A stretch of 64,000 nt of DNA from Halosegnis marinus (GTDB lineage: Archaea; Halobacteriota; Halobacteria; Halobacteriales; Haloarculaceae), in the NCBI RefSeq assembly GCF_029338355.1, contig NZ_CP119802.1, positions 186,001 through 250,000 on the forward strand, given 5' to 3'. Both the position numbers and the translations under genes were made by a program. Positions 1-64,000 of this stretch are shown in pieces. Each line of letters opens with the position of its first letter. Within the stretch, counting starts at the first letter, position 1. The notes beneath the pieces were generated by a model, which ran no database searches, had not been told where the DNA came from, and saw only the letters and a program-made list of their open reading frames with translations.

Positions 1-570
1 CGCGATGCGCTTCAGCGCCTTCTCGTCGAACGCGATACCCTCCTTCCGGCAGAGGTCCCGCAGGACGGGGACGATGGAGCGGGAGGACACGTCGCGGAAC
101 TCGATGGTGCGACAGGCGTCGCGGAGGCCGCGCGACATGTCGTAGAACTCGTTCGCGATGAGGACCATCGGCTGGCTGGCCTCCTTCACGATGCGGGTGA
201 CGGCGCGCGCGCCGCCCCGGTCGTAGGTGCCGTGGATGTTGTCCGCCTCGTCCATGATCACGAGGCGACGCCCCGGCTCCCCCTCCGCCGACTGCGTGAG
301 CGTGCTCGACTTGGCCGCCTCGCCCGCCACCCGGTCGATGACGTCGCCCGTGCGCTGGTCCGAGGCGTTGAGTTCGATGACGGGCCACCCCATGTCGTTG
401 GCGAGCGCGTGGGCCGCGCTCGTCTTCCCGACGCCCGGCGACCCGTGGAGGATGACGGCCTCGCGGTGGTCGTCCCACGTCTCGGCCCACTCGCGGAGCG
501 CGTCGCGCGCCTTGTCGTTGCCGCGCACCTCCGAGAGCGTCGAGGGGCGGTACTTCTCCGTCCAGTCCAT
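1..570 (-). CDS. rfcL: Replication factor C large subunit (3' end outside window)
   Basis: The AAA+ clamp-loader large subunit loads the PCNA sliding clamp at primer-template junctions. The first 190 residues are present. They begin MDWTEKYRPSTLSEVRGND, the standard archaeal RFC N-terminus. Walker A (GSPGVGKT) is at residues 43-50 and the Walker B DEAD motif at 107-110. The C-terminal collar and PCNA-binding tail lie beyond base 1. The ATG at 568-570 is chosen because it begins exactly at the conserved N-terminus. The gene diverges from the acetyltransferase at 676, so 571-675 holds both promoters. The identification is firm; only the truncation limits it. Confidence 0.95.
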   Translation of the reverse strand, partial: MDWTEKYRPSTLSEVRGNDKARDALREWAETWDDHREAVILHGSPGVGKTSAAHALANDMGWPVIELNASDQRTGDVIDRVAGEAAKSSTLTQSAEGEPGRRLVIMDEADNIHGTYDRGGARAVTRIVKEASQPMVLIANEFYDMSRGLRDACRTIEFRDVSSRSIVPVLRDLCRKEGIAFDEKALKRIA

Positions 571-647
571 TACCATGGGGTCGGCGCGTCCGGGGTGTGA
601 AGGTTTCGGACGCGCCCCCGGCACGGCCACCCACGCCGGGGAACCGC

Positions 648-653
648 TTTAGT
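648..653 (+). promoter_or_regulatory. TATA-like element for the acetyltransferase at 676
   Basis: TTTAGT lies 23-28 nt before the ATG at 676, inside CCGCTTTAGTCC. This is the spacing expected for a leaderless haloarchaeal transcript. It is an inference from position and composition only. Confidence 0.4.
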
Positions 654-675
654 CCGGACCCGGCGACCCGCCGGT

Positions 676-1278
676 ATGTCGCTGTTCCCCGCGACGATGG
701 AGACGGACCGCCTCCGCTTCGAGGCGATACGGCCCGGGAGCCTCGACCCCGTCGAGATGTACGAACACGTCCGGCCGGACGCGCCGGCCATCGACGAGGT
801 CACGCGGTACCTCAGGTGGGGACCGCACCCGACGCCGAAGGCGACCGCGGAGTTCGTGGCCCGGGCCGGCGAGGCGTACGAGGCGAGCGAGGACGTCCAC
901 TACACCGTCCGACCGACGGAGGGCGACCTCGCGGGCGAGTTCCTCGGCACCGCCGGCTTCCACCCCGACTGGGACCGCGAGGTCGCCACCCTCGGCGTCT
1001 GGTTCCGGGAGGTCGCGTGGGGCAACGGCTACTCGGGCGAGCGGGCGGCCCGGATGCTCGAACTCGCCTTCGAGCGGCTGGACCTCGCGTACGTGAAGAT
1101 CGACCACGACGCGCGAAACGAGCGGTCGCGCCGCGCCATCGAGAAGTACGTGGAGCGGTTCGGCGGCCGGAAGGAGGGAACCCTGCGCAACGGCGCGGTC
1201 ACGGAGGACGGCGAGCCGTACGACGCGGTCCGCTACTCGATAGCCCGCGAGGAGTGGGCCGCCGCGACCGAGCCATAA
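676..1278 (+). CDS. GNAT-family N-acetyltransferase (RimJ/RimL-like)
   Basis: A 200-residue protein predicted to move an acetyl group from acetyl-CoA to an amine, perhaps a protein N-terminus as in RimJ/RimL. The opening METDRLRFEAIRP is the usual start of the RimJ/RimL branch (residues 8-20). The middle has the beta-strand FLGTAGFHPDWDREVATLGVWF followed by WGNGYSGERAARMLEL, which is the acetyl-CoA-binding turn and helix. The last part, AYVKIDHDARNERSRRAIEKYVERFGG, is the conserved GNAT C-terminal helix region. The substrate cannot be told from sequence. It is a single gene divergent from rfcL. Confidence 0.85.
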   Translation: MSLFPATMETDRLRFEAIRPGSLDPVEMYEHVRPDAPAIDEVTRYLRWGPHPTPKATAEFVARAGEAYEASEDVHYTVRPTEGDLAGEFLGTAGFHPDWDREVATLGVWFREVAWGNGYSGERAARMLELAFERLDLAYVKIDHDARNERSRRAIEKYVERFGGRKEGTLRNGAVTEDGEPYDAVRYSIAREEWAAATEP

Positions 1279-1310
1279 TTTACTTCAGCCGCGCTCGCGA
1301 AAAAGGACCG

Positions 1311-1868
1311 ATGGCTGACAACGGAATAGCGGAGCGTGTACCGTTCGGCGTCGGCGCGGCCGCCGGCGCGGGTGCGTGGGTCCTCGGCTACCTCGTGACG
1401 TATCTCGTCGCGTCGAGCGACATCCAGAACTCCCTGTTCGGACAGGTGCTGGAGGCCGCGGAGATCGGGACCTGGCAGGTCGTCGGCTGGGTGTTCTACA
1501 ACGCGCACTTCGTGAACACGAACGTCGACCTCGGCTTCTTCGGCTCCGGCGCGACGAACGCTATCGGGGGCGACGGCGGCTTCACCGTCCTCCTGTACGT
1601 CGTGCCGCCGCTCCTGCTGCTCGGCGCGGGCCTCGCCGTCGGACGGGCGGCCGGCGCGGGGTCGCTGGACGCAGCGAACGCGGCCGTCGCCGGCGCGTCG
1701 ACCGTCATCGGCTACGGCCTGCTCTCGGTCGTCGGCGTCTTCCTGTTCGCGACGGAGAGCGTGACGCCCGACCTCGTGACGGGCATCCTGCTCGGGGGCC
1801 TGCTGTACCCGGTCGTGTTCGGCGCGGTCGGCGGCTTCGTCGCCAAGGCGACCGAGGGCGGCGCGTAG
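1311..1868 (+). CDS. Conserved haloarchaeal membrane protein, function unknown
   Basis: A 185-residue integral membrane protein starting MADNGIAERVPFGVGAAAG. The ATG at 1311 is chosen because the membrane protein begins there, with TTTACTTC (1280-1287) about 25-30 nt upstream as a TATA-like element. Hydrophobic segments are visible at roughly residues 12-34, 88-108, 118-145 and 153-178. A polar loop (about 35-85) contains a Phe/Asn-rich stretch, VNTNVDLGFFGSGATNAIGG. I see no catalytic motif. It resembles haloarchaeal families of small four-helix membrane proteins of unknown role. The end is 2 nt from the convergent acetyltransferase. Confidence 0.75.
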   Translation: MADNGIAERVPFGVGAAAGAGAWVLGYLVTYLVASSDIQNSLFGQVLEAAEIGTWQVVGWVFYNAHFVNTNVDLGFFGSGATNAIGGDGGFTVLLYVVPPLLLLGAGLAVGRAAGAGSLDAANAAVAGASTVIGYGLLSVVGVFLFATESVTPDLVTGILLGGLLYPVVFGAVGGFVAKATEGGA

Positions 1869-1869
1869 C

Positions 1870-2379
1870 TCACAGCTCCCGGGCGACCATCTCCCCCCAG
1901 TGGGAGAAGCCGTGTCGCTCGTAGAAGGCGCGGGCCCGCTCGTTCTCCCGGTCCACGTCCAGTACCACCCGGTCGAGCGGCAGGTCCTGGGAGCGCGCGT
2001 GGTCGAGGCCGCGCGCGAACAGGTCGTCCGCGAGGCCCGTCCCCCGGCGCGCGGGCCGGACGTACACCTCGTTCACGACGGCGGCGTCCCAGACGAAGGC
2101 CAGCCGCTCGGGGAGGAGGAAGACGTAGCCGTCGAGTCCGTCCGCGCCCGGCGCGACGAACACGCAGTCCTCGTCGGCGACACACCGCCGCACCCACGCG
2201 AGCCAGCGGTCGCGGTACGCGTCGTCCAGTTTCGCGTCGTAGGCGGCGGCCTTCGCGTCGTCGCCGGCCGCGCCCATGTCGCTCTCGAAGCGCCGCTTGA
2301 GCGCCCACAGCGCCTCCTCGTCGCGGTCGGGGTCGTACGGGCGGACGGTCACGTCCCCTCCCTCGCACCCGTCAGTCAT
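1870..2379 (-). CDS. GNAT-family N-acetyltransferase
   Basis: A 169-residue acetyltransferase of the GNAT fold, unrelated in detail to the one at 676. Residues 9-25 (VTVRPYDPDRDEEALWA) form the first strand and helix. NEVYVRPARRGTGLADDLFARG (about 105-126) is the acetyl-CoA-binding motif A with the R-x-x-G-x-G loop. LDVDRENERARAFYERHGF is the typical GNAT motif B ending. Its first 8 nt overlap the end of the gene at 2372, so the two are probably one transcript with the membrane proteins upstream. The acyl acceptor is unknown. Confidence 0.85.
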   Translation of the reverse strand: MTDGCEGGDVTVRPYDPDRDEEALWALKRRFESDMGAAGDDAKAAAYDAKLDDAYRDRWLAWVRRCVADEDCVFVAPGADGLDGYVFLLPERLAFVWDAAVVNEVYVRPARRGTGLADDLFARGLDHARSQDLPLDRVVLDVDRENERARAFYERHGFSHWGEMVAREL

Positions 2380-3064
2380 CAGCGTCCCGGAGTCGCCACC
2401 ACGTCGCCGCGACGCCCGCGAGTATCAGGGTGACGTGCCAGCCGCGGTAGACGACCGGGAAGACGCGCTCGGCGCCGGCGTCGGAGCCGCGCTGCGGGTC
2501 CACGCCGCTCGCCACGTGGACCTCCTCGGTCGAGCCCTGCTGGCCCACGTCGACGCTCGGCGCGCCGCCACCGCCGCCGGTCGCGTTCCCCGCGGAGCCG
2601 TCGGGGGCGGGCGCGGACTCGAACGTGACGTTCACGAACGTCTGGTAGAGGCCGTCGGCGGTCGAGTACCCGGCGCGACCCCCTATCTCGACGAACTGGT
2701 CGTAGAGCGGGTAGAGCGGGTTCGCGCCCAGCGCGGTGAAGAGGTCGAGGCCGACGCCGGCGACGACGTAGCCGGCGAGCGCGACCCACGCGACGCGGAC
2801 CCCGTAGTCGTCGTATCGGCCCCGGAGCCACGACTCCGGGCGGCGCGCGTCCCACCACAGCAGGGTCGCGAGCGTACCGGGGAGCAGCAGGGTGTGGAAC
2901 GCGGCGCGGTGGGCCGACTCGACGACGAGCGCGACGAACACGTCGAGGTCCGGGAAGACGGTCGCCGCCGCCACGACGGCCGCGGCCCGGCGGTCGAAGT
3001 CGCTCCCGAGCAGGCCGGCCGCGAGCAGCAGCGCGAAGGCCACGTGGAGGACGGTCGAGGGCAT
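2372..3064 (-). CDS. Membrane-bound metal-dependent hydrolase, YdjM/DUF457-like (copy 1)
   Basis: A 230-residue membrane protein resembling the LexA-binding inner-membrane hydrolase family (YdjM, DUF457). The pattern expected for that family is present: His7 in the first helix, the acidic pair PDLD at D39/D41, and paired histidines H52 and H57 (HRAAFH). Further on it shares the block DARRPxSWLRxRY and GVRVAWVAL with its neighbour at 3064. The C-terminal third has an exported Gly/Thr-rich loop and a final membrane helix. It overlaps the upstream paralogue by 1 nt and the downstream acetyltransferase by 8 nt, which indicates an operon. The substrate is unknown. Confidence 0.75.
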   Translation of the reverse strand: MPSTVLHVAFALLLAAGLLGSDFDRRAAAVVAAATVFPDLDVFVALVVESAHRAAFHTLLLPGTLATLLWWDARRPESWLRGRYDDYGVRVAWVALAGYVVAGVGLDLFTALGANPLYPLYDQFVEIGGRAGYSTADGLYQTFVNVTFESAPAPDGSAGNATGGGGGAPSVDVGQQGSTEEVHVASGVDPQRGSDAGAERVFPVVYRGWHVTLILAGVAATWWRLRDADD

Positions 3065-3711
3065 CAGCGCTCACCCCGCCGGAACAGACGCCCCCCGGCT
3101 ACGACCGCGCCCGCGAGGACGACGAGCAGCTGCCACCCCGAGCCGACGAGGACGAGGTCGCGGACGACGCCGGTGTCGGGACCGTCGGCGGGGTTCAGGA
3201 ACGTGGCGATGTGGCGGCCGCCCGCCACGGTGCCCGACCCGGCCTCGGGGAACAGTTCGCCGCCGCCGAGGTTCGGCTTCACGAGCGTGAACAGGGCTCC
3301 CTCGGTCGTCGAGTAGCCGACCTTCCCGACGACGCCGAAGAAGCGGCCGTGGACCGGCCACAGCACCGCGGCGCTCTCGACGTTGAACAGGTCGAGCGCG
3401 ACGGCGAAACAGCAGGCGGCGAGCGCGACCCACGCGACGCGGACCCCGCGGTCGCCGTATCTCGACCGGAGCCACGAGTCCGGACGGCGCGCGTCCCAGC
3501 GGACGGCGAGGCCGACGAGGAGGGGTATCCAGACGTTGTGGAGCGCGGCGTTATGGAGTCCCTCGAAGACCACGTCGATGACCGCGTCGAGGTCGGGGGC
3601 GATGCCGGCGGCGACGACGACGGCGAGGCTCCGGGGCGTCAGGTCGCGCTCGTCGAGGAGGGCGGCCGCGAGCAGCGCCGCGAGACCGGCGGCGACGAGC
3701 GCGGACGGCAT
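3064..3711 (-). CDS. YdjM/DUF457-like membrane protein (copy 2, lacks the first His)
   Basis: A 215-residue paralogue of the protein at 2372, arranged head to tail with a 1-nt overlap (TGATG). It keeps the acidic pair D40/D42 and the two histidines H53/H58 (HNAALH). The N-terminal helix reads MPSALVAAGLAALLAAALL, with no histidine where copy 1 has His7. The shared block DARRPDSWLRSRYGDRGVRVAWVAL confirms tandem duplication and divergence. Four to five hydrophobic segments are visible, plus a C-terminal helix. If family members bind metal through that first His, this copy may be altered in catalysis. It is the first gene of the leftward run. Confidence 0.72.
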   Translation of the reverse strand: MPSALVAAGLAALLAAALLDERDLTPRSLAVVVAAGIAPDLDAVIDVVFEGLHNAALHNVWIPLLVGLAVRWDARRPDSWLRSRYGDRGVRVAWVALAACCFAVALDLFNVESAAVLWPVHGRFFGVVGKVGYSTTEGALFTLVKPNLGGGELFPEAGSGTVAGGRHIATFLNPADGPDTGVVRDLVLVGSGWQLLVVLAGAVVAGGRLFRRGER

Positions 3712-3734
3712 ACCGGCCGGCAGGGGGGAACCGA

Positions 3735-3740
3735 CTTAAG
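3735..3740. promoter_or_regulatory. Palindromic TATA-like CTTAAG between divergent genes
   Basis: CTTAAG sits 24-29 nt upstream of both the minus-strand start at 3711 and the plus-strand start at 3762. In this 50-bp GC-rich gap it is the only AT-rich hexamer. A symmetrical element could therefore serve both directions. This is inferred from spacing. Confidence 0.45.
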
Positions 3741-3761
3741 CGCCGCGGCGGTCCCCAGGGT

Positions 3762-4478
3762 ATGGACCGGACGGCGCGCCAGCAGTTGGCCGAACACATG
3801 GCCGGCGAGGTGACGATGAGCGACGAGCCGGGCGCGACCCTCCGGAAGTGGCGCGAGGAGTTCGACGTGACGGGCGCGGCCCTGGCCGAGGCGCTCGACG
3901 TGTCGCCCTCCGTCGTCTCCGACTACGAGTCGGGGCGGCGCGACTCCCCGGGTATCGGCGTCGTCCGGCGGTTCGTGGAGGGACTGCTCGACATCGACGA
4001 GGCGCGCGGCGGCGACCGCCTGCGCCAGTTCGCGCGCGTCCTCTCGGCGGGCTTCGAGTCCGACATCGTCCACGACCTGCGGGAGTACCCGGCGACGGTG
4101 CCGCTCCGGCGGTTCTACTCGGCGGTCGAGGCGCGGGAGGTGGCCGGGACCGGCGGCGGCGGTCCCTCGCGGCTCGCCGGTCACACCGTCATCAACTCGA
4201 TACAGGCCATCTCGCGGCTCTCCTCCGAGGAGTTCTACCGGCTGTACGGCCAGTCCACGAACCGCGCGCTCGTCTTCACGGACGTGACGCGCGGCGAGGG
4301 ACCGCTGGTCGCGCTCCGGGTCGTCACGCCGACGCCGACAGCGGTCGTGCTTCACGGGCTCTCGGAGGAGGAGCTATGGGAACACGCTCCGCGGCTCGCG
4401 AACGCCGACGGCTACTCGCTCGCCGTGACCGAGGAGCCGCTCGACTCGATGCTGGCCGCGCTGCGCGACCTCCCCTAG
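3762..4478 (+). CDS. HTH transcriptional regulator, XRE-type N-terminus (COG1709-like)
   Basis: A 238-residue DNA-binding protein. Residues about 25-70 (LRKWREEFDVTGAALAEALDVSPSVVSDYESGRRDSPGIG) form a clear lambda-repressor/XRE helix-turn-helix. A long archaeal C-terminal domain (about 95-238) includes HTVINSIQAISRLSSEEFYRLYGQSTNRALVF and a repetitive-looking RVVTPTPTAVVLHGL strand. Archaeal proteins with this layout are annotated as predicted regulators (COG1709); their ligand is not known. It diverges from the YdjM-like operon. Its stop codon overlaps the convergent gene at 4475 by 4 nt. Confidence 0.8.
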   Translation: MDRTARQQLAEHMAGEVTMSDEPGATLRKWREEFDVTGAALAEALDVSPSVVSDYESGRRDSPGIGVVRRFVEGLLDIDEARGGDRLRQFARVLSAGFESDIVHDLREYPATVPLRRFYSAVEAREVAGTGGGGPSRLAGHTVINSIQAISRLSSEEFYRLYGQSTNRALVFTDVTRGEGPLVALRVVTPTPTAVVLHGLSEEELWEHAPRLANADGYSLAVTEEPLDSMLAALRDLP

Positions 4479-4708
4479 TGGCGGTGGGTGAAGAGCAGGG
4501 TGTCGTCGTCGTGTCTGGAGACACAGAGGTCGAGCAGCCGGCTGAGTTCGAGCGAGGTCTCCTCGTCGTGGACGACGACGAGGTCGTCGAACGGCTCCCC
4601 GCAGGCGGGGCAGGCGACGCTGACGGTGTTGCGGTAACTGGAGACGCCGCCGCCGGACTCGGTCGGCGTCAGCGAGGAAACGAGTTCGTCGTACTCCGCG
4701 GAATCCAT
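4475..4708 (-). CDS. Small haloarchaeal CxxC protein, function unknown
   Basis: A 77-residue protein: MDSAEYDELVSSLTPTESGG, then YRNTVSVACPACGEPFDDLVVV and a tail with ELSRLLDLCVSRHDDDTLLFTHRH. One CPAC pair at residues about 33-36, a later Cys and a His cluster could bind zinc, but only one complete CxxC is visible. Small proteins of this layout are common in haloarchaea and mostly uncharacterised. A TATA-like AACTAAG on the minus strand (about 4731-4737) lies about 25 nt upstream, so it probably has its own promoter. I do not assign a function. Confidence 0.65.
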   Translation of the reverse strand: MDSAEYDELVSSLTPTESGGGVSSYRNTVSVACPACGEPFDDLVVVHDEETSLELSRLLDLCVSRHDDDTLLFTHRH

Positions 4709-4740
4709 ACCGGCCCCACAGGACGCGGGGGCTTAGTTTT

Positions 4741-6078
4741 TCACTCGACGTAGCGGTACTTCCGCTCGCCCATCCGACCCCACCCGTCGAAGACGAACTC
4801 GTCCTCGGGGGCCGTGAACTCCTCGAAGTCGCGGTCCTTCGAGTGGTCGTGGGCGGCGTGGACGCGCTCGTACTCCTCGAAGGTGAGGTCGTAGCGGTCG
4901 GCGACCTGCTCGTCGATGTTCAGGCCGGCTATCTCCTCGTCCCAGCCGGGCTGGACGGTCTCGTGGTGGACCTCCGCCTGCGCGCCCGAGCCGTAGGAGG
5001 CGACGAAGATGCGCTCGCCGGTCATGTCGCGGCCCTCGGAGAGCGCGCGCTTCAGGCCCGCGATGCGGGCGATGTGGACCGACCCGGTGTACCAGTTGCC
5101 GACCCGCCGCGAGATGTCGAGCGTCGGGTCGATGGTGGCGTCGTACCACGCCGCGTACCGGTCCGTCCCCTTCAGGTCGTCCGTGTACGCGCTGACCGCC
5201 TCGGAGAACGCCTCGTCGTCGTCGAACTCCTCGCGCCGGGGTTGCATCCCGATGGCGTCCGCGAGTTCCTCCTCGATCTCCGTGTCCCGGGTGATGTGCC
5301 GGTAGGCGAGCAGCGCGGCCTTCCGCACCATCCCCGGGAACGGCGTGTGGAACGGCGCGTACACGAAGTCGTCGGGGTGGAGGTCGCCGGCGACCGACTC
5401 GTAGTCCTCCACGGCCTCGCGCATCCGGGCGAGGTACACCTGCACCGAGCGCTTGCCGTCCACGCTCGGGAACTGCTGGTTCGGCTTGAGGAAGTCCGTC
5501 TCGTCGGCGCTGCCGTACCCCTGCGCGTCCGAGAGCGTGACGAGGTCCGGGTCCTCGGAGACGAGCATCGCCACCGCGCCCGCGCCCTGCGTCGCCTCGC
5601 CGGGGTCGTCGCGCGCGTACAGCGCCGTGTCCGTCGCGACGACGATGGCCGACCGGCCGCGGTTACGGCCCGCACGGATCCAGTTGTACGCGTCGTCGAT
5701 GGCCTGCGTGCCGGCGACGCAGGCGAACTTCCGCTCCCCCTTGTTGGCGTGGTGGAAGTCGCCGTCGAACGTCTGTTCGAGACAGCCCGCGATGTACGTC
5801 GAGATGGGCTTGGAGTTGTCGAACGACGACTCCGTCGCCACGTCGATGCGGCCGACGTCGTCGGGCGAGAGGTCGTGTCGCTCCATCAGCCGCTTGCAGG
5901 CGTTCGCGCCCATCGTGACGATGTCCTCGTAGGTGTCGGGGAACGACGACTCGAACAGGCCGAGCCCCTTCGTGTACTTCGCGGGGTCGTCGCCCTTCTC
6001 CGGGGCGAACGTCTCCGCGAGGTCGAGTTTCAGCTTCCCGGTCCAGATTTCGACCGCGTCGATGCCGACGTCGCTCAT
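4741..6078 (-). CDS. hmgB: Hydroxymethylglutaryl-CoA synthase
   Basis: A 445-residue enzyme that condenses acetyl-CoA with acetoacetyl-CoA to HMG-CoA, the entry to the mevalonate pathway for archaeal isoprenoid lipids. Active-site positions match the family: Glu83 (ATESSFDNSKP), nucleophile Cys120 (FACVAGTQA) and His244 (YAPFHTPFPGM). The C-terminal segment VGNWYTGSVHIARIAGL and FVASYGSGAQAEVHHETV is also characteristic. The length is close to eukaryotic/haloarchaeal HMGS rather than the shorter methanogen type. The start MSDVGIDAVEIWTG matches the conserved N-terminus. It appears to be a single gene. Confidence 0.95.
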   Translation of the reverse strand: MSDVGIDAVEIWTGKLKLDLAETFAPEKGDDPAKYTKGLGLFESSFPDTYEDIVTMGANACKRLMERHDLSPDDVGRIDVATESSFDNSKPISTYIAGCLEQTFDGDFHHANKGERKFACVAGTQAIDDAYNWIRAGRNRGRSAIVVATDTALYARDDPGEATQGAGAVAMLVSEDPDLVTLSDAQGYGSADETDFLKPNQQFPSVDGKRSVQVYLARMREAVEDYESVAGDLHPDDFVYAPFHTPFPGMVRKAALLAYRHITRDTEIEEELADAIGMQPRREEFDDDEAFSEAVSAYTDDLKGTDRYAAWYDATIDPTLDISRRVGNWYTGSVHIARIAGLKRALSEGRDMTGERIFVASYGSGAQAEVHHETVQPGWDEEIAGLNIDEQVADRYDLTFEEYERVHAAHDHSKDRDFEEFTAPEDEFVFDGWGRMGERKYRYVE

Positions 6079-6148
6079 ACCTGCCGGTCGTAGTCCCGGT
6101 ATAAGGACCTGACGACGACGAGTTCGTCGTGTGTCGAACTGCGTCGAA

Positions 6149-7042
6149 CTACTCGGTCAGCGGGGCCGTGTCCCCCGTGCCGTCGAGGAACGCCGTGTAG
6201 GTGCGCTCGTTCCCGGCCGCGTCGCGCACCGTCACCTCGACGTAGACGCCGTTCGTCTCCCGCCGCGGGTCGTTGACCTTGACCTCCCCGAGCGACAGCG
6301 TCGTCGTCTCCGCCGCGCGGACCGACTCGCGAGCGACCTCCCGGCGCTCGACGGTGACGACCCCGTCGCGCTGCTCGGCGAAGGCGACGTAGGTGACCGA
6401 GACGACGTCGTCGCCGAAGGTCCCGTCGAACCGAACCGCGTCGGCGTTCGCGCCACGGCCGTCGACCGTCGCCGTCAGGTCGGCTGTCGGCGGCGTCGTG
6501 TCCGACGGTGTCGGCGTGGGAGTCGGTGTCGGCGTCGGCGTGGGAGTCGGGGTCGGGGTCGGCGTCGATGTGGCCGTCGGCGTCGGGGTCGGCGTCGGGG
6601 TGGCCGACGGCCGCGGCGTCCCCTCGGGCGTCGCCCCCCGCGCGTACACGCTCTCGGAGAAGTACACCTCGCCGCTCGGCCCGTGGACCACCTGCACGCG
6701 CACGAGCGACCCGGCCGCGGCCGCCGGGTCGAGGTCGATGCGGACCGCGTCGCCCGGCGCGAACCGCTCGCCCGCGACCGTGTTGAGCGCGACCCGCTCC
6801 GTGGTGTTCGCCGTAGCGACGACGACGGTCACGTCCGCGGCCGGAACCGAATCGCCGCCGCCGTGAACGACGGTGACGGCGTCGGTGGTGGACGAGACCT
6901 CCGCGCCGACGAAGGGCCCGGTCGAGGCGTCGACGTCGAGGACCAGTGGCGCCGCGACCGCGCTCACGACGGAGACGGCGATGACGGAGAGGAGGATGAC
7001 GCCGAGTTGTTGGGATTGGGCGCGAGTATCGGTGTCGGTCAT
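6149..7042 (-). CDS. Type IV pilin-like exported protein with Thr-Pro linker
   Basis: A 297-residue protein. Residues 7-35 (RAQSQQLGVILLSVIAVSVVSAVAA) form a class III signal/pilin N-terminus: a charged residue, a short cleavage region and a hydrophobic helix, as in archaeal type IV pilin-like proteins. A beta-rich domain follows (36-135, with VYFSESVYARG at its end). A linker of Thr-Pro dipeptides spans about 138-185. The C-terminal immunoglobulin-like domain (186-290) reads DTTPPTADLTATVDG...VYVEVTVRDAAGNERTYTAFLDG. The layout suggests a surface filament or envelope protein with a stalk. The start overlaps the stop of the upstream pilin-like gene (ATGA), so the two are translated together. 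Confidence 0.75.
   Translation of the reverse strand: MTDTDTRAQSQQLGVILLSVIAVSVVSAVAAPLVLDVDASTGPFVGAEVSSTTDAVTVVHGGGDSVPAADVTVVVATANTTERVALNTVAGERFAPGDAVRIDLDPAAAAGSLVRVQVVHGPSGEVYFSESVYARGATPEGTPRPSATPTPTPTPTATSTPTPTPTPTPTPTPTPTPTPSDTTPPTADLTATVDGRGANADAVRFDGTFGDDVVSVTYVAFAEQRDGVVTVERREVARESVRAAETTTLSLGEVKVNDPRRETNGVYVEVTVRDAAGNERTYTAFLDGTGDTAPLTE
6503..6610. repeat. Hexanucleotide-type tandem repeat encoding (Thr-Pro)n
   Basis: Degenerate tandem copies of GGNGTC (plus strand) run across this stretch and encode alternating Thr and Pro in the gene at 6149-7042. It is a coding low-complexity repeat. Slippage could change the length of the surface linker between strains. Confidence 0.85.
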
Positions 7043-8733
7043 CCGATGAATGTTATCGTCTCGGACGTCCCGTCCGCGAACTCCAACACGACGGTGACGG
7101 TTTTGCCGGTGACGTCGACGCGGTCTCCGTTGTTCTTCCGGAAGAACGAAACCGTGACGGTCGCGTTTCTCCCGGCCCCGACGGTTGCGGCGTCCGTGAG
7201 TGAAACGGTCTGCCCGTTGGTGAGTTCGTTCGTTTCCTGTCCGCTCGACGGCCCGGCCTCGTAGTAGCCGCTGTCGGTAGAGTCGATGTACACTTCGTTC
7301 TGCCCGGCATCGCTCCCGCCGCTTTGCTCGTAGACGGACTTCGTCGACTGTGCGTCCACGCTGACACCCGTGATCTCCACATCCGAACTACCGTTGTTCA
7401 GCACGGAGAACTGCACTTGGCTACTCTGGCCGGTGGTTCCCCCGTCGCCGTTGTACTCGATACTATCGGCGGACGTGCTCGTGCCCCCACTCCCATCCCC
7501 TCCCGTCGCGGAATCCGACCGGACGTCGATGAAGTAGCGGTAGTTCACGCCGCTCTCGTAGATCGCGCTGAACCCGAAGAACAGGTCGCCGACGTTCTGG
7601 TCGAACTCGAACCGAAGGCTGGTCGTTCCGCCGGCGGGGATGGTGATGTTCTGGTCGACCTGTTCGAAGTTCTCGCGGACCGTGAGGTTGTCGTCGGCGT
7701 TCCCGTTCAACAGCGTGTACGACGGGACGTTGTTCTTGTCCGGCGTGTACATGAACGGGACGCGGGCACGGTCGATGGTGACGGCGCTGTCCCCGGTGTT
7801 CTCGAACGTAGCGTTCACGACGTCGTTACCGTCGGTCGAGACGCCGGTGAGAACGACGCTGTTCGCCCCCGCGGGGTTCACATCGCTACCGCCATCGCCG
7901 GCACCCGGCGTGAGACTACTCGAACGCGCGCCCGACGGCGGCGGCCCGTTGATGCCGACCGGGGCACAGACGATCTCGTAGTCGCCGGATAGCTGGAGGC
8001 GGAGGGTGTCGCCGCCCGTAACGGCCGCGCTCTCGCCGCTCTCCAGTTGGTCGCCGAGTATCTCCTGCCACGTCGTCGTGTCCAGTTCCGTCGGCACCTC
8101 GATGACGGGGTCGGAGACGGTGGTGGTGACGACGCCGCCCGGAACGGGTTCGACGCTCGCGCTTCCCGTACCCTGTTGCTGGTACTCGTTGCGCATCGGG
8201 ACGAGGTTCACCGTGTTGTTGACGAGGAAGCGCTGGCCCGAGAGGACGAGCGGGTCGTCGCCGGTCGTGGTGAACGCGACGGTGTTCTCGACGAAGACGG
8301 ACTCGGCGTCGAGGTAGTTGTAGGTGGGCTCGTAGGTGAGCAGGCGCGACCGCGGCGCGGAGGTGCCGGGACAGACGTCGTTGGAGACGTTCGTGCCGCC
8401 GGGACCGCCTTCCAGGACGGTAACCGGCGACGAGTCGGTCGTGCGCACGAGTCCCGACGGCGGCGCGGGATTGATGGCGAGGGCGCGGGCGGGGTACTGC
8501 GTGCCGAGCCCCACCTCGACGAACGGGTTCGCACCGGAGGACACCGAGGAGAGGACGGCGTTGCGCACGTCCAGCATGTCGGACTGCACGCGCTCGTTGT
8601 GCTGGACCTCGATGGCGGTGTTCTGGCTCGGGACGACGCTCGCCTGATACAGCGAGAAGGCGATGACGACGAACGAGAAGAGGATGACGGCACCGACCTG
8701 AATCGCCTGCCCCCGTTCGTCGGTGCCGAACAT
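7039..8733 (-). CDS. Large exported protein with type IV pilin-like N-terminus
   Basis: A 564-residue protein. Residues 1-32 (MFGTDERGQAIQVGAVILFS...) carry the RGQ processing-type site and a hydrophobic helix, as in archaeal pilins/archaellins and related DUF-type surface proteins of haloarchaea. It continues with VQHNERVQSDMLDVRNAVLSSVSSG, a segment I recognise from large haloarchaeal pilin-like proteins. The rest is beta-rich, Ser/Thr/Gly/Asp-rich and has several N-x-S/T sequons, so it may be N-glycosylated by AglB. The last 100 residues resemble a CARDB-like domain (FSVLNNGSSDVEITGVSV). The ATG at 8731-8733 is chosen over upstream in-frame codons because the pilin signal begins there. It overlaps the gene at 6149 by 4 nt. 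A family function is not known. Confidence 0.72.
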   Translation of the reverse strand: MFGTDERGQAIQVGAVILFSFVVIAFSLYQASVVPSQNTAIEVQHNERVQSDMLDVRNAVLSSVSSGANPFVEVGLGTQYPARALAINPAPPSGLVRTTDSSPVTVLEGGPGGTNVSNDVCPGTSAPRSRLLTYEPTYNYLDAESVFVENTVAFTTTGDDPLVLSGQRFLVNNTVNLVPMRNEYQQQGTGSASVEPVPGGVVTTTVSDPVIEVPTELDTTTWQEILGDQLESGESAAVTGGDTLRLQLSGDYEIVCAPVGINGPPPSGARSSSLTPGAGDGGSDVNPAGANSVVLTGVSTDGNDVVNATFENTGDSAVTIDRARVPFMYTPDKNNVPSYTLLNGNADDNLTVRENFEQVDQNITIPAGGTTSLRFEFDQNVGDLFFGFSAIYESGVNYRYFIDVRSDSATGGDGSGGTSTSADSIEYNGDGGTTGQSSQVQFSVLNNGSSDVEITGVSVDAQSTKSVYEQSGGSDAGQNEVYIDSTDSGYYEAGPSSGQETNELTNGQTVSLTDAATVGAGRNATVTVSFFRKNNGDRVDVTGKTVTVVLEFADGTSETITFIG

Positions 8734-8780
8734 GTTGTCCGTGCTTCGGCGTCGGGAGGTAAAAGCGTCGTGGGCGGCGG

Positions 8781-9368
8781 CTACGCGTCCTCCTCGACGA
8801 CCTCGGGGTCGGAGAGGGCGTCCTGTAGCGAGTCGAGGCCGTTGACCCACTCCGCGACGTAGCCGTATTCGAGGTCGGCGGCGATGGCGCTCACGTCGGT
8901 GTCCGCGCCCGCGATGATGATGGTGCCGGCCTGCGCGCAGTAGTTGAACGCGGTGTCGAACTCCTCGTCGGCCTCCGCCTCGACGGCGGCGTCGATGTTC
9001 GCGCCGACGGTGCCCTTCTCGGGCGCGCCGTCGAGGACGAACATCTCCGCGGCGGCGGCGACACAGTGGAGCGCCATCTGGACGGAGTCCACGAGCATCG
9101 CCTTGTCCTCGTCCTCGATGTCGACCTCGCCGAGGACGACGGCGGCGAACTGTTCGAGTTCGTCGAGCGCCGGGTCCTCGCCGAGCACGCCCTCGTCGTA
9201 GGCGGTGACGATCTTCGCGACGGCGATGGCGGCGTCGTCCTGTAGATTGAGCAGGAGACGGGCGGAGTCCTCGTTCTCGGGGTCGATGTCCTCCTCGCGG
9301 AGCCGGTCGAGCCAGTTGTTCCAGCGTTCCTCGCTGTAGAACTCCTCCGGCGTCTCGTCGTCGGTCAT
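8781..9368 (-). CDS. DUF2150 family protein
   Basis: A 195-residue soluble acidic protein starting MTDDETPEEFYSEERWNNW. The opening and the block DIDPENEDSARLLLNLQDDAAIAVAKIVTAYDEG match the haloarchaeal DUF2150 family as I know it. It is mainly helical, with no catalytic or DNA-binding motif that I can see. The ATG at 9366-9368 marks the family N-terminus. A TATA-like TTATAC lies about 25-30 nt upstream on the minus strand. The role is unknown. Confidence 0.85.
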   Translation of the reverse strand: MTDDETPEEFYSEERWNNWLDRLREEDIDPENEDSARLLLNLQDDAAIAVAKIVTAYDEGVLGEDPALDELEQFAAVVLGEVDIEDEDKAMLVDSVQMALHCVAAAAEMFVLDGAPEKGTVGANIDAAVEAEADEEFDTAFNYCAQAGTIIIAGADTDVSAIAADLEYGYVAEWVNGLDSLQDALSDPEVVEEDA

Positions 9369-9392
9369 GTGTCCGGCATCACACGGCCACGG

Positions 9393-9399
9393 GTATAAG
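9393..9399 (-). promoter_or_regulatory. TATA-like element for the DUF2150 gene
   Basis: GTATAAG on the plus strand reads CTTATAC on the minus strand, 25-31 nt before the ATG at 9368. This is the usual leaderless spacing. Confidence 0.5.
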
Positions 9400-9468
9400 C
9401 GTTTCAAGGTCGCTTCGCGCCCGTTCGGACATGGAAAGACCCATGGACGCGACGGCGAATTCGCCACC

Positions 9469-10782
9469 ATGATCGCAGTCGTCGGCGGCGGCGTCGCCGG
9501 GCTCGCGGCCGCCTACCGCCTCCAGCAGGCGGGCTACGAGCCGACCGTCTTCGAGGCCTCCGACTCCGTAGGGGGGCTCGCGGCCACCTACGAGACGGCC
9601 GGCGACCCCATCGAGGCGTACTACCACCACCTCTCCGCGACCGAGGAGACCATCGTCGAGCTCGCCGAGGAGCTGGGCGTCGCCGACCGGCTGGAGTGGC
9701 GGTGGGGCCACGACTCCTACTACGTCGAGGGCGTCGTCCACCCGCTCAATACGGCGTGGGAGATAGCCGCGTACCCGTACCTGAGCTTCTACGACAAGTT
9801 CCGGCTCGGCATGCTGACGCTCGGCATCGACGTGCGGGGCGGCCTCCCCTCGTTCGACACCTACGACGACCTCGAGTCGTTCGAGCACGTCCCTATCAAG
9901 GAGTTCCTGCTCGACCACACGACGCAGGGGGTGTACGACTACTTCTTCGAACCGCTCCTGCGGGCGAAGTTCGGCTCCCGCGCCGAGGACGTGTCGGCCG
10001 CGTGGCTGCTCGGCCGCATCAAGTTCCGCGGCGAGCGCGACCTGACGAAGGGGGAGAAGCTCGGCTACTTCGAGGGGAGCTTCGCGGTTCTGCTCGACGC
10101 GCTGGTCGAGGAAGTCGGCCGGGAGAACGTCGTGACGGGGGCGCGCGTACAGGACATCGGGTTCGGCGAGTCGGTCGAGTCGTTGACCGTCGAACGCGAC
10201 GGCGACGTGACCGAACACGCCGTCGAGGACGCCGTCGTCACGACGATGCCCCACCTGCTCGAACGCTGGACGGGCTACGCCTGCGACATCGACTTCCAGG
10301 GGTCGGTGTGTGCCGTGGTCACGATGGAGGAGGCGGTCACGGACACCTACTGGCTCAACATCGCGGACGAGGCCCCGTTCGGCGCGCTCATCGAGCACAC
10401 GAACTTCGTCCCGCCCGAGCGGTACGGCGGCGACCACCTGCTGTACTGTGCCAGCTACGTCCAGAACACCGACGAGCCGCTGTGGAACATGGACGACGAC
10501 GAACTCGAGGAACACTGGCTCTCGGGCGTCGAGGAGATGTTCCCGGAGTTCTCCCGCGACGCGGTGACCGACTTCCGCGTCTCCCGGAACCCCCGCACCG
10601 CGCCCATCTACGAGCGCGGCTACCTCGACATGGTCGTCCCCTACGACCTCGGCGACGAGGTGGCCGACGGTCTCTACTACGCCGGGATGGCCTCGCGGGC
10701 GCAGTACCCCGAGCGGTCGCTCAACGGCGGTATCGTCGCGGGGTACGAGGCCGCGGACCTGGTGGCGGAAAATCGGAGGTAG
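9469..10782 (+). CDS. FAD-dependent oxidoreductase, protoporphyrinogen-oxidase/amine-oxidase-like
   Basis: A 437-residue flavoprotein. The N-terminal dinucleotide-binding motif is GGGVAGLAAAYRLQQAGYEPTVFEAS (residues about 6-31), followed by the second FAD contact SVGGLAAT. The C-terminal FAD motif DGLYYAGMASRAQYPERSLNGGIVAGYEAADL (about 400-432) closes the fold. The middle, YYHHLSATEETIVELAEELG and GSFAVLLDALVEEVG, is typical of the NAD(P)/FAD group that includes HemG/HemY-like and UDP-sugar-linked oxidoreductases. The substrate is not evident. The ATG at 9469 starts right at the FAD motif; upstream in-frame ATG codons would only add an unconserved tail. It converges with DUF6149. Confidence 0.82.
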   Translation: MIAVVGGGVAGLAAAYRLQQAGYEPTVFEASDSVGGLAATYETAGDPIEAYYHHLSATEETIVELAEELGVADRLEWRWGHDSYYVEGVVHPLNTAWEIAAYPYLSFYDKFRLGMLTLGIDVRGGLPSFDTYDDLESFEHVPIKEFLLDHTTQGVYDYFFEPLLRAKFGSRAEDVSAAWLLGRIKFRGERDLTKGEKLGYFEGSFAVLLDALVEEVGRENVVTGARVQDIGFGESVESLTVERDGDVTEHAVEDAVVTTMPHLLERWTGYACDIDFQGSVCAVVTMEEAVTDTYWLNIADEAPFGALIEHTNFVPPERYGGDHLLYCASYVQNTDEPLWNMDDDELEEHWLSGVEEMFPEFSRDAVTDFRVSRNPRTAPIYERGYLDMVVPYDLGDEVADGLYYAGMASRAQYPERSLNGGIVAGYEAADLVAENRR

Positions 10783-10785
10783 GAA

Positions 10786-11394
10786 TCAGTCCGCGGTCGC
10801 GTCCTCGCCGTCGTCCTCGAAGCCGGGCGCGGCCGACACGTCCACGTCGTCGTCGTCCGGTTCGACGGCGTTGCCGCCCTTCACGAGGTCGTCGCCGTCC
10901 GAGACGTACACGTCGTCGGCGAAGCCCGCGACGGCGTTCTCGAACTCGCCCTCATCGAGCGCCTCCGGGGTCGCGGGGGCGTCGGCGATGCCGTCGGCGG
11001 GTCGGAACTCGCCGAGGGGGTCGTCGATGGTGATGCCGTGCGTCGAGAAGAAGTCCTCGTAGCGGCGGTAGTGTTCCTCCAGTTCGTCGGCGGGGAACTC
11101 CATCATCTCTGCCCAGCCGTGGGTGAAGAAGTCGAAGTTCGCCTGGATGTGGGTGACCTCGCGGGCCTCGGCCTCGGTGTAGCCGGCCTCCAGCGCGGCG
11201 ACGTAGGTGTCCATCGTCGCGTCGAAGAAGTCGTCGAGGTGGGCCTCGCGCTCGTCGCGGCGCGCCTCGTCGGCCTTCCCGAGGAAGATGCGGGTGTGGA
11301 GGTCGACAAGCTTGTCGTTGGCGATATCGCCGATGACGGGCGTGGTGAGCGCCTTCTTGGCGGCCCAGTGGCGGACGTTCTGCCGGAGCTTCAT
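10786..11394 (-). CDS. DUF6149 family protein
   Basis: A 202-residue haloarchaeal protein starting MKLRQNVRHWAAKKALTTPV. It has a helical core (HIQANFDFFTHGWAEMMEFPADELEEHYRRYEDFF) and a very acidic C-terminal tail. The first 120 residues match the DUF6149 family as I recall it. The acidic tail (about 165-202) is probably disordered. It is divergent from the oxidoreductase at 11500, with which it shares a 105-bp promoter region. I know no biochemical role. Confidence 0.8.
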   Translation of the reverse strand: MKLRQNVRHWAAKKALTTPVIGDIANDKLVDLHTRIFLGKADEARRDEREAHLDDFFDATMDTYVAALEAGYTEAEAREVTHIQANFDFFTHGWAEMMEFPADELEEHYRRYEDFFSTHGITIDDPLGEFRPADGIADAPATPEALDEGEFENAVAGFADDVYVSDGDDLVKGGNAVEPDDDDVDVSAAPGFEDDGEDATAD

Positions 11395-11473
11395 ACTCTG
11401 CTTTCGGGGCGCGAACCGCTTGAATCCCGCGGCCTCGGCGATTGCCGGAGGCACACGCAGATAGCAATTCACA

Positions 11474-11480
11474 TTAGTGG
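11474..11480 (+). promoter_or_regulatory. TATA-like element for the oxidoreductase at 11500
   Basis: TTAGTGG within CACATTAGTGGC lies 20-26 nt upstream of the ATG at 11500, in the AT-richest part of the divergent intergenic region. This is consistent with a leaderless transcript. Confidence 0.4.
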
Positions 11481-11499
11481 CGCTTTCCAAGTCGCCGCT

Positions 11500-12747
11500 A
11501 TGAGTGCGTCGCACGTCATCATCGGCGACGGAATCGCCGGGAGTTCCGCCGCCGAAACCGTCCGGGAGGCGGACCCGGACGCGGACGTTACCGTCATCAC
11601 GGACGAGGGCGAGGCCCTCTACAACCGTATCCTGATAAAGGAGTTCGCGAAGGGGAAACTCCCCGAGGCGCCCATCTCCATCCACGACCCGGACTGGTAC
11701 GCCGAGCGGGACATCGACCTCCAGCTGAACACCCACGTCACCACCGTGGACACGGACGCCCACGAGATACACACCCACGCGGGCGACGTGTACGAGTACG
11801 ACAAGCTCCTCGTGGCGACGGGCGGGACGCCGACCCAGCTCCCGGTCGAGAACTCCGACGCGGACGGCGTCCACCACTTCTGGACGTTCGAGGACGCCCG
11901 CGCCATCAAGGAGAACGCCGAGAACTCCGAGACGGGCGTCGTCGTCGGCGCCGGCCTGCTCGGTATCGACCTCGCCGCCATCTGTGGCGCGCAGGGACTC
12001 GAAGCGAACTACCTGATGCGCGGCGAGTGCTGGTGGCGCTACGCGCTCTCGCCGGACGGCGCGGAGATAATCCACGACGCGCTGCGCGACATCGGCGTGA
12101 CGCCGGTGTTCGACTCGGGCGTCGACCGCTTCGAGACGGACGAGGACGGCCACGTCACCGCGGCCGTCGACCCGAACGGCGAGCGCTTCGAGGCGAACTT
12201 CGTCGGCGCGGCCATCGGCCTGGACTTCAACACGGAGTTCCTCCGCGACACCGACCTCGAACTCGACTACGGCGTCGTCACCGACGAGCACATGCGGACG
12301 AACGTCGAGGACGTGTACGCCGCGGGCGACATCACGCAGTTCCACGACGTCATCCTCGGCGAGCGCGCACAGAACGGCGCGTGGGGCTCCGCGAAGGAGC
12401 AGGGCTCCATCGCCGGGCAGAACATGGTCGGCGACTGGGCGGAGCCCGAGGAGACGTTCGAGTGGGTCTCCTCGTACTCCATCACGCACTTCGACTTCCC
12501 GTTCCTCTCCTTCGGCCACCCGACGCTGGGCGACGACGACGCCGAGCGGAAGTACTCCGACACCGAGTGGCGCCGCGTCGCGCTCAAGGACGGCAAGGTC
12601 GTCGGCGGCGTCCTCATCGGCGACCTCGCCCCGCAGTCGAAGCTGAAGAAGCTCGCGCGCGAGCAGGTGGACGTGAGCGACCAGAAGGAACTCCTCTTAG
12701 AGGAGACCATCGACCTCGAGAAGTTCGACGCGCTGGAAGCCGAGTAG
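11500..12747 (+). CDS. FAD/NAD(P)-dependent pyridine nucleotide-disulfide-type oxidoreductase
   Basis: A 415-residue protein of the NADH oxidase/nitrite-reductase NirB-like flavoprotein group. The FAD site is GDGIAGSSAAETV (residues about 8-20). The NAD(P) site GVVVGAGLLGIDLAAICGAQG is at about 148-168, and the second FAD motif VEDVYAAGDITQF at about 270-282. The C-terminal ~100 residues (SSYSITHFDFPFLSFGHP...GVLIGDLAPQSKLKKLAREQVDVS) are the usual dimer domain. No CxxxxC redox pair is visible next to the first FAD motif, so it is not a lipoamide/glutathione reductase. The electron acceptor is unknown. It lies directly before priS. Confidence 0.82.
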   Translation: MSASHVIIGDGIAGSSAAETVREADPDADVTVITDEGEALYNRILIKEFAKGKLPEAPISIHDPDWYAERDIDLQLNTHVTTVDTDAHEIHTHAGDVYEYDKLLVATGGTPTQLPVENSDADGVHHFWTFEDARAIKENAENSETGVVVGAGLLGIDLAAICGAQGLEANYLMRGECWWRYALSPDGAEIIHDALRDIGVTPVFDSGVDRFETDEDGHVTAAVDPNGERFEANFVGAAIGLDFNTEFLRDTDLELDYGVVTDEHMRTNVEDVYAAGDITQFHDVILGERAQNGAWGSAKEQGSIAGQNMVGDWAEPEETFEWVSSYSITHFDFPFLSFGHPTLGDDDAERKYSDTEWRRVALKDGKVVGGVLIGDLAPQSKLKKLAREQVDVSDQKELLLEETIDLEKFDALEAE

Positions 12748-12798
12748 GCCGCGCCGAAGGACACGCTTTTGCCCCCGGTCCACCTTCGCTCCACAGTC

Positions 12799-13983
12799 AT
12801 GGACGAGCGGACGCGCGAGTACCTCCGGGGCCGGTTCGGCGACTACTACCGCCGGAGCGGCATCGAGGGGCCGCCCGCGGCCAACGAGCGCGAGTGGGGC
12901 CACATCCCCTTCACCGCCGGGTCGGGCACGACGATGGTTCGCCACCAGTCGTGGCTCGACGTGGCCGGCGGCGGCTCGCTCGTCGACTTCCTCGCGCGCG
13001 AACAGCCCCGCCACGTCTACCACTCGGCGGGCCGCTACCGCGACCCCGGCGCCTCCCGGATGTCGGAGAAGGGGTGGCGCGCCGCCGACCTCGTCTTCGA
13101 CCTCGACGCCGACCATCTGCCCGGCGTCGACCCCGAGGCCACGAGCTACGCGGACATGCTCCGCGAGTGTAAGAACGCGCTGCTCGACCTGCTCGACTTC
13201 CTCGAAGGCGACTTCGGCTTCGAGGACCTCGATGTCGTCTTCTCGGGCGGGCGGGGCTACCACGTCCACGTCCGCGACGAGGGCGTCCTCGAGCTCGGCC
13301 GCGACCAGCGCGACGAGATCGTCGAGTACGTCCGCGGCCCGGACATCGAGTTCGCGGACGTGGTCGACACCGAGGCCGTCGCGGGGATGGGCCTGAAGAA
13401 CCCCGCCCAGAAGCGCACGCTCCCGACGGACGGCGGGTGGGGCGCGCGCGTCCACCGGCGGCTGATGGACCTCGTCGACGAGATACGCGACCTGCCCGAA
13501 GAGGAGGCGCTCGAACGGCTCCGGGAGTTCCCGCGCGTCGGCGAGGGGAAGGCGGGAGCGATTCGGCGCGCGGCGAGCGACAACTACGACGAACTCGCCG
13601 CCGGCAACCTCGACGTCCACCCGGCGGTCGTCTCCGTCGCGAAGATACTGTTCGAGCGGGCCCTCGACGAGGACGGCGCCCCCATCGACGAGCCGGTGAC
13701 GACCGACATCAACCGCCTCATCCGCCTGCCGGGGAGCCTCCACGGCGGGAGCGGCCTCGTCGTCACCCCCATCGAGCGGGACGCGCTCGACGACTTCGAC
13801 CCGCTGGCGGACGCGATACCCGAGCAGTTCCGCGGCCACGAGATACGCGTCGCGGTGACCGACCCCGGGCCGACGGAGTTCGACGGCGATACGTTTACGG
13901 TGGCGGAGGGTGAGCGTTCAGTCCAAGAAGCGCTCGGCGTGTTCCTGATGGCACGCGGGCGCGCTCGCAAGGTGGCAGAATGA
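12799..13983 (+). CDS. priS: DNA primase small (catalytic) subunit
   Basis: A 394-residue archaeal/eukaryotic-type primase catalytic subunit that makes primers with PriL. The catalytic acidic pair is D101 and D103 in LVFDLDADHLPG, and the nucleotide-binding SGGRGYH motif is at 149-155. The C-terminal RLIRLPGSLHGGSGLVV (about 305-322) is also family-specific. The ATG at 12799 matches the usual N-terminus (MDERTREYLRGRFGDYY). A TATA-like CTTTTG lies about 28 nt upstream. The stop overlaps the GINS gene start (ATGA), so the two replication genes are co-translated. Confidence 0.96.
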   Translation: MDERTREYLRGRFGDYYRRSGIEGPPAANEREWGHIPFTAGSGTTMVRHQSWLDVAGGGSLVDFLAREQPRHVYHSAGRYRDPGASRMSEKGWRAADLVFDLDADHLPGVDPEATSYADMLRECKNALLDLLDFLEGDFGFEDLDVVFSGGRGYHVHVRDEGVLELGRDQRDEIVEYVRGPDIEFADVVDTEAVAGMGLKNPAQKRTLPTDGGWGARVHRRLMDLVDEIRDLPEEEALERLREFPRVGEGKAGAIRRAASDNYDELAAGNLDVHPAVVSVAKILFERALDEDGAPIDEPVTTDINRLIRLPGSLHGGSGLVVTPIERDALDDFDPLADAIPEQFRGHEIRVAVTDPGPTEFDGDTFTVAEGERSVQEALGVFLMARGRARKVAE

Positions 13984-14837
13984 ACCTCGACGAACTCCAG
14001 AGCATCCAGAGCCGGGAACGCCAGGCCAGCGGCCTGCAGAACCTCCGGCCAACCTTCTACCAGGACGCCGGCGAGTTCATCCAGGAGTTGGTCCGCGAGC
14101 GCGACCGCACCGCCGAGCGCGCCGACGACCCGTTCGCCTCGCCCGAGGTTCGCCGCCTCACCGACGACATCGAGACCGCCAAGTCCACCGTCGAGGCCAT
14201 CTACGAGCGCCGGGTCGGCAAGGTCGTCAAGACGGCCTCCATCGCCGCCGCCGGGATGCCCGCCGACGACGAGGGGCTCACCGACGAGGAGGCCGAACTG
14301 TTCGACCACCTCGTCGAGGAGATAGAACGGAACCGCGAGCGCGTCCTCGACGGCGTGCTCGAGGGCGACGGCTCCGACCTCTCGTGTGCCCGCGGCCCGG
14401 CCGCCGAGACGGCGGACCCCGACCCGGAGCCGACCGGGGACGCCCCGGAGCCCGAGACGACGGTCCGCTCGGAGCCCGACGCCGCGGCGGAACTCGGCCT
14501 CGACCCATCGCCCGAACCGACCGGGGACGACGGCGTCAGCGCCGCGGACATGATGGGCGACGGGAACGACGACCGGCCGACCCCGCCCGAGGTCGTCGCC
14601 GCGAGCGCGTCGGACACCGCTCCCGAACCGCCGGACACGCACGAGACACCGCCCGAGGACGCGACGGAGGGCGAGGCGTCGGTCGAGCGCACTACGGTGC
14701 GTATTACCCGCGACGTCGGCGAGGTGTTCGGCGTCGACGAGCGGTCATACGACCTCTCCAGCGACGACGTGGTGACGCTCCCCGCCGAGAACGCGGGGCC
14801 GCTGGTGGAGCGGGACGCGGCGGAACGGTTGGACTGA
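13980..14837 (+). CDS. GINS complex subunit (Gins51-like)
   Basis: A 285-residue component of the archaeal CMG-like replicative helicase assembly. Residues 1-135 hold the helical GINS A domain (MNLDELQSIQSRERQASGLQNLRPTFY...KVVKTASIAA). A Pro/Glu-rich low-complexity linker spans about 140-235. The small B domain is at the C-terminus (TVRITRDVGEVFGVDERSYDLSSDDVVTLPAENAGPLV). The A-then-B order is that of Gins51. It overlaps priS by 4 nt, a pairing conserved in archaea as far as I know. The long linker is typical of haloarchaeal versions. Confidence 0.9.
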   Translation: MNLDELQSIQSRERQASGLQNLRPTFYQDAGEFIQELVRERDRTAERADDPFASPEVRRLTDDIETAKSTVEAIYERRVGKVVKTASIAAAGMPADDEGLTDEEAELFDHLVEEIERNRERVLDGVLEGDGSDLSCARGPAAETADPDPEPTGDAPEPETTVRSEPDAAAELGLDPSPEPTGDDGVSAADMMGDGNDDRPTPPEVVAASASDTAPEPPDTHETPPEDATEGEASVERTTVRITRDVGEVFGVDERSYDLSSDDVVTLPAENAGPLVERDAAERLD

Positions 14838-14844
14838 CCGGACG

Positions 14845-15708
14845 CTACTCGTTCGTCGGTGTCTCGGTGAGATTACCCGTCGGGTCCCACGCGCCGTCCC
14901 GGACCGCGACCTCGTACGGAATCACGGTCTCGTTGTTCCGGAAGCGGGCGTCAGACGGGTCCAGAGCCTCCTCGGAGAGGTACCGCCGGTCACACATCGT
15001 CATGACCGCGACGCGCGACCCGCCCTCGCCGACGAAGAGACCGACGCCGCCGACGTCGTAACGCTCGTGGAGGATCTGCTCACGGTGGCCCTCGGACCGC
15101 ATCCACGCCTCCACGATTATGGCGGCGTTCCGCTCGACGTGGGTTACACCGGGAGAGTAACCGCCGGTGGTGATTACTTCACCGTAAACATCGCATCTAC
15201 TGGTAGCGGGGTATCCGGCCCACTCGGCGCGTTCGCCCCAATTTCGCCCGGTATTCGGATTCACGTGAGCGAATCCCTGCCCCTCGTAGATCCGTCGCGC
15301 GTGCCAACGGTTCAGTTGCGACAGCCGTTCGTTCCAGAACAACGGATCGAGACCGCGCTCGGCCCGCTGGGCGTTCACGAACGCCATCGTTTCGAGCTGT
15401 GTGAAGTGGACGTTCCTCGATTCGACGTCGACGGACGTGTAGGGCGCCCGCAGGTCGCGGTCGATGCCGAACCGCCACTCGCCGTCGGTGTCGAGGTGGT
15501 CGGACGGCGTCGGCGACGTCGTCGGAGAGGCGGGCGTCCGGACGGAGTCGCCGATACCTTCGACTATCGCGCCCGCGACGCCGAACTGGACGAGGCCGGC
15601 GGCGAACACCGTCGCCACGGCGACGGCGAAGAGGAGCCGGACGAGACCGCTCCGGCCGTCGTGTTGCGGACCGCGACCCCGGATACCGCCGGATCCTCGT
15701 CCGGTCAC
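14845..15708 (-). CDS. Exported CAP/SCP-domain protein
   Basis: A 287-residue protein with an N-terminal membrane/signal segment (about 23-45, LVRLLFAVAVATVFAAGLVQFG). A Thr/Pro-rich spacer follows. The CAP domain (about 95-235) begins FVNAQRAERGLDPLFWNERLSQLNRWHARRI and includes GFAHVNPNTGRNWGERAEWAGY, GEVI and IVEAWMRSEGHREQILHERYDVGGVGLFVG. The H...E...H residues expected in the CAP cavity are present. It starts at GTG (15706-15708). It is the last gene of a three-gene run of exported proteins. CAP proteins are secreted and often bind lipids or act as proteases/toxins elsewhere; here the role is unknown. Confidence 0.85.
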   Translation of the reverse strand: MTGRGSGGIRGRGPQHDGRSGLVRLLFAVAVATVFAAGLVQFGVAGAIVEGIGDSVRTPASPTTSPTPSDHLDTDGEWRFGIDRDLRAPYTSVDVESRNVHFTQLETMAFVNAQRAERGLDPLFWNERLSQLNRWHARRIYEGQGFAHVNPNTGRNWGERAEWAGYPATSRCDVYGEVITTGGYSPGVTHVERNAAIIVEAWMRSEGHREQILHERYDVGGVGLFVGEGGSRVAVMTMCDRRYLSEEALDPSDARFRNNETVIPYEVAVRDGAWDPTGNLTETPTNE

Positions 15709-15775
15709 GGAGGAACACCTACGGTGGGTACGGCGAGCCGGCCGGCGTCGCGTCTTCGAACGAGCGCGTCCATCG

Positions 15776-16852
15776 TCATCGAGAGGTGGGGAATCGGGGG
15801 CAGTTGGCCGCGGTCTCCATCATCTCGTCGCGAGCCGCCTGCTCCCGTTCGGCACCGTACTCGTCGTCCCCCTCGGCGTACGCGCGGACGGCCTGCTCGA
15901 AGTAGCGACTGCCGCGGCGGTTGCCGCTCCCGCGACAGAAATATGGGTCGTAAAGCGCCCGGAAGAACCCGTACGGGTCGTTGTTCCGTAGCGCCGCGGC
16001 GTTCTCGTACGCGCGGTAGTACAGCGGTTGTGCGGTCTCGAACCGACTTGCGGCACCCTCCCAGTCCGCCTCCTCGAAGCGCCGGATTCCGGCCTCTAGT
16101 TCGGCCTCGCCCGCGGTGAACCCCTGCTCGGCGAGACCGAGCTTATTGAACTCCCACGGTGCCTCCCGAGCGAGCACGTCGACCCGCTCCCACCTCGTCG
16201 GCCGGAATCCATCGACGTCGGGCGAGCCGGTAGCCTCCAGGCTCAATACGCCGTCGTGGAGCTCCTCAGCGGGACCTTCCCACCGCTCGGGCGTGGAGAT
16301 GACGTCGTCGATGTAGTCCAGTGCCTCCGGGGTGTTCCCCTGTTGCCAGGACCGGAGCCCGGCCCAGACGCCGTGATACGAGAGGTAAACCTCTGGCACG
16401 AGGTTCGCGGCACCACGGGCTATAACGGTGCCACTCAACAGCGCGTTCGCGTCGCCCCGCACCGAAGTCGACTCGGGGGCCGCCTCCTTCGCCGTGCGGG
16501 CCGCCTCGGCCGCGCTTTCGGCGGCGGCGATGACTGGCTCCGGTTCGAAGGCGTCAAGCGATTCGAAGTCGATCGGGATCCGTCTGTTCTCGACGTCGTA
16601 GAGGTTCGCCCCACGGAGGTCCCGAAACGCTCCGCGGAGGTCGGTTCGGGCGGAGGCGAGGGCGTCACGCGCCGTACCCGGGACCGTCGGTGTCGCGGTC
16701 GCAGTCGGGTCGTCAGTCGCGGTGGTCGTATGTGTCTCGGTTTCGAGCCCGTCGGTCGGGTCGGCCGTCGTGTCGGTACAGCCGGCGAGGACGGCAGCGA
16801 CGCCGCCGGTCGCGGCGAGCAACCGTCGTCGGGTGGGGGTGGTATCGGTCAT
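15776..16852 (-). CDS. Exported lipoprotein with helical repeat-like domain
   Basis: A 358-residue predicted lipoprotein. The N-terminus MTDTTPTRRRLLAATGGVAAVLAGCTDT has twin arginines followed by a lipobox (LAGC), typical of haloarchaeal Tat-exported lipoproteins. A Thr-rich spacer (about 28-60) precedes a long alpha-helical domain. The part LGLAEQGFTAGEAELEAGIRRFEEADWEGAASRFETAQPLYYRAYENA looks like paired helices of TPR type, though I cannot confirm repeats. Two cysteines (about 312 and 350) lie in the C-terminal region. It is preceded by the PKD gene (13-nt gap) and followed by the CAP gene (67-nt gap), and is probably one operon. Confidence 0.75.
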   Translation of the reverse strand: MTDTTPTRRRLLAATGGVAAVLAGCTDTTADPTDGLETETHTTTATDDPTATATPTVPGTARDALASARTDLRGAFRDLRGANLYDVENRRIPIDFESLDAFEPEPVIAAAESAAEAARTAKEAAPESTSVRGDANALLSGTVIARGAANLVPEVYLSYHGVWAGLRSWQQGNTPEALDYIDDVISTPERWEGPAEELHDGVLSLEATGSPDVDGFRPTRWERVDVLAREAPWEFNKLGLAEQGFTAGEAELEAGIRRFEEADWEGAASRFETAQPLYYRAYENAAALRNNDPYGFFRALYDPYFCRGSGNRRGSRYFEQAVRAYAEGDDEYGAEREQAARDEMMETAANCPRFPTSR

Positions 16853-16865
16853 TGTTGGGGGGTCG

Positions 16866-19082
16866 TCATATCGAGAGCCGCGCGGTGAACTCCTCGCGGT
16901 AGTCGTCCGTCGATTGGTCGGCCGAGCGGCTGACGCTGCCGTCGCTCGTGTCGGCGTCCCGCTGTCCGTTCGTGCCGCCGGGGTCGGCCGAAGCGGCATC
17001 CGGGGTCGCGTCCGGCGGGTCGGGCGACGTCGGCGCCGTCTCGCCGACAGTTCGACCGGACCCACCTTGCAATACGCCGCTGGGGTCGTTGGTCGCAGCG
17101 GCGGAACCCCCGTGTTCGTCGCTCGCGGGTTCCGCCGTCGTGTCCGCAGTCCGCCCGTTCGCACCGCGGAGCTGGTTTCCGGTCCCGCCGCCCGGAGCGG
17201 CGGTATCGCTGCCGGAACCGTTCACCCCGTCGTTGTCGAACCGGCGGTTCCAGTCGATGATATTGATCGTTCCGTCGCCGGTCAGGTCACTACGGACGGT
17301 CTCTCCGTTCCTGCTGTACGGGTCGAGCGGGTCGCTGGCATCGCTCGTGGGGTCGGTCCGCTCGGATACTTCGGGGTTCGACCCCGGCTCGTTGTCCGTG
17401 AGACCGTTACAGGCCATACACTCTCGGGCCGGGTCCGAAGCCGCTCCCGTCTCTGTCTCGTTGTTCCACTGGGAGTCGGTCCGTACCCACGTGACGTCGT
17501 AGTCACCGACCGTTCCGGACCAGTCGAGCGCGACCTGTTGCTGCGTCCACGATTCACCCCACGAGGCACGGCAGCCACCGGAGGGGGCGTTCCGTTCCCG
17601 CTGGGACGGGGCGGTGTAGAAGCAACGAACATCTGTTTGCCGAACTATCGAACCGCCTTCCGTCGTACTCAGTCGGATCCTGTCGCTCGCGGAGGCGCCG
17701 TCGTCGTCCGTCACGTTGACGACCACGACGATGTCCCCGCCGGCTTCCGGGACCGTAACCGTCCGACCCGGCGTCCATTCGACATCGACGACCCGGCCGT
17801 CGGAGTCGGAGGCCTCCGCCGTCAGCGTCACCTCCTCGCCGGGCGAGATATCGCCGGGGTCGCGGATATCCACGCGGGGCGGGTCGTTCCGGTCCGTCGT
17901 GTTCAGGACGACCTCGACGGTGTGGGTGTCGGAGACGACCCGGCCGCGAACGGTCGTCGTGACTGTCAGGGTGTAGTTGCCGGGCTCGGTCCACGTCCGG
18001 GAGACCGTCGCGCCGGTCCCGCCGTCGTCCCACGAGAGCGTCGCGCCGTCGGGGACGTCGTTCCCTTGGACGGCGAACGTCCCCGTCATGCCGGCGTGGA
18101 GTTCGGTCGGTCCCTCTATCTCCAGCGACGGGTCGAGCACCTCGACGGTGAGCGTGTCGCTCGCGGTCTCGCCGCGTGCGCTCGTCGACGCGGAGACGGT
18201 GTAGGTGCCGGCCGTCGCCCAGGTACGGGTGACGCGGGTGCCGCTGCCGGCGCCGTCCCACCGAATCGCGGCGCCGTCGGGGATGGCGCCCGTCGTCGCG
18301 GTGTAGTCGGCCGCGTCGCCGGCGAGGACGGTCGTCGGCCCGTCAAGGGTCAGCGATGGGGACGGTGCCGGCTCCGGAGTCCGCGAGTCGGACGTGGTCG
18401 GAGCGGGGTCGGTGTTCGTTTCGGCCGTGGCCGAGGGCGTCCCCGTCGGCTCCGCGGGCGTCACGTCGAGGGTGTCCGTCGCGGTCCGGCCGTTCTCGTC
18501 GCGGACGGTCACCGTCAGCGTGCGCGGGACGGAGGAATCGAAGGCCCGGGAGAGCGTGTCGGGCCCTGTGCCCGTGTCGCGGCGGGCGAGGCGCTGGCCG
18601 TCGAGCGACCAGGTCACGGACGCGACGGGGGCGTCGCCGGCGGCGACGGCGGCGGTGTAGGTCGCGCGCTCGCCGACCGTCGGTGTCGTCTCGCCCGAGA
18701 GGGAGACGCTCGGTCCCTCGGGCGGCGCCTCGACGGCGACGTAGAGCGTATCGGAGCGCGCGGCGCCGTCGTCGTCCGTCACCGTGACCGTCACGGTGTA
18801 GGTGCCGACGGAGTCGGCGACGAACGACGTGCGCGCACAGCCCGCGCAGTCGGGGGACACCGCCGTCCCGTCGGGCGCCTCGATACGCCACGCGTAGTCG
18901 GTCAGTTCGCCGTCGGGGTCCCGCGAGCCGCCGGCGTCGAGCGCGACGCTCGCGCCCTGCCGGACGGTCTGATCGAGACCCGCGTCGGGGAGCGGGGGGT
19001 CGTTCTGGGGGGTGGACGCCGTCGCCATGGCCGGGAGCGTGACGAGGAGCACGCAGATGGCGACGGCCGCCTGCGTCCTCAT
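16866..19082 (-). CDS. Secreted multi-PKD-domain protein with dockerin-like calcium motif
   Basis: A 738-residue exported protein. A Sec-type signal peptide (1-23, MRTQAAVAICVLLVTLPAMATA) is followed by a classical PKD domain (about 34-115: VALDAGGSRDPDGELTDYAWRIEAP...VTVTVTDDDGA). Further Ig/PKD-like modules follow, and another PKD (VDIRDPGDISPGEEVTLTAEASDSDG) lies near 400-480. A Cys-containing segment follows, then DLTGDGTINIIDWNRRFDND, which resembles one dockerin/EF-hand calcium loop. The Ser/Thr/Asp-rich tail has no membrane anchor. It is the first gene of the secreted run; a TATA-like CTTACAAG (minus strand, about 19105-19112) lies 24-30 nt upstream. It may bind partners on the cell surface. 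Confidence 0.8.
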   Translation of the reverse strand: MRTQAAVAICVLLVTLPAMATASTPQNDPPLPDAGLDQTVRQGASVALDAGGSRDPDGELTDYAWRIEAPDGTAVSPDCAGCARTSFVADSVGTYTVTVTVTDDDGAARSDTLYVAVEAPPEGPSVSLSGETTPTVGERATYTAAVAAGDAPVASVTWSLDGQRLARRDTGTGPDTLSRAFDSSVPRTLTVTVRDENGRTATDTLDVTPAEPTGTPSATAETNTDPAPTTSDSRTPEPAPSPSLTLDGPTTVLAGDAADYTATTGAIPDGAAIRWDGAGSGTRVTRTWATAGTYTVSASTSARGETASDTLTVEVLDPSLEIEGPTELHAGMTGTFAVQGNDVPDGATLSWDDGGTGATVSRTWTEPGNYTLTVTTTVRGRVVSDTHTVEVVLNTTDRNDPPRVDIRDPGDISPGEEVTLTAEASDSDGRVVDVEWTPGRTVTVPEAGGDIVVVVNVTDDDGASASDRIRLSTTEGGSIVRQTDVRCFYTAPSQRERNAPSGGCRASWGESWTQQQVALDWSGTVGDYDVTWVRTDSQWNNETETGAASDPARECMACNGLTDNEPGSNPEVSERTDPTSDASDPLDPYSRNGETVRSDLTGDGTINIIDWNRRFDNDGVNGSGSDTAAPGGGTGNQLRGANGRTADTTAEPASDEHGGSAAATNDPSGVLQGGSGRTVGETAPTSPDPPDATPDAASADPGGTNGQRDADTSDGSVSRSADQSTDDYREEFTARLSI

Positions 19083-19130
19083 GACAGGTCTGCGTCCCTA
19101 CGTACTTGTAAGCCTTAGCTATTTTACACG

Positions 19131-19135
19131 AAAAA
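19131..19135 (-). terminator. Poly-T tract after hisD
   Basis: AAAAA on the plus strand is a run of five T on the minus strand, 22-26 nt past the hisD stop codon. Archaeal transcription commonly ends at such T runs. Evidence is positional. Confidence 0.45.
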
Positions 19136-19156
19136 CATCGCCGGGGGCGGCCGGGG

Positions 19157-20434
19157 TCAGTCGCCGTCCTCGAACCGCTTCCGGACGCTCTCGGCGTGGG
19201 CCTCCAGTCCCTCGGCCTCGGCGAGCGCGACGACGGTGTCGGCGATGCCGTCGAGCGCGTCGCGGTCGAGCCGCTGGACGGTCTGGGAGACGAGGAAGTG
19301 GTCGACCGAGAGACCGCCCGTCGTCTTCGCGAGGCCGCCCGTCGGGAGGACGTGGTTCGGCCCGGCGGCGTAGTCGCCCGCCGCGACGGGCGAGTACGGG
19401 CCGAGGAAGACGCTGCCCCCCGCGCCGACGCGGTCGAGCAGGTCCTCGTCGTCCTCGGCCTGAATCGAGAGGTGTTCGGCGGCGTACTCGGAGGCGAACA
19501 GCACCGCCTCGGGCATCGAGCGTGTCGTGAGCACGCCGGAGGCGTCGTTGTCGAGCGCCTCGCGGATGGTGTCGGCGCGGTCGCGCTCGCCGGCCTGCGC
19601 CTCGCAGGCGTCGGCGACCGCGGCGGCGAGCGCCTCGTCGGGGGTGACGGCGACGACGGAGGCGTTCGGGTCGTGTTCGGCCTGCGCGACGAGGTCCGCG
19701 GCAACGACCTCGGGGTCGGCGGTCGCGTCGGCGAGCACGAGCACCTCGGAGGGGCCGGCGAGGAAGTCTATCTCGCAGTCGGCGCGTACCTCGGCCTTCG
19801 CGGCGGTGACGAAGCGGTTGCCCGGGCCGACGATCTTCTGCACGCGGTTCACCGTCTCGGTGCCGTACGCGAGCGCGGCGACGGCCTGTGCGCCCCCGAC
19901 CTGGAACACCGCGTCCGCGCCGGCGACGTGAATCGCGGCGAGCGTCGCGTCGTTGAGGTTCTCGGCGGGCGGGGTGGCGACGGCGACGTGGTCGACACCC
20001 GCGACCTTCGCCGGAATCACGGTCATCAACGCCGAGGACGGGTAGGCGGCGGTGCCGCCGGGGACGTACGCGCCGACCCGTTCGAGCGGGCGGAAGCGCC
20101 GCCCGAGTTCGCGCCCGTCGAAGTCGCGCGTCCAGTTCTCGGGGAGTTGGGCCTCGTGGAACTCGCGGACGTTCGCCGCGGCGCGCTCGACGTGTTCGCG
20201 GAGGTCGTCGTCGAGGCGGTCGTACGCGCGCTCGGCCTCGTCGGTCACGTCGATGTTGCCGACCGAGACGCCGTCGAACTCCTCGGCGAACTCCCGGAGC
20301 GCGACGTCGCCCTCGTCGCGGACCCGGCCGACGATGTCGGCGGCGGTCTCGCGGGCGGCGTCGACGCCGGCGTCGCGGTCGAACAGCGCCGCCCGCTCGT
20401 CCGGCGAGAGGTCGGCGACGGCTCTGACGTTCAT
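19157..20434 (-). CDS. hisD: Histidinol dehydrogenase
   Basis: A 425-residue zinc enzyme that oxidises L-histidinol to L-histidine with two NAD+, the last step of histidine synthesis. Family blocks are easy to see: RPLERVGAYVPGGTAAYPSSALMTVIPAKVAGV (about 115-147), KIVGPGNRFVTAAKAEVRADCEIDFLAGPSEVLVLAD (about 215-251), QAEHDPNASVVAVT and LSIQAEDDEDLLDRVGAGGSVFLGPYSPVAAGDYAAGPNHVLPT. The length is normal. It stands alone, diverging from the metal transporter. Its own TATA-like TTTTTCG lies about 25 nt upstream. Confidence 0.96.
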   Translation of the reverse strand: MNVRAVADLSPDERAALFDRDAGVDAARETAADIVGRVRDEGDVALREFAEEFDGVSVGNIDVTDEAERAYDRLDDDLREHVERAAANVREFHEAQLPENWTRDFDGRELGRRFRPLERVGAYVPGGTAAYPSSALMTVIPAKVAGVDHVAVATPPAENLNDATLAAIHVAGADAVFQVGGAQAVAALAYGTETVNRVQKIVGPGNRFVTAAKAEVRADCEIDFLAGPSEVLVLADATADPEVVAADLVAQAEHDPNASVVAVTPDEALAAAVADACEAQAGERDRADTIREALDNDASGVLTTRSMPEAVLFASEYAAEHLSIQAEDDEDLLDRVGAGGSVFLGPYSPVAAGDYAAGPNHVLPTGGLAKTTGGLSVDHFLVSQTVQRLDRDALDGIADTVVALAEAEGLEAHAESVRKRFEDGD

Positions 20435-20495
20435 ACCCGCGCTGGGTGCGCGCCGCGAAAAACGGTTTCCATGCCGCGACAGGCGGTCGCAACAG

Positions 20496-20502
20496 CTATA
20501 TT
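20496..20502 (+). promoter_or_regulatory. TATA-like element before the metal transporter
   Basis: CTATATT (20496-20502) lies 27-33 nt before the ATG of the 12-codon leader at 20529. It is about 60 nt before the transporter's GTG. The spacing fits a transcript starting at or just before 20529, so the transporter would be read from a message that begins with the leader. Confidence 0.55.
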
Positions 20503-20509
20503 GCTCGCT

Positions 20510-20537
20510 TCTAAACTAAGGATTAGATATGTCTAAT
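20510..20537. promoter_or_regulatory. Overlapping DtxR-type operators
   Basis: ATTAGATATGTCTAAT (20522-20537) is an inverted repeat with 6-bp arms. TCTAA at 20510-20514 pairs with the same TTAGA at 20523-20527, giving a second, overlapping inverted arrangement. Half-sites of the TTAGR/YCTAA type are typical of DtxR/IdeR/MntR-family repressors. The site lies between the TATA element and the first start codon, a position that would block transcription. A DtxR-family regulator is encoded next to the transporter (21870). Confidence 0.65.
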
Positions 20538-20567
20538 TCATCGGCGGGGCGTGACGTCCCGTGGTGA
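20529..20567 (+). CDS. 12-codon leader ORF overlapping the transporter start
   Basis: ATG at 20529 opens MSNSSAGRDVPW and stops with TGA at 20565-20567. The stop overlaps the second of two GTG codons of the transporter (GTGA at 20564). The ATG has a TATA-like element at leaderless distance, whereas the transporter GTG has no Shine-Dalgarno sequence. Translation could begin here and re-start at GTG. This is an inference from layout; the peptide itself has no recognisable function. A very similar layout occurs at 42188. Confidence 0.35.
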   Translation: MSNSSAGRDVPW

Positions 20568-21799
20568 CCGCGGCCGAGGCCGTCGATATCGCGCTGGTGT
20601 CGATGCGCGACGGCTACGTACAGGTGTCGGCGTTCGTCGCCGTCACCGTCCTGCTGTTCGGCCTGATCCAGTACCGGACCGGCGGCGCGCTCCTGCGCAC
20701 CATCGAGGAGAACGAGCGGTACGGCCCCGTGTTCGGCGCGCTGATGGGCCTGACGCCCGGCTGTGGCGGCGCTATCGTGATGATGCCGCTGTACGTCCGG
20801 GGGACGGTCTCGTTCGGGACCGTCGTCGCGACGCTGATGGCGACCGCCGGCGACTCGGCGTTCGTCATCCTCGCGCTCGCGCCCGAGGCCGCGCTCTACT
20901 CGTACGCGCTGGCGTTCGCCGCGGCCATCGTCTTCGGCTACGCCATCGACCGGTTCGGCCTCGGCGTCGGTCGCGTTGACGACGCCGTGGCGCGCCTCTC
21001 CCCGGCCACGACGGACGGGGGCGTCGTGGAGACCGCGGGCGTCGCCGGCAACCCCGGCCACGAGTACGGCACGGACGGCCCGGTCCACACCCACGAGAGC
21101 GGCCCCGACCACGAGTCGCGCGTGCTGACGCCGCTGTCGCACGCCGCCCACGTCGTGTGGTGGGTCGCGGCCGTCGCCGCGCTCGTCCTCGGCATCACCT
21201 ACCTCGTCCGCGGCGCCCCCGACGTGGCGTTCACGTTCGGACTCGGCTTCGACGGCCTGTTCACGGTCGTCGGACTCGTCGGCACCGGCCTCTCGGTGTA
21301 TCTCTACGGCGTCGGCCGCCACTACATCGGCGAGGGCTCCGTGGGCCGCGTGCGCGAGTCGTTCGCGAGCGCGTACGAGACGTTCCAGCACGCCGCGATG
21401 GAGACCTCCTTCGTCACGGTCTGGGTCATCGTCGCCTACCTCGTCTACGAGTACGCCATCGTCCTGACCGGGTTCGACGTGGCCGCGGCCGCGGCGGCCG
21501 CCGGCCTGCTCGCGCCCGTCGGCGGCGCGCTCATCGGCCTGATACCCGGCTGCGGCCCGCAGATCGTCCTCGCGTCCGTCTACGCGCAGGGCGGCATCCC
21601 CTTCTCGGCGCTGACGGCCAACGCCATCAGCCAGGACGGGGACGCGCTGTTCCCGCTCATCGCCATCGACAAGAAGGCCGCCGTGGTCGCCAGCATCTAC
21701 ACGACGATACCCGCGATACTCGTGGGCGTGGGGCTGGCGCTCGTCTGGGGCCCCGTGTTCGGCCTGCCGGAGTTCGGCTTCGGGGTGCTCGGCCCGTGA
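20561..21799 (+). CDS. Predicted manganese transporter (ArsP_2-type membrane protein)
   Basis: A 412-residue integral membrane protein with about ten hydrophobic segments. It consists of two related halves, each with a re-entrant signature: LTPGCGGAIVMMPLYVRG (about 65-82) and LIPGCGPQIVLASVYAQGG (about 326-344). A histidine-rich cytosolic loop between the halves (GHEYGTDGPVHTHESGPDHES, about 165-186) could bind metal. This matches the putative manganese transporter family related to arsenic permease ArsP. The adjacent DtxR-family regulator and DtxR-like operator support metal-ion homeostasis, most likely export. The start is GTG 20561 or 20564; no ATG is available in frame near the N-terminus. 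Confidence 0.78.
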   Translation: MVTAAEAVDIALVSMRDGYVQVSAFVAVTVLLFGLIQYRTGGALLRTIEENERYGPVFGALMGLTPGCGGAIVMMPLYVRGTVSFGTVVATLMATAGDSAFVILALAPEAALYSYALAFAAAIVFGYAIDRFGLGVGRVDDAVARLSPATTDGGVVETAGVAGNPGHEYGTDGPVHTHESGPDHESRVLTPLSHAAHVVWWVAAVAALVLGITYLVRGAPDVAFTFGLGFDGLFTVVGLVGTGLSVYLYGVGRHYIGEGSVGRVRESFASAYETFQHAAMETSFVTVWVIVAYLVYEYAIVLTGFDVAAAAAAAGLLAPVGGALIGLIPGCGPQIVLASVYAQGGIPFSALTANAISQDGDALFPLIAIDKKAAVVASIYTTIPAILVGVGLALVWGPVFGLPEFGFGVLGP

Positions 21800-21869
21800 C
21801 GCGGCCGCTCGACGGCCGCCTCCGCCGGTGTAAAGACCTATTCCGCGGGGGGCGGTAGGGGGAGCACGC

Positions 21870-22550
21870 ATGCTCAGCGCCGTGATGGAGGACTACATCA
21901 AGGCGGTGTACACCATCGGGAACGAGACCGGCGAGCGGGTCTCCACCTCGGCGCTGGCCGACTACCTCGACGTGACCCCGCCGACCGTGTCCAGCATGGT
22001 GAAGAAGCTGGAGGAGCGCGGCCTGGTGGACCGCGAGGAGTACAAGGGCGTCACGCTCACCGAGGAGGGCGAGGTCGTCGCGCTCGAGATACTCCGCCAC
22101 CATCGCCTCCTGGAGTCGTTCCTCACGGAGGCGCTCGACTACGACTGGGCGGACGTCCACGACGAGGCCGACCGCCTCGAACACCACGTCTCGGACGAAC
22201 TCACGGACCGCATCGCGGAGGCGCTCGGCCACCCGCTCGCGGACCCGCACGGCGACCCCATCCCGACGCGGGAGCTCGAACTCCCCGACGCGGGCGAGAC
22301 GGCGCGGCTCTCCGCCGCCGAGCGAGGGGAGCGCCTCGTCGTCCGGCGCATCCGCCACCAGGGGGACGAGGAGCTCCGGTATCTCGCGGAGGCGGGCGTC
22401 GAGCCGAACGAGGCGCTCGAAGTGGTTGACGTGGCCCCCTTCGGGATGGTGACGGTCCGGACCGCCGCGGGCGAGCAGTCGCTCCCGGAGGAGATAGCCC
22501 GGCTCATCGAGACGGTGCCCGCCGAGGAGGAGGCGGAGCCGGCGGCCTAA
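21870..22550 (+). CDS. DtxR/MntR-family metal-dependent transcriptional regulator
   Basis: A 226-residue repressor. The winged HTH is at residues 1-70 (MEDYIKAVYTIGNETGERVSTSALADYLDVTPPTVSSMVKKLEERGLVDREEYKGVTLTEEG). The dimerisation/metal domain is at 71-140 (ALEILRHHRLLESFLTEALDYDWADVHDEADRLEHHVSDELTDRI). A FeoA-like SH3 domain (about 145-215) includes GERLVVRRIRHQGDEELRYLAEAGVEPNEALEVVDVAPFGMVTVRT. Conserved His and Glu residues of the metal sites are present. It lies 70 nt after the transporter and probably represses it through the operator at 20510-20537. The stop overlaps the convergent gene by 4 nt. Confidence 0.9.
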   Translation: MLSAVMEDYIKAVYTIGNETGERVSTSALADYLDVTPPTVSSMVKKLEERGLVDREEYKGVTLTEEGEVVALEILRHHRLLESFLTEALDYDWADVHDEADRLEHHVSDELTDRIAEALGHPLADPHGDPIPTRELELPDAGETARLSAAERGERLVVRRIRHQGDEELRYLAEAGVEPNEALEVVDVAPFGMVTVRTAAGEQSLPEEIARLIETVPAEEEAEPAA

Positions 22551-23176
22551 CCCCGGACCCACCAGACCGCGGCGAGCCCGGCGATGACGACCAAGCCGCC
22601 GAGGAAGAAGGCGACGGCGGGGTCCGTGAGACTCAACCCGACCAGCGCCGGGTCGGTCGTTCGCGCGACGCCGTCGGCCGCCTGTGCGGCCGACTCGCCG
22701 GTGTCCGCCGACATCGTGAACACCTCCGCGCCGCCCTGTGCCGTGTCGCGGAGGAACAGCGCCAGCCCGATGGTGAGCGTCCCCAAGAGGAGGTACAGCG
22801 AGAGGACGCGCCCGAGCAGGCGCTCGAACCGCGAGCGGTCGTGGTCGGTCCCGGCGAACAACACGAGCGCCTCGTTGCAGGGTGCGTACACCGTCATCTC
22901 GTTGCCCTTCTCCGAGTAGCCCGTGCCCGCCGGCTCGATGAGGTCCGCGCCCTCCAGCCGGTCGAGGTGGTAGTGGACGTTCTGGAGCGAGGTGCCGACG
23001 ACGCCCCGTATCTCCGGGGGCGTGCGCGGCTGCTCGTATATCGCCTTCAGAATCCCCCGGGCGGTCTCCGAGCCGAGCGCGTCGAACGCGCGCTCGGCGT
23101 CCGACCCCTGGATGTCGAGCACCCGCGGCTCGTCCGGGTCGGGGTCGGCGAACACGCGAGAACCCAACAGTCCCAT
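22547..23176 (-). CDS. ArsR-type HTH regulator with two membrane helices
   Basis: A 209-residue protein: an N-terminal winged helix (about 18-90; LGSETARGILKAIYEQPRTPPEIRGVVGTSLQNVHYHLDRLEGADLIEPAGTGYSEKGNEMTVYAP), then FAGTDHDRSRFERLLGR and two hydrophobic segments (about 123-145 and 185-207). Membrane-anchored ArsR-like regulators of this layout are common in haloarchaea; their signals are mostly unknown. The ATG at 23174-23176 (MGLLGSRVFADPDPDEPRVLDI) is chosen because upstream codons add a Pro/Arg-rich tail with no conservation pattern. The gene faces away from the beta-helix protein. Confidence 0.82.
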   Translation of the reverse strand: MGLLGSRVFADPDPDEPRVLDIQGSDAERAFDALGSETARGILKAIYEQPRTPPEIRGVVGTSLQNVHYHLDRLEGADLIEPAGTGYSEKGNEMTVYAPCNEALVLFAGTDHDRSRFERLLGRVLSLYLLLGTLTIGLALFLRDTAQGGAEVFTMSADTGESAAQAADGVARTTDPALVGLSLTDPAVAFFLGGLVVIAGLAAVWWVRG

Positions 23177-23285
23177 CGGCCCCCAGTAGTCCGTACCGGG
23201 GGAAGCGCGTTTCGGTCGGTCAAACGCGCCTTTGAACGCTTCCCGCGGCGAGCGGGCCGGGGAGGCCCGACCCGGAACACCCACG

Positions 23286-23321
23286 CCGTGGGCGGTGCTC
23301 GCCCCGTGGGCGGTGTTCGCG
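23286..23321. repeat. Two tandem 18-bp direct repeats upstream of the beta-helix gene
   Basis: CCGTGGGCGGTGCTCGCC is followed at once by CCGTGGGCGGTGTTCGCG, 16 of 18 bases identical. They lie in the 182-bp divergent intergenic region, 38 nt before the beta-helix gene. They could be paired activator sites or chance duplication. Confidence 0.6.
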
Positions 23322-23358
23322 CCGGCATGGATATGTGTGCGCCCGGCATCAGGTGGGC

Positions 23359-25116
23359 ATGCAACACAGTCGGGCGTCGGGGGCGGTCGCGGTCCTCGTG
23401 TCGGTGCTGCTCGTGACCGGGGCGCTCGCCGTCCTGCCGTTCGGGACAGGTGTGGTCGGTGCCGCGAGCGTCGAGGTCACCGAGTGTACGGTGATCGACC
23501 GGTCGGGAACGTACGTGCTGACCGGGGACATCGACGGGACGACGTCTCCGGCGGTCGCGTGTATCCGAATCCAGAGCAGTAACGTCACCCTCGATGGACA
23601 GGGCTACACCGTCACGAACACCGGCCGGGGAGTCGAGGTGCAGGCCGAGGACAGTGACACCGTTCGGTTGGAGAACGTCGTGCTCCGTAACCTGACCGTC
23701 GACGCCGGAACCTACGGCGTCGTCTCGTACAGGGCCGGGACCGTCGTCGACGGCGTCGACGTTCTGGGCCGGGGTGGCTGGGGAGTGGTGCTGCAGTTCG
23801 GCGACCTCACCGTCTCGAACTCGTCCATCGTCTTCGAGGACGTTCCCGAACCGGACCCCTTCACCCTCTCCACTCGGGGAGTGTACGTGTTCAGCGGGAA
23901 CCTGACGCTCGCGGACAGCACGGTCTCTATCACCTGTGCGTCCGGCCTGTCCTGTGGGTCCGGCGTTCAGCTCTCGCCCAGCCCCACGGTGGAATCGAGC
24001 GTGCTCGTCTCGGGAAGCGCTATCTCGGCGGGAACAGGTCTCTACGCGACCACCGGCGAGTGGCCCCTCGTGGTGATCGAAGGGAGTCGGATAGACGCAC
24101 AGCAGTACGGTGTCTGGGCCCGGTTCGGCACTTCCGCCGACCTCGTCGTTCGCGACAACGACATCACGACGGGCCGGTACGGCGTGTGGCTCGAGGGCGA
24201 CGGCCACGTCGTCACCGACAACCGGATCACCGGTCCGGCCGAGGTCGGCATCGCCCTGCTCGGCAACGGGACACTCGCCGAGCGGAACGTCGTCACCGGG
24301 AGCACCGGCGTCGGTATCGGGGTCGTCGGCGAGGCCGGCCTGCTCCGGGACAACGCCGTGAACGAGACGTCCGGCGTCGGGTTCCTGGTTCTCGGGACGG
24401 ACGTCAGCGTGGTTCGGGCCACGGTGAACCCGACCCTCTCGTTCGTCGGCGACGACGTCAGCCTCTCGGCCGCGGAGGCCCCCGCGGACGGGACGGACGG
24501 GCTGGTCGGTCTCGGCGGGTACGCCACCGTGGCGCTCGGACAGGCGACGCCGCTCGCGCTCGGACTGAACTACACCGACGAGGACGCCCTCGGGTTGGAC
24601 GAGTCCTCGCTCGCGCTGTACCGCTACGACGAGGCCGCCGGGGCGTGGGTGCCGCTCGCCGACGGCGCGGTCGACCCGGCGGGGAACGTCGTGTCGGGGA
24701 CGCTCGCCGAGACGGCCATTGTCGCCGCGTTCGGCGCACCCGCCACGGATACCGTCGAGGTCGATATCGCGGTCAAGCCCGGTGCCGACCCCGCGCCGGT
24801 GAACCCGAAGGCCCGCGGCGTGGTGCCGGTCGCGGTGTTGCACACGGACGAGTTCGACCCGGCGACCGTGAACGTCTCGTCGCTCCGGTTCGGGGACGCC
24901 GAGGACGTCGCCGCCGGCCTCGGGGCGACCGCGGTCCACGGCGGCCACGCGGCGGACGTCGACGGCGACGGCGACCTCGACCTCGTGGTCCACTTCGACG
25001 CCCGCGCGGCGGGGTTCGACGGCGACGAGACCGTCGCCGTCCTCGTCGGCGCGACGGCGGACGGGACGGCGCTGACCGGCGAGGACGAGGTAGTGGTCGT
25101 CGGCCGACCGGCGTAG
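23359..25116 (+). CDS. Secreted right-handed beta-helix (NosD-like) protein
   Basis: A 585-residue exported protein. A signal peptide (about 1-37, ending GTGVVGAAS) is followed by YVLTGDIDGT...CIRIQSSNVTLDGQGYTV, the standard opening of NosD/periplasmic copper-binding beta-helix domains. Imperfect parallel-beta-helix repeats run to about 340 (for example VVRDNDITTGRYGVWLEGDGHVVTDNRITGPAEVGIALLGNGTLAERNVVTG). A middle module (about 365-470) precedes a C-terminal domain (VDIAVKPGADPAPVNPKARGVVPVAVLHTDEFDP...DVDGDGDLDLVVHFD). I recognise that domain from many bacterial secreted proteins. There is no membrane anchor. It is probably carbohydrate- or surface-associated. The start ATG 23359 gives a clean signal peptide. 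Confidence 0.85.
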   Translation: MQHSRASGAVAVLVSVLLVTGALAVLPFGTGVVGAASVEVTECTVIDRSGTYVLTGDIDGTTSPAVACIRIQSSNVTLDGQGYTVTNTGRGVEVQAEDSDTVRLENVVLRNLTVDAGTYGVVSYRAGTVVDGVDVLGRGGWGVVLQFGDLTVSNSSIVFEDVPEPDPFTLSTRGVYVFSGNLTLADSTVSITCASGLSCGSGVQLSPSPTVESSVLVSGSAISAGTGLYATTGEWPLVVIEGSRIDAQQYGVWARFGTSADLVVRDNDITTGRYGVWLEGDGHVVTDNRITGPAEVGIALLGNGTLAERNVVTGSTGVGIGVVGEAGLLRDNAVNETSGVGFLVLGTDVSVVRATVNPTLSFVGDDVSLSAAEAPADGTDGLVGLGGYATVALGQATPLALGLNYTDEDALGLDESSLALYRYDEAAGAWVPLADGAVDPAGNVVSGTLAETAIVAAFGAPATDTVEVDIAVKPGADPAPVNPKARGVVPVAVLHTDEFDPATVNVSSLRFGDAEDVAAGLGATAVHGGHAADVDGDGDLDLVVHFDARAAGFDGDETVAVLVGATADGTALTGEDEVVVVGRPA

Positions 25117-25442
25117 CGGGACCCGGCGCCGCGTGTGCCCCGGTTCCGCCGCTCTCCGGTTCTGTAGGACGGTGTCGCGAGACACGGCGAACGCTCTCCG
25201 AGCGAAAGGTATCGCCCCAGACACTAACGACCGGCGTCATCCCGTGGCGGCGTGCCGCGTCGGCCGGATAACCCTCGTGTAGGGCGAGTCCCGATGGGCC
25301 GGGACCAGGTCCTGTCGCACGCCCGGGTTCTCCGCCGCCTCATCGCGCGCTGGTGCGGCCTCGGGGCGGGGACTAAAGGCGTGCATCCGGTCTTCGCGGG
25401 GGCCGTGGTTACCCTTTTCGCCGTGGCGTCCGTACTTCGGAC
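25117..25442. other. 326-bp gap without a convincing gene
   Basis: I find no protein with family resemblance, no tRNA cloverleaf and no SRP or RNase P signature here. A GC-rich stretch at about 25290-25345 could fold (GGGCCGGGACC, GCCCGGG), but no named RNA fits. A TATA-like CTTTTCG lies about 25-30 nt before the DCC-family gene at 25443. Confidence 0.5.
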
Positions 25443-25850
25443 ATGGACGAGCGCCCGGTCGTGTTGTTCGACGGCGTCTGTAACCTCTGTGCGTGGTCCG
25501 TCCGCTTCATCGTCGCACACGACGACGGCGCGCTCCGGTTCGCGCCGCTCCAGTCCGACGTGGCCTCGGAACTGCTCGCGGAGCACGGCCTCGACGCGGA
25601 CTACTTCGACTCGCTCGTCTACATCGACGGATCGGGCGCGTACACGAAGAGCGACGGCGCGGTCCGTATCGCGCGCCACCTCGACGCGCCGTACCGGTGG
25701 GCGTGGCACGCGCGCCATGTGCCCCGAACCGTGCGCGACGCGGCGTACGACCTGCTCGCGCGGGTACGCTACCGGATATGGGGGAAGAAGGACGCCTGTC
25801 TCGTGCCGACCGACGAACTGCGCGAGCGCTTCCTCGCTCAGACCGCGTAG
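25443..25850 (+). CDS. DCC-family thiol-disulfide oxidoreductase (YuxK/DUF393)
   Basis: A 135-residue thioredoxin-fold protein. It has the family opening VVLFDGVCNLCAWSVRFIVAHD with the CxxC pair (CNLC, residues 14-17) and FAPLQS in the expected position, as well as SLVYIDGSGAYTKSDGAVRIARHL. The C-terminal part, PRTVRDAAYDLLARVRYRIWGKKDACLVPT, is also typical. It is predicted cytosolic and redox-active with unknown partners. Its 3' end overlaps the convergent flavoprotein gene by 13 nt. Confidence 0.9.
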   Translation: MDERPVVLFDGVCNLCAWSVRFIVAHDDGALRFAPLQSDVASELLAEHGLDADYFDSLVYIDGSGAYTKSDGAVRIARHLDAPYRWAWHARHVPRTVRDAAYDLLARVRYRIWGKKDACLVPTDELRERFLAQTA

Positions 25851-27190
25851 TCGTCCTCGCGTATCTGCGCGTAGCGGCCGTTCCGGTAGCCGAACTTCGC
25901 TCGCGTGTACCGGTAGAACAGCTTCGCGCCGTTGAGCCCTTGTCCCAGCGCGTCCCGGTTGTCGTAGAAGCCGTCCTCGGGGAGGATGGCGTCCACGACG
26001 GAGAACAGCCGGTCCCAGTCGTCCGGGCCGTAGTCGCCCACCACGTCCGCCATGGCGACGTTGCGCCGCACCTCGTCGCCGATGGCGCGGTGCCACTCGC
26101 TGTTGTACGCGCGGAGGTTCCCCTGTGCGGCGAGCTTGCCCGCGAGTTTGCCCGTTCGGACGGCGACGTGGTCGCCGCCCTCGTGGAACGCGCTCGTCGC
26201 GCCCATCGCCCCGCCGACGACCGCGACGTTCGCCGCGGTGGGCGACTCGATGGGCCGCGTCGAGGAGATGGGGTACGTCTCGGTGCCGTTGGCCTTCCCG
26301 CGGTCGGTCTGCAGCGGGAAGTCCTCCAGGTCGTAGTCGGGGTACGCGTGCTCGATGAGCCGCTCGATGTACGTCTTCCCCTGCGGGATACGCTCGTCCT
26401 CGGGCCGGAGAAGGGCGTACTTCTCGCGGTCGGCGACCGCGTCGAGGTCCATGCCGATGGGCATCGTGAGGCCGACGCGGGCCACCTGCCCGTCGTTCGG
26501 GAACACCCACGGGTAGGCGGTGTGCCCGGGCATGTACCCCCACCAGAACTTCAGCCGGTCGTGTTCGAGCAGGTCGTCGGGGAACTCCCGGTACTCCTGA
26601 TAGGCGATGTGGTTCGCGCGCGTCGAGGCCATGTTCTCGAACTCGCCGCCCGGCAGCAGCGGGTCGAGCACCTGCCCCGTAATCGTGCGCTGGGGGCCGT
26701 CCGCGAGTATCAGGTAGCGCGTCTCGAACTCCGTGCCGTCCTTGAGGACGACGGTGTGGGACGGCTCGCCGGTCAGTTCGGAGTGGACCTCGCGGACCCC
26801 GGTGCCGACGCGGTACTCCGCGCCGGCCGTCTCGGCGCGCTCGCGGAGCCAGTCGTCGAACCGCGCCCGGTGCATCGTGAACCCGAAGTTCGGGTAGTCG
26901 GAGTCCATTCCCGTGTCGTTGAGGCGGACCCGCGTGTTCGGGCCGACGAAGTCCGTCCCCGACAGCTCCCGGTGTTTGACGTGGTCGGGGATCGGCTCGT
27001 CGAGGTCCATTATCTCGACCCAGTAGTCGAGGATGCCCGCGGCGTCCGTCGAGTCCGGGCCGAGTCCCTCGCGGTCGGCGCGGGGAACGCCCTTCTCCAC
27101 GACGACCGCGTCCGCGCCCGCCGTCGCGGCCGCGTGGCCGGCGGCGGAGCCGGCCGGGCCGCCGCCGACGATGACGACGTCGTAGTCCAT
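25838..27190 (-). CDS. Geranylgeranyl-reductase-family FAD-dependent oxidoreductase
   Basis: A 450-residue flavoprotein. The FAD-binding start MDYDVVIVGGGPAGSAAGHAAATAGADAVVVEKG is clear. NFGFTMHRARFDDWLRERAETAGAEY (about 98-123) and VAVVGGAMGATSAFHEGGDHVAVRTGKLAGKLA (about 335-367) mark the digeranylgeranylglycerophospholipid/geranylgeranyl reductase group. Such enzymes saturate isoprenoid chains of archaeal lipids or quinones. Haloarchaea carry several paralogues, so the exact substrate is uncertain. The canonical CxG of bacteriochlorophyll-type reductases is not seen. A strong TATA-like TTTTAAG lies about 25-30 nt upstream. Confidence 0.82.
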   Translation of the reverse strand: MDYDVVIVGGGPAGSAAGHAAATAGADAVVVEKGVPRADREGLGPDSTDAAGILDYWVEIMDLDEPIPDHVKHRELSGTDFVGPNTRVRLNDTGMDSDYPNFGFTMHRARFDDWLRERAETAGAEYRVGTGVREVHSELTGEPSHTVVLKDGTEFETRYLILADGPQRTITGQVLDPLLPGGEFENMASTRANHIAYQEYREFPDDLLEHDRLKFWWGYMPGHTAYPWVFPNDGQVARVGLTMPIGMDLDAVADREKYALLRPEDERIPQGKTYIERLIEHAYPDYDLEDFPLQTDRGKANGTETYPISSTRPIESPTAANVAVVGGAMGATSAFHEGGDHVAVRTGKLAGKLAAQGNLRAYNSEWHRAIGDEVRRNVAMADVVGDYGPDDWDRLFSVVDAILPEDGFYDNRDALGQGLNGAKLFYRYTRAKFGYRNGRYAQIREDDYAV

Positions 27191-27213
27191 ACCGTCGAAG
27201 CGTGTGGCCTCGG

Positions 27214-27220
27214 CTTAAAA
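27214..27220 (-). promoter_or_regulatory. TATA-like element for the geranylgeranyl-reductase-like gene
   Basis: CTTAAAA on the plus strand gives TTTTAAG on the minus strand, 24-30 nt upstream of the ATG at 27190. It is one of the clearest TATA boxes in the window. Confidence 0.6.
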
Positions 27221-27239
27221 CGCTTGACACGCGCGTCCC

Positions 27240-27425
27240 GACAGGGGCGCGAGAGCAAGCGGGAGGGAGCATCGCGACCGACACGCGAGACGGGTGGCGC
27301 GAGCGACCGGAGGGGGCGAGGGGCACCGAACACGCGAGCGGCGAACGGAGCGAGCCGTGAGCGCGCGGAAGACAGAGACGCGAGGGCGAGCCCGCGGGAG
27401 GGACGAACGCCCGAGCGACGAGGGA
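27240..27425. repeat. Purine-rich GAGCGA/GCGAG low-complexity intergenic stretch
   Basis: Between the divergent genes at 27190 and 27460 the plus strand is dominated by G and A, with repeated short words such as GCGAG, GAGCGA, CGCGAG and GGGAGG. Pyrimidines are sparse. The words are irregular, not exact tandem copies. No gene with family resemblance lies here, although open frames pass through because stop codons are few. Confidence 0.6.
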
Positions 27426-27427
27426 GA

Positions 27428-27433
27428 CTTATG
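27428..27433 (+). promoter_or_regulatory. TATA-like element for the gene at 27460
   Basis: CTTATG lies 27-32 nt before the ATG at 27460, at the edge of the purine-rich stretch. This is leaderless-type spacing. Confidence 0.45.
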
Positions 27434-27459
27434 CCGGCCCCGGCCGCCCCTCCGGCGGG

Positions 27460-28785
27460 ATGGTCCCCGACCCGCGCCGTCGGCCGGTCGTCGCCGTCGC
27501 GGCCGTCGCGCTCGCCGTGGAGGCGTTCACCGCCCTGCGGCTGTACGCGCGTCTCGGCCCCGGCGAGCGCCCGGTGTTGTTCGACTCGGTCATCTTCGAG
27601 TACCACGGCTGGTGGCTCGCGCGCGGCCGCCGCCTCTACGTCGACCTCTGGGAGGTGAAGCCGCCGGTCGCGTTCGAGGTGACGACGGCGCTCGCGCTGG
27701 TCGCGCCCGACCCGGTGACGTACCACGCGCTCGCCGTCGCGGTCACCGTCGGCGCGACCGTCGCGACCTGCGTGCTCGCGGCGGCGTTCGTTCTGGACCG
27801 GACCGGCGACGGCCTCGCCGCGCTCGCCGCGGGCGTCGGTCCGCTCGCGGTGGCCGGGTTCGTGACGCGGGGGCTGGTCGGGTTCAAGGCCAAGCCGCTG
27901 GTCGCGGCACTCGTGCTCGCCGCGCTCGTCGCCGACGGGCGCGACAGCCCCCTGCTCGCTGGCGTCGCGGGCGGCCTCGCCGCGGGGACGTGGCAGTTGG
28001 CCGCGGCGGTGCCGGCCGTCCTCGTCGCGACGGCGCTCGCCCGCGGCGACCGCTCGGCGGCGGGGCGAGTCCTCGCCGGGACAGGCCTCGTCGCGTCGGT
28101 CGCGGTTGCCCCGGTCGTCGCGTGGGGGACCGTGCCGGCGATGGTCGCCGAGACGGTGCTCGTCCCCCTGCTCTCGACGGGCGGCAACGGGACGCCCGCG
28201 GGGAGAATCGCCCGCGCGCTCGCGGGGATGGGTCCCGCCGTGCCCGTCGTCGCGCTCGGCGTCGCGGGCTACGCGTTCGCCGCCCGCGACCGGGCGCGGG
28301 AGTGGCTCCCGGCCGCCCTTCTGACGGCGTGGTTCGGCGGCCTGCTCCTGCTCGACTACGACGCGTCGCCGGACCTGTTCGTGGTCGTTCCGGCCGCCGC
28401 GCTCGGGGTCGGTTACGCCGTCGCCGCGCGCCCCCGGATTCGGGGACGGGCGCTCCGGCGGCCGCTCGTCGCGGGCGTGCTCGTACTCGCCGCCCTCTCG
28501 GTCGGGACGCTCGGCGCGATGCCGGGGGCGGTGGAGCCGCGGGCGACCGTCGAGCCGTACGACTCGTCCGCGAGCCTCGACCCGGCGCTGCCGTACAACC
28601 GGACGGAGGCGCAGTACGTCTTCTGGAACGAGGTGCCGCCCCCGTCGTGCCGGCTGTTCGGGGCCGTCACGCAGCGGGAGGTCGTCCGGGCGGCCGAACT
28701 CGTCCCGCCGGACGAGCCGTGGCGCGCCGCACCCTGTGGCCGGTTCGGGCCGCTGGCCGAGGCCGTCGCCGAGAAGTACAGTTAA
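27460..28785 (+). CDS. Multi-spanning membrane protein, dolichyl-phosphate-mannose mannosyltransferase-like
   Basis: A 441-residue membrane protein with about nine to ten hydrophobic segments. The first large extracellular loop contains SVIFEYHGWWLARGRRLYVDLWEVKPPVAFEVTTAL (about 45-80). An acidic residue followed by a K-PP motif there is characteristic of GT-C/PMT-like glycosyltransferases (YxDxxxxKPP). A soluble C-terminal segment (about 350-441) has two cysteines (PSCRLFG and APCGRF). This supports a lipid-linked sugar transferase of the GT-C fold. The acceptor is unknown, and the gene is far from the agl locus at 49-64 kb. Confidence 0.7.
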   Translation: MVPDPRRRPVVAVAAVALAVEAFTALRLYARLGPGERPVLFDSVIFEYHGWWLARGRRLYVDLWEVKPPVAFEVTTALALVAPDPVTYHALAVAVTVGATVATCVLAAAFVLDRTGDGLAALAAGVGPLAVAGFVTRGLVGFKAKPLVAALVLAALVADGRDSPLLAGVAGGLAAGTWQLAAAVPAVLVATALARGDRSAAGRVLAGTGLVASVAVAPVVAWGTVPAMVAETVLVPLLSTGGNGTPAGRIARALAGMGPAVPVVALGVAGYAFAARDRAREWLPAALLTAWFGGLLLLDYDASPDLFVVVPAAALGVGYAVAARPRIRGRALRRPLVAGVLVLAALSVGTLGAMPGAVEPRATVEPYDSSASLDPALPYNRTEAQYVFWNEVPPPSCRLFGAVTQREVVRAAELVPPDEPWRAAPCGRFGPLAEAVAEKYS

Positions 28786-28809
28786 CTCCGGGCGGGCGGA
28801 CTCCCGGAC

Positions 28810-29592
28810 ATGACCGACGACGTGCGCGTCGAGCGCGACGGAGCCGTGGGTCGCATCGTCCTCGACCGGCCGGACGCCAACAACGCGATGGACGCCGACA
28901 CGGCCGAGGGGCTGCGCGCGGCCGCCGCCGAGTTGGCCGACGACGACGCCTGCCGGTGTCTGGTCCTCACGGGCGTCGGCCCGCTGTTCAACACGGGCGC
29001 GGACCTGACCACCCTCGACGGGAACGCGAGCGACGGGACGCGGCTGAAGTCGCTGGCCGCGACGCTCCACGAGTTCGTCCGCCTGCTCGCCACCGCGCCC
29101 AAGCCGGTCGTCTGCGGCGTCAACGGCGTCGCCGCGGGCGGGGGCATCGGCCCGGCGCTCGCGGGCGACGTCGTGCTCATGGCCGCGTCGGCGCGCTTCC
29201 AGTTCGCGTACCCGGCTATCGGCCTCTCCGCCGACGGCGGCTCGACGTACTTCCTGCCGCGCCTGGTGGGGCTGCGCGAGGCCCAGCGCATCGCGATGCG
29301 GAACGAGCCGGTGGGCGCGGCGGAGGCCGCGGAACTTGGGCTCGTCACCGAGACGGTGCCCGACGACGAGTTCGGCGAGGCGCTCGCGGCGGAGGCCGAA
29401 CGGCTCGCGGACGGCCCGACGCGGGCGTACGCCGAGACGCGCGACCTGCTCCGGACCTCCTTCGAACACGGGCTTGGCGAACAGCTCTCGCGGGAGGCGG
29501 ACGCCATCTCCGGGCTGGCCGACACCGAGGACTTCGCCGAGGGGTACGGCGCGTTCTTCGGCGACGACGACCCGGCGTTCGTCGGCGAGTAG
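28810..29592 (+). CDS. Enoyl-CoA hydratase/isomerase (crotonase) family protein
   Basis: A 260-residue crotonase-fold enzyme acting on acyl-CoA thioesters. The oxyanion-hole motifs are LTGVGPLFNTGADLT (about 55-69) and KPVVCGVNGVAAGGGIGPALAGD (about 98-120). The third block AYPAIGLSADGGSTYFLPRLVGLREAQRIAM (about 137-167) has Ala-Asp where hydratases usually place the first catalytic Glu. An isomerase (PaaG/ECI-like) or other reaction is therefore as likely as hydration. It is followed 43 nt later by a dehydrogenase on the same strand. Confidence 0.87.
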   Translation: MTDDVRVERDGAVGRIVLDRPDANNAMDADTAEGLRAAAAELADDDACRCLVLTGVGPLFNTGADLTTLDGNASDGTRLKSLAATLHEFVRLLATAPKPVVCGVNGVAAGGGIGPALAGDVVLMAASARFQFAYPAIGLSADGGSTYFLPRLVGLREAQRIAMRNEPVGAAEAAELGLVTETVPDDEFGEALAAEAERLADGPTRAYAETRDLLRTSFEHGLGEQLSREADAISGLADTEDFAEGYGAFFGDDDPAFVGE

Positions 29593-29635
29593 CGCGACCG
29601 GCGGGACTTTTGAGGGGCGCCGGCGACCCCCAGGT

Positions 29636-30598
29636 ATGAAGCTACTCGTCCTCCGCGAGGGCATCCACGGGACGAACGCCGCCGACTACGCCGAGCGCCT
29701 GCGCGAGCGCCTGCCGGACCACGAGGTGGTGCTTGCGCGGACGCCCGAGGCCGAGGAACGCGAGATAGCCGACGCGCGCGTCGTCACGGGTGCGTCGATA
29801 GACGCCGACCTGCTCGGCCACGAGACGCGGCTCCGCCTGTTCGCGGGCGAGTACGCCGGCCACGGTCACCTCCCGCTCGACGCCTTCGAGGAGCGGGGCG
29901 TCGGCCTCACGAACGCCGCGGGCGTCCACGCGCCCAACATCGCGGAGTACGTCGTCGGGGCGCTGCTCTCGCACGTCAGGGGCTTTCTCGACGCCGCGCG
30001 CAGGCAGGAGCGCCGCGAGTGGCGACCGATGCCGGTGGGCGAACTCGCCGGCTCGACCGTCACGATAGTCGGCCTCGGCAACATCGGCGGCGCGGTGGCC
30101 GAGAAGCTCCGCGCCTTCGACGTCGAGACCGTCGGCATCCGCGCCTCGCCGGAGAAGGGCGGCCCCGCGGACACCGTCCGGGGACCCGATGACCTCCACG
30201 ACGCGCTTTCGCGCTCGGACGCCGTCGTCCTCGCGTGCCCGCTCACGGACGCGACCCGTGGTCTGCTGGGGAGCGCGGAGTTCACCACGATGCCGACGGA
30301 CGCCGTCCTCGTCAACGTCGCGCGCGGCCCGGTCGTGGACACCGACGCGCTCGTGACCGCGCTGCGTCGGAACGTCATCGGCGGCGCGACGCTGGACGTG
30401 ACCGACCCGGAGCCGCTCCCCGAGGACCACCCGCTGTGGAACTTCGGGAACGTCCAGCTGACGCCGCACAACGCCGGCGCGACGCCGCGCTACTACGACC
30501 GCCTCGCCGACCTCGTGGCCGGCAACGTCCGGCTCGCGGCCGAGGAGGGGTGGGACGCGGCGTTCGAGAACCTCGTGCTTCCGGTCGGACGGGAATGA
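29636..30598 (+). CDS. D-2-hydroxyacid dehydrogenase family protein
   Basis: A 320-residue NAD(P)-dependent dehydrogenase. The Rossmann motif is GSTVTIVGLGNIGGAVAEKLRAFDVE (about 137-162). The catalytic set is visible: Arg in VNVARGPVVDTDAL, Glu in DVTDPEPLPEDHPLW and His in VQLTPHNAG. The substrate-domain signature HAPNIAEYVVGALLSHVRGF is also standard. The ATG at 29636 follows a TATA-like ACTTTTGA by about 25 nt. Specificity (glycerate, lactate, phosphoglycerate-type) cannot be read from the sequence, though the short length argues against SerA with an ACT domain. Confidence 0.9.
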   Translation: MKLLVLREGIHGTNAADYAERLRERLPDHEVVLARTPEAEEREIADARVVTGASIDADLLGHETRLRLFAGEYAGHGHLPLDAFEERGVGLTNAAGVHAPNIAEYVVGALLSHVRGFLDAARRQERREWRPMPVGELAGSTVTIVGLGNIGGAVAEKLRAFDVETVGIRASPEKGGPADTVRGPDDLHDALSRSDAVVLACPLTDATRGLLGSAEFTTMPTDAVLVNVARGPVVDTDALVTALRRNVIGGATLDVTDPEPLPEDHPLWNFGNVQLTPHNAGATPRYYDRLADLVAGNVRLAAEEGWDAAFENLVLPVGRE

Positions 30599-30605
30599 GA
30601 CGGGT

Positions 30606-30965
30606 TCAGAGCGGCTCGATGAGTTCGACGACGTGGCCGTCCGGGTCCTCGATGAACGCGGTGCGCGCGCCGGCCGCGGGCTGGTCGCCCGGCTCCTTCA
30701 CCACGCCGTAGTGGTCGACGGACTCGAACGTCTTGTCCACGCTCTCGACGCCGATGGCGATGTGGTCCCACGCGGTCCCCTGTTCGAACGACTCCTCCCC
30801 CTCGGTGTCGGCGAGCTGTATCTCGACGCCCTCGTCGTCGGCGACGTAGCGGTGGCGGGTGTCGCCGTCCTCGAAGCCCCACGACTCCTCGAAGCCGAAC
30901 TGCTCGTAGAACTCGATTGACGCCTCCGCGTCGGCGACGTTCAGACAGGTGTGGAGTATCTCCAT
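30606..30965 (-). CDS. VOC/glyoxalase-family protein
   Basis: A 119-residue protein of the vicinal-oxygen-chelate fold. HTCLNVADAEASIEFYEQFGFEESW opens the first beta-alpha-beta module; its His5 is a typical metal ligand. WDHIAIGVESVDKTFESV opens the second module. TAFIEDPDGHVVELIEPL ends it with the conserved Glu metal ligand. It resembles lactoylglutathione lyase GloA, but many VOC proteins have other substrates. It is convergent with the dehydrogenase. Confidence 0.88.
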   Translation of the reverse strand: MEILHTCLNVADAEASIEFYEQFGFEESWGFEDGDTRHRYVADDEGVEIQLADTEGEESFEQGTAWDHIAIGVESVDKTFESVDHYGVVKEPGDQPAAGARTAFIEDPDGHVVELIEPL

Positions 30966-31051
30966 ACCGGGGGCGCGGGCGCGGAGGGCATGAAGCCGGC
31001 GACCCCGGCCAACGCCGCCACGCGCAAGTGAACGCGGCCCGAACCGGGGGT

Positions 31052-31507
31052 ATGCCGACCGACTGGCGGGCCGTGCTCGCGGGGGCGGGAGCCGCGCTGG
31101 CGTACCTCGCGCTGCTCGCGCTCGCGCCGGGGTTCGACGCCGTCCGGCTGGCGGGCGTGCCGCTCGTCCTCGCCACCGGGCTGGTCGCGGGCGCGGCGGC
31201 GGGCCTCGCCGCCGACCGCGGCCCCGGGCCGGGCGCGTGGCACGGGCTGCTCGCCGGGTCGCTCGGGGGCGCGGCGTTCGCCGTCACCCTCGTGTACGTC
31301 TTCTCCGCCAACGAGCCGTACGGGGTCTTCCACGGGCTGAACTACGTCGTGGCGACCTCGGCCGCCGACTTCCCGGTCGTCGCGACCCACGGGCGCGCGG
31401 TCGTGGCCGGCATCGCGGGCACGGGCTGGACGCTCATCGCCGCGCTCGGTATCTACGCCGGCCACGCCGCCCCGCGACGCGAGGGCGGCTCGCTCATCGA
31501 GGAGTGA
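31052..31507 (+). CDS. Small membrane protein, function unknown
   Basis: A 151-residue protein with four hydrophobic segments (about 7-25, 33-52, 66-87 and 112-135). The loop VYVFSANEPYGVFHGLNYVVATSAADFPVVATHGR lies between the third and fourth. The layout resembles haloarchaeal DUF-type four-helix membrane proteins. No catalytic motif is visible. Its stop codon abuts the convergent gene at 31508. Confidence 0.65.
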   Translation: MPTDWRAVLAGAGAALAYLALLALAPGFDAVRLAGVPLVLATGLVAGAAAGLAADRGPGPGAWHGLLAGSLGGAAFAVTLVYVFSANEPYGVFHGLNYVVATSAADFPVVATHGRAVVAGIAGTGWTLIAALGIYAGHAAPRREGGSLIEE

Positions 31508-32560
31508 CTACAGCGGGACGACCCTGAGTCCCCACTGGAGCAACACGGGCACGAGGGTGGCGGCGGCGAGTTCGCCCGCGGTGGTCACGTCGGCCGGGTA
31601 CTCGCGGGCCGTGCGCACCTGCTGGAGTTCGATGTACTTCTGCTGGAGCGTCGGGATGTCCTCGCGGTTCGGCGTGAGGTACGGGACGCCCTTCCGTTCG
31701 CCGTCGGGGTCGAGTTCGCGTATCTCCGCGTCGATGGCGCGTATCAGCCGGGCCTTCTCGCGGGCCATGTGGCGGTGCAGGAGGAACGTCGGGGCGAGAT
31801 ACAGGAGCAGGCCCGCGAGCCACAGCGCCGCGAAGACGACGGTGTCCGCGCCCGACACGTCGCTCGCCGTCCCGACGATGTTCGGCGCGACGAGGAACGC
31901 GGACCACGCCGTGAGGCCGACGTAGTACACCGCGGTGGCGGCGAGCAGGAGCCGCCCCGTGCCGTAGAGCCCGGCGAACCCCGTCACGTCGGAGAAGTCG
32001 AGCGTCAGCCGGGTGTTGTAGAGCCGCCACGGGAGGACCACGAGGCTCGCGACCACCAGCGCGACCACGTCCGCGACGGCGAGGTAGTAGAGCGGCGAGA
32101 CGGTGAGGTACTTCGCGGCGACGACGAGCGTGCCGTGGGCGGCGACGAAGTCGGCCACCTCGGCGGGCGAGAGCGCCAGCTGGACGTACCAGACGAGCGT
32201 GATGCCGAGCCACACGGCGAGCCGCGAGCGGCCGGCGGGCACCGACCGGAGGTCCGCGGCCGACAGTTCGTCGCCCGGGAGCCCGCGTATCGCCCCGTCG
32301 TACCGACGCCGCAGGAACCGGGCGAGCAGGACGGCGACGACGAGGGCGACCGGCAGGACGAGCTGGAAGGGGCTCTCGAACCGCTCGCGCCCGACGAGGA
32401 CGTAGCTTATCGCCGACAGCAGGCCGCTGTCGTACACCCACACCGCGACGACGAACAGGTAGGGCGCGAGCCTCGGGCGACCGAGCGCCGCGGCCAGCCG
32501 GTCGAAGCCGAACAGCGACCCGGCCCGCTCGACGAGCAGGCGGTGTTCCCCCGACGCCAT
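31508..32560 (-). CDS. Multi-spanning membrane protein, function unknown
   Basis: A 350-residue membrane protein with about seven hydrophobic segments, among them YLFVVAVWVYDSGLLSAISYVLVG (about 34-57) and LVLPVALVVAVLLARFL. A cytosolic helical stretch near the C-terminus (HRHMAREKARLIRAIDAEIRELDPDGERKGVPYLTPNREDIPTLQQKYIELQQV, about 262-315) is followed by a last helix. I do not recognise a family or catalytic residues. The gene is alone, facing away from aspartate-semialdehyde dehydrogenase's 3' end. Confidence 0.7.
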   Translation of the reverse strand: MASGEHRLLVERAGSLFGFDRLAAALGRPRLAPYLFVVAVWVYDSGLLSAISYVLVGRERFESPFQLVLPVALVVAVLLARFLRRRYDGAIRGLPGDELSAADLRSVPAGRSRLAVWLGITLVWYVQLALSPAEVADFVAAHGTLVVAAKYLTVSPLYYLAVADVVALVVASLVVLPWRLYNTRLTLDFSDVTGFAGLYGTGRLLLAATAVYYVGLTAWSAFLVAPNIVGTASDVSGADTVVFAALWLAGLLLYLAPTFLLHRHMAREKARLIRAIDAEIRELDPDGERKGVPYLTPNREDIPTLQQKYIELQQVRTAREYPADVTTAGELAAATLVPVLLQWGLRVVPL

Positions 32561-32605
32561 GCTGTCGCCGACTGTGTGCCCGGGGGAGAAATCCGTTTCC
32601 CCGGT

Positions 32606-33637
32606 CTACACCCAGCCCTCCTCGACGAGGAGCTCCCCGTTGAGGACGGAGGCGCCGGCCGCGCCGCGGATGGTGTTGTGCGCGAGGCAGTTGTACTGGA
32701 TACCGTCGCTCGTGGCGCGGAAGCCGCCCGCCGAGACGGCCATCCCGTTGCCGAGGTTGCGGTCCAGCCGCGGCTGCGGGCGGTCCGGCTCCTCGAACAC
32801 GTGGATGAACTCCTCGGGCGAGGACGGGAGCGGCGCCGACGGGTAGGCGGCCATCGCGGCCGCGGCCTCGTCGGGCGTCACCGTCTCGCGCGTCTCGGCC
32901 CATACGTTCTCCAGGTGGCCGTCGAGCGTCGGGATGCGGTTACACGAGGCGGCGACGTCCATCCCGTGGAGTTCGATCTCCGCGCCGTCGAACGAGCCGA
33001 GCAGTTTCCGCGACTCCGACTCCATCTTCCGCTCCTCGCCGCCGATGTGCGGCACGGCGTTGTCGATGATCTCCATCGAAGTGACGCCGGAGTAGCCCGC
33101 ACCCGAGACGGCCTGCAGGGTGGCGACGGTGACGGATTCGAGGCCGAACTCGTCGAGCGCGGCGAGCGTCGGCGTCATCGTGATGGTCGAGCAGTTGGGG
33201 TTCTTCAGCAGTGCGCCGTCCCAGCCGCGCTCGTCGCGCTGGACCTCCAGCACGTCGACGTGGTCGGGGTTCACCTCCGGGATGACGAGCGGCACGTCCG
33301 GGTCCATCCGCGCGTTCGAGGAGTTCGAGGAGACGACGTAGCCGGCCTCGGCGAGCGTCGGCTCGACCTCCGCGCCGACGGAGGAGGGGAGTGAGGAGAA
33401 CAGCAGGGGAACGTCGTCCGGTATCGCCGCGGGGGCCGTCTCGACGACCTCGATGTCGGCCACGTTCGCGGGGATGGGGGAGTCGGCGCGCCACTTGGCG
33501 GCCTGCCTGTACGGTTTGCCGGCCGAGTCGGGGGAGGCCGTGAGCGCCGCTATCTCGAAGTCGGGGTGGGGGTCGAGCAGCTGGATGAGCCGCTGTCCGA
33601 CGGCGCCCGTCGCGCCGAGGATGCCGATGCGTACCAT
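32606..33637 (-). CDS. asd: Aspartate-semialdehyde dehydrogenase
   Basis: A 343-residue NADP enzyme that reduces aspartyl phosphate to aspartate semialdehyde, feeding threonine, methionine, isoleucine and lysine synthesis. The nucleotide-binding start is RIGILGATGAVGQRLIQLLDPHPDF. The catalytic Cys lies in LKNPNCSTITMTPTLAALDEFG (about 148-169), and the substrate-binding GGEERKMESESRKLLG is about 205-220. This is the archaeal/fungal-type ASD. The ATG at 33635-33637 begins the Rossmann fold directly; upstream codons are not conserved-looking. The gene appears monocistronic. Confidence 0.95.
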   Translation of the reverse strand: MVRIGILGATGAVGQRLIQLLDPHPDFEIAALTASPDSAGKPYRQAAKWRADSPIPANVADIEVVETAPAAIPDDVPLLFSSLPSSVGAEVEPTLAEAGYVVSSNSSNARMDPDVPLVIPEVNPDHVDVLEVQRDERGWDGALLKNPNCSTITMTPTLAALDEFGLESVTVATLQAVSGAGYSGVTSMEIIDNAVPHIGGEERKMESESRKLLGSFDGAEIELHGMDVAASCNRIPTLDGHLENVWAETRETVTPDEAAAAMAAYPSAPLPSSPEEFIHVFEEPDRPQPRLDRNLGNGMAVSAGGFRATSDGIQYNCLAHNTIRGAAGASVLNGELLVEEGWV

Positions 33638-33737
33638 TGCCCGGAGTCCGGCGGCCCGACGCAAAACGGTGTCGTCGGGGGAAGGCGTTGCCTTCGGGAG
33701 CGGGCCCGTTCGGCGGCCCTCGCGTCGCCCGGGCCGC

Positions 33738-35231
33738 CTAGTCGTCCCCTGTCGCCGCGTCCACGTCGTCCGTGTCGGCGCCGCGCTCGGGCGTCGGGCC
33801 GCCGCCGCGCACGTCGGCGTCGCGCCACGTGCCCTGTTTGAACCACACGAACGCGAGCGCCGCGCCGACGACGTTCGAGACGACGAAGCCCCACCAGATG
33901 CCGACGGGGCCCATCGCGGCGAGGAGGTTCGGGAGCGTGAACGAGACGCCGGCGACGGTGTACGTCCCGCCGACGCCCTGCGAGAGCGCCCACGCGACCG
34001 GGAGGCGGACGAAGCCGAGGAAGGTGATGGCGACGGCGGCGGCCACCATCGTCTTGCCCGCGCCGCGGAACGCGCCCGTGTACGAGCGCATGATGCCGAT
34101 GAAGCCGAACGTGAGCGAGACGTAGCGGAGGAACTCCGCGCCCGGCCCGATGACGGCGGTGTCGTCCGTGAACACCGCGACGATGGGCTCGGGGAACAGG
34201 AAGATGACGACGCCCGCCAGCCCGAGGACGACGAACATCACGCGGGCGGCGAAGTCGGCGGCCGCCTCCGCGCGGTCGGGCTGGTCGGCCCCGATGTTCT
34301 GGCCGGCCATCGTCTCCACGCCGCGCGCGACGGCGATGGCGGGGAGGAAGATGACGGAGAAGACGCGGATACCGATGCCGTAGCCGGCGACGACGCTCGT
34401 GGAGAACGTGCCGACGACGATGAGCAACAGGTTGACCGAGAGCGAGCGCCCGGTCCCCTCGATGGAGGCCGGGACGCCGATGCTGAGCATCCGGCGGGCG
34501 TAGTCCGCGTCGGGCACCATGTCCGAGAGGCGGATGCGGACGCCGCGCGTGCCGGAGAACATGATGCCGAGGCCGACGGCCGTCGCCAGCCCGCGCGAGA
34601 AGACGGTGGCGTAGGCCGCGCCCTCGATGCCGAGTCGCGGGAACTGGAGCGGGCCGAGCGCCCAGCCGTTGATGAGGAACGGGTCGAGCGCGACGTTCAG
34701 AACCACGGTCCCGAGCATCACGAGCATCGGGGTTATCGTGTCGCCGTAGCCGCGCATCAGGGAGATGAAGATGAAGAACCCGAACATGAACGGCAGCCCC
34801 AGCGTGATGACGCGCATGTACTCGGTGGCGGCCTGCAACACCTCCGGGGACGCACCGAAGATGAGCAGGAGGTCGTCCACGACGAAGTAGCCGACGAGGC
34901 CGAGTATCCCCGAGGCGACGACGGCGAAGACGACGGTCTGGGAGGCGGCGTACTCCGCCTGTCGCTCGTCGCCCGCGCCGGTGTTCTGCGCGACGAGGAC
35001 GCTGCCCGCGACGGAGACGCCCATCCCGAGCGAGATGAGCAGGAACACCATCGGGAACGCGAAGGAGATGGCCGCGAGCGCGTTCGTGGAGTACTGCCCG
35101 AGCCAGAAGGTGTCGGCGAGGTTGTAGGCGGTCTGGAGGAGGTTCGTGATGACGATGGGGAGCGCGAGGTAGAACAGCGGCTTCCCGATACCCCCCTCCG
35201 TGAGTTCGAGTTGGTCCTGCCCCTTGAACAT
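33738..35231 (-). CDS. MATE-family multidrug efflux transporter
   Basis: A 497-residue cation-coupled exporter of the NorM/DinF type with about twelve hydrophobic segments in two related halves. It opens LTEGGIGKPLFYLALPIVITNLLQTAYNLADTFWLGQYS and has GMGVSVAGSVLVAQNTGAGD in helix 2-3, typical MATE features. The second half repeats the pattern (GVPASIEGTGRSLSVNLLLIVVGTFS). The C-terminal 30 residues are acidic and cytosolic. It overlaps the upstream TetR gene by 1 nt (TGATG), so regulator and exporter are co-expressed and probably share the palindromic operator at 35834. Confidence 0.92.
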   Translation of the reverse strand: MFKGQDQLELTEGGIGKPLFYLALPIVITNLLQTAYNLADTFWLGQYSTNALAAISFAFPMVFLLISLGMGVSVAGSVLVAQNTGAGDERQAEYAASQTVVFAVVASGILGLVGYFVVDDLLLIFGASPEVLQAATEYMRVITLGLPFMFGFFIFISLMRGYGDTITPMLVMLGTVVLNVALDPFLINGWALGPLQFPRLGIEGAAYATVFSRGLATAVGLGIMFSGTRGVRIRLSDMVPDADYARRMLSIGVPASIEGTGRSLSVNLLLIVVGTFSTSVVAGYGIGIRVFSVIFLPAIAVARGVETMAGQNIGADQPDRAEAAADFAARVMFVVLGLAGVVIFLFPEPIVAVFTDDTAVIGPGAEFLRYVSLTFGFIGIMRSYTGAFRGAGKTMVAAAVAITFLGFVRLPVAWALSQGVGGTYTVAGVSFTLPNLLAAMGPVGIWWGFVVSNVVGAALAFVWFKQGTWRDADVRGGGPTPERGADTDDVDAATGDD

Positions 35232-35821
35232 CAGACCGGCACCTCCGGCTCCGAGCGGCGGTCGAGCGTCCGGTCGAGGTACGCCTCGACCAGCCGGCGC
35301 GCCTCGGCGGGCGACTCGTCGAGCGCCACCTCGCGGACGTGGCTCCCGTTGATGGCCGTGACGACGAACCGGGCCACGTCGTCGGGGTCGACCTCGGCGT
35401 AGCGGCCCGCCTCGATGCCGTCACGGACGGCCGCGGCGACCGTCTCCCGCATCCGGGCGTCGAGGGCGACCAGCCGGTCGCGGAACGGCTCGGAGAAGGG
35501 TGCGCGCGCCTTGATCTCGAGCAGGGCGACGGCGAAGTCGCCGTCGTCGTCCGCCTCGGCCGGCCCGAAGACCGCCTCGACGAACGTGTCCAGCCGCTCG
35601 TCGGGGTCCGCGGCCTCGCAGGCCAGCCGCGACTCGAAGTCGTCCAGCAGGTAGTCGAGGAACGCCCGGAGGAGTTCCTCCTTCGTGTCGTAGTGGTAGT
35701 GCAGCGACGCCTTCGAGCGGTCCGTCTCGTCGGCGATGCGCTGCATCGTCAGGTCGGCGAAGCCGTGCGCACACAGCGCCCGGTAGGTCGCCGACATGAT
35801 GTCCTCGGTCGTCTCGCTCAT
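35231..35821 (-). CDS. TetR/AcrR-family transcriptional regulator
   Basis: A 196-residue repressor. The N-terminal HTH is IMSATYRALCAHGFADLTMQRIADETDRSKASLHYHYDTKEELLRAFLDYLL (about 8-60), with the characteristic HYHYDTKEELL end. The C-terminal ligand-binding domain (about 65-190) is helical and acidic. It is the first gene of a two-gene unit with the MATE exporter. A perfect 20-bp palindrome 13 nt upstream of its start codon is the likely autoregulatory operator. The ligand is unknown but is presumably a substrate of the pump. Confidence 0.93.
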   Translation of the reverse strand: MSETTEDIMSATYRALCAHGFADLTMQRIADETDRSKASLHYHYDTKEELLRAFLDYLLDDFESRLACEAADPDERLDTFVEAVFGPAEADDDGDFAVALLEIKARAPFSEPFRDRLVALDARMRETVAAAVRDGIEAGRYAEVDPDDVARFVVTAINGSHVREVALDESPAEARRLVEAYLDRTLDRRSEPEVPV

Positions 35822-35833
35822 TCCGTGTCGTAG

Positions 35834-35853
35834 TTGACTGACCGGTCAGTCAA
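35834..35853. promoter_or_regulatory. Perfect 20-bp palindromic operator for TetR/MATE
   Basis: TTGACTGACCGGTCAGTCAA is fully self-complementary, with no spacer. Its near edge is 13 nt from the start of the TetR gene, so it overlaps the region where the TATA element and transcription start must lie. TetR-family operators often contain a TGACCGGTCA-like core. This would give simple autorepression. Confidence 0.75.
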
Positions 35854-35906
35854 GTAGCTTCCGGGTTCGCGCTGCTCGGCGGAAAGCGAGAACGGAGAAG
35901 ACCGGA

Positions 35907-36095
35907 TTACGCGGCGGGGGCGCGCTGCTTGCGGGTGATGTACCCCGCGATGCGGTTGCGGACGCCCTTCGACTCGACGTTCGTGAGCTCGGCGACGACC
36001 TCCTTGTTGTGCTCGAAGTCGGTGCTGAACGCCTCCTCGTAGCGCTCCAGCAGCGCCGTGGCGAGCTTCTTGATGTAGGCCGGTTTGATAGCCAT
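35907..36095 (-). CDS. rps17e: 30S ribosomal protein S17e
   Basis: A 62-residue archaeal ribosomal protein: [34 protein letters not shown], then [18 protein letters not shown]. The KxYIKKxA start and the [10 protein letters not shown] end are diagnostic. The length is normal for the archaeal form, which lacks the eukaryotic extension. It is located just after the DUF447 gene (44-nt gap) on the same strand and could be the last gene of the cofD-containing run. Confidence 0.95.
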
Positions 36096-36139
36096 CTTGG
36101 CGGATAGGAGTCGTCGCCCGCCTAAAAAGCGTTCGACTC

Positions 36140-36751
36140 TCACCCGTCGCGACGCCACGAGACGAGCGCCTCGAACCGCTCGAACGCGGCCCGCTCGCGT
36201 GCGCCCCCGGCCGATTCGACCACCGACGCGAAGAAGCGGATGCGCTCGCGCAGGGCCCCGTCGTCGTACCCCGGCACGCCGAGTCGCGAGGCCGCGACGG
36301 TCGCCTCCACGACGGCCGCGTGTCCCCGCGAGACGACGGGGACGGACTCTGAGACCACGGCCGACTCGAGGGGCTGAAGCGTCCAGTCCGTCCACTCGGT
36401 GTCGCCCTCGGTTCCCGACGCGCGCTCGGTCGCCTCGACCTCGGCCCACGCCGCCGCCGAGTCGAGCACCGGGTCTGCCTCCTCCCGCGTCGAACACGCC
36501 GCCTCGACGAAGTCCACGGGGTCGCGCGTGAACTGCACGTACCCGCCGCCCCGTTCGGCGAAGTTGCGCCACGTCCGGGTCCGCCCCCACGTCCGGGCCG
36601 TCACCGGGTCGTCGGGGGCGCCATCGACCGAAACGCCGCCCTCGGGGGCGTGGAGGCCGAGCGCCGCGACGTTCCACCGCTCGTTCGGGCCGAGCGTCGT
36701 CACCACCGACTCCGCGACCCCGTCCCACGCGGCGGGCCACTCCCCGGTCAC
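36140..36751 (-). CDS. DUF447 domain-containing protein
   Basis: A 203-residue archaeal protein starting at [37 protein letters not shown]. The block [36 protein letters not shown] (about 50-85) is the strongest match to DUF447. The rest is helical ([23 protein letters not shown]). GTGA at the start overlaps the stop of the CitG-like gene, so the two are translationally coupled. The family is associated with archaeal cofactor metabolism by context, but its activity is unknown to me. Confidence 0.82.
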
Positions 36752-37578
36752 ACCGCCAACCCCCGTTCGAGCGCGACGTACAGCGCCGCGCAGGTGATGT
36801 CCGCCGTCGTCCCCGGATTGATACCCCGCTCGACGAACTCCCCCGCGAGCGTCTCGGGGTCCTCCTCGCCGTCGAGACAGGCCCGTGCCCGCTCGCGAGC
36901 CTCGCGGGCGGCCTCGGGACCCGACGTGGTCCGGACGAAGCCGTCCTCGCGCTCCGCGAGCAGGCGGAGAAAGGCCCGGGCCCCGCGGTCGGGCGCGGGG
37001 CCGTCGTCGTCGAGGATCCGCTCCGCCTCGCGGAACGTCCGCGGGAACCCCTCGCGCCACTCGCGGGCGTTGCCGTCGCCCTCGGAGCGGGCCATGACAT
37101 CGGCGAGGGTCAGCCCCCGCGCCTCCAGTTCGGGGACGGCGTCGGCGCCCCGGCGCACGTCGAGCGCGTTCGTTCCTTCGGGAGGGTCGGCGACGGCCAC
37201 GTCCACGTGCTCGAACGCGCGGTAGAAGCCCGCGGCGTCGGCCGTCGTCGTGGCGTCGCAGACCGCACGGACGCCCTCCTCCGAGAGGTCGCCCGCGGCC
37301 GCCGCGCGCACGAGCGGCACGAGCAGGAGCAGACAGCCGAACTGCGTGTTGCCGCCCCGCTGGTCGCTCATTCCGGCGACGGCCGCCTCGAACGCCTCGC
37401 CGACCGGCGCGCCCGATTCCGCGGCGCGAAGCCCCGCGGCCGACCCGACCGCGCCCGCGAGGAAGTGTTCGAACCTGAGGTCCTCGTGGTCGCGCGCGCG
37501 GTCCACGTTGCCCGGCTTGGGCGTGCCCGCGACTTCGAGCAGGAGCGCGAGTTCCGCGTTCTCCGCGTGGGTCCTCAC
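36748..37578 (-). CDS. Triphosphoribosyl-dephospho-CoA synthase-like (CitG/MdcB family) protein
   Basis: A 276-residue protein of the CitG family. Signatures are [36 protein letters not shown] (about 12-47), [24 protein letters not shown] (about 70-93) and [22 protein letters not shown] near the C-terminus. Bacterial CitG makes the citrate-lyase prosthetic group precursor from dephospho-CoA and ATP. Haloarchaea are not expected to use that lyase here, so the real reaction may differ. It starts at GTG 37578, overlapping the Dus-like gene by 4 nt, and ends inside the DUF447 start. The tight coupling with cofD suggests a cofactor pathway. Confidence 0.82.
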
Positions 37579-38315
37579 GCCTCGACACCCCCCTCCGCGC
37601 GCAGCGCCGCGGCTACCCGCGCTAGGACGCGGAGGTCGTCGGAGGGGCGGCCGACGCTCACCGCGTCCGCGCCGTAGTCGAGGTACTCGCTCACGGAGGC
37701 GCGGTCCCGGACGCCGTTGTTGGCGACGAGGAAGAGGTCGCAGGCGTCGCGCACGTCGGCGACGACGGCCTCCGAGTCCATCGCGTCGAGGTGGAGACAG
37801 TCCGCGCCCGCGTCCTCCAGTCGGCCGGCGAGCGCCGGGAGGTCCACGCCGGTGACCTCGGCGCGCACCTTCACACTCACGTCGGCGTGGTCGCTCGCCG
37901 CGCGGACGTACTCGCACAGGCGGTCGCCGTCGCGCAGGAGGGTCTCGCCCGCGCCGGCGTCGCACATCTCCGCTTGTCGGCAGTGGGCGTTCACCTCCAG
38001 TATCGCGCCGCGCTCGCTGGCGACGCGGGCGGCCCGGGCCAGGGGTTCGACGGCCGTCGTCCGGACGTTGACGCCCGCCCGGAGGTCGGCGTCGGCGAGC
38101 GCGTCGAGCTGGGCCGCGACGAACGCGACCGGGTCGTCGGGGAGGAACTCGGTGCGGTCGCGGGCGACGAGCGCGCGGGCCGCCTCGCGCGTCGGGCCGT
38201 CGAGCGAGACGCCGCCGAGGACGGCACAGCCCGCGTACTCGCTCCCGGCGCGTGCCCACGCCGCGTCGGCCTCGCCCGACAGCGACGCGAGCGCGAGGCG
38301 GGGCGCGAACATCAC
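37575..38315 (-). CDS. tRNA-dihydrouridine-synthase-like TIM-barrel protein
   Basis: A 246-residue protein. It opens [21 protein letters not shown] and has the barrel strands [25 protein letters not shown] (about 104-128), [34 protein letters not shown] (about 145-178) and [29 protein letters not shown] near the end. This is Dus/FMN-binding architecture, shorter than bacterial Dus. The cysteine in VNAHCRQ sits where Dus enzymes have their catalytic Cys region. Whether it modifies tRNA or acts in the neighbouring cofactor pathway is open. It overlaps cofD and the CitG-like gene by 4 nt each. Confidence 0.78.
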
Positions 38316-39304
38316 GCCACCTCCCCGAGCGCGCGCTCGACGGCGCGGGCGACCCGGGCGCTGTCCTCGGGCGTGTCGAGCGTCGTGTCCGTGCGCACGA
38401 CCGGCCGGTGGAGGTCCGTGGGGTCCTCGTCGTCCAGCACGAACGCGTCCGCGAAGCCGTAGGCGTCGGCGACCCCCCGAGTGGAGGGGTCGCGACCCGT
38501 CGCGGCCATCAGTTTTCCGGCCGGACCGGAGAACACCTCGTCCCCGACGAACGGGGAGACGGCGACGACGGGCGTGTCATCGAGCGCCCCCCGAAAGGCG
38601 TCCATCGCGAGCATCGGGCCGAGCGAGGTGACCGGGTTCGAGGGGCCGACGACCACCGGGTCCGCGAGCGCGTCGAGCACCTCGGGGGTGGGGTCGGCCG
38701 TATCCGCGCCGCGGAACTCCACGCGCTCGACCGCCGGCTCGCCGCCGTGTGCGACCCACCACGCCTGGAAGTGCTGGGGGCCGTCGGGCGTGTGGACGAT
38801 GGTGGCGACGGGGTCGTCGCTCATCGGGAGGACCGGGCGCTCGACGCCGAGCGCCTCGCGGAGGGTGACGGTCGCCTCCGTAAGGGTGTGCCCCTCGTCG
38901 ATGAGGCCCGTGCGCGTGAGGTGGACCGCGCGGTCGCGGTCCCCGATGAGCATGAACTCCGCAACGCCGGAGAAGCGCCGCCAGCGCGCGATATCGCGGC
39001 CCGCCGTCTGGGCGTCGTCGGGGAGGTACCGGGGGCCGTCGGCGAGCCCGGCACGCTCCGCGAACTCCCCGAGCGCGCCGTGGGTCGCCGTCGAGTCGTC
39101 GGCGATGCCCCACCACGTCCCGGTGTCGAGTTCGCCCGCGTCGGCGAACAGCTGGGTGTCGAGGTCCGGGCAGACGAGGTGGCCCGCTATCTCGACGTCG
39201 TCGCCCGTGTTCGCCACGACGGGCGTCTCGGCGGGCGGGAACGTCTCCGCGGCCCCGTGGAGGAGCTTCGGCGTCCCCGTTCCGCCCGCGAGGAAGGTGA
39301 CCAT
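38312..39304 (-). CDS. cofD: 2-phospho-L-lactate transferase
   Basis: A 330-residue enzyme that transfers the phospholactyl (or related) group to Fo, forming F420-0, the redox cofactor used by many haloarchaeal flavin-type enzymes. The start [17 protein letters not shown] is diagnostic. [25 protein letters not shown] (about 29-53), [14 protein letters not shown] and [16 protein letters not shown] (about 222-237) are also CofD blocks. It is the first gene of a four-gene overlapping run (cofD, Dus-like, CitG-like, DUF447), so all four are probably expressed together. Confidence 0.95.
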
Positions 39305-39350
39305 ACTCGCTTCTACGCGCCCCCCGGTTTGTGGGTTTCGTCGCCGGCGC

Positions 39351-39977
39351 TCAGAACGGGAAGCCGACGAACAGGAACGCGACCGCGCCGAGGCCGGCAC
39401 AGACGGCGAAGCTGACGGCGAACGCGCCCGTGTCCCACTTCCGGACGGTCGCGCCGTCGAGCGGGCCGAAGGGAATCATGTTGAAGCCGGCGAGGAAGCC
39501 GTTGATGGTGACGCCGAGTTGGCCGACGGAGCCGGCGAGACCGCCGAACAGCAGCAGGGGCGCGAACGCGAACGCGAGCGCGACGTTGACGGCGGGGCCG
39601 GCCAGCGCGATGAGGCCGTGCTCGCGCGGCGTGAGGTAGCCGCGGTGGTGGACCGCGCCGGGGGCGGCGAAGATGAAGCCCGCCAGCCCGCCGAGGACGG
39701 CCAGCCCGAGCATCCCGTAGTCGGCGCGGAAGGCGGCGACCTGGCCGTAGTGGACCGCGACGACCTTGTGTGCGAGCTCGTGACAGAGGAAGCCGACCCC
39801 GACGGTGGCGACGGAGGCGCCGAACACCGTCGCGAGGAAGACGGGCGGGACGGTCGTCGGGTCGGGCAGCAGCGCGCGCCCGGAGAGCCGTATCATGAAG
39901 AAGGCGAACGCGAGCGACAGCAGGAGCCACGCGGCGGCGATGTCGCGCACCTCCTCGGGAGCGAAGGTGAGGTTCAC
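39351..39977 (-). CDS. Site-2-protease-like membrane metalloprotease (M50)
   Basis: A 208-residue intramembrane protease homologue with five to six hydrophobic segments. The zinc motif HELAH is at residues 66-70 ([11 protein letters not shown]). The second zinc ligand motif [10 protein letters not shown] is at 166-175, with Asp174. Both are complete, so activity is plausible. No PDZ or CBS domain is present. It starts at GTG 39977, overlapping the TraB gene stop by 4 nt, so the two proteins are co-translated. Substrates are unknown. Confidence 0.88.
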
Positions 39978-41515
39978 AGCAGCCCCGCGATGATGTCGAT
40001 GCTGTTGCTCGCGCCCTGCACCATGAGCCGGAGCACGTCGTTGAGGGTGTACCCCTCGAACACCTCCGGCAGCAGGACGCTGGCGAAGAACCACGAGCCG
40101 ATGAACGAGCCGACGTTGGTGAGCGCGACGACGGCGATGAGCCGGAACAGCGGCACCTCCCGCAGGTCGGCGAGCAGGTCGCGGACGGGCCGCTCCTCGT
40201 CGCCGATGATATCGTTGAGCGTGCCGATGTCGGCGACGTTGACGTTCAGGTAGCGGAGCTCGACGTAGCCGGCGAACCAGCCGGGCGCGAGCAAGGGATT
40301 GACGGAGGTGAGCCACGCGACGGCGCCGCCGACGCCCGCCGACGACCAGTGCGCGCCGGCGAGCTTCGCGAGGCCGGCCGAGAAGACCGCGTTGACGATG
40401 AACCACGTGCCGAACAGCCGGAGCAGGAGGTCGCTGGATGCGCCCTCGACTCCGGTGACGGTCGCCATGACGAGCAGGCCGAAGAAGGCGAAGAAGCCGA
40501 GCGTGAACAGATAGCCGAACGCCTTGTACACGGAGAAGCCCGACGACTGCGTGCCGACGAGCGACTCCATCGGGGGGAGCGTCTCCGGCGCGTCGAGGTA
40601 GCGTTCGATGCCCTCGCGGTGGCCGGCACCGACGACGGCGACGACCCGCTGGCCGGACTCCCGGAGCGCGACCAGCCGGTGGGCGATGAAGGCGTCGCGC
40701 TCGTCGATGAGCGCCTCCGCGCCGCCGGGGGAGAACTGCCGGAACTCCTCCATCATCGCCGTTACCACGTCGGCCTCGGTGAGGTCGGACATGTCGAGCT
40801 CCTCGTACTCCTCGTCCGGGGCGGTGAGCGCGAACAGCAGGTACAGCGGCGGCGCGAGGAGGGCGGCGCCGACGGCGGCCACGGCGAGGAAGTCGATGAG
40901 GCCGAGCAGGAGCCCGAAGGCGCTCTCCGCGAGCCCGGCGGCGACCCCCGGAAGACCGAGCGCCGGCAGGGAGACGGCCGGGACGAGCACGGGACCGAGG
41001 AAGGCGACGACCGGGACCGCGAGGAACGCGGCGATGGCCCCGCCGAGCCCGACGGCGACCGCCCCCGGTTCCCCCGCGCCGAGCGCGAGCGAGCCGACCA
41101 GCTTCAGCTTCTCGACGGCCGACAGCCGCGCCCAGAACCGCTGGACCGTCGTCTGGATGTCGCGGTCGACGAGCGCCACGTCGATGCCGAGCTCCTCCGC
41201 CGTCTCGATGCCGGCGAGCATGTCGGCGCCCGGCGTGATGTCGAACTGGTCGCCGAGGCGCGCCTGCACGTACGAGAGCATCCAGTAGGCGAGGAACTGG
41301 AAGACGGTGTTGCCGCGAAGCAGGTCCGCCGCGTCGAGGTCGTCGGGCGTCTCGCCCTTCAGCTGCCGGTAGCGTCCCTCGTCGAGTTCGACGGCGACCA
41401 CGTCCGGCCGCTCGGCCGCGATGACCCCCTCGACCTCGGCGACGCTGTCGGCGGAGACGTGGGCCGTGCCGACCACCCGGACCTCGCCGGCCGGCGACGA
41501 CGCCTGTTCGCTCAT
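39974..41515 (-). CDS. TraB/PrgY family membrane protein
   Basis: A 513-residue protein. The N-terminal TraB domain (about 10-260) has GEVRVVGTAHVSADSVAEVEGVIAAERPDVVAVELDEGRYRQL and VALVDRDIQTTVQRFWARL. It resembles the EreA/ChaN/Tiki fold, in which the GTxH motif and a Glu are considered active-site residues. Several hydrophobic segments follow, including a cluster at about 320-500. Bacterial PrgY/TraB shut off peptide pheromones; the archaeal role is unknown. The ATG at 41515 is chosen, with an upstream GTG at 41524 as alternative. It is coupled to the M50 protease downstream. Confidence 0.85.
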   Translation of the reverse strand: MSEQASSPAGEVRVVGTAHVSADSVAEVEGVIAAERPDVVAVELDEGRYRQLKGETPDDLDAADLLRGNTVFQFLAYWMLSYVQARLGDQFDITPGADMLAGIETAEELGIDVALVDRDIQTTVQRFWARLSAVEKLKLVGSLALGAGEPGAVAVGLGGAIAAFLAVPVVAFLGPVLVPAVSLPALGLPGVAAGLAESAFGLLLGLIDFLAVAAVGAALLAPPLYLLFALTAPDEEYEELDMSDLTEADVVTAMMEEFRQFSPGGAEALIDERDAFIAHRLVALRESGQRVVAVVGAGHREGIERYLDAPETLPPMESLVGTQSSGFSVYKAFGYLFTLGFFAFFGLLVMATVTGVEGASSDLLLRLFGTWFIVNAVFSAGLAKLAGAHWSSAGVGGAVAWLTSVNPLLAPGWFAGYVELRYLNVNVADIGTLNDIIGDEERPVRDLLADLREVPLFRLIAVVALTNVGSFIGSWFFASVLLPEVFEGYTLNDVLRLMVQGASNSIDIIAGLL

Positions 41516-41604
41516 TACCCCCACGTTCGCCGCCGGGCGTTTGTAGCTGTCGGGCCGCGTCGCCGCCCCCGCGTTTGATTGCCGGGGCGGGCGTCTCTCG
41601 GGGC

Positions 41605-42144
41605 GTGACCGAGGACTCCGACGACCCGTCGGTGCTGGTGGTCGACGACGAGCCGCGGGTCGCGGAGGGGTACGCGACGTGGCTCGCGGACGACTACGAG
41701 GTCCGGGTCGCGACCGACGGCGACGAGGCGCTGGCCGAGGTCGCGGGCGCGGGCGTCGTCGTCCTGGACCGGCGGATGCCCGGCCGCTCCGGCGACGAGG
41801 TGTTGCGCGCGCTGCGCGAGCGCGACGCCGACTGTCGCGTGGCGATGGCGACCGCCGTCGACCCCGAGCGCGGCGACGCGGCGCTCCCCTTCGACGCGTA
41901 CCTGACGAAGCCGGTCGAGCGCGACGAACTCAGGGCGACGGTCGAGCGGCTGGCCGCGCTCTCGACGTACGCGGACCGCTTCTACGAGCTGACCTCGCTC
42001 CGCGTGCGCCGGAACGTCCTCGAAGTGGAGACGAACGGCGCGGACGAGGAGGTGGCCGAACTGAACGACCGCATCGACGAACTGGAGTCCCGGCTCGCGG
42101 CGATAGAGCGCGCCGCGGACATCGAGGGGCGGCCGTCGGTGTGA
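41605..42144 (+). CDS. HalX-domain response regulator (copy 1)
   Basis: A 179-residue two-component receiver protein. The acidic pocket is VLVVDDEPRVAEGYATWL, the phospho-acceptor Asp55 lies in VVVLDRRMPGRSGDEVL, and the conserved Lys is in YLTKPVERDEL. A HalX domain (about 125-170, ending in a coiled coil AELNDRIDELESRLAAIERA) replaces a DNA-binding output domain. The start is GTG 41605 (GTGACCGAG); a TTG upstream in frame is less likely. A second HalX regulator follows on the same strand and a histidine kinase faces them. Confidence 0.88.
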   Translation: MTEDSDDPSVLVVDDEPRVAEGYATWLADDYEVRVATDGDEALAEVAGAGVVVLDRRMPGRSGDEVLRALRERDADCRVAMATAVDPERGDAALPFDAYLTKPVERDELRATVERLAALSTYADRFYELTSLRVRRNVLEVETNGADEEVAELNDRIDELESRLAAIERAADIEGRPSV

Positions 42145-42152
42145 CCCCCTAC

Positions 42153-42160
42153 TTTCAAAC
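42153..42160 (+). promoter_or_regulatory. TATA-like element before the second HalX regulator
   Basis: TTTCAAAC lies 28-35 nt before the ATG of the 12-codon leader at 42188. It is too far (over 60 nt) from the GTG start of the regulator at 42223 for a leaderless message of that gene. The promoter is therefore placed for the leader. Confidence 0.5.
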
Positions 42161-42187
42161 GGTGCTCCGGCGTACTTCTGTAGTAAC

Positions 42188-42226
42188 ATGAGCGACCGGA
42201 CGTGCAGACGGGGTGGACCGCCGTGA
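42188..42226 (+). CDS. 12-codon leader ORF overlapping the HalX regulator start
   Basis: ATG at 42188 opens MSDRTCRRGGPP and ends with TGA at 42224-42226, giving a GTGA overlap with the regulator's GTG at 42223. The ATG has TATA spacing for a leaderless transcript. The layout (12 codons, MS start, GTGA junction) repeats that at 20529. The peptide has no recognisable function, and translation is not proven. Confidence 0.35.
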   Translation: MSDRTCRRGGPP

Positions 42227-42783
42227 GCGACGGGGAGCGTGTCGTTCTCGTCGTGGACGACGAGGAGAGCGTCGCCGAGGGGTACGGTCTCTGGCTCTCG
42301 GACGGCTACGAGGTCCGCGTCGCCACCGGCGGCGCGGAGGCGCTCGACCTGCTCGACGACGACGTGGACGCCGTGCTCCTCGACCGGCGGATGCCCGGGC
42401 TCTCCGGCGACGAGGTGCTCGCCGAGATAGCCGAGCGCGAGGCCGACCCGCGCGTCGCGATGGTGACCGCCGTCGACCCGGACTTCGACATCATCGACAT
42501 GCCGTTCGACACCTACCTCACGAAGCCGGTCGAGCGCGAGCAGCTGCTCGACACGGTGGACCAACTGCTCGCGCTCGCCGACCACGACGACACGGTCCGC
42601 GAGCGGTTCCGCGTCGCGGAGAAGAAGGCGCGGCTCGAACAGCGGAAGGCGCCGGGCGAGCTCGCCGACAGCGACGCCTACGCGGCCCTGGAGTCGCGGC
42701 TTGCCGAGCTGGAGAGCGAGACCGAGGAGACCGTCGGCGAGATGGACCACGACACCTTCGCGAAGACCGTCCGCAACCTCTGA
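42223..42783 (+). CDS. HalX-domain response regulator (copy 2)
   Basis: A 186-residue paralogue of the regulator at 41605. It has VVLVVDDEESVAEGYGLWL, phospho-acceptor Asp54 (AVLLDRRMPGLSGDEVL), and YLTKPVEREQL with the conserved Lys. The C-terminal HalX region includes VRERFRVAEKKARLEQRKAPGELADSDAYAALESRLAELESETEE, a long predicted coiled coil. The GTG at 42223 is preferred because it directly precedes the receiver fold; GTG 42202 in the same frame is possible. It converges with the histidine kinase 36 nt away. Confidence 0.87.
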   Translation: MSDGERVVLVVDDEESVAEGYGLWLSDGYEVRVATGGAEALDLLDDDVDAVLLDRRMPGLSGDEVLAEIAEREADPRVAMVTAVDPDFDIIDMPFDTYLTKPVEREQLLDTVDQLLALADHDDTVRERFRVAEKKARLEQRKAPGELADSDAYAALESRLAELESETEETVGEMDHDTFAKTVRNL

Positions 42784-42818
42784 ACGAGGTACCTTTTGAG
42801 AAGTCCTCCCCGCCGGGC

Positions 42819-43838
42819 TCAGGCCGAGCGGAGCGACAGCGACAGCGCCTCGTCGTCGAACGCGACGCTGCCGCCGCGCCCCTCCGCGACCCACTTCACG
42901 ATCCACAGCGCGAGGCCGTCGCTGTGGGCGAGCTGTGACGGCTCCGTCTCCCCGGTGATGACCGCGCGCACCTGTTCGGGAACCGCCTCGCCGTCGTCGA
43001 CGAAGCGTACGTCGACGCGCCGGCGCTCCGGGTCGCGGTCGTGGGCGACCCGGATGCGGTCGGCGCCGCGGTCCGCGGCGTCCTCCATGACGTTCGAGAC
43101 GGCGTGTCGCAGCCGGCTGTCCGCCTGGACGGGGAGCGTCTCCGGGAGGGCTATCTCGACGGCGACGCCGTGTTCGCGCCCGACCTCGTTCGTCACCTCG
43201 CGGACGAGCTTCGCCACGTCCGTGGTTCCGGCGCCGGGCGCCGCCTCCAGTTCGGTCTCGACGATGCGGGCCTTCTCGTCGAGCGCCGCCACGTCGAGCG
43301 CGGCCTCGTGGATGGTCTCCGCCGACTCGACGAGGTCCGGGTCGTCGACCTGCGCGGCGATGGTCTCTGCGTGTGCGGAGATGGCGTTCATCTCGTTGCG
43401 GAGCGTGTGTCGGAGCACGCGGGTGAGGACCCGCTGGTAGCGCTGACGACGCTGCTCCTCCGAGACGTCGGAGTAGACGGCGAGGACGCGCTCGCCGCCG
43501 AAGATGGGGATGGCGCTCATCTCGAAGGTGCGCGGGCCGGTGGCCGTCTCGCGCTCGACGGTCCGCCGGACGAGTTCGCCCTCGCGGAGCCGACGTATCT
43601 CGTCGGAGATGTCGGTGTCGTCGGGGGTGACGTAGTCGGCGATGGGCTTGCCGACGACCGTGGGCGCGTCGTAGCCGAACGCGTCCTCGAAGGCCACGTT
43701 CACCTCGACCACGTCGTAGGTGCCGTCGTCCCAGACGACCTCGACCGCGGCGGCCGGGATGTTCTCGAACAGGCTCCGGAAGCGGTCGCTCACCCCGTTA
43801 CCGTCGTCACCGTCGCCGCCGCGCCGCTCCGTGGACAT
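42819..43838 (-). CDS. PAS-domain histidine kinase with degenerate ATP-binding motifs
   Basis: A 339-residue cytosolic sensor kinase. A PAS domain (about 18-128) holds RFRSLFENIPAAAVEVVWDDG...YVTPDDTD. The H-box is VLRHTLRNEMNAISAHAE with His144. The HATPase_c domain is at about 215-335. Its ATP-binding motifs deviate: the N-box reads NVMEDA (Asp253 where Asn is usual), the G1 box DDGEA (Ala285 for the second Gly) and the G2 box GLALW (Ala310 for Gly). The fold seems intact but kinase activity may be weak. It faces two HalX response regulators, its likely partners. The ATG at 43836-43838 is the start. Confidence 0.87.
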   Translation of the reverse strand: MSTERRGGDGDDGNGVSDRFRSLFENIPAAAVEVVWDDGTYDVVEVNVAFEDAFGYDAPTVVGKPIADYVTPDDTDISDEIRRLREGELVRRTVERETATGPRTFEMSAIPIFGGERVLAVYSDVSEEQRRQRYQRVLTRVLRHTLRNEMNAISAHAETIAAQVDDPDLVESAETIHEAALDVAALDEKARIVETELEAAPGAGTTDVAKLVREVTNEVGREHGVAVEIALPETLPVQADSRLRHAVSNVMEDAADRGADRIRVAHDRDPERRRVDVRFVDDGEAVPEQVRAVITGETEPSQLAHSDGLALWIVKWVAEGRGGSVAFDDEALSLSLRSA

Positions 43839-43918
43839 ACCGTTCGGACAGAAGCGGCCTATATAAAAATCGAGGGCGCGACCGCAACGGCCTTTCCGTG
43901 GCGGGGTGTGGGTCGGCC

Positions 43919-44392
43919 ATGTCCTCGGCACGGCTCAGCGACTCGTACACCGAGATGACGGAACTGCTCCTCCCGAACGACACGAACAACCTCGGGCGCG
44001 CGCTCGGGGGCGCGGTGCTCCACTGGATGGACATCTGTGCCGCCATCGCGGCGATGCGCTTCTCCGGCAAGCAGTGTGTCACCGCCTCGGTGGACCACGT
44101 CGACTTCCTCGCGCCTATCGACCTCGGGGAGGTGGCCGTCATCGAGGGGTACGTGTTCAACGTCGGCCGCACCAGTATCGACGTGCGCGTCGAGGTGCGC
44201 GCGGAGGACCCCAAGGCCGGCGAGTCGCGCGCGACGACCACCTCGTTTCTCACTTTCGTCGCGCTGGACGGGGACGGACGGCCGACCGAGGTGCCCGAGG
44301 TCGCCTGCGAGACGGCGAACGAGGAGGCGCTGCGCGAGCGCGCGCTGGAGGAGCGCCGCGCGCAGCTAGAGGAGTACGCCGACCGGCTATAG
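43919..44392 (+). CDS. Acyl-CoA thioesterase (hotdog fold, YciA/BACH-like)
   Basis: A 157-residue hotdog-fold enzyme. MTELLLPNDTNNLGRALGGAVLHWMDICAAIAAMRFSGKQCVTASVDHVDFLAPIDLGEVAVIEGYVFNVGRTSIDVRVEV is a textbook acyl-CoA hydrolase N-terminal half, with the catalytic Asn/Asp region NDTNNLG and the helix GGAVLHWMD. The C-terminal tail is helical and charged. The ATG at 43919 is chosen; an in-frame GTG further upstream is unlikely. The stop overlaps the convergent PfkB-family gene by 6 nt. Confidence 0.92.
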   Translation: MSSARLSDSYTEMTELLLPNDTNNLGRALGGAVLHWMDICAAIAAMRFSGKQCVTASVDHVDFLAPIDLGEVAVIEGYVFNVGRTSIDVRVEVRAEDPKAGESRATTTSFLTFVALDGDGRPTEVPEVACETANEEALRERALEERRAQLEEYADRL

Positions 44393-45316
44393 CAGGTCCG
44401 CGCGGCCGCCGATGCGGTCGGTCGAGACCCGGTAGGCGGCACACCGGTTCGCCAGTTCGACCGCGGGGTCGAGGTCCCATCCGCCGGACAGCGCCGCGGT
44501 CAGGCCGCCGACGAAGCAGTCGCCGCCGCCCGTGCGCGCGGTGCGCTCCACGTCCGGCGCGGGGACCTCCCGGGTTCCGTCGGCGTCCGCGACGACCGAG
44601 GCCGGGTGGGCGTGGACGACGACGGCCGCGACGCCGAGCGCGTCGCGGAGCGGTTCCGCCGGTGCCTCGGCGGCGACCCCGAGCGCGGCGGCGAACGCCT
44701 CCGTCTCGTCGGCGTTCGGGGTGACGACGACCTCCCGGCCCGCCGCGAGGTCGCGGAGGGTGGCCCCGAGCCGGCGCGCGCGGTCGGGGTCGATACCCGT
44801 TATCGGGCCGGGGTCGAAGACGACGGGGGCGTCGCCGGGGCCGAACCCGCGCAGCACGTCGCCGATGCCCGGGACCGACACCGCGTTGCTGACACAGATA
44901 GCGTCCGCCGGCGTGTCGTACGTGCCCGCGTCGCGGAGGCGGGCGGCGTCGCAGTCGGCGAGGGCCGACGAGTCGGTCGCGAGCATCAGGTCCTCGCCTT
45001 CGAAGGTGCAGACGGTAACCGCGGCCGGGTCGCCGAGCGACTCGACGCGGAAGGGGAACTCGAACAGCGGGTCGTCGCAGTGGCCGAACAGGGTCGTCGC
45101 CGCGCCGAGGCGGTCGGCCTGCCGCGCGGCCGTGACCGACTGGCCGCCGGGCGCGCGCCGCCGGGGGACGAACCGGAACGACCGCTCGCCGGCGGCGACG
45201 CGCCGGCCGAAGGCCGCCCGCGACTCCACGCGTCCGTTCACGTCGTGGACGTGGACGAAGGTATCGACGCTGCCGTCCGGGCAGGCAACGACGCGGCCGA
45301 AGTCGGGGCGGGTCAC
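44387..45316 (-). CDS. PfkB-family sugar/nucleoside kinase
   Basis: A 309-residue ribokinase-fold kinase. It has the N-terminal APGGQSVTAARQADRLGAATTLFGHCDD (about 54-82), VVVTPNADETEAFAAALG (about 195-212) and the ATP/catalytic signature RTARTGGGDCFVGGLTAALSGGWDLDPAVELANRCAAYRVS with the general base Asp in GGGDCF. The substrate sugar is unknown; residues around the sugar site do not point to one family. It starts at GTG 45316, overlapping the UspA stop by 4 nt (GTGA), and so is coupled to it. Confidence 0.86.
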   Translation of the reverse strand: MTRPDFGRVVACPDGSVDTFVHVHDVNGRVESRAAFGRRVAAGERSFRFVPRRRAPGGQSVTAARQADRLGAATTLFGHCDDPLFEFPFRVESLGDPAAVTVCTFEGEDLMLATDSSALADCDAARLRDAGTYDTPADAICVSNAVSVPGIGDVLRGFGPGDAPVVFDPGPITGIDPDRARRLGATLRDLAAGREVVVTPNADETEAFAAALGVAAEAPAEPLRDALGVAAVVVHAHPASVVADADGTREVPAPDVERTARTGGGDCFVGGLTAALSGGWDLDPAVELANRCAAYRVSTDRIGGRADLL

Positions 45317-45750
45317 CGGACAACGAGGACCGGACACGGCGCGCGGCGGACGACGCCCTCGGCGACGGAGCCGAGGAGGATGCGCGAGGCGCCGGAGCGG
45401 CCGTGGCTCCCCATCACGACGTAGTCGGCGCCGTGCTCCTCGGCGAACCGGACGACGGTGCGTGCCGGCGGCCCGGTCTCGACGTGCGAGTGTATCTCCC
45501 CGGCGAAGTCGCGCTCCGCGGCCGTCTCGCGGGCCGCCTCGAACGACGCCTCCGCGTCCTCGCGGACCGACCGCTCCCACGAGTCGAGGTAGCCGGCCGT
45601 CCCCCCCTCGATGGGGACGCCGTAGCTGGCCTCGGCGAAGTCGATGACGCGGAGCAGGTGAACGTCGGCGTCGGGGTAGTCCGCGAGCGCCCGCTCGAAC
45701 GCGCGCTCGGCCATCGGCGAATCGTCGTACGGAACGAGGACGGTCGTCAT
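45313..45750 (-). CDS. Universal stress protein UspA family (copy 1)
   Basis: A 145-residue single-domain Usp. MTTVLVPYDDSPMAERAFERAL opens it. The nucleotide-binding motif GSHGRSGASRILLGSVAEGVVRRAPCPVLVV (G-2x-G-9x-G-S) is complete, so ATP binding is likely. The ATG at 45748-45750 is preferred to a GTG nine bases upstream. It is translationally coupled to the PfkB-family kinase. Haloarchaea carry many Usp paralogues, so the specific stress is not known. Confidence 0.92.
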   Translation of the reverse strand: MTTVLVPYDDSPMAERAFERALADYPDADVHLLRVIDFAEASYGVPIEGGTAGYLDSWERSVREDAEASFEAARETAAERDFAGEIHSHVETGPPARTVVRFAEEHGADYVVMGSHGRSGASRILLGSVAEGVVRRAPCPVLVVR

Positions 45751-45821
45751 GTCACCCACGAGGACGGCCCCGAACCTAAAGACACCCGCCGGTTTATGCC
45801 CCGCGAGCGCCTTCCGGGGGT

Positions 45822-46277
45822 ATGAGCCTCGACGTCGACCCGCCGTCCCCGCCGCGCCTCGCCGTCGGCCGGGACGCCGGCGAGTACGACGACACGGACC
45901 CCGGGAGCGACGACTACCGGCGCGAGGAGCTACAGGACCTGCTGGACGCGGGCGCGTGGGAGGAGGCGTTCGGCGAGTGGGCCGCGACCACCGACATGGA
46001 CGAGGACGACTGGGCCGTCGTCGCCGACCTCGGGATGACGGAGGGGTTCGACTTCTTCTGGGACGACTTCGCGGACCGCGTCGGCTACCACGCGCCGGGC
46101 ATCCCGGAGGACTGGAAGGAGCGCGACCTCCACCCCGAACTCGACTCGTGGACGACGGTCTCGACCGTCAACGCCGGGCTGACGGAGCTCGGGGGAACCG
46201 TCTGTGACGTGCTGAAGGAGGAGTACATCGAGTGGGAGTCTGCGTTCGAGGCACCCGAGGACCTCCCCGACTTCTGA
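45822..46277 (+). CDS. Conserved acidic haloarchaeal protein, function unknown
   Basis: A 151-residue soluble acidic protein: MSLDVDPPSPPRLAVGRDAGEYDDTDPGSDDYRREELQDLLDAGAWEEAFGEWAATTDM, then EGFDFFWDDFADRVGYHAPGIPEDWKERDLHPELDSWTTVSTVNAGLTELGGTVCDVLKEEYIEWES. It is mostly helical with many Trp and Asp residues. I recognise no family. It may be a small adaptor or stress protein; that is only a guess. It converges with the rubrerythrin-like zinc protein. Confidence 0.7.
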   Translation: MSLDVDPPSPPRLAVGRDAGEYDDTDPGSDDYRREELQDLLDAGAWEEAFGEWAATTDMDEDDWAVVADLGMTEGFDFFWDDFADRVGYHAPGIPEDWKERDLHPELDSWTTVSTVNAGLTELGGTVCDVLKEEYIEWESAFEAPEDLPDF

Positions 46278-46284
46278 CGACCGA

Positions 46285-46425
46285 CTACTCGCGGACGACG
46301 GTGATGTTGCGCACCGACCCCGCACAGTCCGGGCAGGTGCCCTGGTGGGCCTCGCTCTCGACGCGCGTGCCGCACTCGTAACACTCGTAGGTCGAGACGT
46401 CGAGGTCCGCCGGGTTGTGTTGCAT
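46285..46425 (-). CDS. Small rubrerythrin-like zinc-ribbon protein
   Basis: A 46-residue protein: MQHNPADLDVSTYECYECGT, then RVESEAHQGTCPDCAGSVRN. It has two CxxC pairs, CYEC (15-18) and CPDC (31-34), which form a rubredoxin/zinc-ribbon-like site. Haloarchaea have many such short rubrerythrin-like domain proteins with no iron-carrying helical part. A TATA-like TTTACTT (minus strand) lies about 24-30 nt upstream, supporting transcription. The role (metal or nucleic-acid binding) is unknown. Confidence 0.85.
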   Translation of the reverse strand: MQHNPADLDVSTYECYECGTRVESEAHQGTCPDCAGSVRNITVVRE

Positions 46426-46448
46426 GTCACTGAGTCACATTCCGAGCA

Positions 46449-46455
46449 AGTAAAC
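46449..46455 (-). promoter_or_regulatory. TATA-like element for the zinc-ribbon gene
   Basis: AAGTAAA on the plus strand gives TTTACTT on the minus strand, 24-30 nt before the ATG at 46425. This is typical leaderless spacing in an AT-rich upstream region. Confidence 0.55.
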
Positions 46456-46483
46456 GCCTTCCCTAATGTGATATTCCGTCGTA

Positions 46484-46505
46484 TTAGCGCCTAGTAGGCG
46501 ACTAA
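46484..46505. repeat. Imperfect inverted repeat upstream of the zinc-ribbon gene
   Basis: CGCCTA-G-TAGGCG (46488-46500) is a perfect 6-bp-arm palindrome. Outer arms TTAG (46484-46487) and CTAA (46502-46505) extend it with one unpaired base. It lies about 60 nt upstream of the zinc-ribbon gene and 28 nt after the stop of the methyltransferase gene. It could be an operator or an RNA hairpin at the methyltransferase 3' end. Confidence 0.6.
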
Positions 46506-46532
46506 GGTACTCGCGACGCGGTGGACGTTCGG

Positions 46533-47090
46533 TCAGTTCCGTCGCGCGCCGAGGGTGAACGTCTCGCGCCGCTCGCTCGTCGGCCCGACGTCGAACCCGG
46601 CGTCGGCGAGCATCGACTCGGCCTCGGCCGCGGAGAACCGCTCCCCGAGCGGCGGGCCGTCCGCGCCCGCGCCGGCCCCGGACCAGTCCGCGACGGCGAC
46701 CCGCGCGCCGGGCGCGAGGACGCGCCGGAGCTCCGCCAGCGCCCCCTCGTCCGCGAACTCGTGGAACGTGAACGTCGAGACGACCCCGTCGAGTTCGCCG
46801 TCCGCGAACGGGAGGTCCGCGGCCTCGGCGGTCACGAGGTCGACGTTGTCGGGGACGCCGTTCTCGCGGTAGCGGTCGTGCATCTCGGGCTGGACGTCGA
46901 CGGCGCGGACGCGACCGACGAACGCCGCGACGCGGTCGGTGTAGAGGCCGGTGCCGCTCCCGATGTCCGCGACCGTCGCGTCCGGCGCGGGCGCGAGAAG
47001 CGCGTACAGCTCCTCGGCGGAGCAGTACGCGAAGCGGGCCGGGTCGTCGAGCACGGCCGCCCGGTCGGCGTCGAAGGTGTGAAAGCCCAT
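46533..47090 (-). CDS. Class I SAM-dependent methyltransferase
   Basis: A 185-residue methyltransferase of the UbiE/type-11 group. SAM motif I is VADIGSGTGLYTDRVAAFVGRVRAVDVQPEM (about 40-70), with the acidic Asp at the end of the second strand. Motif II/III is PFADGELDGVVSTFTFHEFADEGALAELRRVLAPGARVAVADW. The length is near minimal for the fold. The methyl acceptor is not predictable. It is alone on the minus strand, with a YbhB-type gene upstream. Confidence 0.9.
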   Translation of the reverse strand: MGFHTFDADRAAVLDDPARFAYCSAEELYALLAPAPDATVADIGSGTGLYTDRVAAFVGRVRAVDVQPEMHDRYRENGVPDNVDLVTAEAADLPFADGELDGVVSTFTFHEFADEGALAELRRVLAPGARVAVADWSGAGAGADGPPLGERFSAAEAESMLADAGFDVGPTSERRETFTLGARRN

Positions 47091-47130
47091 ACCGGGCGGT
47101 CGCGGGCGGGGAACTTAGCCGCCCCGGGAG

Positions 47131-47712
47131 TCACGCGTCCTCGGACGGGGTCGGCTCCCGGGTGTACGAGGCGACGACCCGCCGGGACGCGAGCGTCGCG
47201 GTTTCCAGTTCCTCCGCGAGCGCGTCGCGCGAGGCGCCGGGGTCGAGGGCTATCTCCCGACGACAGGCGTACAGCGTGAGCCAGTGGTCGTACGGCTCCC
47301 CCGGCGGCGGGCATATCGGGAGGTACCCCACGTCGCCGCGCGCGTTGGTCCCCTGTCGTGCGTCGCCGAGCGACTCGACCGTCGGGGCCGCGGGCACGTC
47401 GGCCGGTATCTCGGCCGTGTCCGGCGGGAGGTTCCACATCGTCCACAGCGTCACCTGCGAGGCCACGTCGTCGGGGAAGGTGCAGATGAGCGCCAGCGAC
47501 TCCGTCGGCGGCGGCACCGCGTCGACCACCACGCGCGGCGAGACGCCCTCGCCGTCGCAGGTGTGGCGCGCCGGTACCGTCCCGTCCGCGAAGGCGGGCA
47601 CCGAGTACCGCAGGGCCGCGGGCGTGGGCGACCCCTCGGTGTCGGTACACCCGGCGAGTCCCCCGGCGAGGGCGGCCCCGGCGGTCGCAAGCAGGCGTCG
47701 TCGTCCGACCAT
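47131..47712 (-). CDS. YbhB/YbcL-type (PEBP-family) lipoprotein
   Basis: A 193-residue PEBP/RKIP-fold protein. The N-terminus MVGRRRLLATAGAALAGGLAGCTDT is a Tat-type signal with a lipobox (AGC). The PEBP core has PARHTCDGEGVSPRVVVDAVPPPTESLALICTFPDDVASQVTLWTMWNLPPDTAEIP and GDVGYLPICPPPGEPYDHWLTLYAC, with the family D-P-D and GxYxH regions altered (DHWLTLYA). It binds anions or phospholipid-like ligands in other members. It is exported and membrane anchored by lipid here. Confidence 0.88.
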   Translation of the reverse strand: MVGRRRLLATAGAALAGGLAGCTDTEGSPTPAALRYSVPAFADGTVPARHTCDGEGVSPRVVVDAVPPPTESLALICTFPDDVASQVTLWTMWNLPPDTAEIPADVPAAPTVESLGDARQGTNARGDVGYLPICPPPGEPYDHWLTLYACRREIALDPGASRDALAEELETATLASRRVVASYTREPTPSEDA

Positions 47713-47792
47713 TGGCCGCGTCTACGGGGGCGGCCGGTAAAGGGCTCGCGAACGGCGACGGCTTCAAGCCGCCGTCGGTCCATCCCGAACGT

Positions 47793-47966
47793 ATGAGCGC
47801 GACCATCGTCCCCCCGACCGAGCGCGAGTGCGAGCGATGCGGCCGGCGGGACCGCTGGGACGACGAGACGGAGAACTGGGTCATCGACGGGCGGCGCGGC
47901 TCCCCCACCTGTATCCACGAGTGGGACATCAACGGGAGCTACAACCCCGTCGCGGAGAGCACGTAA
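47793..47966 (+). CDS. HEWD-family small protein
   Basis: A 57-residue haloarchaeal protein. The ending IHEWDINGSYNPVAES carries the HEWD motif for which the family is named. CERCGRRDRWDDETENWVI (about 14-33) gives one CxxC and a later Cys (TCIHEWD), so a zinc site is possible. It begins at ATG 47793. Function is unknown, but the family is widespread in Halobacteria. Confidence 0.88.
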   Translation: MSATIVPPTERECERCGRRDRWDDETENWVIDGRRGSPTCIHEWDINGSYNPVAEST

Positions 47967-48041
47967 CCCCCGGCGGTTTCAGTTTCACTTTCACCGCGCG
48001 CTAGGCCGACGTTAAGGGCGGTGGCGGTCGCTCCACCGAGT

Positions 48042-48242
48042 ATGAGCGTCAGCGTGGACACCGTACGAACCGACGGGGAGGAGAGCGACGGCGTGCCGCC
48101 CGCGTCGTGGATAGTCGGCAGCGGCGCGAGCCTCGACGTGTCGGACGTGCCGCCGGCTCGCGTGGCGGCGTACGCCCGCCGGGCCGACACCGAGGTCCAC
48201 TTCGAGCGGAAGGGCGGCCGGACCTACCTCGTCGCGGCGTAG
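48042..48242 (+). CDS. Small haloarchaeal protein, function unknown
   Basis: A 66-residue protein: MSVSVDTVRTDGEESDGVPPASWIVGSGASLDVSDVPPARVAAYARRADTEVHFERKGGRTYLVAA. No catalytic or metal motif is visible. The pattern looks like a short beta-alpha-beta fold. It starts at ATG 48042. A TATA-like GTTAAG lies about 28 nt upstream. Its stop abuts the convergent UspA gene. Confidence 0.65.
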   Translation: MSVSVDTVRTDGEESDGVPPASWIVGSGASLDVSDVPPARVAAYARRADTEVHFERKGGRTYLVAA

Positions 48243-48689
48243 CTACTCCCCGTCCTCCCAGACCTCGCCCTCCTCCATCACGGAGACGACGGGGCGCTCG
48301 GCGTCCATCAGGACGGTCTGGGCGACCGACCCGAACAGCGCCTTCCCGACCGGCGAGCGGTCGCGCCCCCCGATAACGAGGTAGTCGGCGTCGAGTTCGT
48401 GCGCCACGTCGAGGATCGTCTCGGCCACCGGGCCGACCTCGCCGCGGAAGCGCGTGTCCCCGATACCGCCGAGCGTGCCCCGGGTGACCCGCCGGGCGAG
48501 GCTCCTGGCGGTCTCCTCGGCGTTCTCCAGGTAGTAGTCGGGCGTCGAGTCCTGTCGGTCGGCGAACTCGTCGTTGCTCATCACGTGGAGCACGAGCAGC
48601 GGTTCCCCGTACGCCTTCGCGAGGTCGAACCCGGTCCTGACGACGGGGTCCTCGTCGTACTCGCCGTTGACGGCTGCGATAACTGTCAT
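48243..48689 (-). CDS. Universal stress protein UspA family (copy 2)
   Basis: A 148-residue Usp. MTVIAAVNGEYDEDPVVRTGFDLAKAYGEPLLVLHVM forms the first strand and helix. The nucleotide-binding motif is DYLVIGGRDRSPVGKALFGSVAQTVLMDAERPVVSVM, a complete G-R-D-R-x9-G-S type. It is not close in sequence to copy 1 at 45313. It is a single gene. The ligand is probably ATP. Confidence 0.9.
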   Translation of the reverse strand: MTVIAAVNGEYDEDPVVRTGFDLAKAYGEPLLVLHVMSNDEFADRQDSTPDYYLENAEETARSLARRVTRGTLGGIGDTRFRGEVGPVAETILDVAHELDADYLVIGGRDRSPVGKALFGSVAQTVLMDAERPVVSVMEEGEVWEDGE

Positions 48690-48750
48690 ACCGGCGAGTG
48701 GCGACCCGACGTGTTAAAAGAACCGTGACATGTCAGCACAGGTGCCGCGG

Positions 48751-49254
48751 TCACTCGACGCGTGTCGAGGTGTCGCGGTGGCGCTCCTTCAGGCGGACGT
48801 ACTCCTCGCCGGCGAAGGCCCACGGCGACTCGTCGTACTCGCGAACGGGGTCGGCCGGGACGCCGGCGACGAGCGTGTTCGGCGGTATCTCCGTCCCCTC
48901 CGTGACGAGGGCGTTCGCCGCGACCATCGCCTCGGTGCCGACGACGCTCCGGTCGAGCACGACCGCGCCCATCCCGACGAGCGCGCGTTCTCCCACCGTT
49001 GCGGCGTGAACGACGGCGTTGTGCCCGACGGTCGCGCCCGGCTTCAGGTCCGCGCCCTCGTGACACACCGCGCCGTCCTGAACGTTCGCGCCCTCGCCGA
49101 CGCGGATGTGTCCGCGGTCGCCGCGCAACACCGCGTTGGGCCACACCGAGGCGTCGGCGTCGAGCGTCACGTCGCCGACGACGACCGCCGTCTCGTCGAC
49201 GTACGCCGAGTCGTGTATCTCCGGTTCCGTGCCGTCGAGCGAGCGAACGACCAT
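48751..49254 (-). CDS. Gamma-carbonic-anhydrase-family protein
   Basis: A 167-residue left-handed beta-helix of hexapeptide repeats. The three expected zinc histidines lie in DGAVCHEGADLKPG and VGHNAVVHAATVG. The YrdA/CaiE-type C-terminus is TEIPPNTLVAGVPADPVREYDES. Haloarchaea use such proteins as carbonic anhydrase or as uncharacterised acyltransferase-like proteins. The residues are consistent with carbonic anhydrase activity, but Cam-specific loop residues are absent, so YrdA-like is more cautious. Confidence 0.88.
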   Translation of the reverse strand: MVVRSLDGTEPEIHDSAYVDETAVVVGDVTLDADASVWPNAVLRGDRGHIRVGEGANVQDGAVCHEGADLKPGATVGHNAVVHAATVGERALVGMGAVVLDRSVVGTEAMVAANALVTEGTEIPPNTLVAGVPADPVREYDESPWAFAGEEYVRLKERHRDTSTRVE

Positions 49255-49284
49255 ACCCCGCCCGCGTGACGGACGGACAAAAGC

Positions 49285-50247
49285 CTAGTAGTCGAGGTCG
49301 TCGGTGACGTAGTCGAGGCCGAGGACGAGGCCCGCCCCGACGGCGGCCGCGCCGACGACCAGCGCGGTCACCGGGAGGGTCCACGCCGTCACGTTCCCGC
49401 CCACTTCGAGGGCCGGCGCGCGCAGCGCCCCGACGATGAGCGCGACGAGGAAGGTGAGCGTCGCGCGCCGGTAGTTGGCCAGCGCGTACTTGACGGCGTG
49501 CGAGACGGTGAGGAGGCCCAGCAGCGCGCCGGTCACGAACGTCGCGACGACGGTGCCGGTCGGCACGACACCCGAGGGGTCGCCGCCCGCCGCGGCGACC
49601 AGCGCCGCGAGGAAGTCGCCGGGCACTCCGGTCATGTACTCGTACTGGCCGAGCAGGTAGAGGATGAACGACCCGGAAACCCCGGGCAGTATCATCGCCG
49701 AGACGGCGACGGCTCCCGAGAGGAAGATAACCGGGAGCGCGTGGCTCCCCTCGGCGCTCGCGGTCGCCCCCGACAGCAGGAAGGCGAACAGGAACCCCGC
49801 GACGGCGACGGCCGCGCCCCGCGGGTTCCGGACGGCGAGTTCGTCGCGGAGGACGACCGCGCTCGCGCCGATGAGGCCGAAGAAGAACGCGTACGTCCCG
49901 ACGGGGTACTCCGTGACGGCGACGTGCATCACGCCCGACATCGCCGCGACGGCCGTGACGACGCCGAGGCCGAGCGCGAGGAGGAACGGCACGTCCATCG
50001 CCACGAGGTCGCGGGAGAGCGCCCGGCGCCCGTCGCGGGTGTGGAGCCGCGGGACGTGTTCGAGCGCCCGGGGGTCGAGCGCCGTGATGGCGCCGACCAG
50101 CCGTTCGTACACCCCGACGATGAGCGCGATAGTGCCGCCGGAGACGCCGGGGACGGCGTCGGCAGCGCCCATACAGACGCCCTTCAGGTAGACGGCGAGC
50201 GTGCCGCGGACGCCGCCTGCCTCGTCGGTGCGGGCGCTGTCGTCCAT
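49285..50247 (-). CDS. DUF368 membrane protein, predicted polyprenyl-phosphate translocase (PopT-like)
   Basis: A 320-residue membrane protein with about eight hydrophobic segments. The two family signatures are VCMGAADAVPGVSGGTIALIVGVYERLV (about 21-48) and AMILPGVSGSFILYLLGQYEYM (about 184-205). DUF368 proteins are now linked to recycling undecaprenyl phosphate across the bacterial membrane (PopT). In an archaeon the natural cargo would be dolichyl phosphate released by AglB. The next gene upstream is aglB (1-nt gap), so co-expression is very likely and fits this role. Confidence 0.88.
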   Translation of the reverse strand: MDDSARTDEAGGVRGTLAVYLKGVCMGAADAVPGVSGGTIALIVGVYERLVGAITALDPRALEHVPRLHTRDGRRALSRDLVAMDVPFLLALGLGVVTAVAAMSGVMHVAVTEYPVGTYAFFFGLIGASAVVLRDELAVRNPRGAAVAVAGFLFAFLLSGATASAEGSHALPVIFLSGAVAVSAMILPGVSGSFILYLLGQYEYMTGVPGDFLAALVAAAGGDPSGVVPTGTVVATFVTGALLGLLTVSHAVKYALANYRRATLTFLVALIVGALRAPALEVGGNVTAWTLPVTALVVGAAAVGAGLVLGLDYVTDDLDY

Positions 50248-50248
50248 C

Positions 50249-53158
50249 CTACGCGGGGCGTGCGGCGAACGTCGTCGGCCCGGAGAGCGACGCCGCGGTG
50301 CCCGCGGTGTCGTCCTCCGTCGGCTCGGTCGGCGTCGTGAGCAGGCCCTGCGTGTCGTTCGTCGTGTTCGTCGTGTTCGCGCCCTCCGGCTCGTCCACGA
50401 CCGTCCGGGTCAGTTCGACCGTCGTGGTCGAGTCGTCCTCGCCGAGCACCTGGCCCTCGCTCACGTCGCCCGTGGCGTTGAACACGGTCGTCGTCAGCGT
50501 GGACTCGTTGGTCTCCTGCGGGGTCGCGAACTCGTAGGGGCCGTCGGCCACGACGCTCGTGTTCGTGTAGCCCTCGTCGAGCCCCCACTCGTCGTCGCCG
50601 GTCGTGGCGTACGGGAGCGTGAACTCGGCGACGCCGTTCTCGTCCGTCCTCGCGCGCTGGCGGTAGGTGAACGTCTGGTTACGCGTCGTCATCCGCATCT
50701 GCACCGTCGCGGTGACGTTCGTGTTCGCCGGCCCCTCGACGGTGACGTTCGCGCCGGGGACGCGCTCGAACGTCTTCACCGCCGGATAGATGTTCCGCGA
50801 GGTGCGGTCGAACCGCGAGGCCTGGCTCGCGTGGACCAGCCGGTAGTGTTCGAGCGCGGGGACGTACTCGGACGGGAAGCCGTCGAGCCCGCCGATCTGT
50901 GCCGAGCCGTCCTGCTCGACGAACTCCTCGGCGGCGCTCCGGTTCTGGAAGCTCCGCACGACCGGGCCGTTCGCCGGCGTCACGTAGAACAGCCGGCCCT
51001 CGTTGACGGTCGTCTCGTAGTCGAAGACGAACGTCTGCCCGTCGTCGGGTATCTGGGCCGCGCCGTTGTACTGGAACAGCCGCACGCGGAGGCTCTCCTG
51101 GCCCCGCGGCGTGTTGATGTTGTACGCGACGCGCGCCTGTCCGTTCGAGGAGACGTTGTAGATGGTCCGGGCGATGTCGTTGTCTGCCCGCGCGTCCGTC
51201 TGCGAGAGGCCGTAGCGGTCCTCCCACGCGGTCGGCGCGGCGTACTTGCGCGTGCCGGGGACGCCGAGCTGGTAGTCCACCATCACGTAGCGGGTCTCCT
51301 CGGAGCCGCCGTTCTCCATCAGCGTCGTCGCCGTGGACTCGTTCGGGGCGAGCAGGACGTTCGCCGAGTAGTCGGCGTTCGCCTGGAACGGGTTCGCGTT
51401 CGGCACGCGGTGGCCGAGGACGGTTATCCAGTGGCCGTAGTCCCACCACGCGAGGGTCCCGTACTCCCCTTCGTCGTACTGGAAGTCGTCTGTCCGCTCG
51501 TAGGAGCCGAGGTACTCCAAGTCGGAGGGGCTCCCGTCGCCGTACGCGCCCATCTCGGGCGTGTTGTCCTCCATCCAGTCGAGGCTCCCGGTCCAGAGGC
51601 CGACCTCGCCGGGCGACGCGCTGGCGTTGGCGACGTTCGGGGCGGTTCGCGCGCCGACGGCCATCGGCGCGGCGACGAGCATCACGACCGAGAGCACCGC
51701 CATCACCTGATACCCCGAGGGCGTCTCGGCGTTCCGTAGCGCCTCGCCGAGGTCCACGAGGTCGAAGACGACGGCCGCGAGGTAGCCGTTCAGCACGGCC
51801 ACCGGGATCGCGAAGTAGTACTCGAAGCGGCGCTGGGTGATGGCCGCGAGGAACAGCAGGACGGCCAACACGAGGACGAACAGCCGGTCCGCGCGCGCCT
51901 CGTCCGCGACGGCGGCCTTGTACGCCATGAACGCGCCGCCGGCGATGGCGGTGAACAGGCCGAAGCCGTAGAACGACGAGAAGAAGGCGAACACTGACTC
52001 GAGCGGCACCGGCTGGGCCTCGGCGACCGTCCGGCTGCCGGCCGTCGAGGTGTAACCGAAGATGCGCAGCACCTGGTCGGCGAAGAAGCCGAAGGTGCTC
52101 GGGAGGACGACGGCGAACAGCCCGAGGCCGACGACACCGACGCCGACGACGCCGACCGGGTACAGCGAGCGGTCGAGCCCGCGGGTGTCCCAGACGCGGG
52201 CGAACCCGGCGAGGAACACACAGCCGAGCGCGAGCGCGAAGGCGAGCGCCGGCTGGAGCAGCGAGAGCGTCGTCGCGCTGATGTCGAACGTATCGACGGT
52301 CGCGAGCGTCAGGACGCCCGCGACGGTGCCCGCGACGATTCCGGTCGCGGCGACGTGGTCGGGGCTGACGCCAGTGGCCTGGTACACCGAGGCCGCGAGC
52401 GCGAAGAACAGCCCGAGGACGCCGAGGAGGAAGACGCCCGGCGGCCACGTCCAGAGGTACAGCGCGATGCCGAGACCCGCGAGCGCCCCCCACGCGACGA
52501 CGGGCCGCAGCGGCTCGAACTCGCGGGCGGTGACGAGCTCCCAGACGGGCTTCTCGGCCATCGAGACGCGCAGCGATTTCGCGACCGCGGCGACGGCCAC
52601 GAGGATGAAGAACACCTCGGCGATGTGGTGGTCGGAGAAGCCCACGAGGCCGCGAGAGAGGAACTGGCCCGTGGTGAGCGTGAGGAAGAGCACGGAGACG
52701 AGCGCGCCCTCCCGGCCCACGACCTGCCGGGCGAACAGGTACGCCGGCACGAGCGCGAACGCGCCGAAGACCGCGGGCGCGAACAGGTGGGTCATCGCGA
52801 CCTGCTGGGTCGTCGGCGAGCCGAGGCCCACGACGAGCGCCGCGGTCGCGATGATCTGGTCGTAGAGGGTGCCGAACTGCCCGACGAAGGTGCCGGTCGG
52901 GAACTCCGTCCACGGGTCGAACGGCATCGTGAACGGCCAGTGTTCGACGGTGTACTGTACCATCCGGTAGTGGTACCACGCGTCGTTCCCGGAGTAGAGC
53001 ACGCGGCCGTCGACGACGAAGTTCCGCCAGCCGCGGGTACGCACCCACAGCGAGAAGGCGACCGCGAGCGCTAATAGCGGGACGTGGTAGCTGTCGCGGA
53101 CCCGGTCGAGGACGGACCGGTCCCCGCCGTCCGCGCGTTGCTCGGAGCGGCTACTCAT
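50249..53158 (-). CDS. aglB: Dolichyl-phosphooligosaccharide-protein glycotransferase (oligosaccharyltransferase)
   Basis: A 969-residue STT3-type enzyme that moves the lipid-linked glycan to Asn in N-x-S/T sequons of S-layer and other surface proteins. About 13 hydrophobic segments fill residues 25-500. The metal/substrate Asp is in SGNDAWYHYR in the first loop, and the second motif is FSDHHIAE. The WWDYGHW catalytic-acceptor motif is at residues 571-577. The large extracellular C-terminal domain runs to 969. The ATG at 53156-53158 is chosen. It is followed 1 nt later by the DUF368 translocase. Confidence 0.96.
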   Translation of the reverse strand: MSSRSEQRADGGDRSVLDRVRDSYHVPLLALAVAFSLWVRTRGWRNFVVDGRVLYSGNDAWYHYRMVQYTVEHWPFTMPFDPWTEFPTGTFVGQFGTLYDQIIATAALVVGLGSPTTQQVAMTHLFAPAVFGAFALVPAYLFARQVVGREGALVSVLFLTLTTGQFLSRGLVGFSDHHIAEVFFILVAVAAVAKSLRVSMAEKPVWELVTAREFEPLRPVVAWGALAGLGIALYLWTWPPGVFLLGVLGLFFALAASVYQATGVSPDHVAATGIVAGTVAGVLTLATVDTFDISATTLSLLQPALAFALALGCVFLAGFARVWDTRGLDRSLYPVGVVGVGVVGLGLFAVVLPSTFGFFADQVLRIFGYTSTAGSRTVAEAQPVPLESVFAFFSSFYGFGLFTAIAGGAFMAYKAAVADEARADRLFVLVLAVLLFLAAITQRRFEYYFAIPVAVLNGYLAAVVFDLVDLGEALRNAETPSGYQVMAVLSVVMLVAAPMAVGARTAPNVANASASPGEVGLWTGSLDWMEDNTPEMGAYGDGSPSDLEYLGSYERTDDFQYDEGEYGTLAWWDYGHWITVLGHRVPNANPFQANADYSANVLLAPNESTATTLMENGGSEETRYVMVDYQLGVPGTRKYAAPTAWEDRYGLSQTDARADNDIARTIYNVSSNGQARVAYNINTPRGQESLRVRLFQYNGAAQIPDDGQTFVFDYETTVNEGRLFYVTPANGPVVRSFQNRSAAEEFVEQDGSAQIGGLDGFPSEYVPALEHYRLVHASQASRFDRTSRNIYPAVKTFERVPGANVTVEGPANTNVTATVQMRMTTRNQTFTYRQRARTDENGVAEFTLPYATTGDDEWGLDEGYTNTSVVADGPYEFATPQETNESTLTTTVFNATGDVSEGQVLGEDDSTTTVELTRTVVDEPEGANTTNTTNDTQGLLTTPTEPTEDDTAGTAASLSGPTTFAARPA

Positions 53159-53181
53159 TGCTTTCACGTGCCCCAAAACGC

Positions 53182-53190
53182 GCATAAGCC
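53182..53190. promoter_or_regulatory. Shared TATA-like region between aglB and the divergent glycosyltransferase
   Basis: GCATAAGCC lies about 25-30 nt from both the aglB ATG (53158, minus strand) and the ATG at 53212 (plus strand). The minus-strand reading GGCTTATGC suits aglB. The plus-strand reading supports initiation at 53212. Confidence 0.45.
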
Positions 53191-53211
53191 TTCTGACTTC
53201 TAGTAGTTGGA

Positions 53212-54201
53212 ATGGGGATTTCGGAGCCTTGCGGCAGATTCGTAAGTGATTTCATACCGGATTATTCAGTTGGTCGTGTGCGAATCTCTGTCGTCCTGTG
53301 TACGTACTCCCTCGATCGATATCCCGAGTTCAGTGAAGCCGCAAGGAGCGTTCTCGGACAGACGCACGACGATGTGGAGCTGGTCGTCGTGGTCGACGGG
53401 ACGGACAGGGTGTACGACCGTGCACGGGACGACTTCGGCGACCACGAGGACACGACCGTCTATTGTAACGACCGGAACCGTGGCCTGTCGCACAGCCGTA
53501 ACGTGGGGGCGGATCTCGCGACGGGCGACGTCGTCGCCTTCCTCGACGACGATGCAGTCGCCGCGCCGGACTGGGCGGAACACATCGTCGACGGATACCG
53601 CCGTCGGGACGCCGTGGCGGTAGGCGGGAAGATGATGCCCGACTGGCTCGCCGGCGAGCCCACGTATCTCCCCCCTGAATTCTACTTCCTCATCGGCGTC
53701 ACTCACCGTGGATTCCGTGAGGACGAGGGGTACGTGAGGAACACGTTCAGTTCGAACCTCTCGTTCGACAGAGAGGTGTTCCTCGAACTCGGCGGGTTCA
53801 AGACGGAGATGGGAAAACGGGGAGAAAACGATCTTCAAGGGGGGGAGACAGAACTGTGTGTCCGCCTCGAACGGACGTACGGACGCCGGGTTCTGTATAT
53901 TCCCGACGCGGTGGTCGAACACAAGATCTACGAGTACCGTACGGAACGACGATGGCTACTCGAACGCTCATTCTGGCAGGGATACTCCAAGCGCCGACTC
54001 GAGGAGACGAGTGCGGACGGGACGGAGACGGAGCGCGAGTTCGTTCGTGAGCTGTTGACGAGATATATCCCCGGACGAGTCCGGGAGGCGATCCGTCGTC
54101 CGTCGCTGGATCGTATCGACTGTCTCGTGATGTTACATCTCCTCATAGGAGCGACCGCGCTTGGATACGGCTACGCGGTCGTCAAGACCCTTACCGAGTA
54201 G
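53212..54201 (+). CDS. Family-2 glycosyltransferase, AglG-like (dolichyl-phosphate sugar addition)
   Basis: A 329-residue GT2 enzyme. RISVVLCTYSLDRYPEFSEAARSVLGQTHDDVELVVVVDGTD (about 24-65) is the nucleotide-sugar fold, and VVAFLDDDAVAAPDWAEHIV has the acidic metal motif. The C-terminal LERSFWQGYSKRRL and a hydrophobic end (LLIGATALGYGYAVV) suggest membrane contact. It resembles glucuronosyltransferase AglG of Haloferax. Start choice is uncertain: ATG 53212 has TATA spacing, but homologues of this fold begin near VRISVVLC, i.e. GTG 53278. It diverges from aglB. Confidence 0.82.
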   Translation: MGISEPCGRFVSDFIPDYSVGRVRISVVLCTYSLDRYPEFSEAARSVLGQTHDDVELVVVVDGTDRVYDRARDDFGDHEDTTVYCNDRNRGLSHSRNVGADLATGDVVAFLDDDAVAAPDWAEHIVDGYRRRDAVAVGGKMMPDWLAGEPTYLPPEFYFLIGVTHRGFREDEGYVRNTFSSNLSFDREVFLELGGFKTEMGKRGENDLQGGETELCVRLERTYGRRVLYIPDAVVEHKIYEYRTERRWLLERSFWQGYSKRRLEETSADGTETEREFVRELLTRYIPGRVREAIRRPSLDRIDCLVMLHLLIGATALGYGYAVVKTLTE

Positions 54202-55095
54202 TCACGACTTCCGCCGACGCCACGCCTTTCGAACATCCGCTACGGAGGGACCAAGGTTTGACAGCAGCTCCGTAAAGGGAGCGATTTCGCCGTCGAACGC
54301 TAGCTCCGGTGGCCGGGCCGAAACGGCGAGACACTCGTAGAGACTCAGCACGAACCGAGTCGCTTCGGTGTACGTGTTGGCGAGAACAGTACTCCCCACG
54401 GAGGAGCCGAAGGAGTCTCGATACCGTGACAACATATCCTCCGTCTCGACGGAGACTGCGTCCATATCCTCTGTCTTCTGCTGTTCGTGGCGTCGAAACC
54501 CGGAGAACACGTCGCGAACGTGGCGGACGTCGAACTCCTCCGAGATTCTGAGCCAGTACTCGTAATCCATGCAGAACTGCAACGACGTGTCGAGACGGTG
54601 TGTTTTCACCACTTCGTTTCGGAAGAATACCGCCGGCTGGCCGATGAGAATTCGATACGCGAGCTTCCGGCGGTCGAATTCAGGCCGGACATCGAGTTCC
54701 GTTACCCGGGACCGGTCATCCACATACGCTAGGTCGCCGTAGATGACGTCGGCCCCAGTTCTGTCGAACCACTCGCTGACGCGCTCGAAGACACTCGTAT
54801 CGAAGTACACGTCGTCCGAGTTCAGCCACCCGACCACATCACCCGTCGCCCGATCGAATCCCTCGTTTATCGCGGCCGACTGCCCGCCGTCCGGCTCGGA
54901 GCGCCAATGGACATCGTAGTCGACACGTCCGGCGTAGTCGTCGATGAGTTCCGGTGACCCGTCGTTGGACCCCCCGTCAAGGACGATGTGTTGGATGTCT
55001 CCGTGACTCTGGTTCTCAACCGAAGCGAGATTGTCGGGGAGGTACTCGGCTTGATTGTAGGATGGAGTGACAACCGAGAAGGTACGGGTAGACAT
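54202..55095 (-). CDS. Family-2 glycosyltransferase (WcaA/rhamnosyl-like)
   Basis: A 297-residue GT-A enzyme. FSVVTPSYNQAEYLPDNLASVENQSHGDIQHIVLDGGSNDGSPELID (about 6-52) and VVGWLNSDDVYF with the DxD-like SDD (about 87-98) are the standard motifs. FFRNEVVKTHRLDTSLQFCMDYEYWLRISE is the acceptor-side region. It is soluble with no membrane segment. The GC content here is visibly lower than in the core genes, in line with recent transfer or a variable locus. It abuts the convergent AglG-like gene. Confidence 0.85.
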   Translation of the reverse strand: MSTRTFSVVTPSYNQAEYLPDNLASVENQSHGDIQHIVLDGGSNDGSPELIDDYAGRVDYDVHWRSEPDGGQSAAINEGFDRATGDVVGWLNSDDVYFDTSVFERVSEWFDRTGADVIYGDLAYVDDRSRVTELDVRPEFDRRKLAYRILIGQPAVFFRNEVVKTHRLDTSLQFCMDYEYWLRISEEFDVRHVRDVFSGFRRHEQQKTEDMDAVSVETEDMLSRYRDSFGSSVGSTVLANTYTEATRFVLSLYECLAVSARPPELAFDGEIAPFTELLSNLGPSVADVRKAWRRRKS

Positions 55096-55152
55096 CGAGT
55101 CGGAATTCCAAGGGCCTTGAGTAATGATTTTCGTTCGCGTACGATACCGACG

Positions 55153-56535
55153 TTAGAGGTATCCCAGCCCTTTGAGCTTCTCCTCCGTCGCCACGGTAAT
55201 CTCGGAGTCCGAACGCCGGGTCCGTGCTCGCTCGTGAGCGGTCTCGATGTCCTCGCCGAACAGTTCCGCTTCAAGATCGGCGATGGACGGAATATCCTCG
55301 AGAAGTTCTTGATGGGACGGAACGTCGGCGTGAATCCGATACCGCGCGACTCGCCCCTTGCTGTCCCAGTAGTCCTTGAACCCATCATGATAGACACACC
55401 GAGCCAGCCGCTCTTCGTCGGAGTTCGGTCTGTTGTTGCCAATCCGCTCGGCCGCGATCCGTTCGGCGGAGATATCCGGGATATCACCGACAGAAAGACC
55501 GGCGAGCAGCGTTCCGAAGTCCCGGTGGGAGACGTATCGGTCCGTCCGGGGGGCCGGTCCCTCGGGTGAGTCGATAATCAGGGCCGGAACGTGAAGCAGT
55601 CCCTCCGAGAGGCTACAGTCCGAGTGTTCGAAGAGGTAGTCGTCCACGGGACCGCCGAGGTTCTCCCCGTGGTCGGCCGAGACGACGAACGTCGTCGGTT
55701 CAGAGGTCGCCTTCTGGATGTCGTCTATGAGCCGACTGAGTCGCCTATCGAGGTAGTCAACGGCGGCTCGGTACAGACCCACGTATCGTTCGATCTCGTC
55801 AGATTGCTCCTTTTTCGCCTCGGCGTCCCAGTCGACGTCCTCGGACTTCCAAGTCGACGGCGTGTCGAAGTACTCATTGTCGAACCCGCGCATCGGCGTC
55901 AGCGGGCCGTGGGCGTCCATGAAGTTGGCAAAGAGGAAGAACGGCTCCCGACTCCCTCCGCCCAGTGTACGTTTTCGAATAGACCGCTCGACAGCACGAC
56001 AACCCCTGTCGAAGGGCTTCTTTACCGGGAGTTGTTTGCTGAGGTCGTCGAGCGTGACGTGGACGCCGTTCAGGAAGCTTCGAACCGGGTGTTCGTGTTT
56101 GGCCGACGCGACCGCGAACGCCAAGTGCTTCCGAATCCCATTGTACTCACACTCGCGGCCGAAATTCGAGACATCGATCCCGCTAGGAAATCTCCGGTTG
56201 GAAGAGATTCCAACGAAGTCGTCGAACAGTCCGTCGAAACCGAAGTCGTCGCCCGCGAACACGTTGGCACTCACTCCGACAGTTCGGTGGTCGGGCATAC
56301 GCGACAGGAACGTGTCGTCGTCGGACACGTTGGTGTAGTGGCGCGCGTACGTGTGGACGCCGTGTTCGGACGGTAGTTCGCCGGTAAAGAGGCTCGCGTG
56401 GCTGGGGACGCTCCAGGAACTCGCCGCTCGGCACTGTTCGTACTCCACGTCTGCACGCGACCGTAGTCGTACCGCGACCTCGTCGAAGACGTCCTTTCTC
56501 ACCGAGTCGAGGACGAACAGAACGACGTTTCTCAT
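55153..56535 (-). CDS. Sulfatase/alkaline-phosphatase-superfamily protein
   Basis: A 460-residue hydrolase/transferase of the alkaline-phosphatase fold. MRNVVLFVLDSVRKDVFDE holds the first metal Asp. SSWSVPSHASLFTGELPSEHGVHTY carries the nucleophile region, with Ser and no Cys at the sulfatase C/S-x-P-x-R position and His replacing Arg. VVSADHGENLGG holds the second metal site (DHGE). It ends KLKGLGYL, common in haloarchaeal members. It may be a sulfatase or a phosphate/sulfate-group transferase decorating the glycan. Residues HSDCSLSEGLLHVPALI complete the site. Confidence 0.82.
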   Translation of the reverse strand: MRNVVLFVLDSVRKDVFDEVAVRLRSRADVEYEQCRAASSWSVPSHASLFTGELPSEHGVHTYARHYTNVSDDDTFLSRMPDHRTVGVSANVFAGDDFGFDGLFDDFVGISSNRRFPSGIDVSNFGRECEYNGIRKHLAFAVASAKHEHPVRSFLNGVHVTLDDLSKQLPVKKPFDRGCRAVERSIRKRTLGGGSREPFFLFANFMDAHGPLTPMRGFDNEYFDTPSTWKSEDVDWDAEAKKEQSDEIERYVGLYRAAVDYLDRRLSRLIDDIQKATSEPTTFVVSADHGENLGGPVDDYLFEHSDCSLSEGLLHVPALIIDSPEGPAPRTDRYVSHRDFGTLLAGLSVGDIPDISAERIAAERIGNNRPNSDEERLARCVYHDGFKDYWDSKGRVARYRIHADVPSHQELLEDIPSIADLEAELFGEDIETAHERARTRRSDSEITVATEEKLKGLGYL

Positions 56536-56560
56536 TCGGTGAAAGATGGTTGCGACGACA

Positions 56561-56566
56561 CATTAA
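56561..56566 (-). promoter_or_regulatory. TATA-like element for the sulfatase-family gene
   Basis: CATTAA on the plus strand (TTAATG on the minus strand) lies 26-31 nt upstream of the ATG at 56535, in an otherwise GC-rich gap. Confidence 0.45.
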
Positions 56567-56620
56567 GTCTAGTTCTCCCGCGGGATAGGAGACTGGTTCG
56601 ACCGTGACAGTCGGCCATAG

Positions 56621-57610
56621 CTACCCGTCCCTATAGAGGTAGTCGGAGAACTCCGCCTCGTTGACGCGTAGATACGCTGGCAGTCGCTCGCCGACGTCGA
56701 TGGCGTTGAACCGAAGCCCCTCACCGAACAGGTCCCGACCGTTTGCGATGGCACGCTCTATCCGCTCGCGATCCTTGAACTGCTCCTCGTTCAGTTCGGT
56801 ATGTGAAAACGTCTCTATTTTGTCGATCATGTATTCCACGTCACCGATGTAACTGAAGTGCCATCCTGCGTCGGGGAGGATCGTCACTCTCCGCTGGTTT
56901 CCGACGCTCAACAGGAGTTGTAGGACGAACAGATAGGGTCGTTCGGGGACCCCACCAATGTCCTCCCGGTGTTGGGTGTAGCGGTCCCGGAAGTCCTGGG
57001 GAGACGTGAGGTCACGGTACTTCGACATCACCGGGCCGAGCCAGAGGGAGCCGCCGTCGAGGACGTAGTTGAAGTAGTAGTAGTGAAGGCTCTGAGAGAG
57101 TATCTTGATACCGGAAGTATTCACGCCGCGTTCGACCGCCCGCGGCCTCGGGACCTCGTCGGCGTCTGATATAATCAGCTCGTCTTCCGGAGAGATATTC
57201 GACTTGATCTTTAGCGCCTCGTGAATGGAGTCACGCAGATAATATTCTCTCTCCCACGCGCTCGTCAGGTTCTCGGGATACTCCACAACGTGGTGGATTA
57301 TTCTATCCTCGAAGTCGGCAAACTGCTCACGGTTCTGCTCGAAGTGAAGTTCCTTGTCGTCACCCTGGAAGGTCTCTGTTGCTTCGACGAGGACGAACTT
57401 GTCCACGACGTCGTCGAGTTCGTTAAGTCGGAGCTTCAGCACCTCTACCTCGTTGTAGAAGATGAAGCAGTCGTAGATATCCGTCGAGGGGCCGCGGGCC
57501 TCCCGGAGACGATCGCGGGCGGGGAACAGGTCCGACCGGATGTGTTTCAGTAGCGAGACAGCACCGTCCTCGCGGAGCGTTCGTATCGCGGTGGAGAGTT
57601 TCGAGAGCAT
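56621..57610 (-). CDS. Family-17-like glycosyltransferase
   Basis: A 329-residue soluble protein. DIYDCFIFYNEVEVLKLRLNELDDVVDKFVLVEATETFQGDDKELHFEQNREQF and DELIISDADEVPRPRAV are characteristic of GT17 (the MGAT3 beta-1,4-N-acetylglucosaminyltransferase family). The DADE motif is the likely metal site. AGWHFSYIGDVEYMIDKIETFSHTELN also matches. Archaeal members of this family are annotated in glycan clusters, but activity is unproven. It is on the minus strand between the fcl-like gene and the sulfatase gene, in the low-GC block. Confidence 0.82.
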   Translation of the reverse strand: MLSKLSTAIRTLREDGAVSLLKHIRSDLFPARDRLREARGPSTDIYDCFIFYNEVEVLKLRLNELDDVVDKFVLVEATETFQGDDKELHFEQNREQFADFEDRIIHHVVEYPENLTSAWEREYYLRDSIHEALKIKSNISPEDELIISDADEVPRPRAVERGVNTSGIKILSQSLHYYYFNYVLDGGSLWLGPVMSKYRDLTSPQDFRDRYTQHREDIGGVPERPYLFVLQLLLSVGNQRRVTILPDAGWHFSYIGDVEYMIDKIETFSHTELNEEQFKDRERIERAIANGRDLFGEGLRFNAIDVGERLPAYLRVNEAEFSDYLYRDG

Positions 57611-57708
57611 TCGCTGTCAGTAGCGGGGGCACGGACCGCCAAGAAGCATCCGGCCCGCACACCAGAGCCTCGTCGCGCCGTAAAGAGCCAAGAGGCAGCC
57701 GACCGGGT

Positions 57709-58671
57709 TCATCTGTGCTTCCTGAACCAGCCGATAGTCCGTTCGAGCCCCTCCTCGAAGTCCGTCGTCGCCTCCCACCCGAATCGCTCCTCGGCCCGCG
57801 TCGTATCGAGTTTCCGGCGGGGTTGGCCGTCCGGTTTCGAGGTATCCCACTCGACGGTGCCCTCGAATCCGGTGGCGTCGACGATTGTGTTCACCAGGTC
57901 GTGGATGCTGATCTCCCGCCCACTTCCCAGATTCACGGGATCACTACTGTCGTAGCGTTCGGTCGCGGTCAGGATGCCGTCGGCCGCGTCCTTTACGTAG
58001 AGGAACTCGCGCGTCGGTTCGCCAGTCCCCCAGGCAGTAATCGAGCTGTCACCGCGCTCCTGTGCCTCGATACATTTCCGGATAATCGCGGGGATTACGT
58101 GCGAGGTTTCGAGGTCGAAGTCGTCGCGAGGACCGTACAGGTTCACCGGCATCAGATAGATGCTGTCGAAGCCGTACTGCTGTCGATACGCCCACGACTG
58201 AGTCAGGAGCGCTTTCTTTGCGATACCGTACGGCGCGTTCGTTTCCTCCGGGTACCCGTCAAACAGATCTTCCTCGCTGAAGGGGATCTCGGTGTGGTTC
58301 GGGTACGAGCAGATGGTACCCAGGATGGTGAACTTCTCTACACCGAACCGGCGGGCCTGTTCCATCAGTTCGATTCCCATGATCGCGTTCTCGTAGAAGT
58401 ACTTGCCCGGATTCCGTCGATTAGCCCCGATGCCACCTACGGTCGCCGCGAGGTGGACGACGACGTCGGGTTTACACGCCGCAAGCGCCTCGTGTATCTC
58501 CTCCTTCTCGCGGAGATCGTACTCGTCGCTCGTCGGGGCAGAGATATCAACTGTATCGCTTCGCCGTTCCAGTTCGTCCACGAGGTGGCTCCCTAGGAAC
58601 CCTGTTCCGCCGGTTACCAGGACCGACTTGTCGTCCCAGAAGTCAGCCGTCTCACGATGCCAGTCTGTCAT
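57709..58671 (-). CDS. GDP-L-fucose synthase-like NAD(P)-dependent epimerase/reductase
   Basis: A 320-residue SDR enzyme. The Rossmann motif is [21 protein letters not shown] (about 17-37). [37 protein letters not shown] and [22 protein letters not shown] carry the family residues, with the YxxxK pair. [25 protein letters not shown] is a GDP-fucose synthase signature. Such enzymes epimerise and reduce GDP-4-keto-6-deoxymannose. The upstream gene is a GDP-mannose dehydratase-like enzyme (overlap ATGA), so together they would make a GDP-6-deoxyhexose for the N-glycan. Confidence 0.82.
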
Positions 58672-59729
58672 CGCCAGTCCACGCGGCCGTACCAGGCGTC
58701 GGTGTTGTTCGCGTACCAGTCGATCGTACGCTGGATGCCCTCTTCCCATGACACCTGCGGTTCCCAGCCGGTCTCCTCGTTGAGTTTCTCGTAGCCGACG
58801 AGCAGTTCCTCGACATCGCTATCGCCGGGACGGTACCGTCCCTCGTCCTGGACAATCTCGGGTCGTTCCCAGTAGCCGTGGTCCGTGCCGACGTCGAGAA
58901 TCAGATTCGTCCAGTCGCGCATCGAGATGTTCTCGCCGTAACCGTAGACGTACTGTTCGCCCGAGGAGCCCGCGAGGGCCACGTGGAGGTGGCCGCGAAC
59001 CCCGTCCTGTACGTAACAGAGGTCGCGCTTCGGCTCGAGATTCCCGAGTTCGACGATTTCGCGTTCCAGCGCCTGAGTGATGATTGTCCCGGTGATGTAT
59101 CGCGGGTTCTGCCGCGGACCATAGTTGTTGAACATCCGGGTAGTAACCGTCGGCAATCCGTACGCGTCGTGATAGTTCATCGTGAGGAAGTCGGCCGCCA
59201 ACTTCGACGTGGCGTACACGCTGGTCGGGTTCACAGGCGACCGCTCGCTAAGCAGGACACGGCCGTCTTCTCCACGGTCGTGTTTGTCCGTCATCTCCTC
59301 CTTCACGTTACCGTACTCCTCACTAGTGCCGGCGGTATCGACCTTCGTGACGTCGAGGTCCAAGTCCACGATGGACTGGAGCAGGTTGAGGGTCCCATTG
59401 ACATTCGTGTCGACTGTCTCGTACGGTCGGTCCCACGACTCGCCGACGTGGGCTTGGGCGGCGAGATGGAAGACGATGATACCACTGTGGTCCCGGAGCG
59501 ACGCGAGCGCCTCCCTGACGGAGTGTTGGTCCCGGAGGTCCCCGCGGTGTACCGTCAGGCTGTCCGTGAGGTGGCGGATGTTGTTCAGTTCGCCGCTAGA
59601 GGTCGCACGAACGAACACATGTACGTCCGCGCCGAGGTCGACAAGTCGCTCGGTCAGGTGTGAGCCGACGAAGCCATCGGCGCCAGTCACGAAGACGGGA
59701 CGGTCCGCGAGGGCGGTGTTCAGGTCCAT
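58668..59729 (-). CDS. GDP-mannose 4,6-dehydratase-like NAD-dependent sugar epimerase/dehydratase
   Basis: A 353-residue SDR enzyme. [40 protein letters not shown] (about 12-51) binds NAD(P). [33 protein letters not shown] and [11 protein letters not shown] hold the catalytic Thr/Glu region, with [11 protein letters not shown] giving Tyr and Lys. [48 protein letters not shown] resembles GDP-mannose dehydratase. It overlaps the downstream fcl-like gene by 4 nt. The NDP-sugar base cannot be proven from sequence; gmd is the best reading in this context. Confidence 0.8.
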
Positions 59730-59835
59730 CTTGTTATGTATAGAGGACGTGTTTTCTCGGTAATGTAGCTTCCTTTCTCACGGCGAGAACAGGGGATTAT
59801 TAACCCAACACCGGGAGTGTTCGGCATCGCGCGAC

Positions 59836-61374
59836 ATGGTTAGCATCGACGACTCGGTACGAAAACTGTTCAAGGGCGGAGGGATACTGCTCTTCGGGCT
59901 CCTCCTTCAGTTGGGTATCTCGTTCGTCGGAAAGCTCATCGTCGCCAGAGAGCTTAGCGTGGCGGATTTCGGCGGCGTCGTTCTCGGTACGACGGTGGCT
60001 ATGATCGCCGCGACAGCCGCACAGCTCGGGCTTCACGAAGGAGTCGCCAGATATCTCCCCCGCTTCGATACGGCGGCCGAGAAGCGCGGGGTCGTGCTGT
60101 CCGCGGCGTCGCTCGCGGTTCCCATAAGCGTCGTCTTCGGCGTGGCGCTGTACCTCATCTCCCCCACCCTTTCGCGAGTCGCGTTCGACAGCCCGGAAGT
60201 CGCTCCGGTCTTTCGCGTGTTCTCGTTCGTCGTGCCGCTGATGGTAACACATCAGCTCATCATCGGAGTGGTCCAAGGACAACAACGAACGACCCCCAAA
60301 GTACTGATAGAGAACACGGCAAAGCCGGTCGCACGTATCGCCGCGATCGGTATTGTCGTGGCGGTCGGAGCGACGGGACTTCGCATCTCGCTCGCGTACC
60401 TGTTCGGATGGGTCGTCCCCGTGCTGTTCGGACTCGGATATCTGTACGTCTACACGAACGTTCCCGACCGGACAGTCGGGGCAGTATTTCGCCACCGTGA
60501 GCTCCTCTCGTTTTCGATGCCGCTCGTCCTTTCGGGCGTTCTAACGATCGTTTTCAATGACATAGACACGCTGTTGCTTGGGTACTTCAGCGGGGGAACG
60601 GAACAGGTCGCGCTGTACAACGCGGTGTATCCGCTCGCGACGCTCCTGAACACGGCGACAACTGCGTTCGCATTCGTATTTATGCCAGTTCTGTCGGAGA
60701 TACATGCCGACGGTCGCGAGAACGAGATGGAGCGGATGTACCAGGTCGTCACCAAGTGGGTGTTCACCGCGACTCTCCCAGTGTTTCTCGTGATTTCGCT
60801 GTTTCCGGCACGGCTCATCGCGCTGACGTTCGGTGCGAAGTATACGGCCGGGGCAACCACGTTGCAGGTGCTCGCTATCGGCTTTTTCGTCCACACCGTC
60901 GCGGGATTGAACCGTGAGACAGCTGCGTCAATCGGCAGATCTAAGATGCTCCTGTACGCCGACGCCGGCGCGGCGATATTTAATATGGCGCTTAATATCG
61001 CACTGATACCCCGGTACGGTCCGCTAGGTGCAGGTGTCGCAACCGCGGCGACGTACGTCGTTCTGAACCTTGTCCTCTCGGGACAGCTGTACCGCGAAGT
61101 GGGTATCGTCCCCGTGACCAACGCGATGATTCGACCTGGAGTTGCGGGCGTTGCGACGTTTCTAATGGTCTACTTCGTCGCGGGGTGGCTGGCCGCTCCG
61201 GAGCCAGCCACGCTCGTAGCCGCATTCTTGGTCTTCGCCCTGCTCTATGCGATCTCCATTCTGCGGTTCGGAGGTATCGAGTCCGAGGAGGTGATGCTCG
61301 TGAATAGTATAGAGGAACGGTTCGGCATCGATCTGGAGCCGATAAAAAGGATCGGCCGACGGCTGATGCCCTAG
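59836..61374 (+). CDS. Polysaccharide/lipid-linked oligosaccharide flippase (MOP family, AglR-like)
   Basis: A 512-residue membrane protein with about fourteen hydrophobic segments. KLFKGGGILLFGLLLQLGISFVGKLIVARELSVADFGGVVLGTTVAMIAATAAQLGL is the typical MOP/Wzx N-terminus. It has LVLSGVLTIVFNDIDTLLLGYFSGGTEQVALYNAVYPLATLL and AGATTLQVLAIGFFVHTVAG further on. The likely role is moving the dolichyl-linked glycan across the membrane before AglB acts. A TATA-like TTATTAAC lies about 35-42 nt upstream. It diverges from the gmd-like gene. Confidence 0.9.
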   Translation: MVSIDDSVRKLFKGGGILLFGLLLQLGISFVGKLIVARELSVADFGGVVLGTTVAMIAATAAQLGLHEGVARYLPRFDTAAEKRGVVLSAASLAVPISVVFGVALYLISPTLSRVAFDSPEVAPVFRVFSFVVPLMVTHQLIIGVVQGQQRTTPKVLIENTAKPVARIAAIGIVVAVGATGLRISLAYLFGWVVPVLFGLGYLYVYTNVPDRTVGAVFRHRELLSFSMPLVLSGVLTIVFNDIDTLLLGYFSGGTEQVALYNAVYPLATLLNTATTAFAFVFMPVLSEIHADGRENEMERMYQVVTKWVFTATLPVFLVISLFPARLIALTFGAKYTAGATTLQVLAIGFFVHTVAGLNRETAASIGRSKMLLYADAGAAIFNMALNIALIPRYGPLGAGVATAATYVVLNLVLSGQLYREVGIVPVTNAMIRPGVAGVATFLMVYFVAGWLAAPEPATLVAAFLVFALLYAISILRFGGIESEEVMLVNSIEERFGIDLEPIKRIGRRLMP

Positions 61375-61450
61375 CGCGATCGTAGCTAAGCGTCGAGGCG
61401 TGTGTCGAGTACTTTTAGCGAACCCGGGTCGTCGCGATTAGGGGTTCAGG

Positions 61451-61912
61451 CTACGACCAGTCGGGGAGGATTTCCGAAGCGTCGAGGTATGTGCGGAGGT
61501 AATGGTGGAGGGGGGTTGGAGGGTCGACGAATGCTCGGAGATTCTCGTGTTGGTCGTCGGGCTGCAGGCGACCACCGGTAGCGGCGACGACGAAGCCGTT
61601 CGCCAAGTAGTGTTTGCCGTTCACCCCGGAGACGTCGGCAGTATCGTAGATGTGTTCGAACGAACCCAGCGACTCGATTATCTCCACGTCGAGACCCAAC
61701 TCCTCATCTGCGATGCGGTGTACCGCCTCGGTTCGGGTCTCGAACTTCTCGACACGACCGCCGGGGGGGAAGTAGTAGCCCCTTGCGGGCTCGTTCGTAC
61801 GCTTTCCGAGGAGGAGACCATCGTCCGTAGTGACGAGTAGGTCGACTGAGACGATAGGAACGTTCGCAACGACGGTTCGCCACTGGCGAAGGGGAATCGG
61901 GTCGGTCGGCAT
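61451..61912 (-). CDS. GDP-mannose mannosyl hydrolase-type Nudix enzyme
   Basis: A 153-residue Nudix protein. The Nudix box is at residues 51-73 (starting GGRVEKFETR, ending IADEELG). In place of the canonical R-E pair it has R66-I67, i.e. the usual Glu is absent. This is the substitution characteristic of GDP-mannose mannosyl hydrolase (Gmm/WcaH). VPIVSVDLLVTTDDGLLLGKRTNEPARGYYFPP precedes it. It would trim GDP-mannose or GDP-6-deoxyhexose pools. It is close to the gmd/fcl-like pair. It ends convergent with the flippase. Confidence 0.84.
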   Translation of the reverse strand: MPTDPIPLRQWRTVVANVPIVSVDLLVTTDDGLLLGKRTNEPARGYYFPPGGRVEKFETRTEAVHRIADEELGLDVEIIESLGSFEHIYDTADVSGVNGKHYLANGFVVAATGGRLQPDDQHENLRAFVDPPTPLHHYLRTYLDASEILPDWS

Positions 61913-61937
61913 ATATCTTTGATTGGGACCCGCGGGC

Positions 61938-62795
61938 TTAACGGCCCGGTCGGTCGTCGCCGCGGCTGCCGATGCTCTCGTGGTCCCACACCAGCTCGAA
62001 GTACCGCTTGAACCCCGCGACGAACGAGCCGTTCTCGGTGAGCGCGGCCTGTCGCATGTGGTTCGGCACGTCCGGTTCCTCCACGAGGAAGAGCGCCTCG
62101 CCGCCATCGTAGTCCATGCTGGGGTCGACGAAGGTGCCGCGCCACGGGAGCGGACCGGTGGCGAAGCGGAAGTCGATGGCCGGCAGGTCCGTGCGGATGG
62201 TGTCCACTACGTCCGCCTGCACGCGCCGCTCCGCGTCGTCGAGCAGGTCCGGGTGGTAGAACAGCGCGTGGACGGCGACCCCGCGGTCGATGGCGTCCTC
62301 GATGGCCGGGCGGACGGCGTCGAGGTACTCGAAGCTCTTCGTGAGGACGTAGGCCTCGCGCTCGGCCTCGTGGTAGAGCCGCCGGGTCTCCGACTCCGAG
62401 GGGTCCCCCACGTCCACGACGTAGAACAGCTCCTCGGCGGGCGTCACGCCGCCGGCGGCGCTCGCGAAGGCGGGTTCGAACCGCGAGAGGAAGGCGTCGC
62501 GCTCCTCGTCGACGGCGCGCTCGAACGACTCGTACTCCTGGCGCTTGTTCTCCTTCGCGCGGGCGAGCACCGTCTCGGGGTCGTGGGGCTGGTACTCCTT
62601 CGGGCGGCCGGGAATCACCTTCAGGTAGCCGTCGTCGGCCAGCGAGTCGAGCACGCCGTAGATGCGGGCCTTCGGGATGCCGGTCGCCTCCGCGAGGTTG
62701 GGGGCCGTCGTCCGGCCGACGCGGAGCAGTTCGGCGAGCGCCGTCGCCTCGTACTCCGTCAGCCCCAGCGTCTCGAACAGCCCCACGTCGCTCAT
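61938..62795 (-). CDS. TrmB-family transcriptional regulator
   Basis: A 285-residue regulator. The N-terminal winged helix is FETLGLTEYEATALAELLRVGRTTAPNLAEATGIPKARIYGVLDSLADDGYLKVIPGRPKEYQPHDP (about 7-72), typical TrmB. A coiled-coil linker (ENKRQEYESFERAVDEERDAFL) follows. The C-terminal domain (about 115-280) resembles a PLD-like effector domain rather than the sugar-binding TrmB_C. The ATG at 62793-62795 is the start. It diverges from the small CGC protein and aglJ, with a palindromic operator between them. It may control the glycosylation unit. Confidence 0.86.
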   Translation of the reverse strand: MSDVGLFETLGLTEYEATALAELLRVGRTTAPNLAEATGIPKARIYGVLDSLADDGYLKVIPGRPKEYQPHDPETVLARAKENKRQEYESFERAVDEERDAFLSRFEPAFASAAGGVTPAEELFYVVDVGDPSESETRRLYHEAEREAYVLTKSFEYLDAVRPAIEDAIDRGVAVHALFYHPDLLDDAERRVQADVVDTIRTDLPAIDFRFATGPLPWRGTFVDPSMDYDGGEALFLVEEPDVPNHMRQAALTENGSFVAGFKRYFELVWDHESIGSRGDDRPGR

Positions 62796-62817
62796 ACCCC
62801 CGCTGGCTCCCGGCGAC

Positions 62818-62826
62818 GCATAAGTG
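62818..62826 (-). promoter_or_regulatory. TATA-like element for the TrmB-family regulator
   Basis: GCATAAGTG on the plus strand gives CACTTATGC on the minus strand, 23-31 nt before the ATG at 62795. This is leaderless spacing. Confidence 0.5.
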
Positions 62827-62843
62827 GCCGGGGAACCGTCCCC

Positions 62844-62863
62844 GGAAGGTATTTGTTCCTTCC
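62844..62863. promoter_or_regulatory. Inverted repeat GGAAGG-N8-CCTTCC
   Basis: Six-base arms at 62844-62849 and 62858-62863 with an 8-nt AT-rich spacer (TATTTGTT). It ends 27 nt before the ATG at 62891, just before the TATA-like CAAATAG. It may be a second regulatory site for the same or another factor. Confidence 0.5.
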
Positions 62864-62868
62864 AAATA

Positions 62869-62889
62869 GTTACTCGTATACCGAGTAAC
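62869..62889. promoter_or_regulatory. TrmB-type palindromic operator
   Basis: GTTACTCG (62869-62876) and CGAGTAAC (62882-62889) are perfect 8-bp arms around TATAC. Within it, TACT-N8-GAGTA matches the consensus I recall for the Halobacterium TrmB regulator (TACT-N7/8-GAGTA). It ends 1 nt before the ATG at 62891, so a bound protein would cover the transcription start. The divergent gene encodes a TrmB-family protein. Confidence 0.7.
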
Positions 62890-62890
62890 C

Positions 62891-63052
62891 ATGTCCGACA
62901 CGCCCTCCGAGACGACGCCCGACGCGCCCGCTCCCGACGAGCAAGCCGAGTCCGACGACGGGGAGGCCCTCGACGCCCACCTCGCCGACCTCGACGACGG
63001 CTGCGGCTGCGTCGAGGTGTGGAAACACACGAGCGAGTCGCGCGACGAGTAA
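62891..63052 (+). CDS. Small acidic CGC-motif protein, function unknown
   Basis: A 53-residue protein: MSDTPSETTPDAPAPDEQAE, a disordered acidic front, then LDAHLADLDDGCGCVEVWKH and TSESRDE. The CGC pair (Cys38, Cys40) followed by VEVW is the only motif; such short proteins occur in haloarchaea without known function. It begins 1 nt after a palindromic operator and 46 nt before aglJ, probably in the same transcript. Confidence 0.7.
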   Translation: MSDTPSETTPDAPAPDEQAESDDGEALDAHLADLDDGCGCVEVWKHTSESRDE

Positions 63053-63098
63053 CGGGCTGTCGGAACCTTTTCACCGGCGGGCGGCGCACCGTCCGACG

Positions 63099-64000
63099 AT
63101 GGACCGCGCCGACGTCTGCGTGCTGTTGCCGACGATGAACGAGGAGCGGACGGTCGGCGACGTGGTGCGGGACTTCCGCGACCACGGCTTCGAGCGCGTC
63201 CTCGTCGTCGACGGCGGCTCGACGGACGGGACGCGGGAGCTCGCGCGCGAGGCGGGCGCCCGCGTGGTCGAACAGCGCGGCACGGGGAAGGGACAGGCCG
63301 TCCGGCAGGCGGTCGCCGAGGAGATAGACGCCCCCGTCGTATTGATGGCCGACGCCGACGGCACCTACCGGGCCGCCGACGCCGGGCGAATGGTCGCGCC
63401 CATAGCCGAGGGGCGCGCGGACCACGTCATCGGCGACCGGTTCGCCGACATGGAGGACGGGGCGATGACCCGGCTCAACGGCGTCGGGAACCGCCTCACG
63501 AACGGCGCCTTCCGGCTCATCCACGGCCGGGACTTCGCGGACATCCTCTCGGGCTACCGGGCGTTCACCCGCGAGTCGTTCGACCGCTACTCGCTGTCGG
63601 CCGACGGCTTCGGCATCGAGACGGAGCTGGCCGTCGAAGCGGTGAAACACGGGACGCACGTCGAGGTCGTCCCCGTCACCTACGGGGCGCGTCCGGACGA
63701 GTCCGAGACGAACCTCCACCCCGTGAAGGACGGCGCGCGCATCTTCCTCACGCTGTACCGGCTGGCGAAGACGAACAACCCCCTGTTCTACTTCGGGAGC
63801 GTCGGCGTCGCCTCGTTGTTCGCGGGGCTCGCCGTCGCCGGCTACGTCGCCTACGAGTGGTTCGTGGTCGAGCCGCCCGTCTCGCACGAGGCGCTCGCCG
63901 TCGTCGCGGCCGCCGGCATCATCCTCGGGGTTCAGCTGGTGATGTTCGGCGTGCTCTCGGACATCGTGGTCGCGGTGAACCGCGAACAGACCCGCCGGCT
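63099..64000 (+). CDS. aglJ: Dolichol-phosphate glycosyltransferase AglJ (3' end outside window)
   Basis: The first 300 residues of a GT2 enzyme that adds the first sugar to dolichol phosphate in haloarchaeal N-glycosylation. VCVLLPTMNEERTVGDVVRDFRDHGFERVLVVDGGSTDGTRELAREAGARVVEQRGTGKGQAVRQAV and VVLMADADGTYRAADA with the DAD metal motif (85-87) match AglJ. ILSGYRAFTRESFDRYSLSADGFGIETELAVEAVKHG is also diagnostic. Two hydrophobic segments begin after residue 230. The ATG at 63099 is the start. The downstream end is cut by the window edge. Confidence 0.93.
   Translation, partial: MDRADVCVLLPTMNEERTVGDVVRDFRDHGFERVLVVDGGSTDGTRELAREAGARVVEQRGTGKGQAVRQAVAEEIDAPVVLMADADGTYRAADAGRMVAPIAEGRADHVIGDRFADMEDGAMTRLNGVGNRLTNGAFRLIHGRDFADILSGYRAFTRESFDRYSLSADGFGIETELAVEAVKHGTHVEVVPVTYGARPDESETNLHPVKDGARIFLTLYRLAKTNNPLFYFGSVGVASLFAGLAVAGYVAYEWFVVEPPVSHEALAVVAAAGIILGVQLVMFGVLSDIVVAVNREQTRR

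Follow-up and report, generated by a model that had tools for sequence, protein, structure and literature searches.

A CitG-like and DUF447 gene pair beside cofD in haloarchaea and its probable role in a methanopterin-type one-carbon carrier

On the stretch of the Halosegnis marinus genome (class Halobacteria; G000) analysed here, 64,000 nucleotides referred to as the window (C1:186001-250000), the F420 gene cofD is closely followed by genes for a Dus-like TIM-barrel protein, a CitG-like protein and a DUF447 protein. This arrangement raises the question of which of these genes form a functional unit and which cofactor that unit serves. An earlier note on this DNA had proposed that the products of the latter three genes act together in a coenzyme pathway, perhaps leading to a modified F420.

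Gene order around cofD in haloarchaea and other archaea

The genes were found head to tail on the minus strand in the order cofD (38312-39304), Dus-like gene (37575-38315), CitG-like gene (36748-37578), DUF447 gene (36140-36751) and rps17e (35907-36095). The first, encoding the 2-phospho-L-lactate transferase of F420 synthesis, was matched by TIGR01819 (351 bits, cut-off 257), the CitG-like gene by PF01874 (205 bits), the DUF447 gene by PF04289 (84 bits) and PF20766 (47 bits), and the gene for ribosomal protein S17e by NF002242 (96 bits). The TIM-barrel gene, which is of the MJ0144 type, was matched by PF01207 (35 bits) and by TIGR00736 at 111 bits, the cut-off of the latter being 218.7. These family matches, together with the recurrence of the genes in other genomes, confirm that the first four are real minus-strand genes, as the earlier note had read them. 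The 4-nucleotide overlap that it described at every junction holds for the Dus-like/CitG and CitG/DUF447 junctions (GTGA, read from the sequence), and holds for the cofD/Dus-like junction only with a GTG start at 38315, the overlap being 1 nucleotide with the ATG at 38312.

Comparison of 20 haloarchaeal loci, 17 bearing DUF447 and three from genomes without it, showed the cofD-Dus-CitG-DUF447 string to be recurrent, and this order is therefore not due to chance. CitG adjoins DUF447 in all 17 of the DUF447-bearing loci, with cofD beside the pair in 16. One locus (L015) was identified to have Dus-CitG-DUF447 with no cofD nearby, and two (L012, L018) keep the pair with the Dus-like gene absent from the cluster. 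The gene rps17e is the syntenic 3' neighbour in most haloarchaeal loci, including those of genomes without CitG-DUF447, and is thought to be functionally unrelated to the other four genes.

Outside the haloarchaea, CitG was directly followed by DUF447 in 13 of 13 sampled loci, each from another archaeal family of the same phylum, and these 13 loci gave no match to S17e. Only two of the 13 families had cofD near the pair. CitG and DUF447 can therefore be regarded as the old unit, and cofD is, as judged from gene order, a mostly haloarchaeal neighbour of this unit and not a member of its pathway. A location of the CitG-like and DUF447 genes mostly away from cofD, which the earlier note had regarded as evidence against its own proposal, is thus seen in the other archaeal families, but not inside the haloarchaea. 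In the control genomes of M. jannaschii, H. volcanii, S. acidocaldarius and M. acetivorans, CitG, DUF447 and beta-RFAP synthase were all matched; no match to CofD was obtained in S. acidocaldarius.

Natural losses and bacterial one-carbon clusters

DUF447 was identified in 142 of 145 Halobacteria genomes, the exceptions being G001, G007 and G018. As the first two belong to one genus and the third to a second genus whose other members retain DUF447, at least two independent losses have occurred. Among 108 Halobacteriota, the only genomes without CitG are these three. Beta-RFAP synthase was found in 141 of the 145 Halobacteria, being absent from the same three and from G121, the only one of the 145 with DUF447 but without a match to RFAP synthase; this last absence is possibly an assembly gap (the assembly consists of 70 contigs). 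The joint absence of DUF447 and RFAP synthase (three of three losses of the former within four absences of the latter, n=145) gave a P of ~8e-6 with Fisher's test, a value that treats genomes as independent, the real unit being two loss events.

CofD was retained in all 12 genomes tested, including the three without DUF447. In these three, the Dus-like gene is retained as well and the order cofD-Dus-rps17e is intact, with CitG-DUF447 cleanly gone from the gap. The genomes concerned are small (2.1-2.4 Mb). One of them, G007, a complete single contig of 2,085,946 bases, was rechecked with tblastn and profile searches. With the queries used, tblastn revealed no CitG, DUF447, RFAP synthase, Mer or MetE N-terminal half on the contig, and the profile searches revealed no CitG and no DUF447; cofD and the Dus-like gene are present on it. 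The Dus-like protein was ruled out as a member of the pair, since its gene remains beside cofD in genomes without the pair and is missing from the two clusters (L012, L018) that retain the pair, and the joint action of the TIM-barrel protein with the other two that the earlier note had envisaged was not borne out.

Enzymes of one-carbon metabolism were found to differ in whether they follow these losses. An orthologue of Mer, the F420-type methylene reductase (276-324 bits), is present in nine of nine positive genomes and absent from G001, G007 and G018, the last of which has merely a 133-bit paralogue. In the positive genomes examined in detail, MetE is split into adjacent N-terminal and catalytic halves, with a 4-nucleotide overlap in H. 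marinus. Its pterin-binding N-terminal half is absent from all three of the genomes without the pair; in G001 and G007 only the catalytic half is left, in diverged form (48-49% identity, compared with 75-80% among the orthologues compared), and no Meth_synt_2 gene was found in G018, from which MetE is thus missing entirely. Mch was kept in all 12 genomes tested, these three included. Haloarchaeal Mch is therefore independent of the CitG-DUF447 product, and its candidacy as a user of the cofactor is unsupported. A full-length bacterial-type MetE of 766 amino acids was observed in one genome besides the split MetE (G014, L058:1483-3783).

In bacteria, CitG and DUF447 were found on megaplasmids of Azoarcus, Phyllobacterium, Aquabacterium and Azospirillum, inside an H4MPT/methylofuran cluster with RFAP synthase, mtdB, mch, fae, a flavoprotein gene, DUF6513 and mfnB; the cluster of methylotrophic Pseudomonadota combines all of these with myfB/Orf5. 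The haloarchaeal unit resembles this cluster in having the same CitG and DUF447 families, a CitG of the same clade and RFAP synthase as a partner. It differs in that the CitG-DUF447 pair is apart from RFAP synthase and joined to cofD, and in that haloarchaea have no over-cut-off match to TIGR00284 and an Mch independent of the unit. These megaplasmid clusters, along with a Burkholderiaceae C1 region for which DUF447 is listed (PMC9088363), confirm the earlier note's remark that proteins of both kinds are encoded among C1-cofactor genes. A CitG-family gene was also located in further bacterial H4MPT clusters. Orf5 of Methylobacterium was ruled out as a CitG homologue, being the glutamate ligase MyfB (PMC8141765). 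A single-protein scan gave two proteins, of which the one from Rhodopirellula is a true relative and the other (L029) a plain flavin reductase. In Rhodopirellula europaea (L028:9267-11544), DUF447 lies between genes for a PabA/TrpG-type amidotransferase (GATase) and an RFAP-synthase-family protein, with 4-nucleotide overlaps at both junctions, the single CitG being located elsewhere in the genome.

A candidate methyl carrier and its alternatives

Beta-RFAP synthase catalyses the first committed step in the synthesis of methanopterin, the side chain of which is built by RFAP formation, reductive opening of the ribose to give ribitol, and addition of an alpha-linked second ribose. We know of no enzymes assigned to the middle steps of this side-chain synthesis, and the CitG-like and DUF447 proteins are therefore named candidates for them in methanogens and methylotrophs. 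That the two proteins belong to RFAP-dependent cofactor synthesis is very likely. It is also probable, with somewhat less confidence, that their two genes form a unit for the synthesis of a methanopterin-type carrier that serves methionine synthesis through Mer and split MetE. The coenzyme pathway suggested by the earlier note for these two proteins is thus upheld, as one of methanopterin type rather than of F420.

From gene order, family membership, co-occurrence and co-loss, which were directly observed, we infer the product of the pathway, the order of its steps and the compound on which Mer and MetE act. Beta-RFAP, the start of the aromatic side chain, would be made from p-aminobenzoate and PRPP by RFAP synthase, whose gene lies in another part of the genome. 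The haloarchaeal carrier would be converted from its methylene to its methyl form by Mer with F420 and would then pass its methyl group to split MetE, giving methionine, with tetrahydrofolate keeping other C1 tasks such as that of Mch. The location of cofD upstream of CitG-DUF447 could then be due to F420 being the partner reductant of Mer. The wider proposal, of an RFAP-derived methyl carrier hitherto unrecognised alongside tetrahydrofolate and reserved for methionine synthesis by F420-dependent Mer and split MetE, with the CitG-like and DUF447 proteins as the alpha-ribosyl transferase and the ring-opening reductase long missing from methanopterin-type synthesis in archaea and bacteria, is put forward tentatively.

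A number of observations count against such a carrier. TIGR00284, the methanogen enzyme joining pterin to RFAP, had no match over its cut-off in any of the 12 haloarchaeal genomes (sub-threshold scores of ~20 bits), and was ruled out as the pterin-coupling enzyme of the haloarchaea tested. The haloarchaeal RFAP synthase homologue passed the subfamily cut-off (139.9 compared with 113.5) but failed the NF040726 equivalog cut-off (160 compared with 328). The retention of Mch means that at least one C1 enzyme needs no such carrier, and the co-loss rests on only two independent losses, in small genomes. No additional pathway gene was found among the neighbours of the haloarchaeal RFAP synthase and Mer genes.

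The published view is that haloarchaea use tetrahydrofolate only and that methanopterin-specific enzymes are absent, with the role of mer and mch stated as unclear (PMC8305020, PMC7599335). Folate has been assigned to haloarchaea, and it has been doubted that HVO_2628 makes RFAP (PMC8305020); the RFAP synthase match described here is equated with HVO_2628 solely through the H. volcanii control. Split MetE has been described as the usual sole methionine synthase of haloarchaea, a methyl pterin as its donor being unproven (PMC7857596). An RFAP-derived haloarchaeal carrier would conflict with the tetrahydrofolate-only view. Furthermore, the co-loss joins RFAP synthase, the CitG-like protein, DUF447, Mer and split MetE in a single module that can be tested in a group amenable to genetics, and bears on the openly stated puzzle of mer in haloarchaea (PMC7599335). 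The bacterial and methanogen context of the CitG and DUF447 families is already partly known. A literature search for DUF447 or CitG with methanopterin yielded no paper assigning a function, and as far as the literature searched shows, a haloarchaeal module of these five components separate from folate has not been described.

An alternative is that the product of the RFAP-synthase-like, CitG-like and DUF447 proteins is a different aromatic riboside, with the shared loss of Mer and split MetE resulting from parallel genome reduction, for instance in lineages that became dependent on methionine or took methyl groups from corrinoid systems. The lack of TIGR00284 and the small size of the genomes with losses would suit this, as would a corrinoid methyl-transfer locus of G007 (L174:1091-15135, equal to G007:C1:1721091-1735135). 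This locus comprises a RACo activator, three URO-D-type methyltransferases, corrinoid proteins and a pterin-binding methyltransferase, and could be an alternative source of methyl groups. However, two lineages have lost the identical set and retained cofD, Dus and Mch; RFAP synthase, CitG and DUF447 cluster together in H4MPT-using bacteria; and Mer and the pterin half of MetE are the enzymes that would be expected to use a methyl pterin. Another aromatic riboside is accordingly considered unlikely. A further corrinoid protein gene was seen in G007 beside a BCCT transporter (L177:7149-9650).

The modification or tailoring of F420, or of an F420-like nucleotide cofactor, by all four proteins is suggested by the overlapping frames of cofD immediately upstream in the window and by its location beside the pair at nearly every DUF447-bearing haloarchaeal locus sampled. 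The modified F420 of the earlier note is nevertheless very improbable, as cofD is kept in three genomes that have lost CitG and DUF447, S. acidocaldarius has the pair and RFAP synthase with no CofD match, and cofD is seldom near the pair in other archaeal families. In addition, the bacterial clusters with CitG and DUF447 are H4MPT clusters, and no annotated F420 gene was present in the sequenced stretches examined around them. A methanopterin-type carrier is thus the preferred product of the pair.

Predicted roles of the Dus-like, CitG-like and DUF447 proteins

The Dus-like protein was found to be an N-terminal homologue of the methanogen protein "methanogenesis marker 9", which combines TIGR00736 with a C-terminal TIGR03277 domain that the haloarchaeal protein does not have. 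In methanogens, the marker 9 gene lies directly upstream of CitG-DUF447 (L030, L037), and marker 9 may therefore share the pathway of the pair there. This string on the methanogen/Archaeoglobus side has the same Dus-like, CitG, DUF447 order as the haloarchaeal one, from which it differs in that the haloarchaeal Dus-like gene is without TIGR03277 and beside cofD, in organisms without methanogenesis. The Dus-type fold and the downstream rps17e could instead indicate a translation or tRNA-modification neighbourhood, with the Dus-like protein making dihydrouridine and the other genes as incidental passengers. Such a reading has very little to recommend it, given the CitG-DUF447 adjacency in 13 archaeal families without an S17e match, the score of the Dus-like protein below the TIGR00736 cut-off, and methanogen homologues that are marker 9 and not bacterial Dus.

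True CitG uses ATP to form an alpha-ribosyl bond. To place the window protein, a tree of 43 CitG-family proteins was used, the reference enzymes being E. coli CitG, a Lactobacillaceae CitG and three MdcB. The CitG proteins of archaea and of bacterial C1 clusters (C1-type) were split from these five with support of 100/100, on a long branch outside the CitG/MdcB group; as the tree was midpoint-rooted, the C1-type group is one side of a branch. The residues K21, G23, V25, N77, G81, D212, P255/G256 and A259/D260 are largely common to both groups, whereas the H-x-D-M motif of true CitG/MdcB (H31/M34 columns) is not conserved in the C1-type set, in which N24 and N254 replace L and S. An AlphaFold2 model of the CitG-like protein (pLDDT 92.7) matched only 3h9p, a CitG-like protein of Archaeoglobus. 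That the protein is a true triphosphoribosyl-dephospho-CoA synthase for a lyase or decarboxylase prosthetic group, despite the Pfam match and shared motif residues, can be dismissed as barely credible, given its separate clade, its altered motif, its scores of 22-29 bits with the CitG/MdcB equivalog models (cut-offs 272-282), and the lack of a citX/mdcG partner in the C1-type loci examined. Lyase or decarboxylase genes (citDEFX, mdc) were likewise not seen in the loci examined. The window protein probably has the fold and type of chemistry of true CitG/MdcB with a different acceptor. On the basis of its clade and its co-loss with RFAP synthase, the gene (36748-37578, minus strand) is annotated as encoding a candidate alpha-(phospho)ribosyl transferase of an RFAP-derived C1 carrier.

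The AlphaFold2 model of the DUF447 protein (pLDDT 92.5) has a flavin-reductase-like FMN-binding split-barrel fold. Its best PDB matches, 2ptf, 2iml and 2nr4, are DUF447 structures titled as having FMN (riboflavin 5'-phosphate) bound, and are followed by flavin reductases; with 3b5m, these DUF447 structures form the top fold matches, at 24-26% identity. DUF447 is accordingly a predicted FMN protein and a candidate reductase of the pathway of the CitG-like protein. In the methanopterin-type pathway, DUF447 with FMN would carry out the reductive opening of the ribofuranosyl ring that yields the ribitol chain, a step that it fits because of its FMN fold and its translational coupling to RFAP synthase in Rhodopirellula. 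The CitG-like protein would add the second ribose in alpha configuration, a bond of the type that true CitG forms on dephospho-CoA with ATP as donor. This allocation of the exact steps, ring-opening reduction to DUF447 and alpha-ribosylation to the CitG-like protein, is plausible but doubtful in its detail. DUF447 proteins have also been linked to cannulae formation in Pyrodictiaceae in a 2026 paper (PMC13140500), a role that looks unlikely because of the FMN fold and the C1-cofactor context.

In a divergent haloarchaeon with a genome of 1.9 Mb (G021), the RFAP synthase gene was observed to follow glmM, a Nop5-domain gene and the fibrillarin gene (L078:4422-8183). These genes are head to tail with overlaps of 1-4 nucleotides, and CitG and DUF447 are located ~25 kb away on the same contig.
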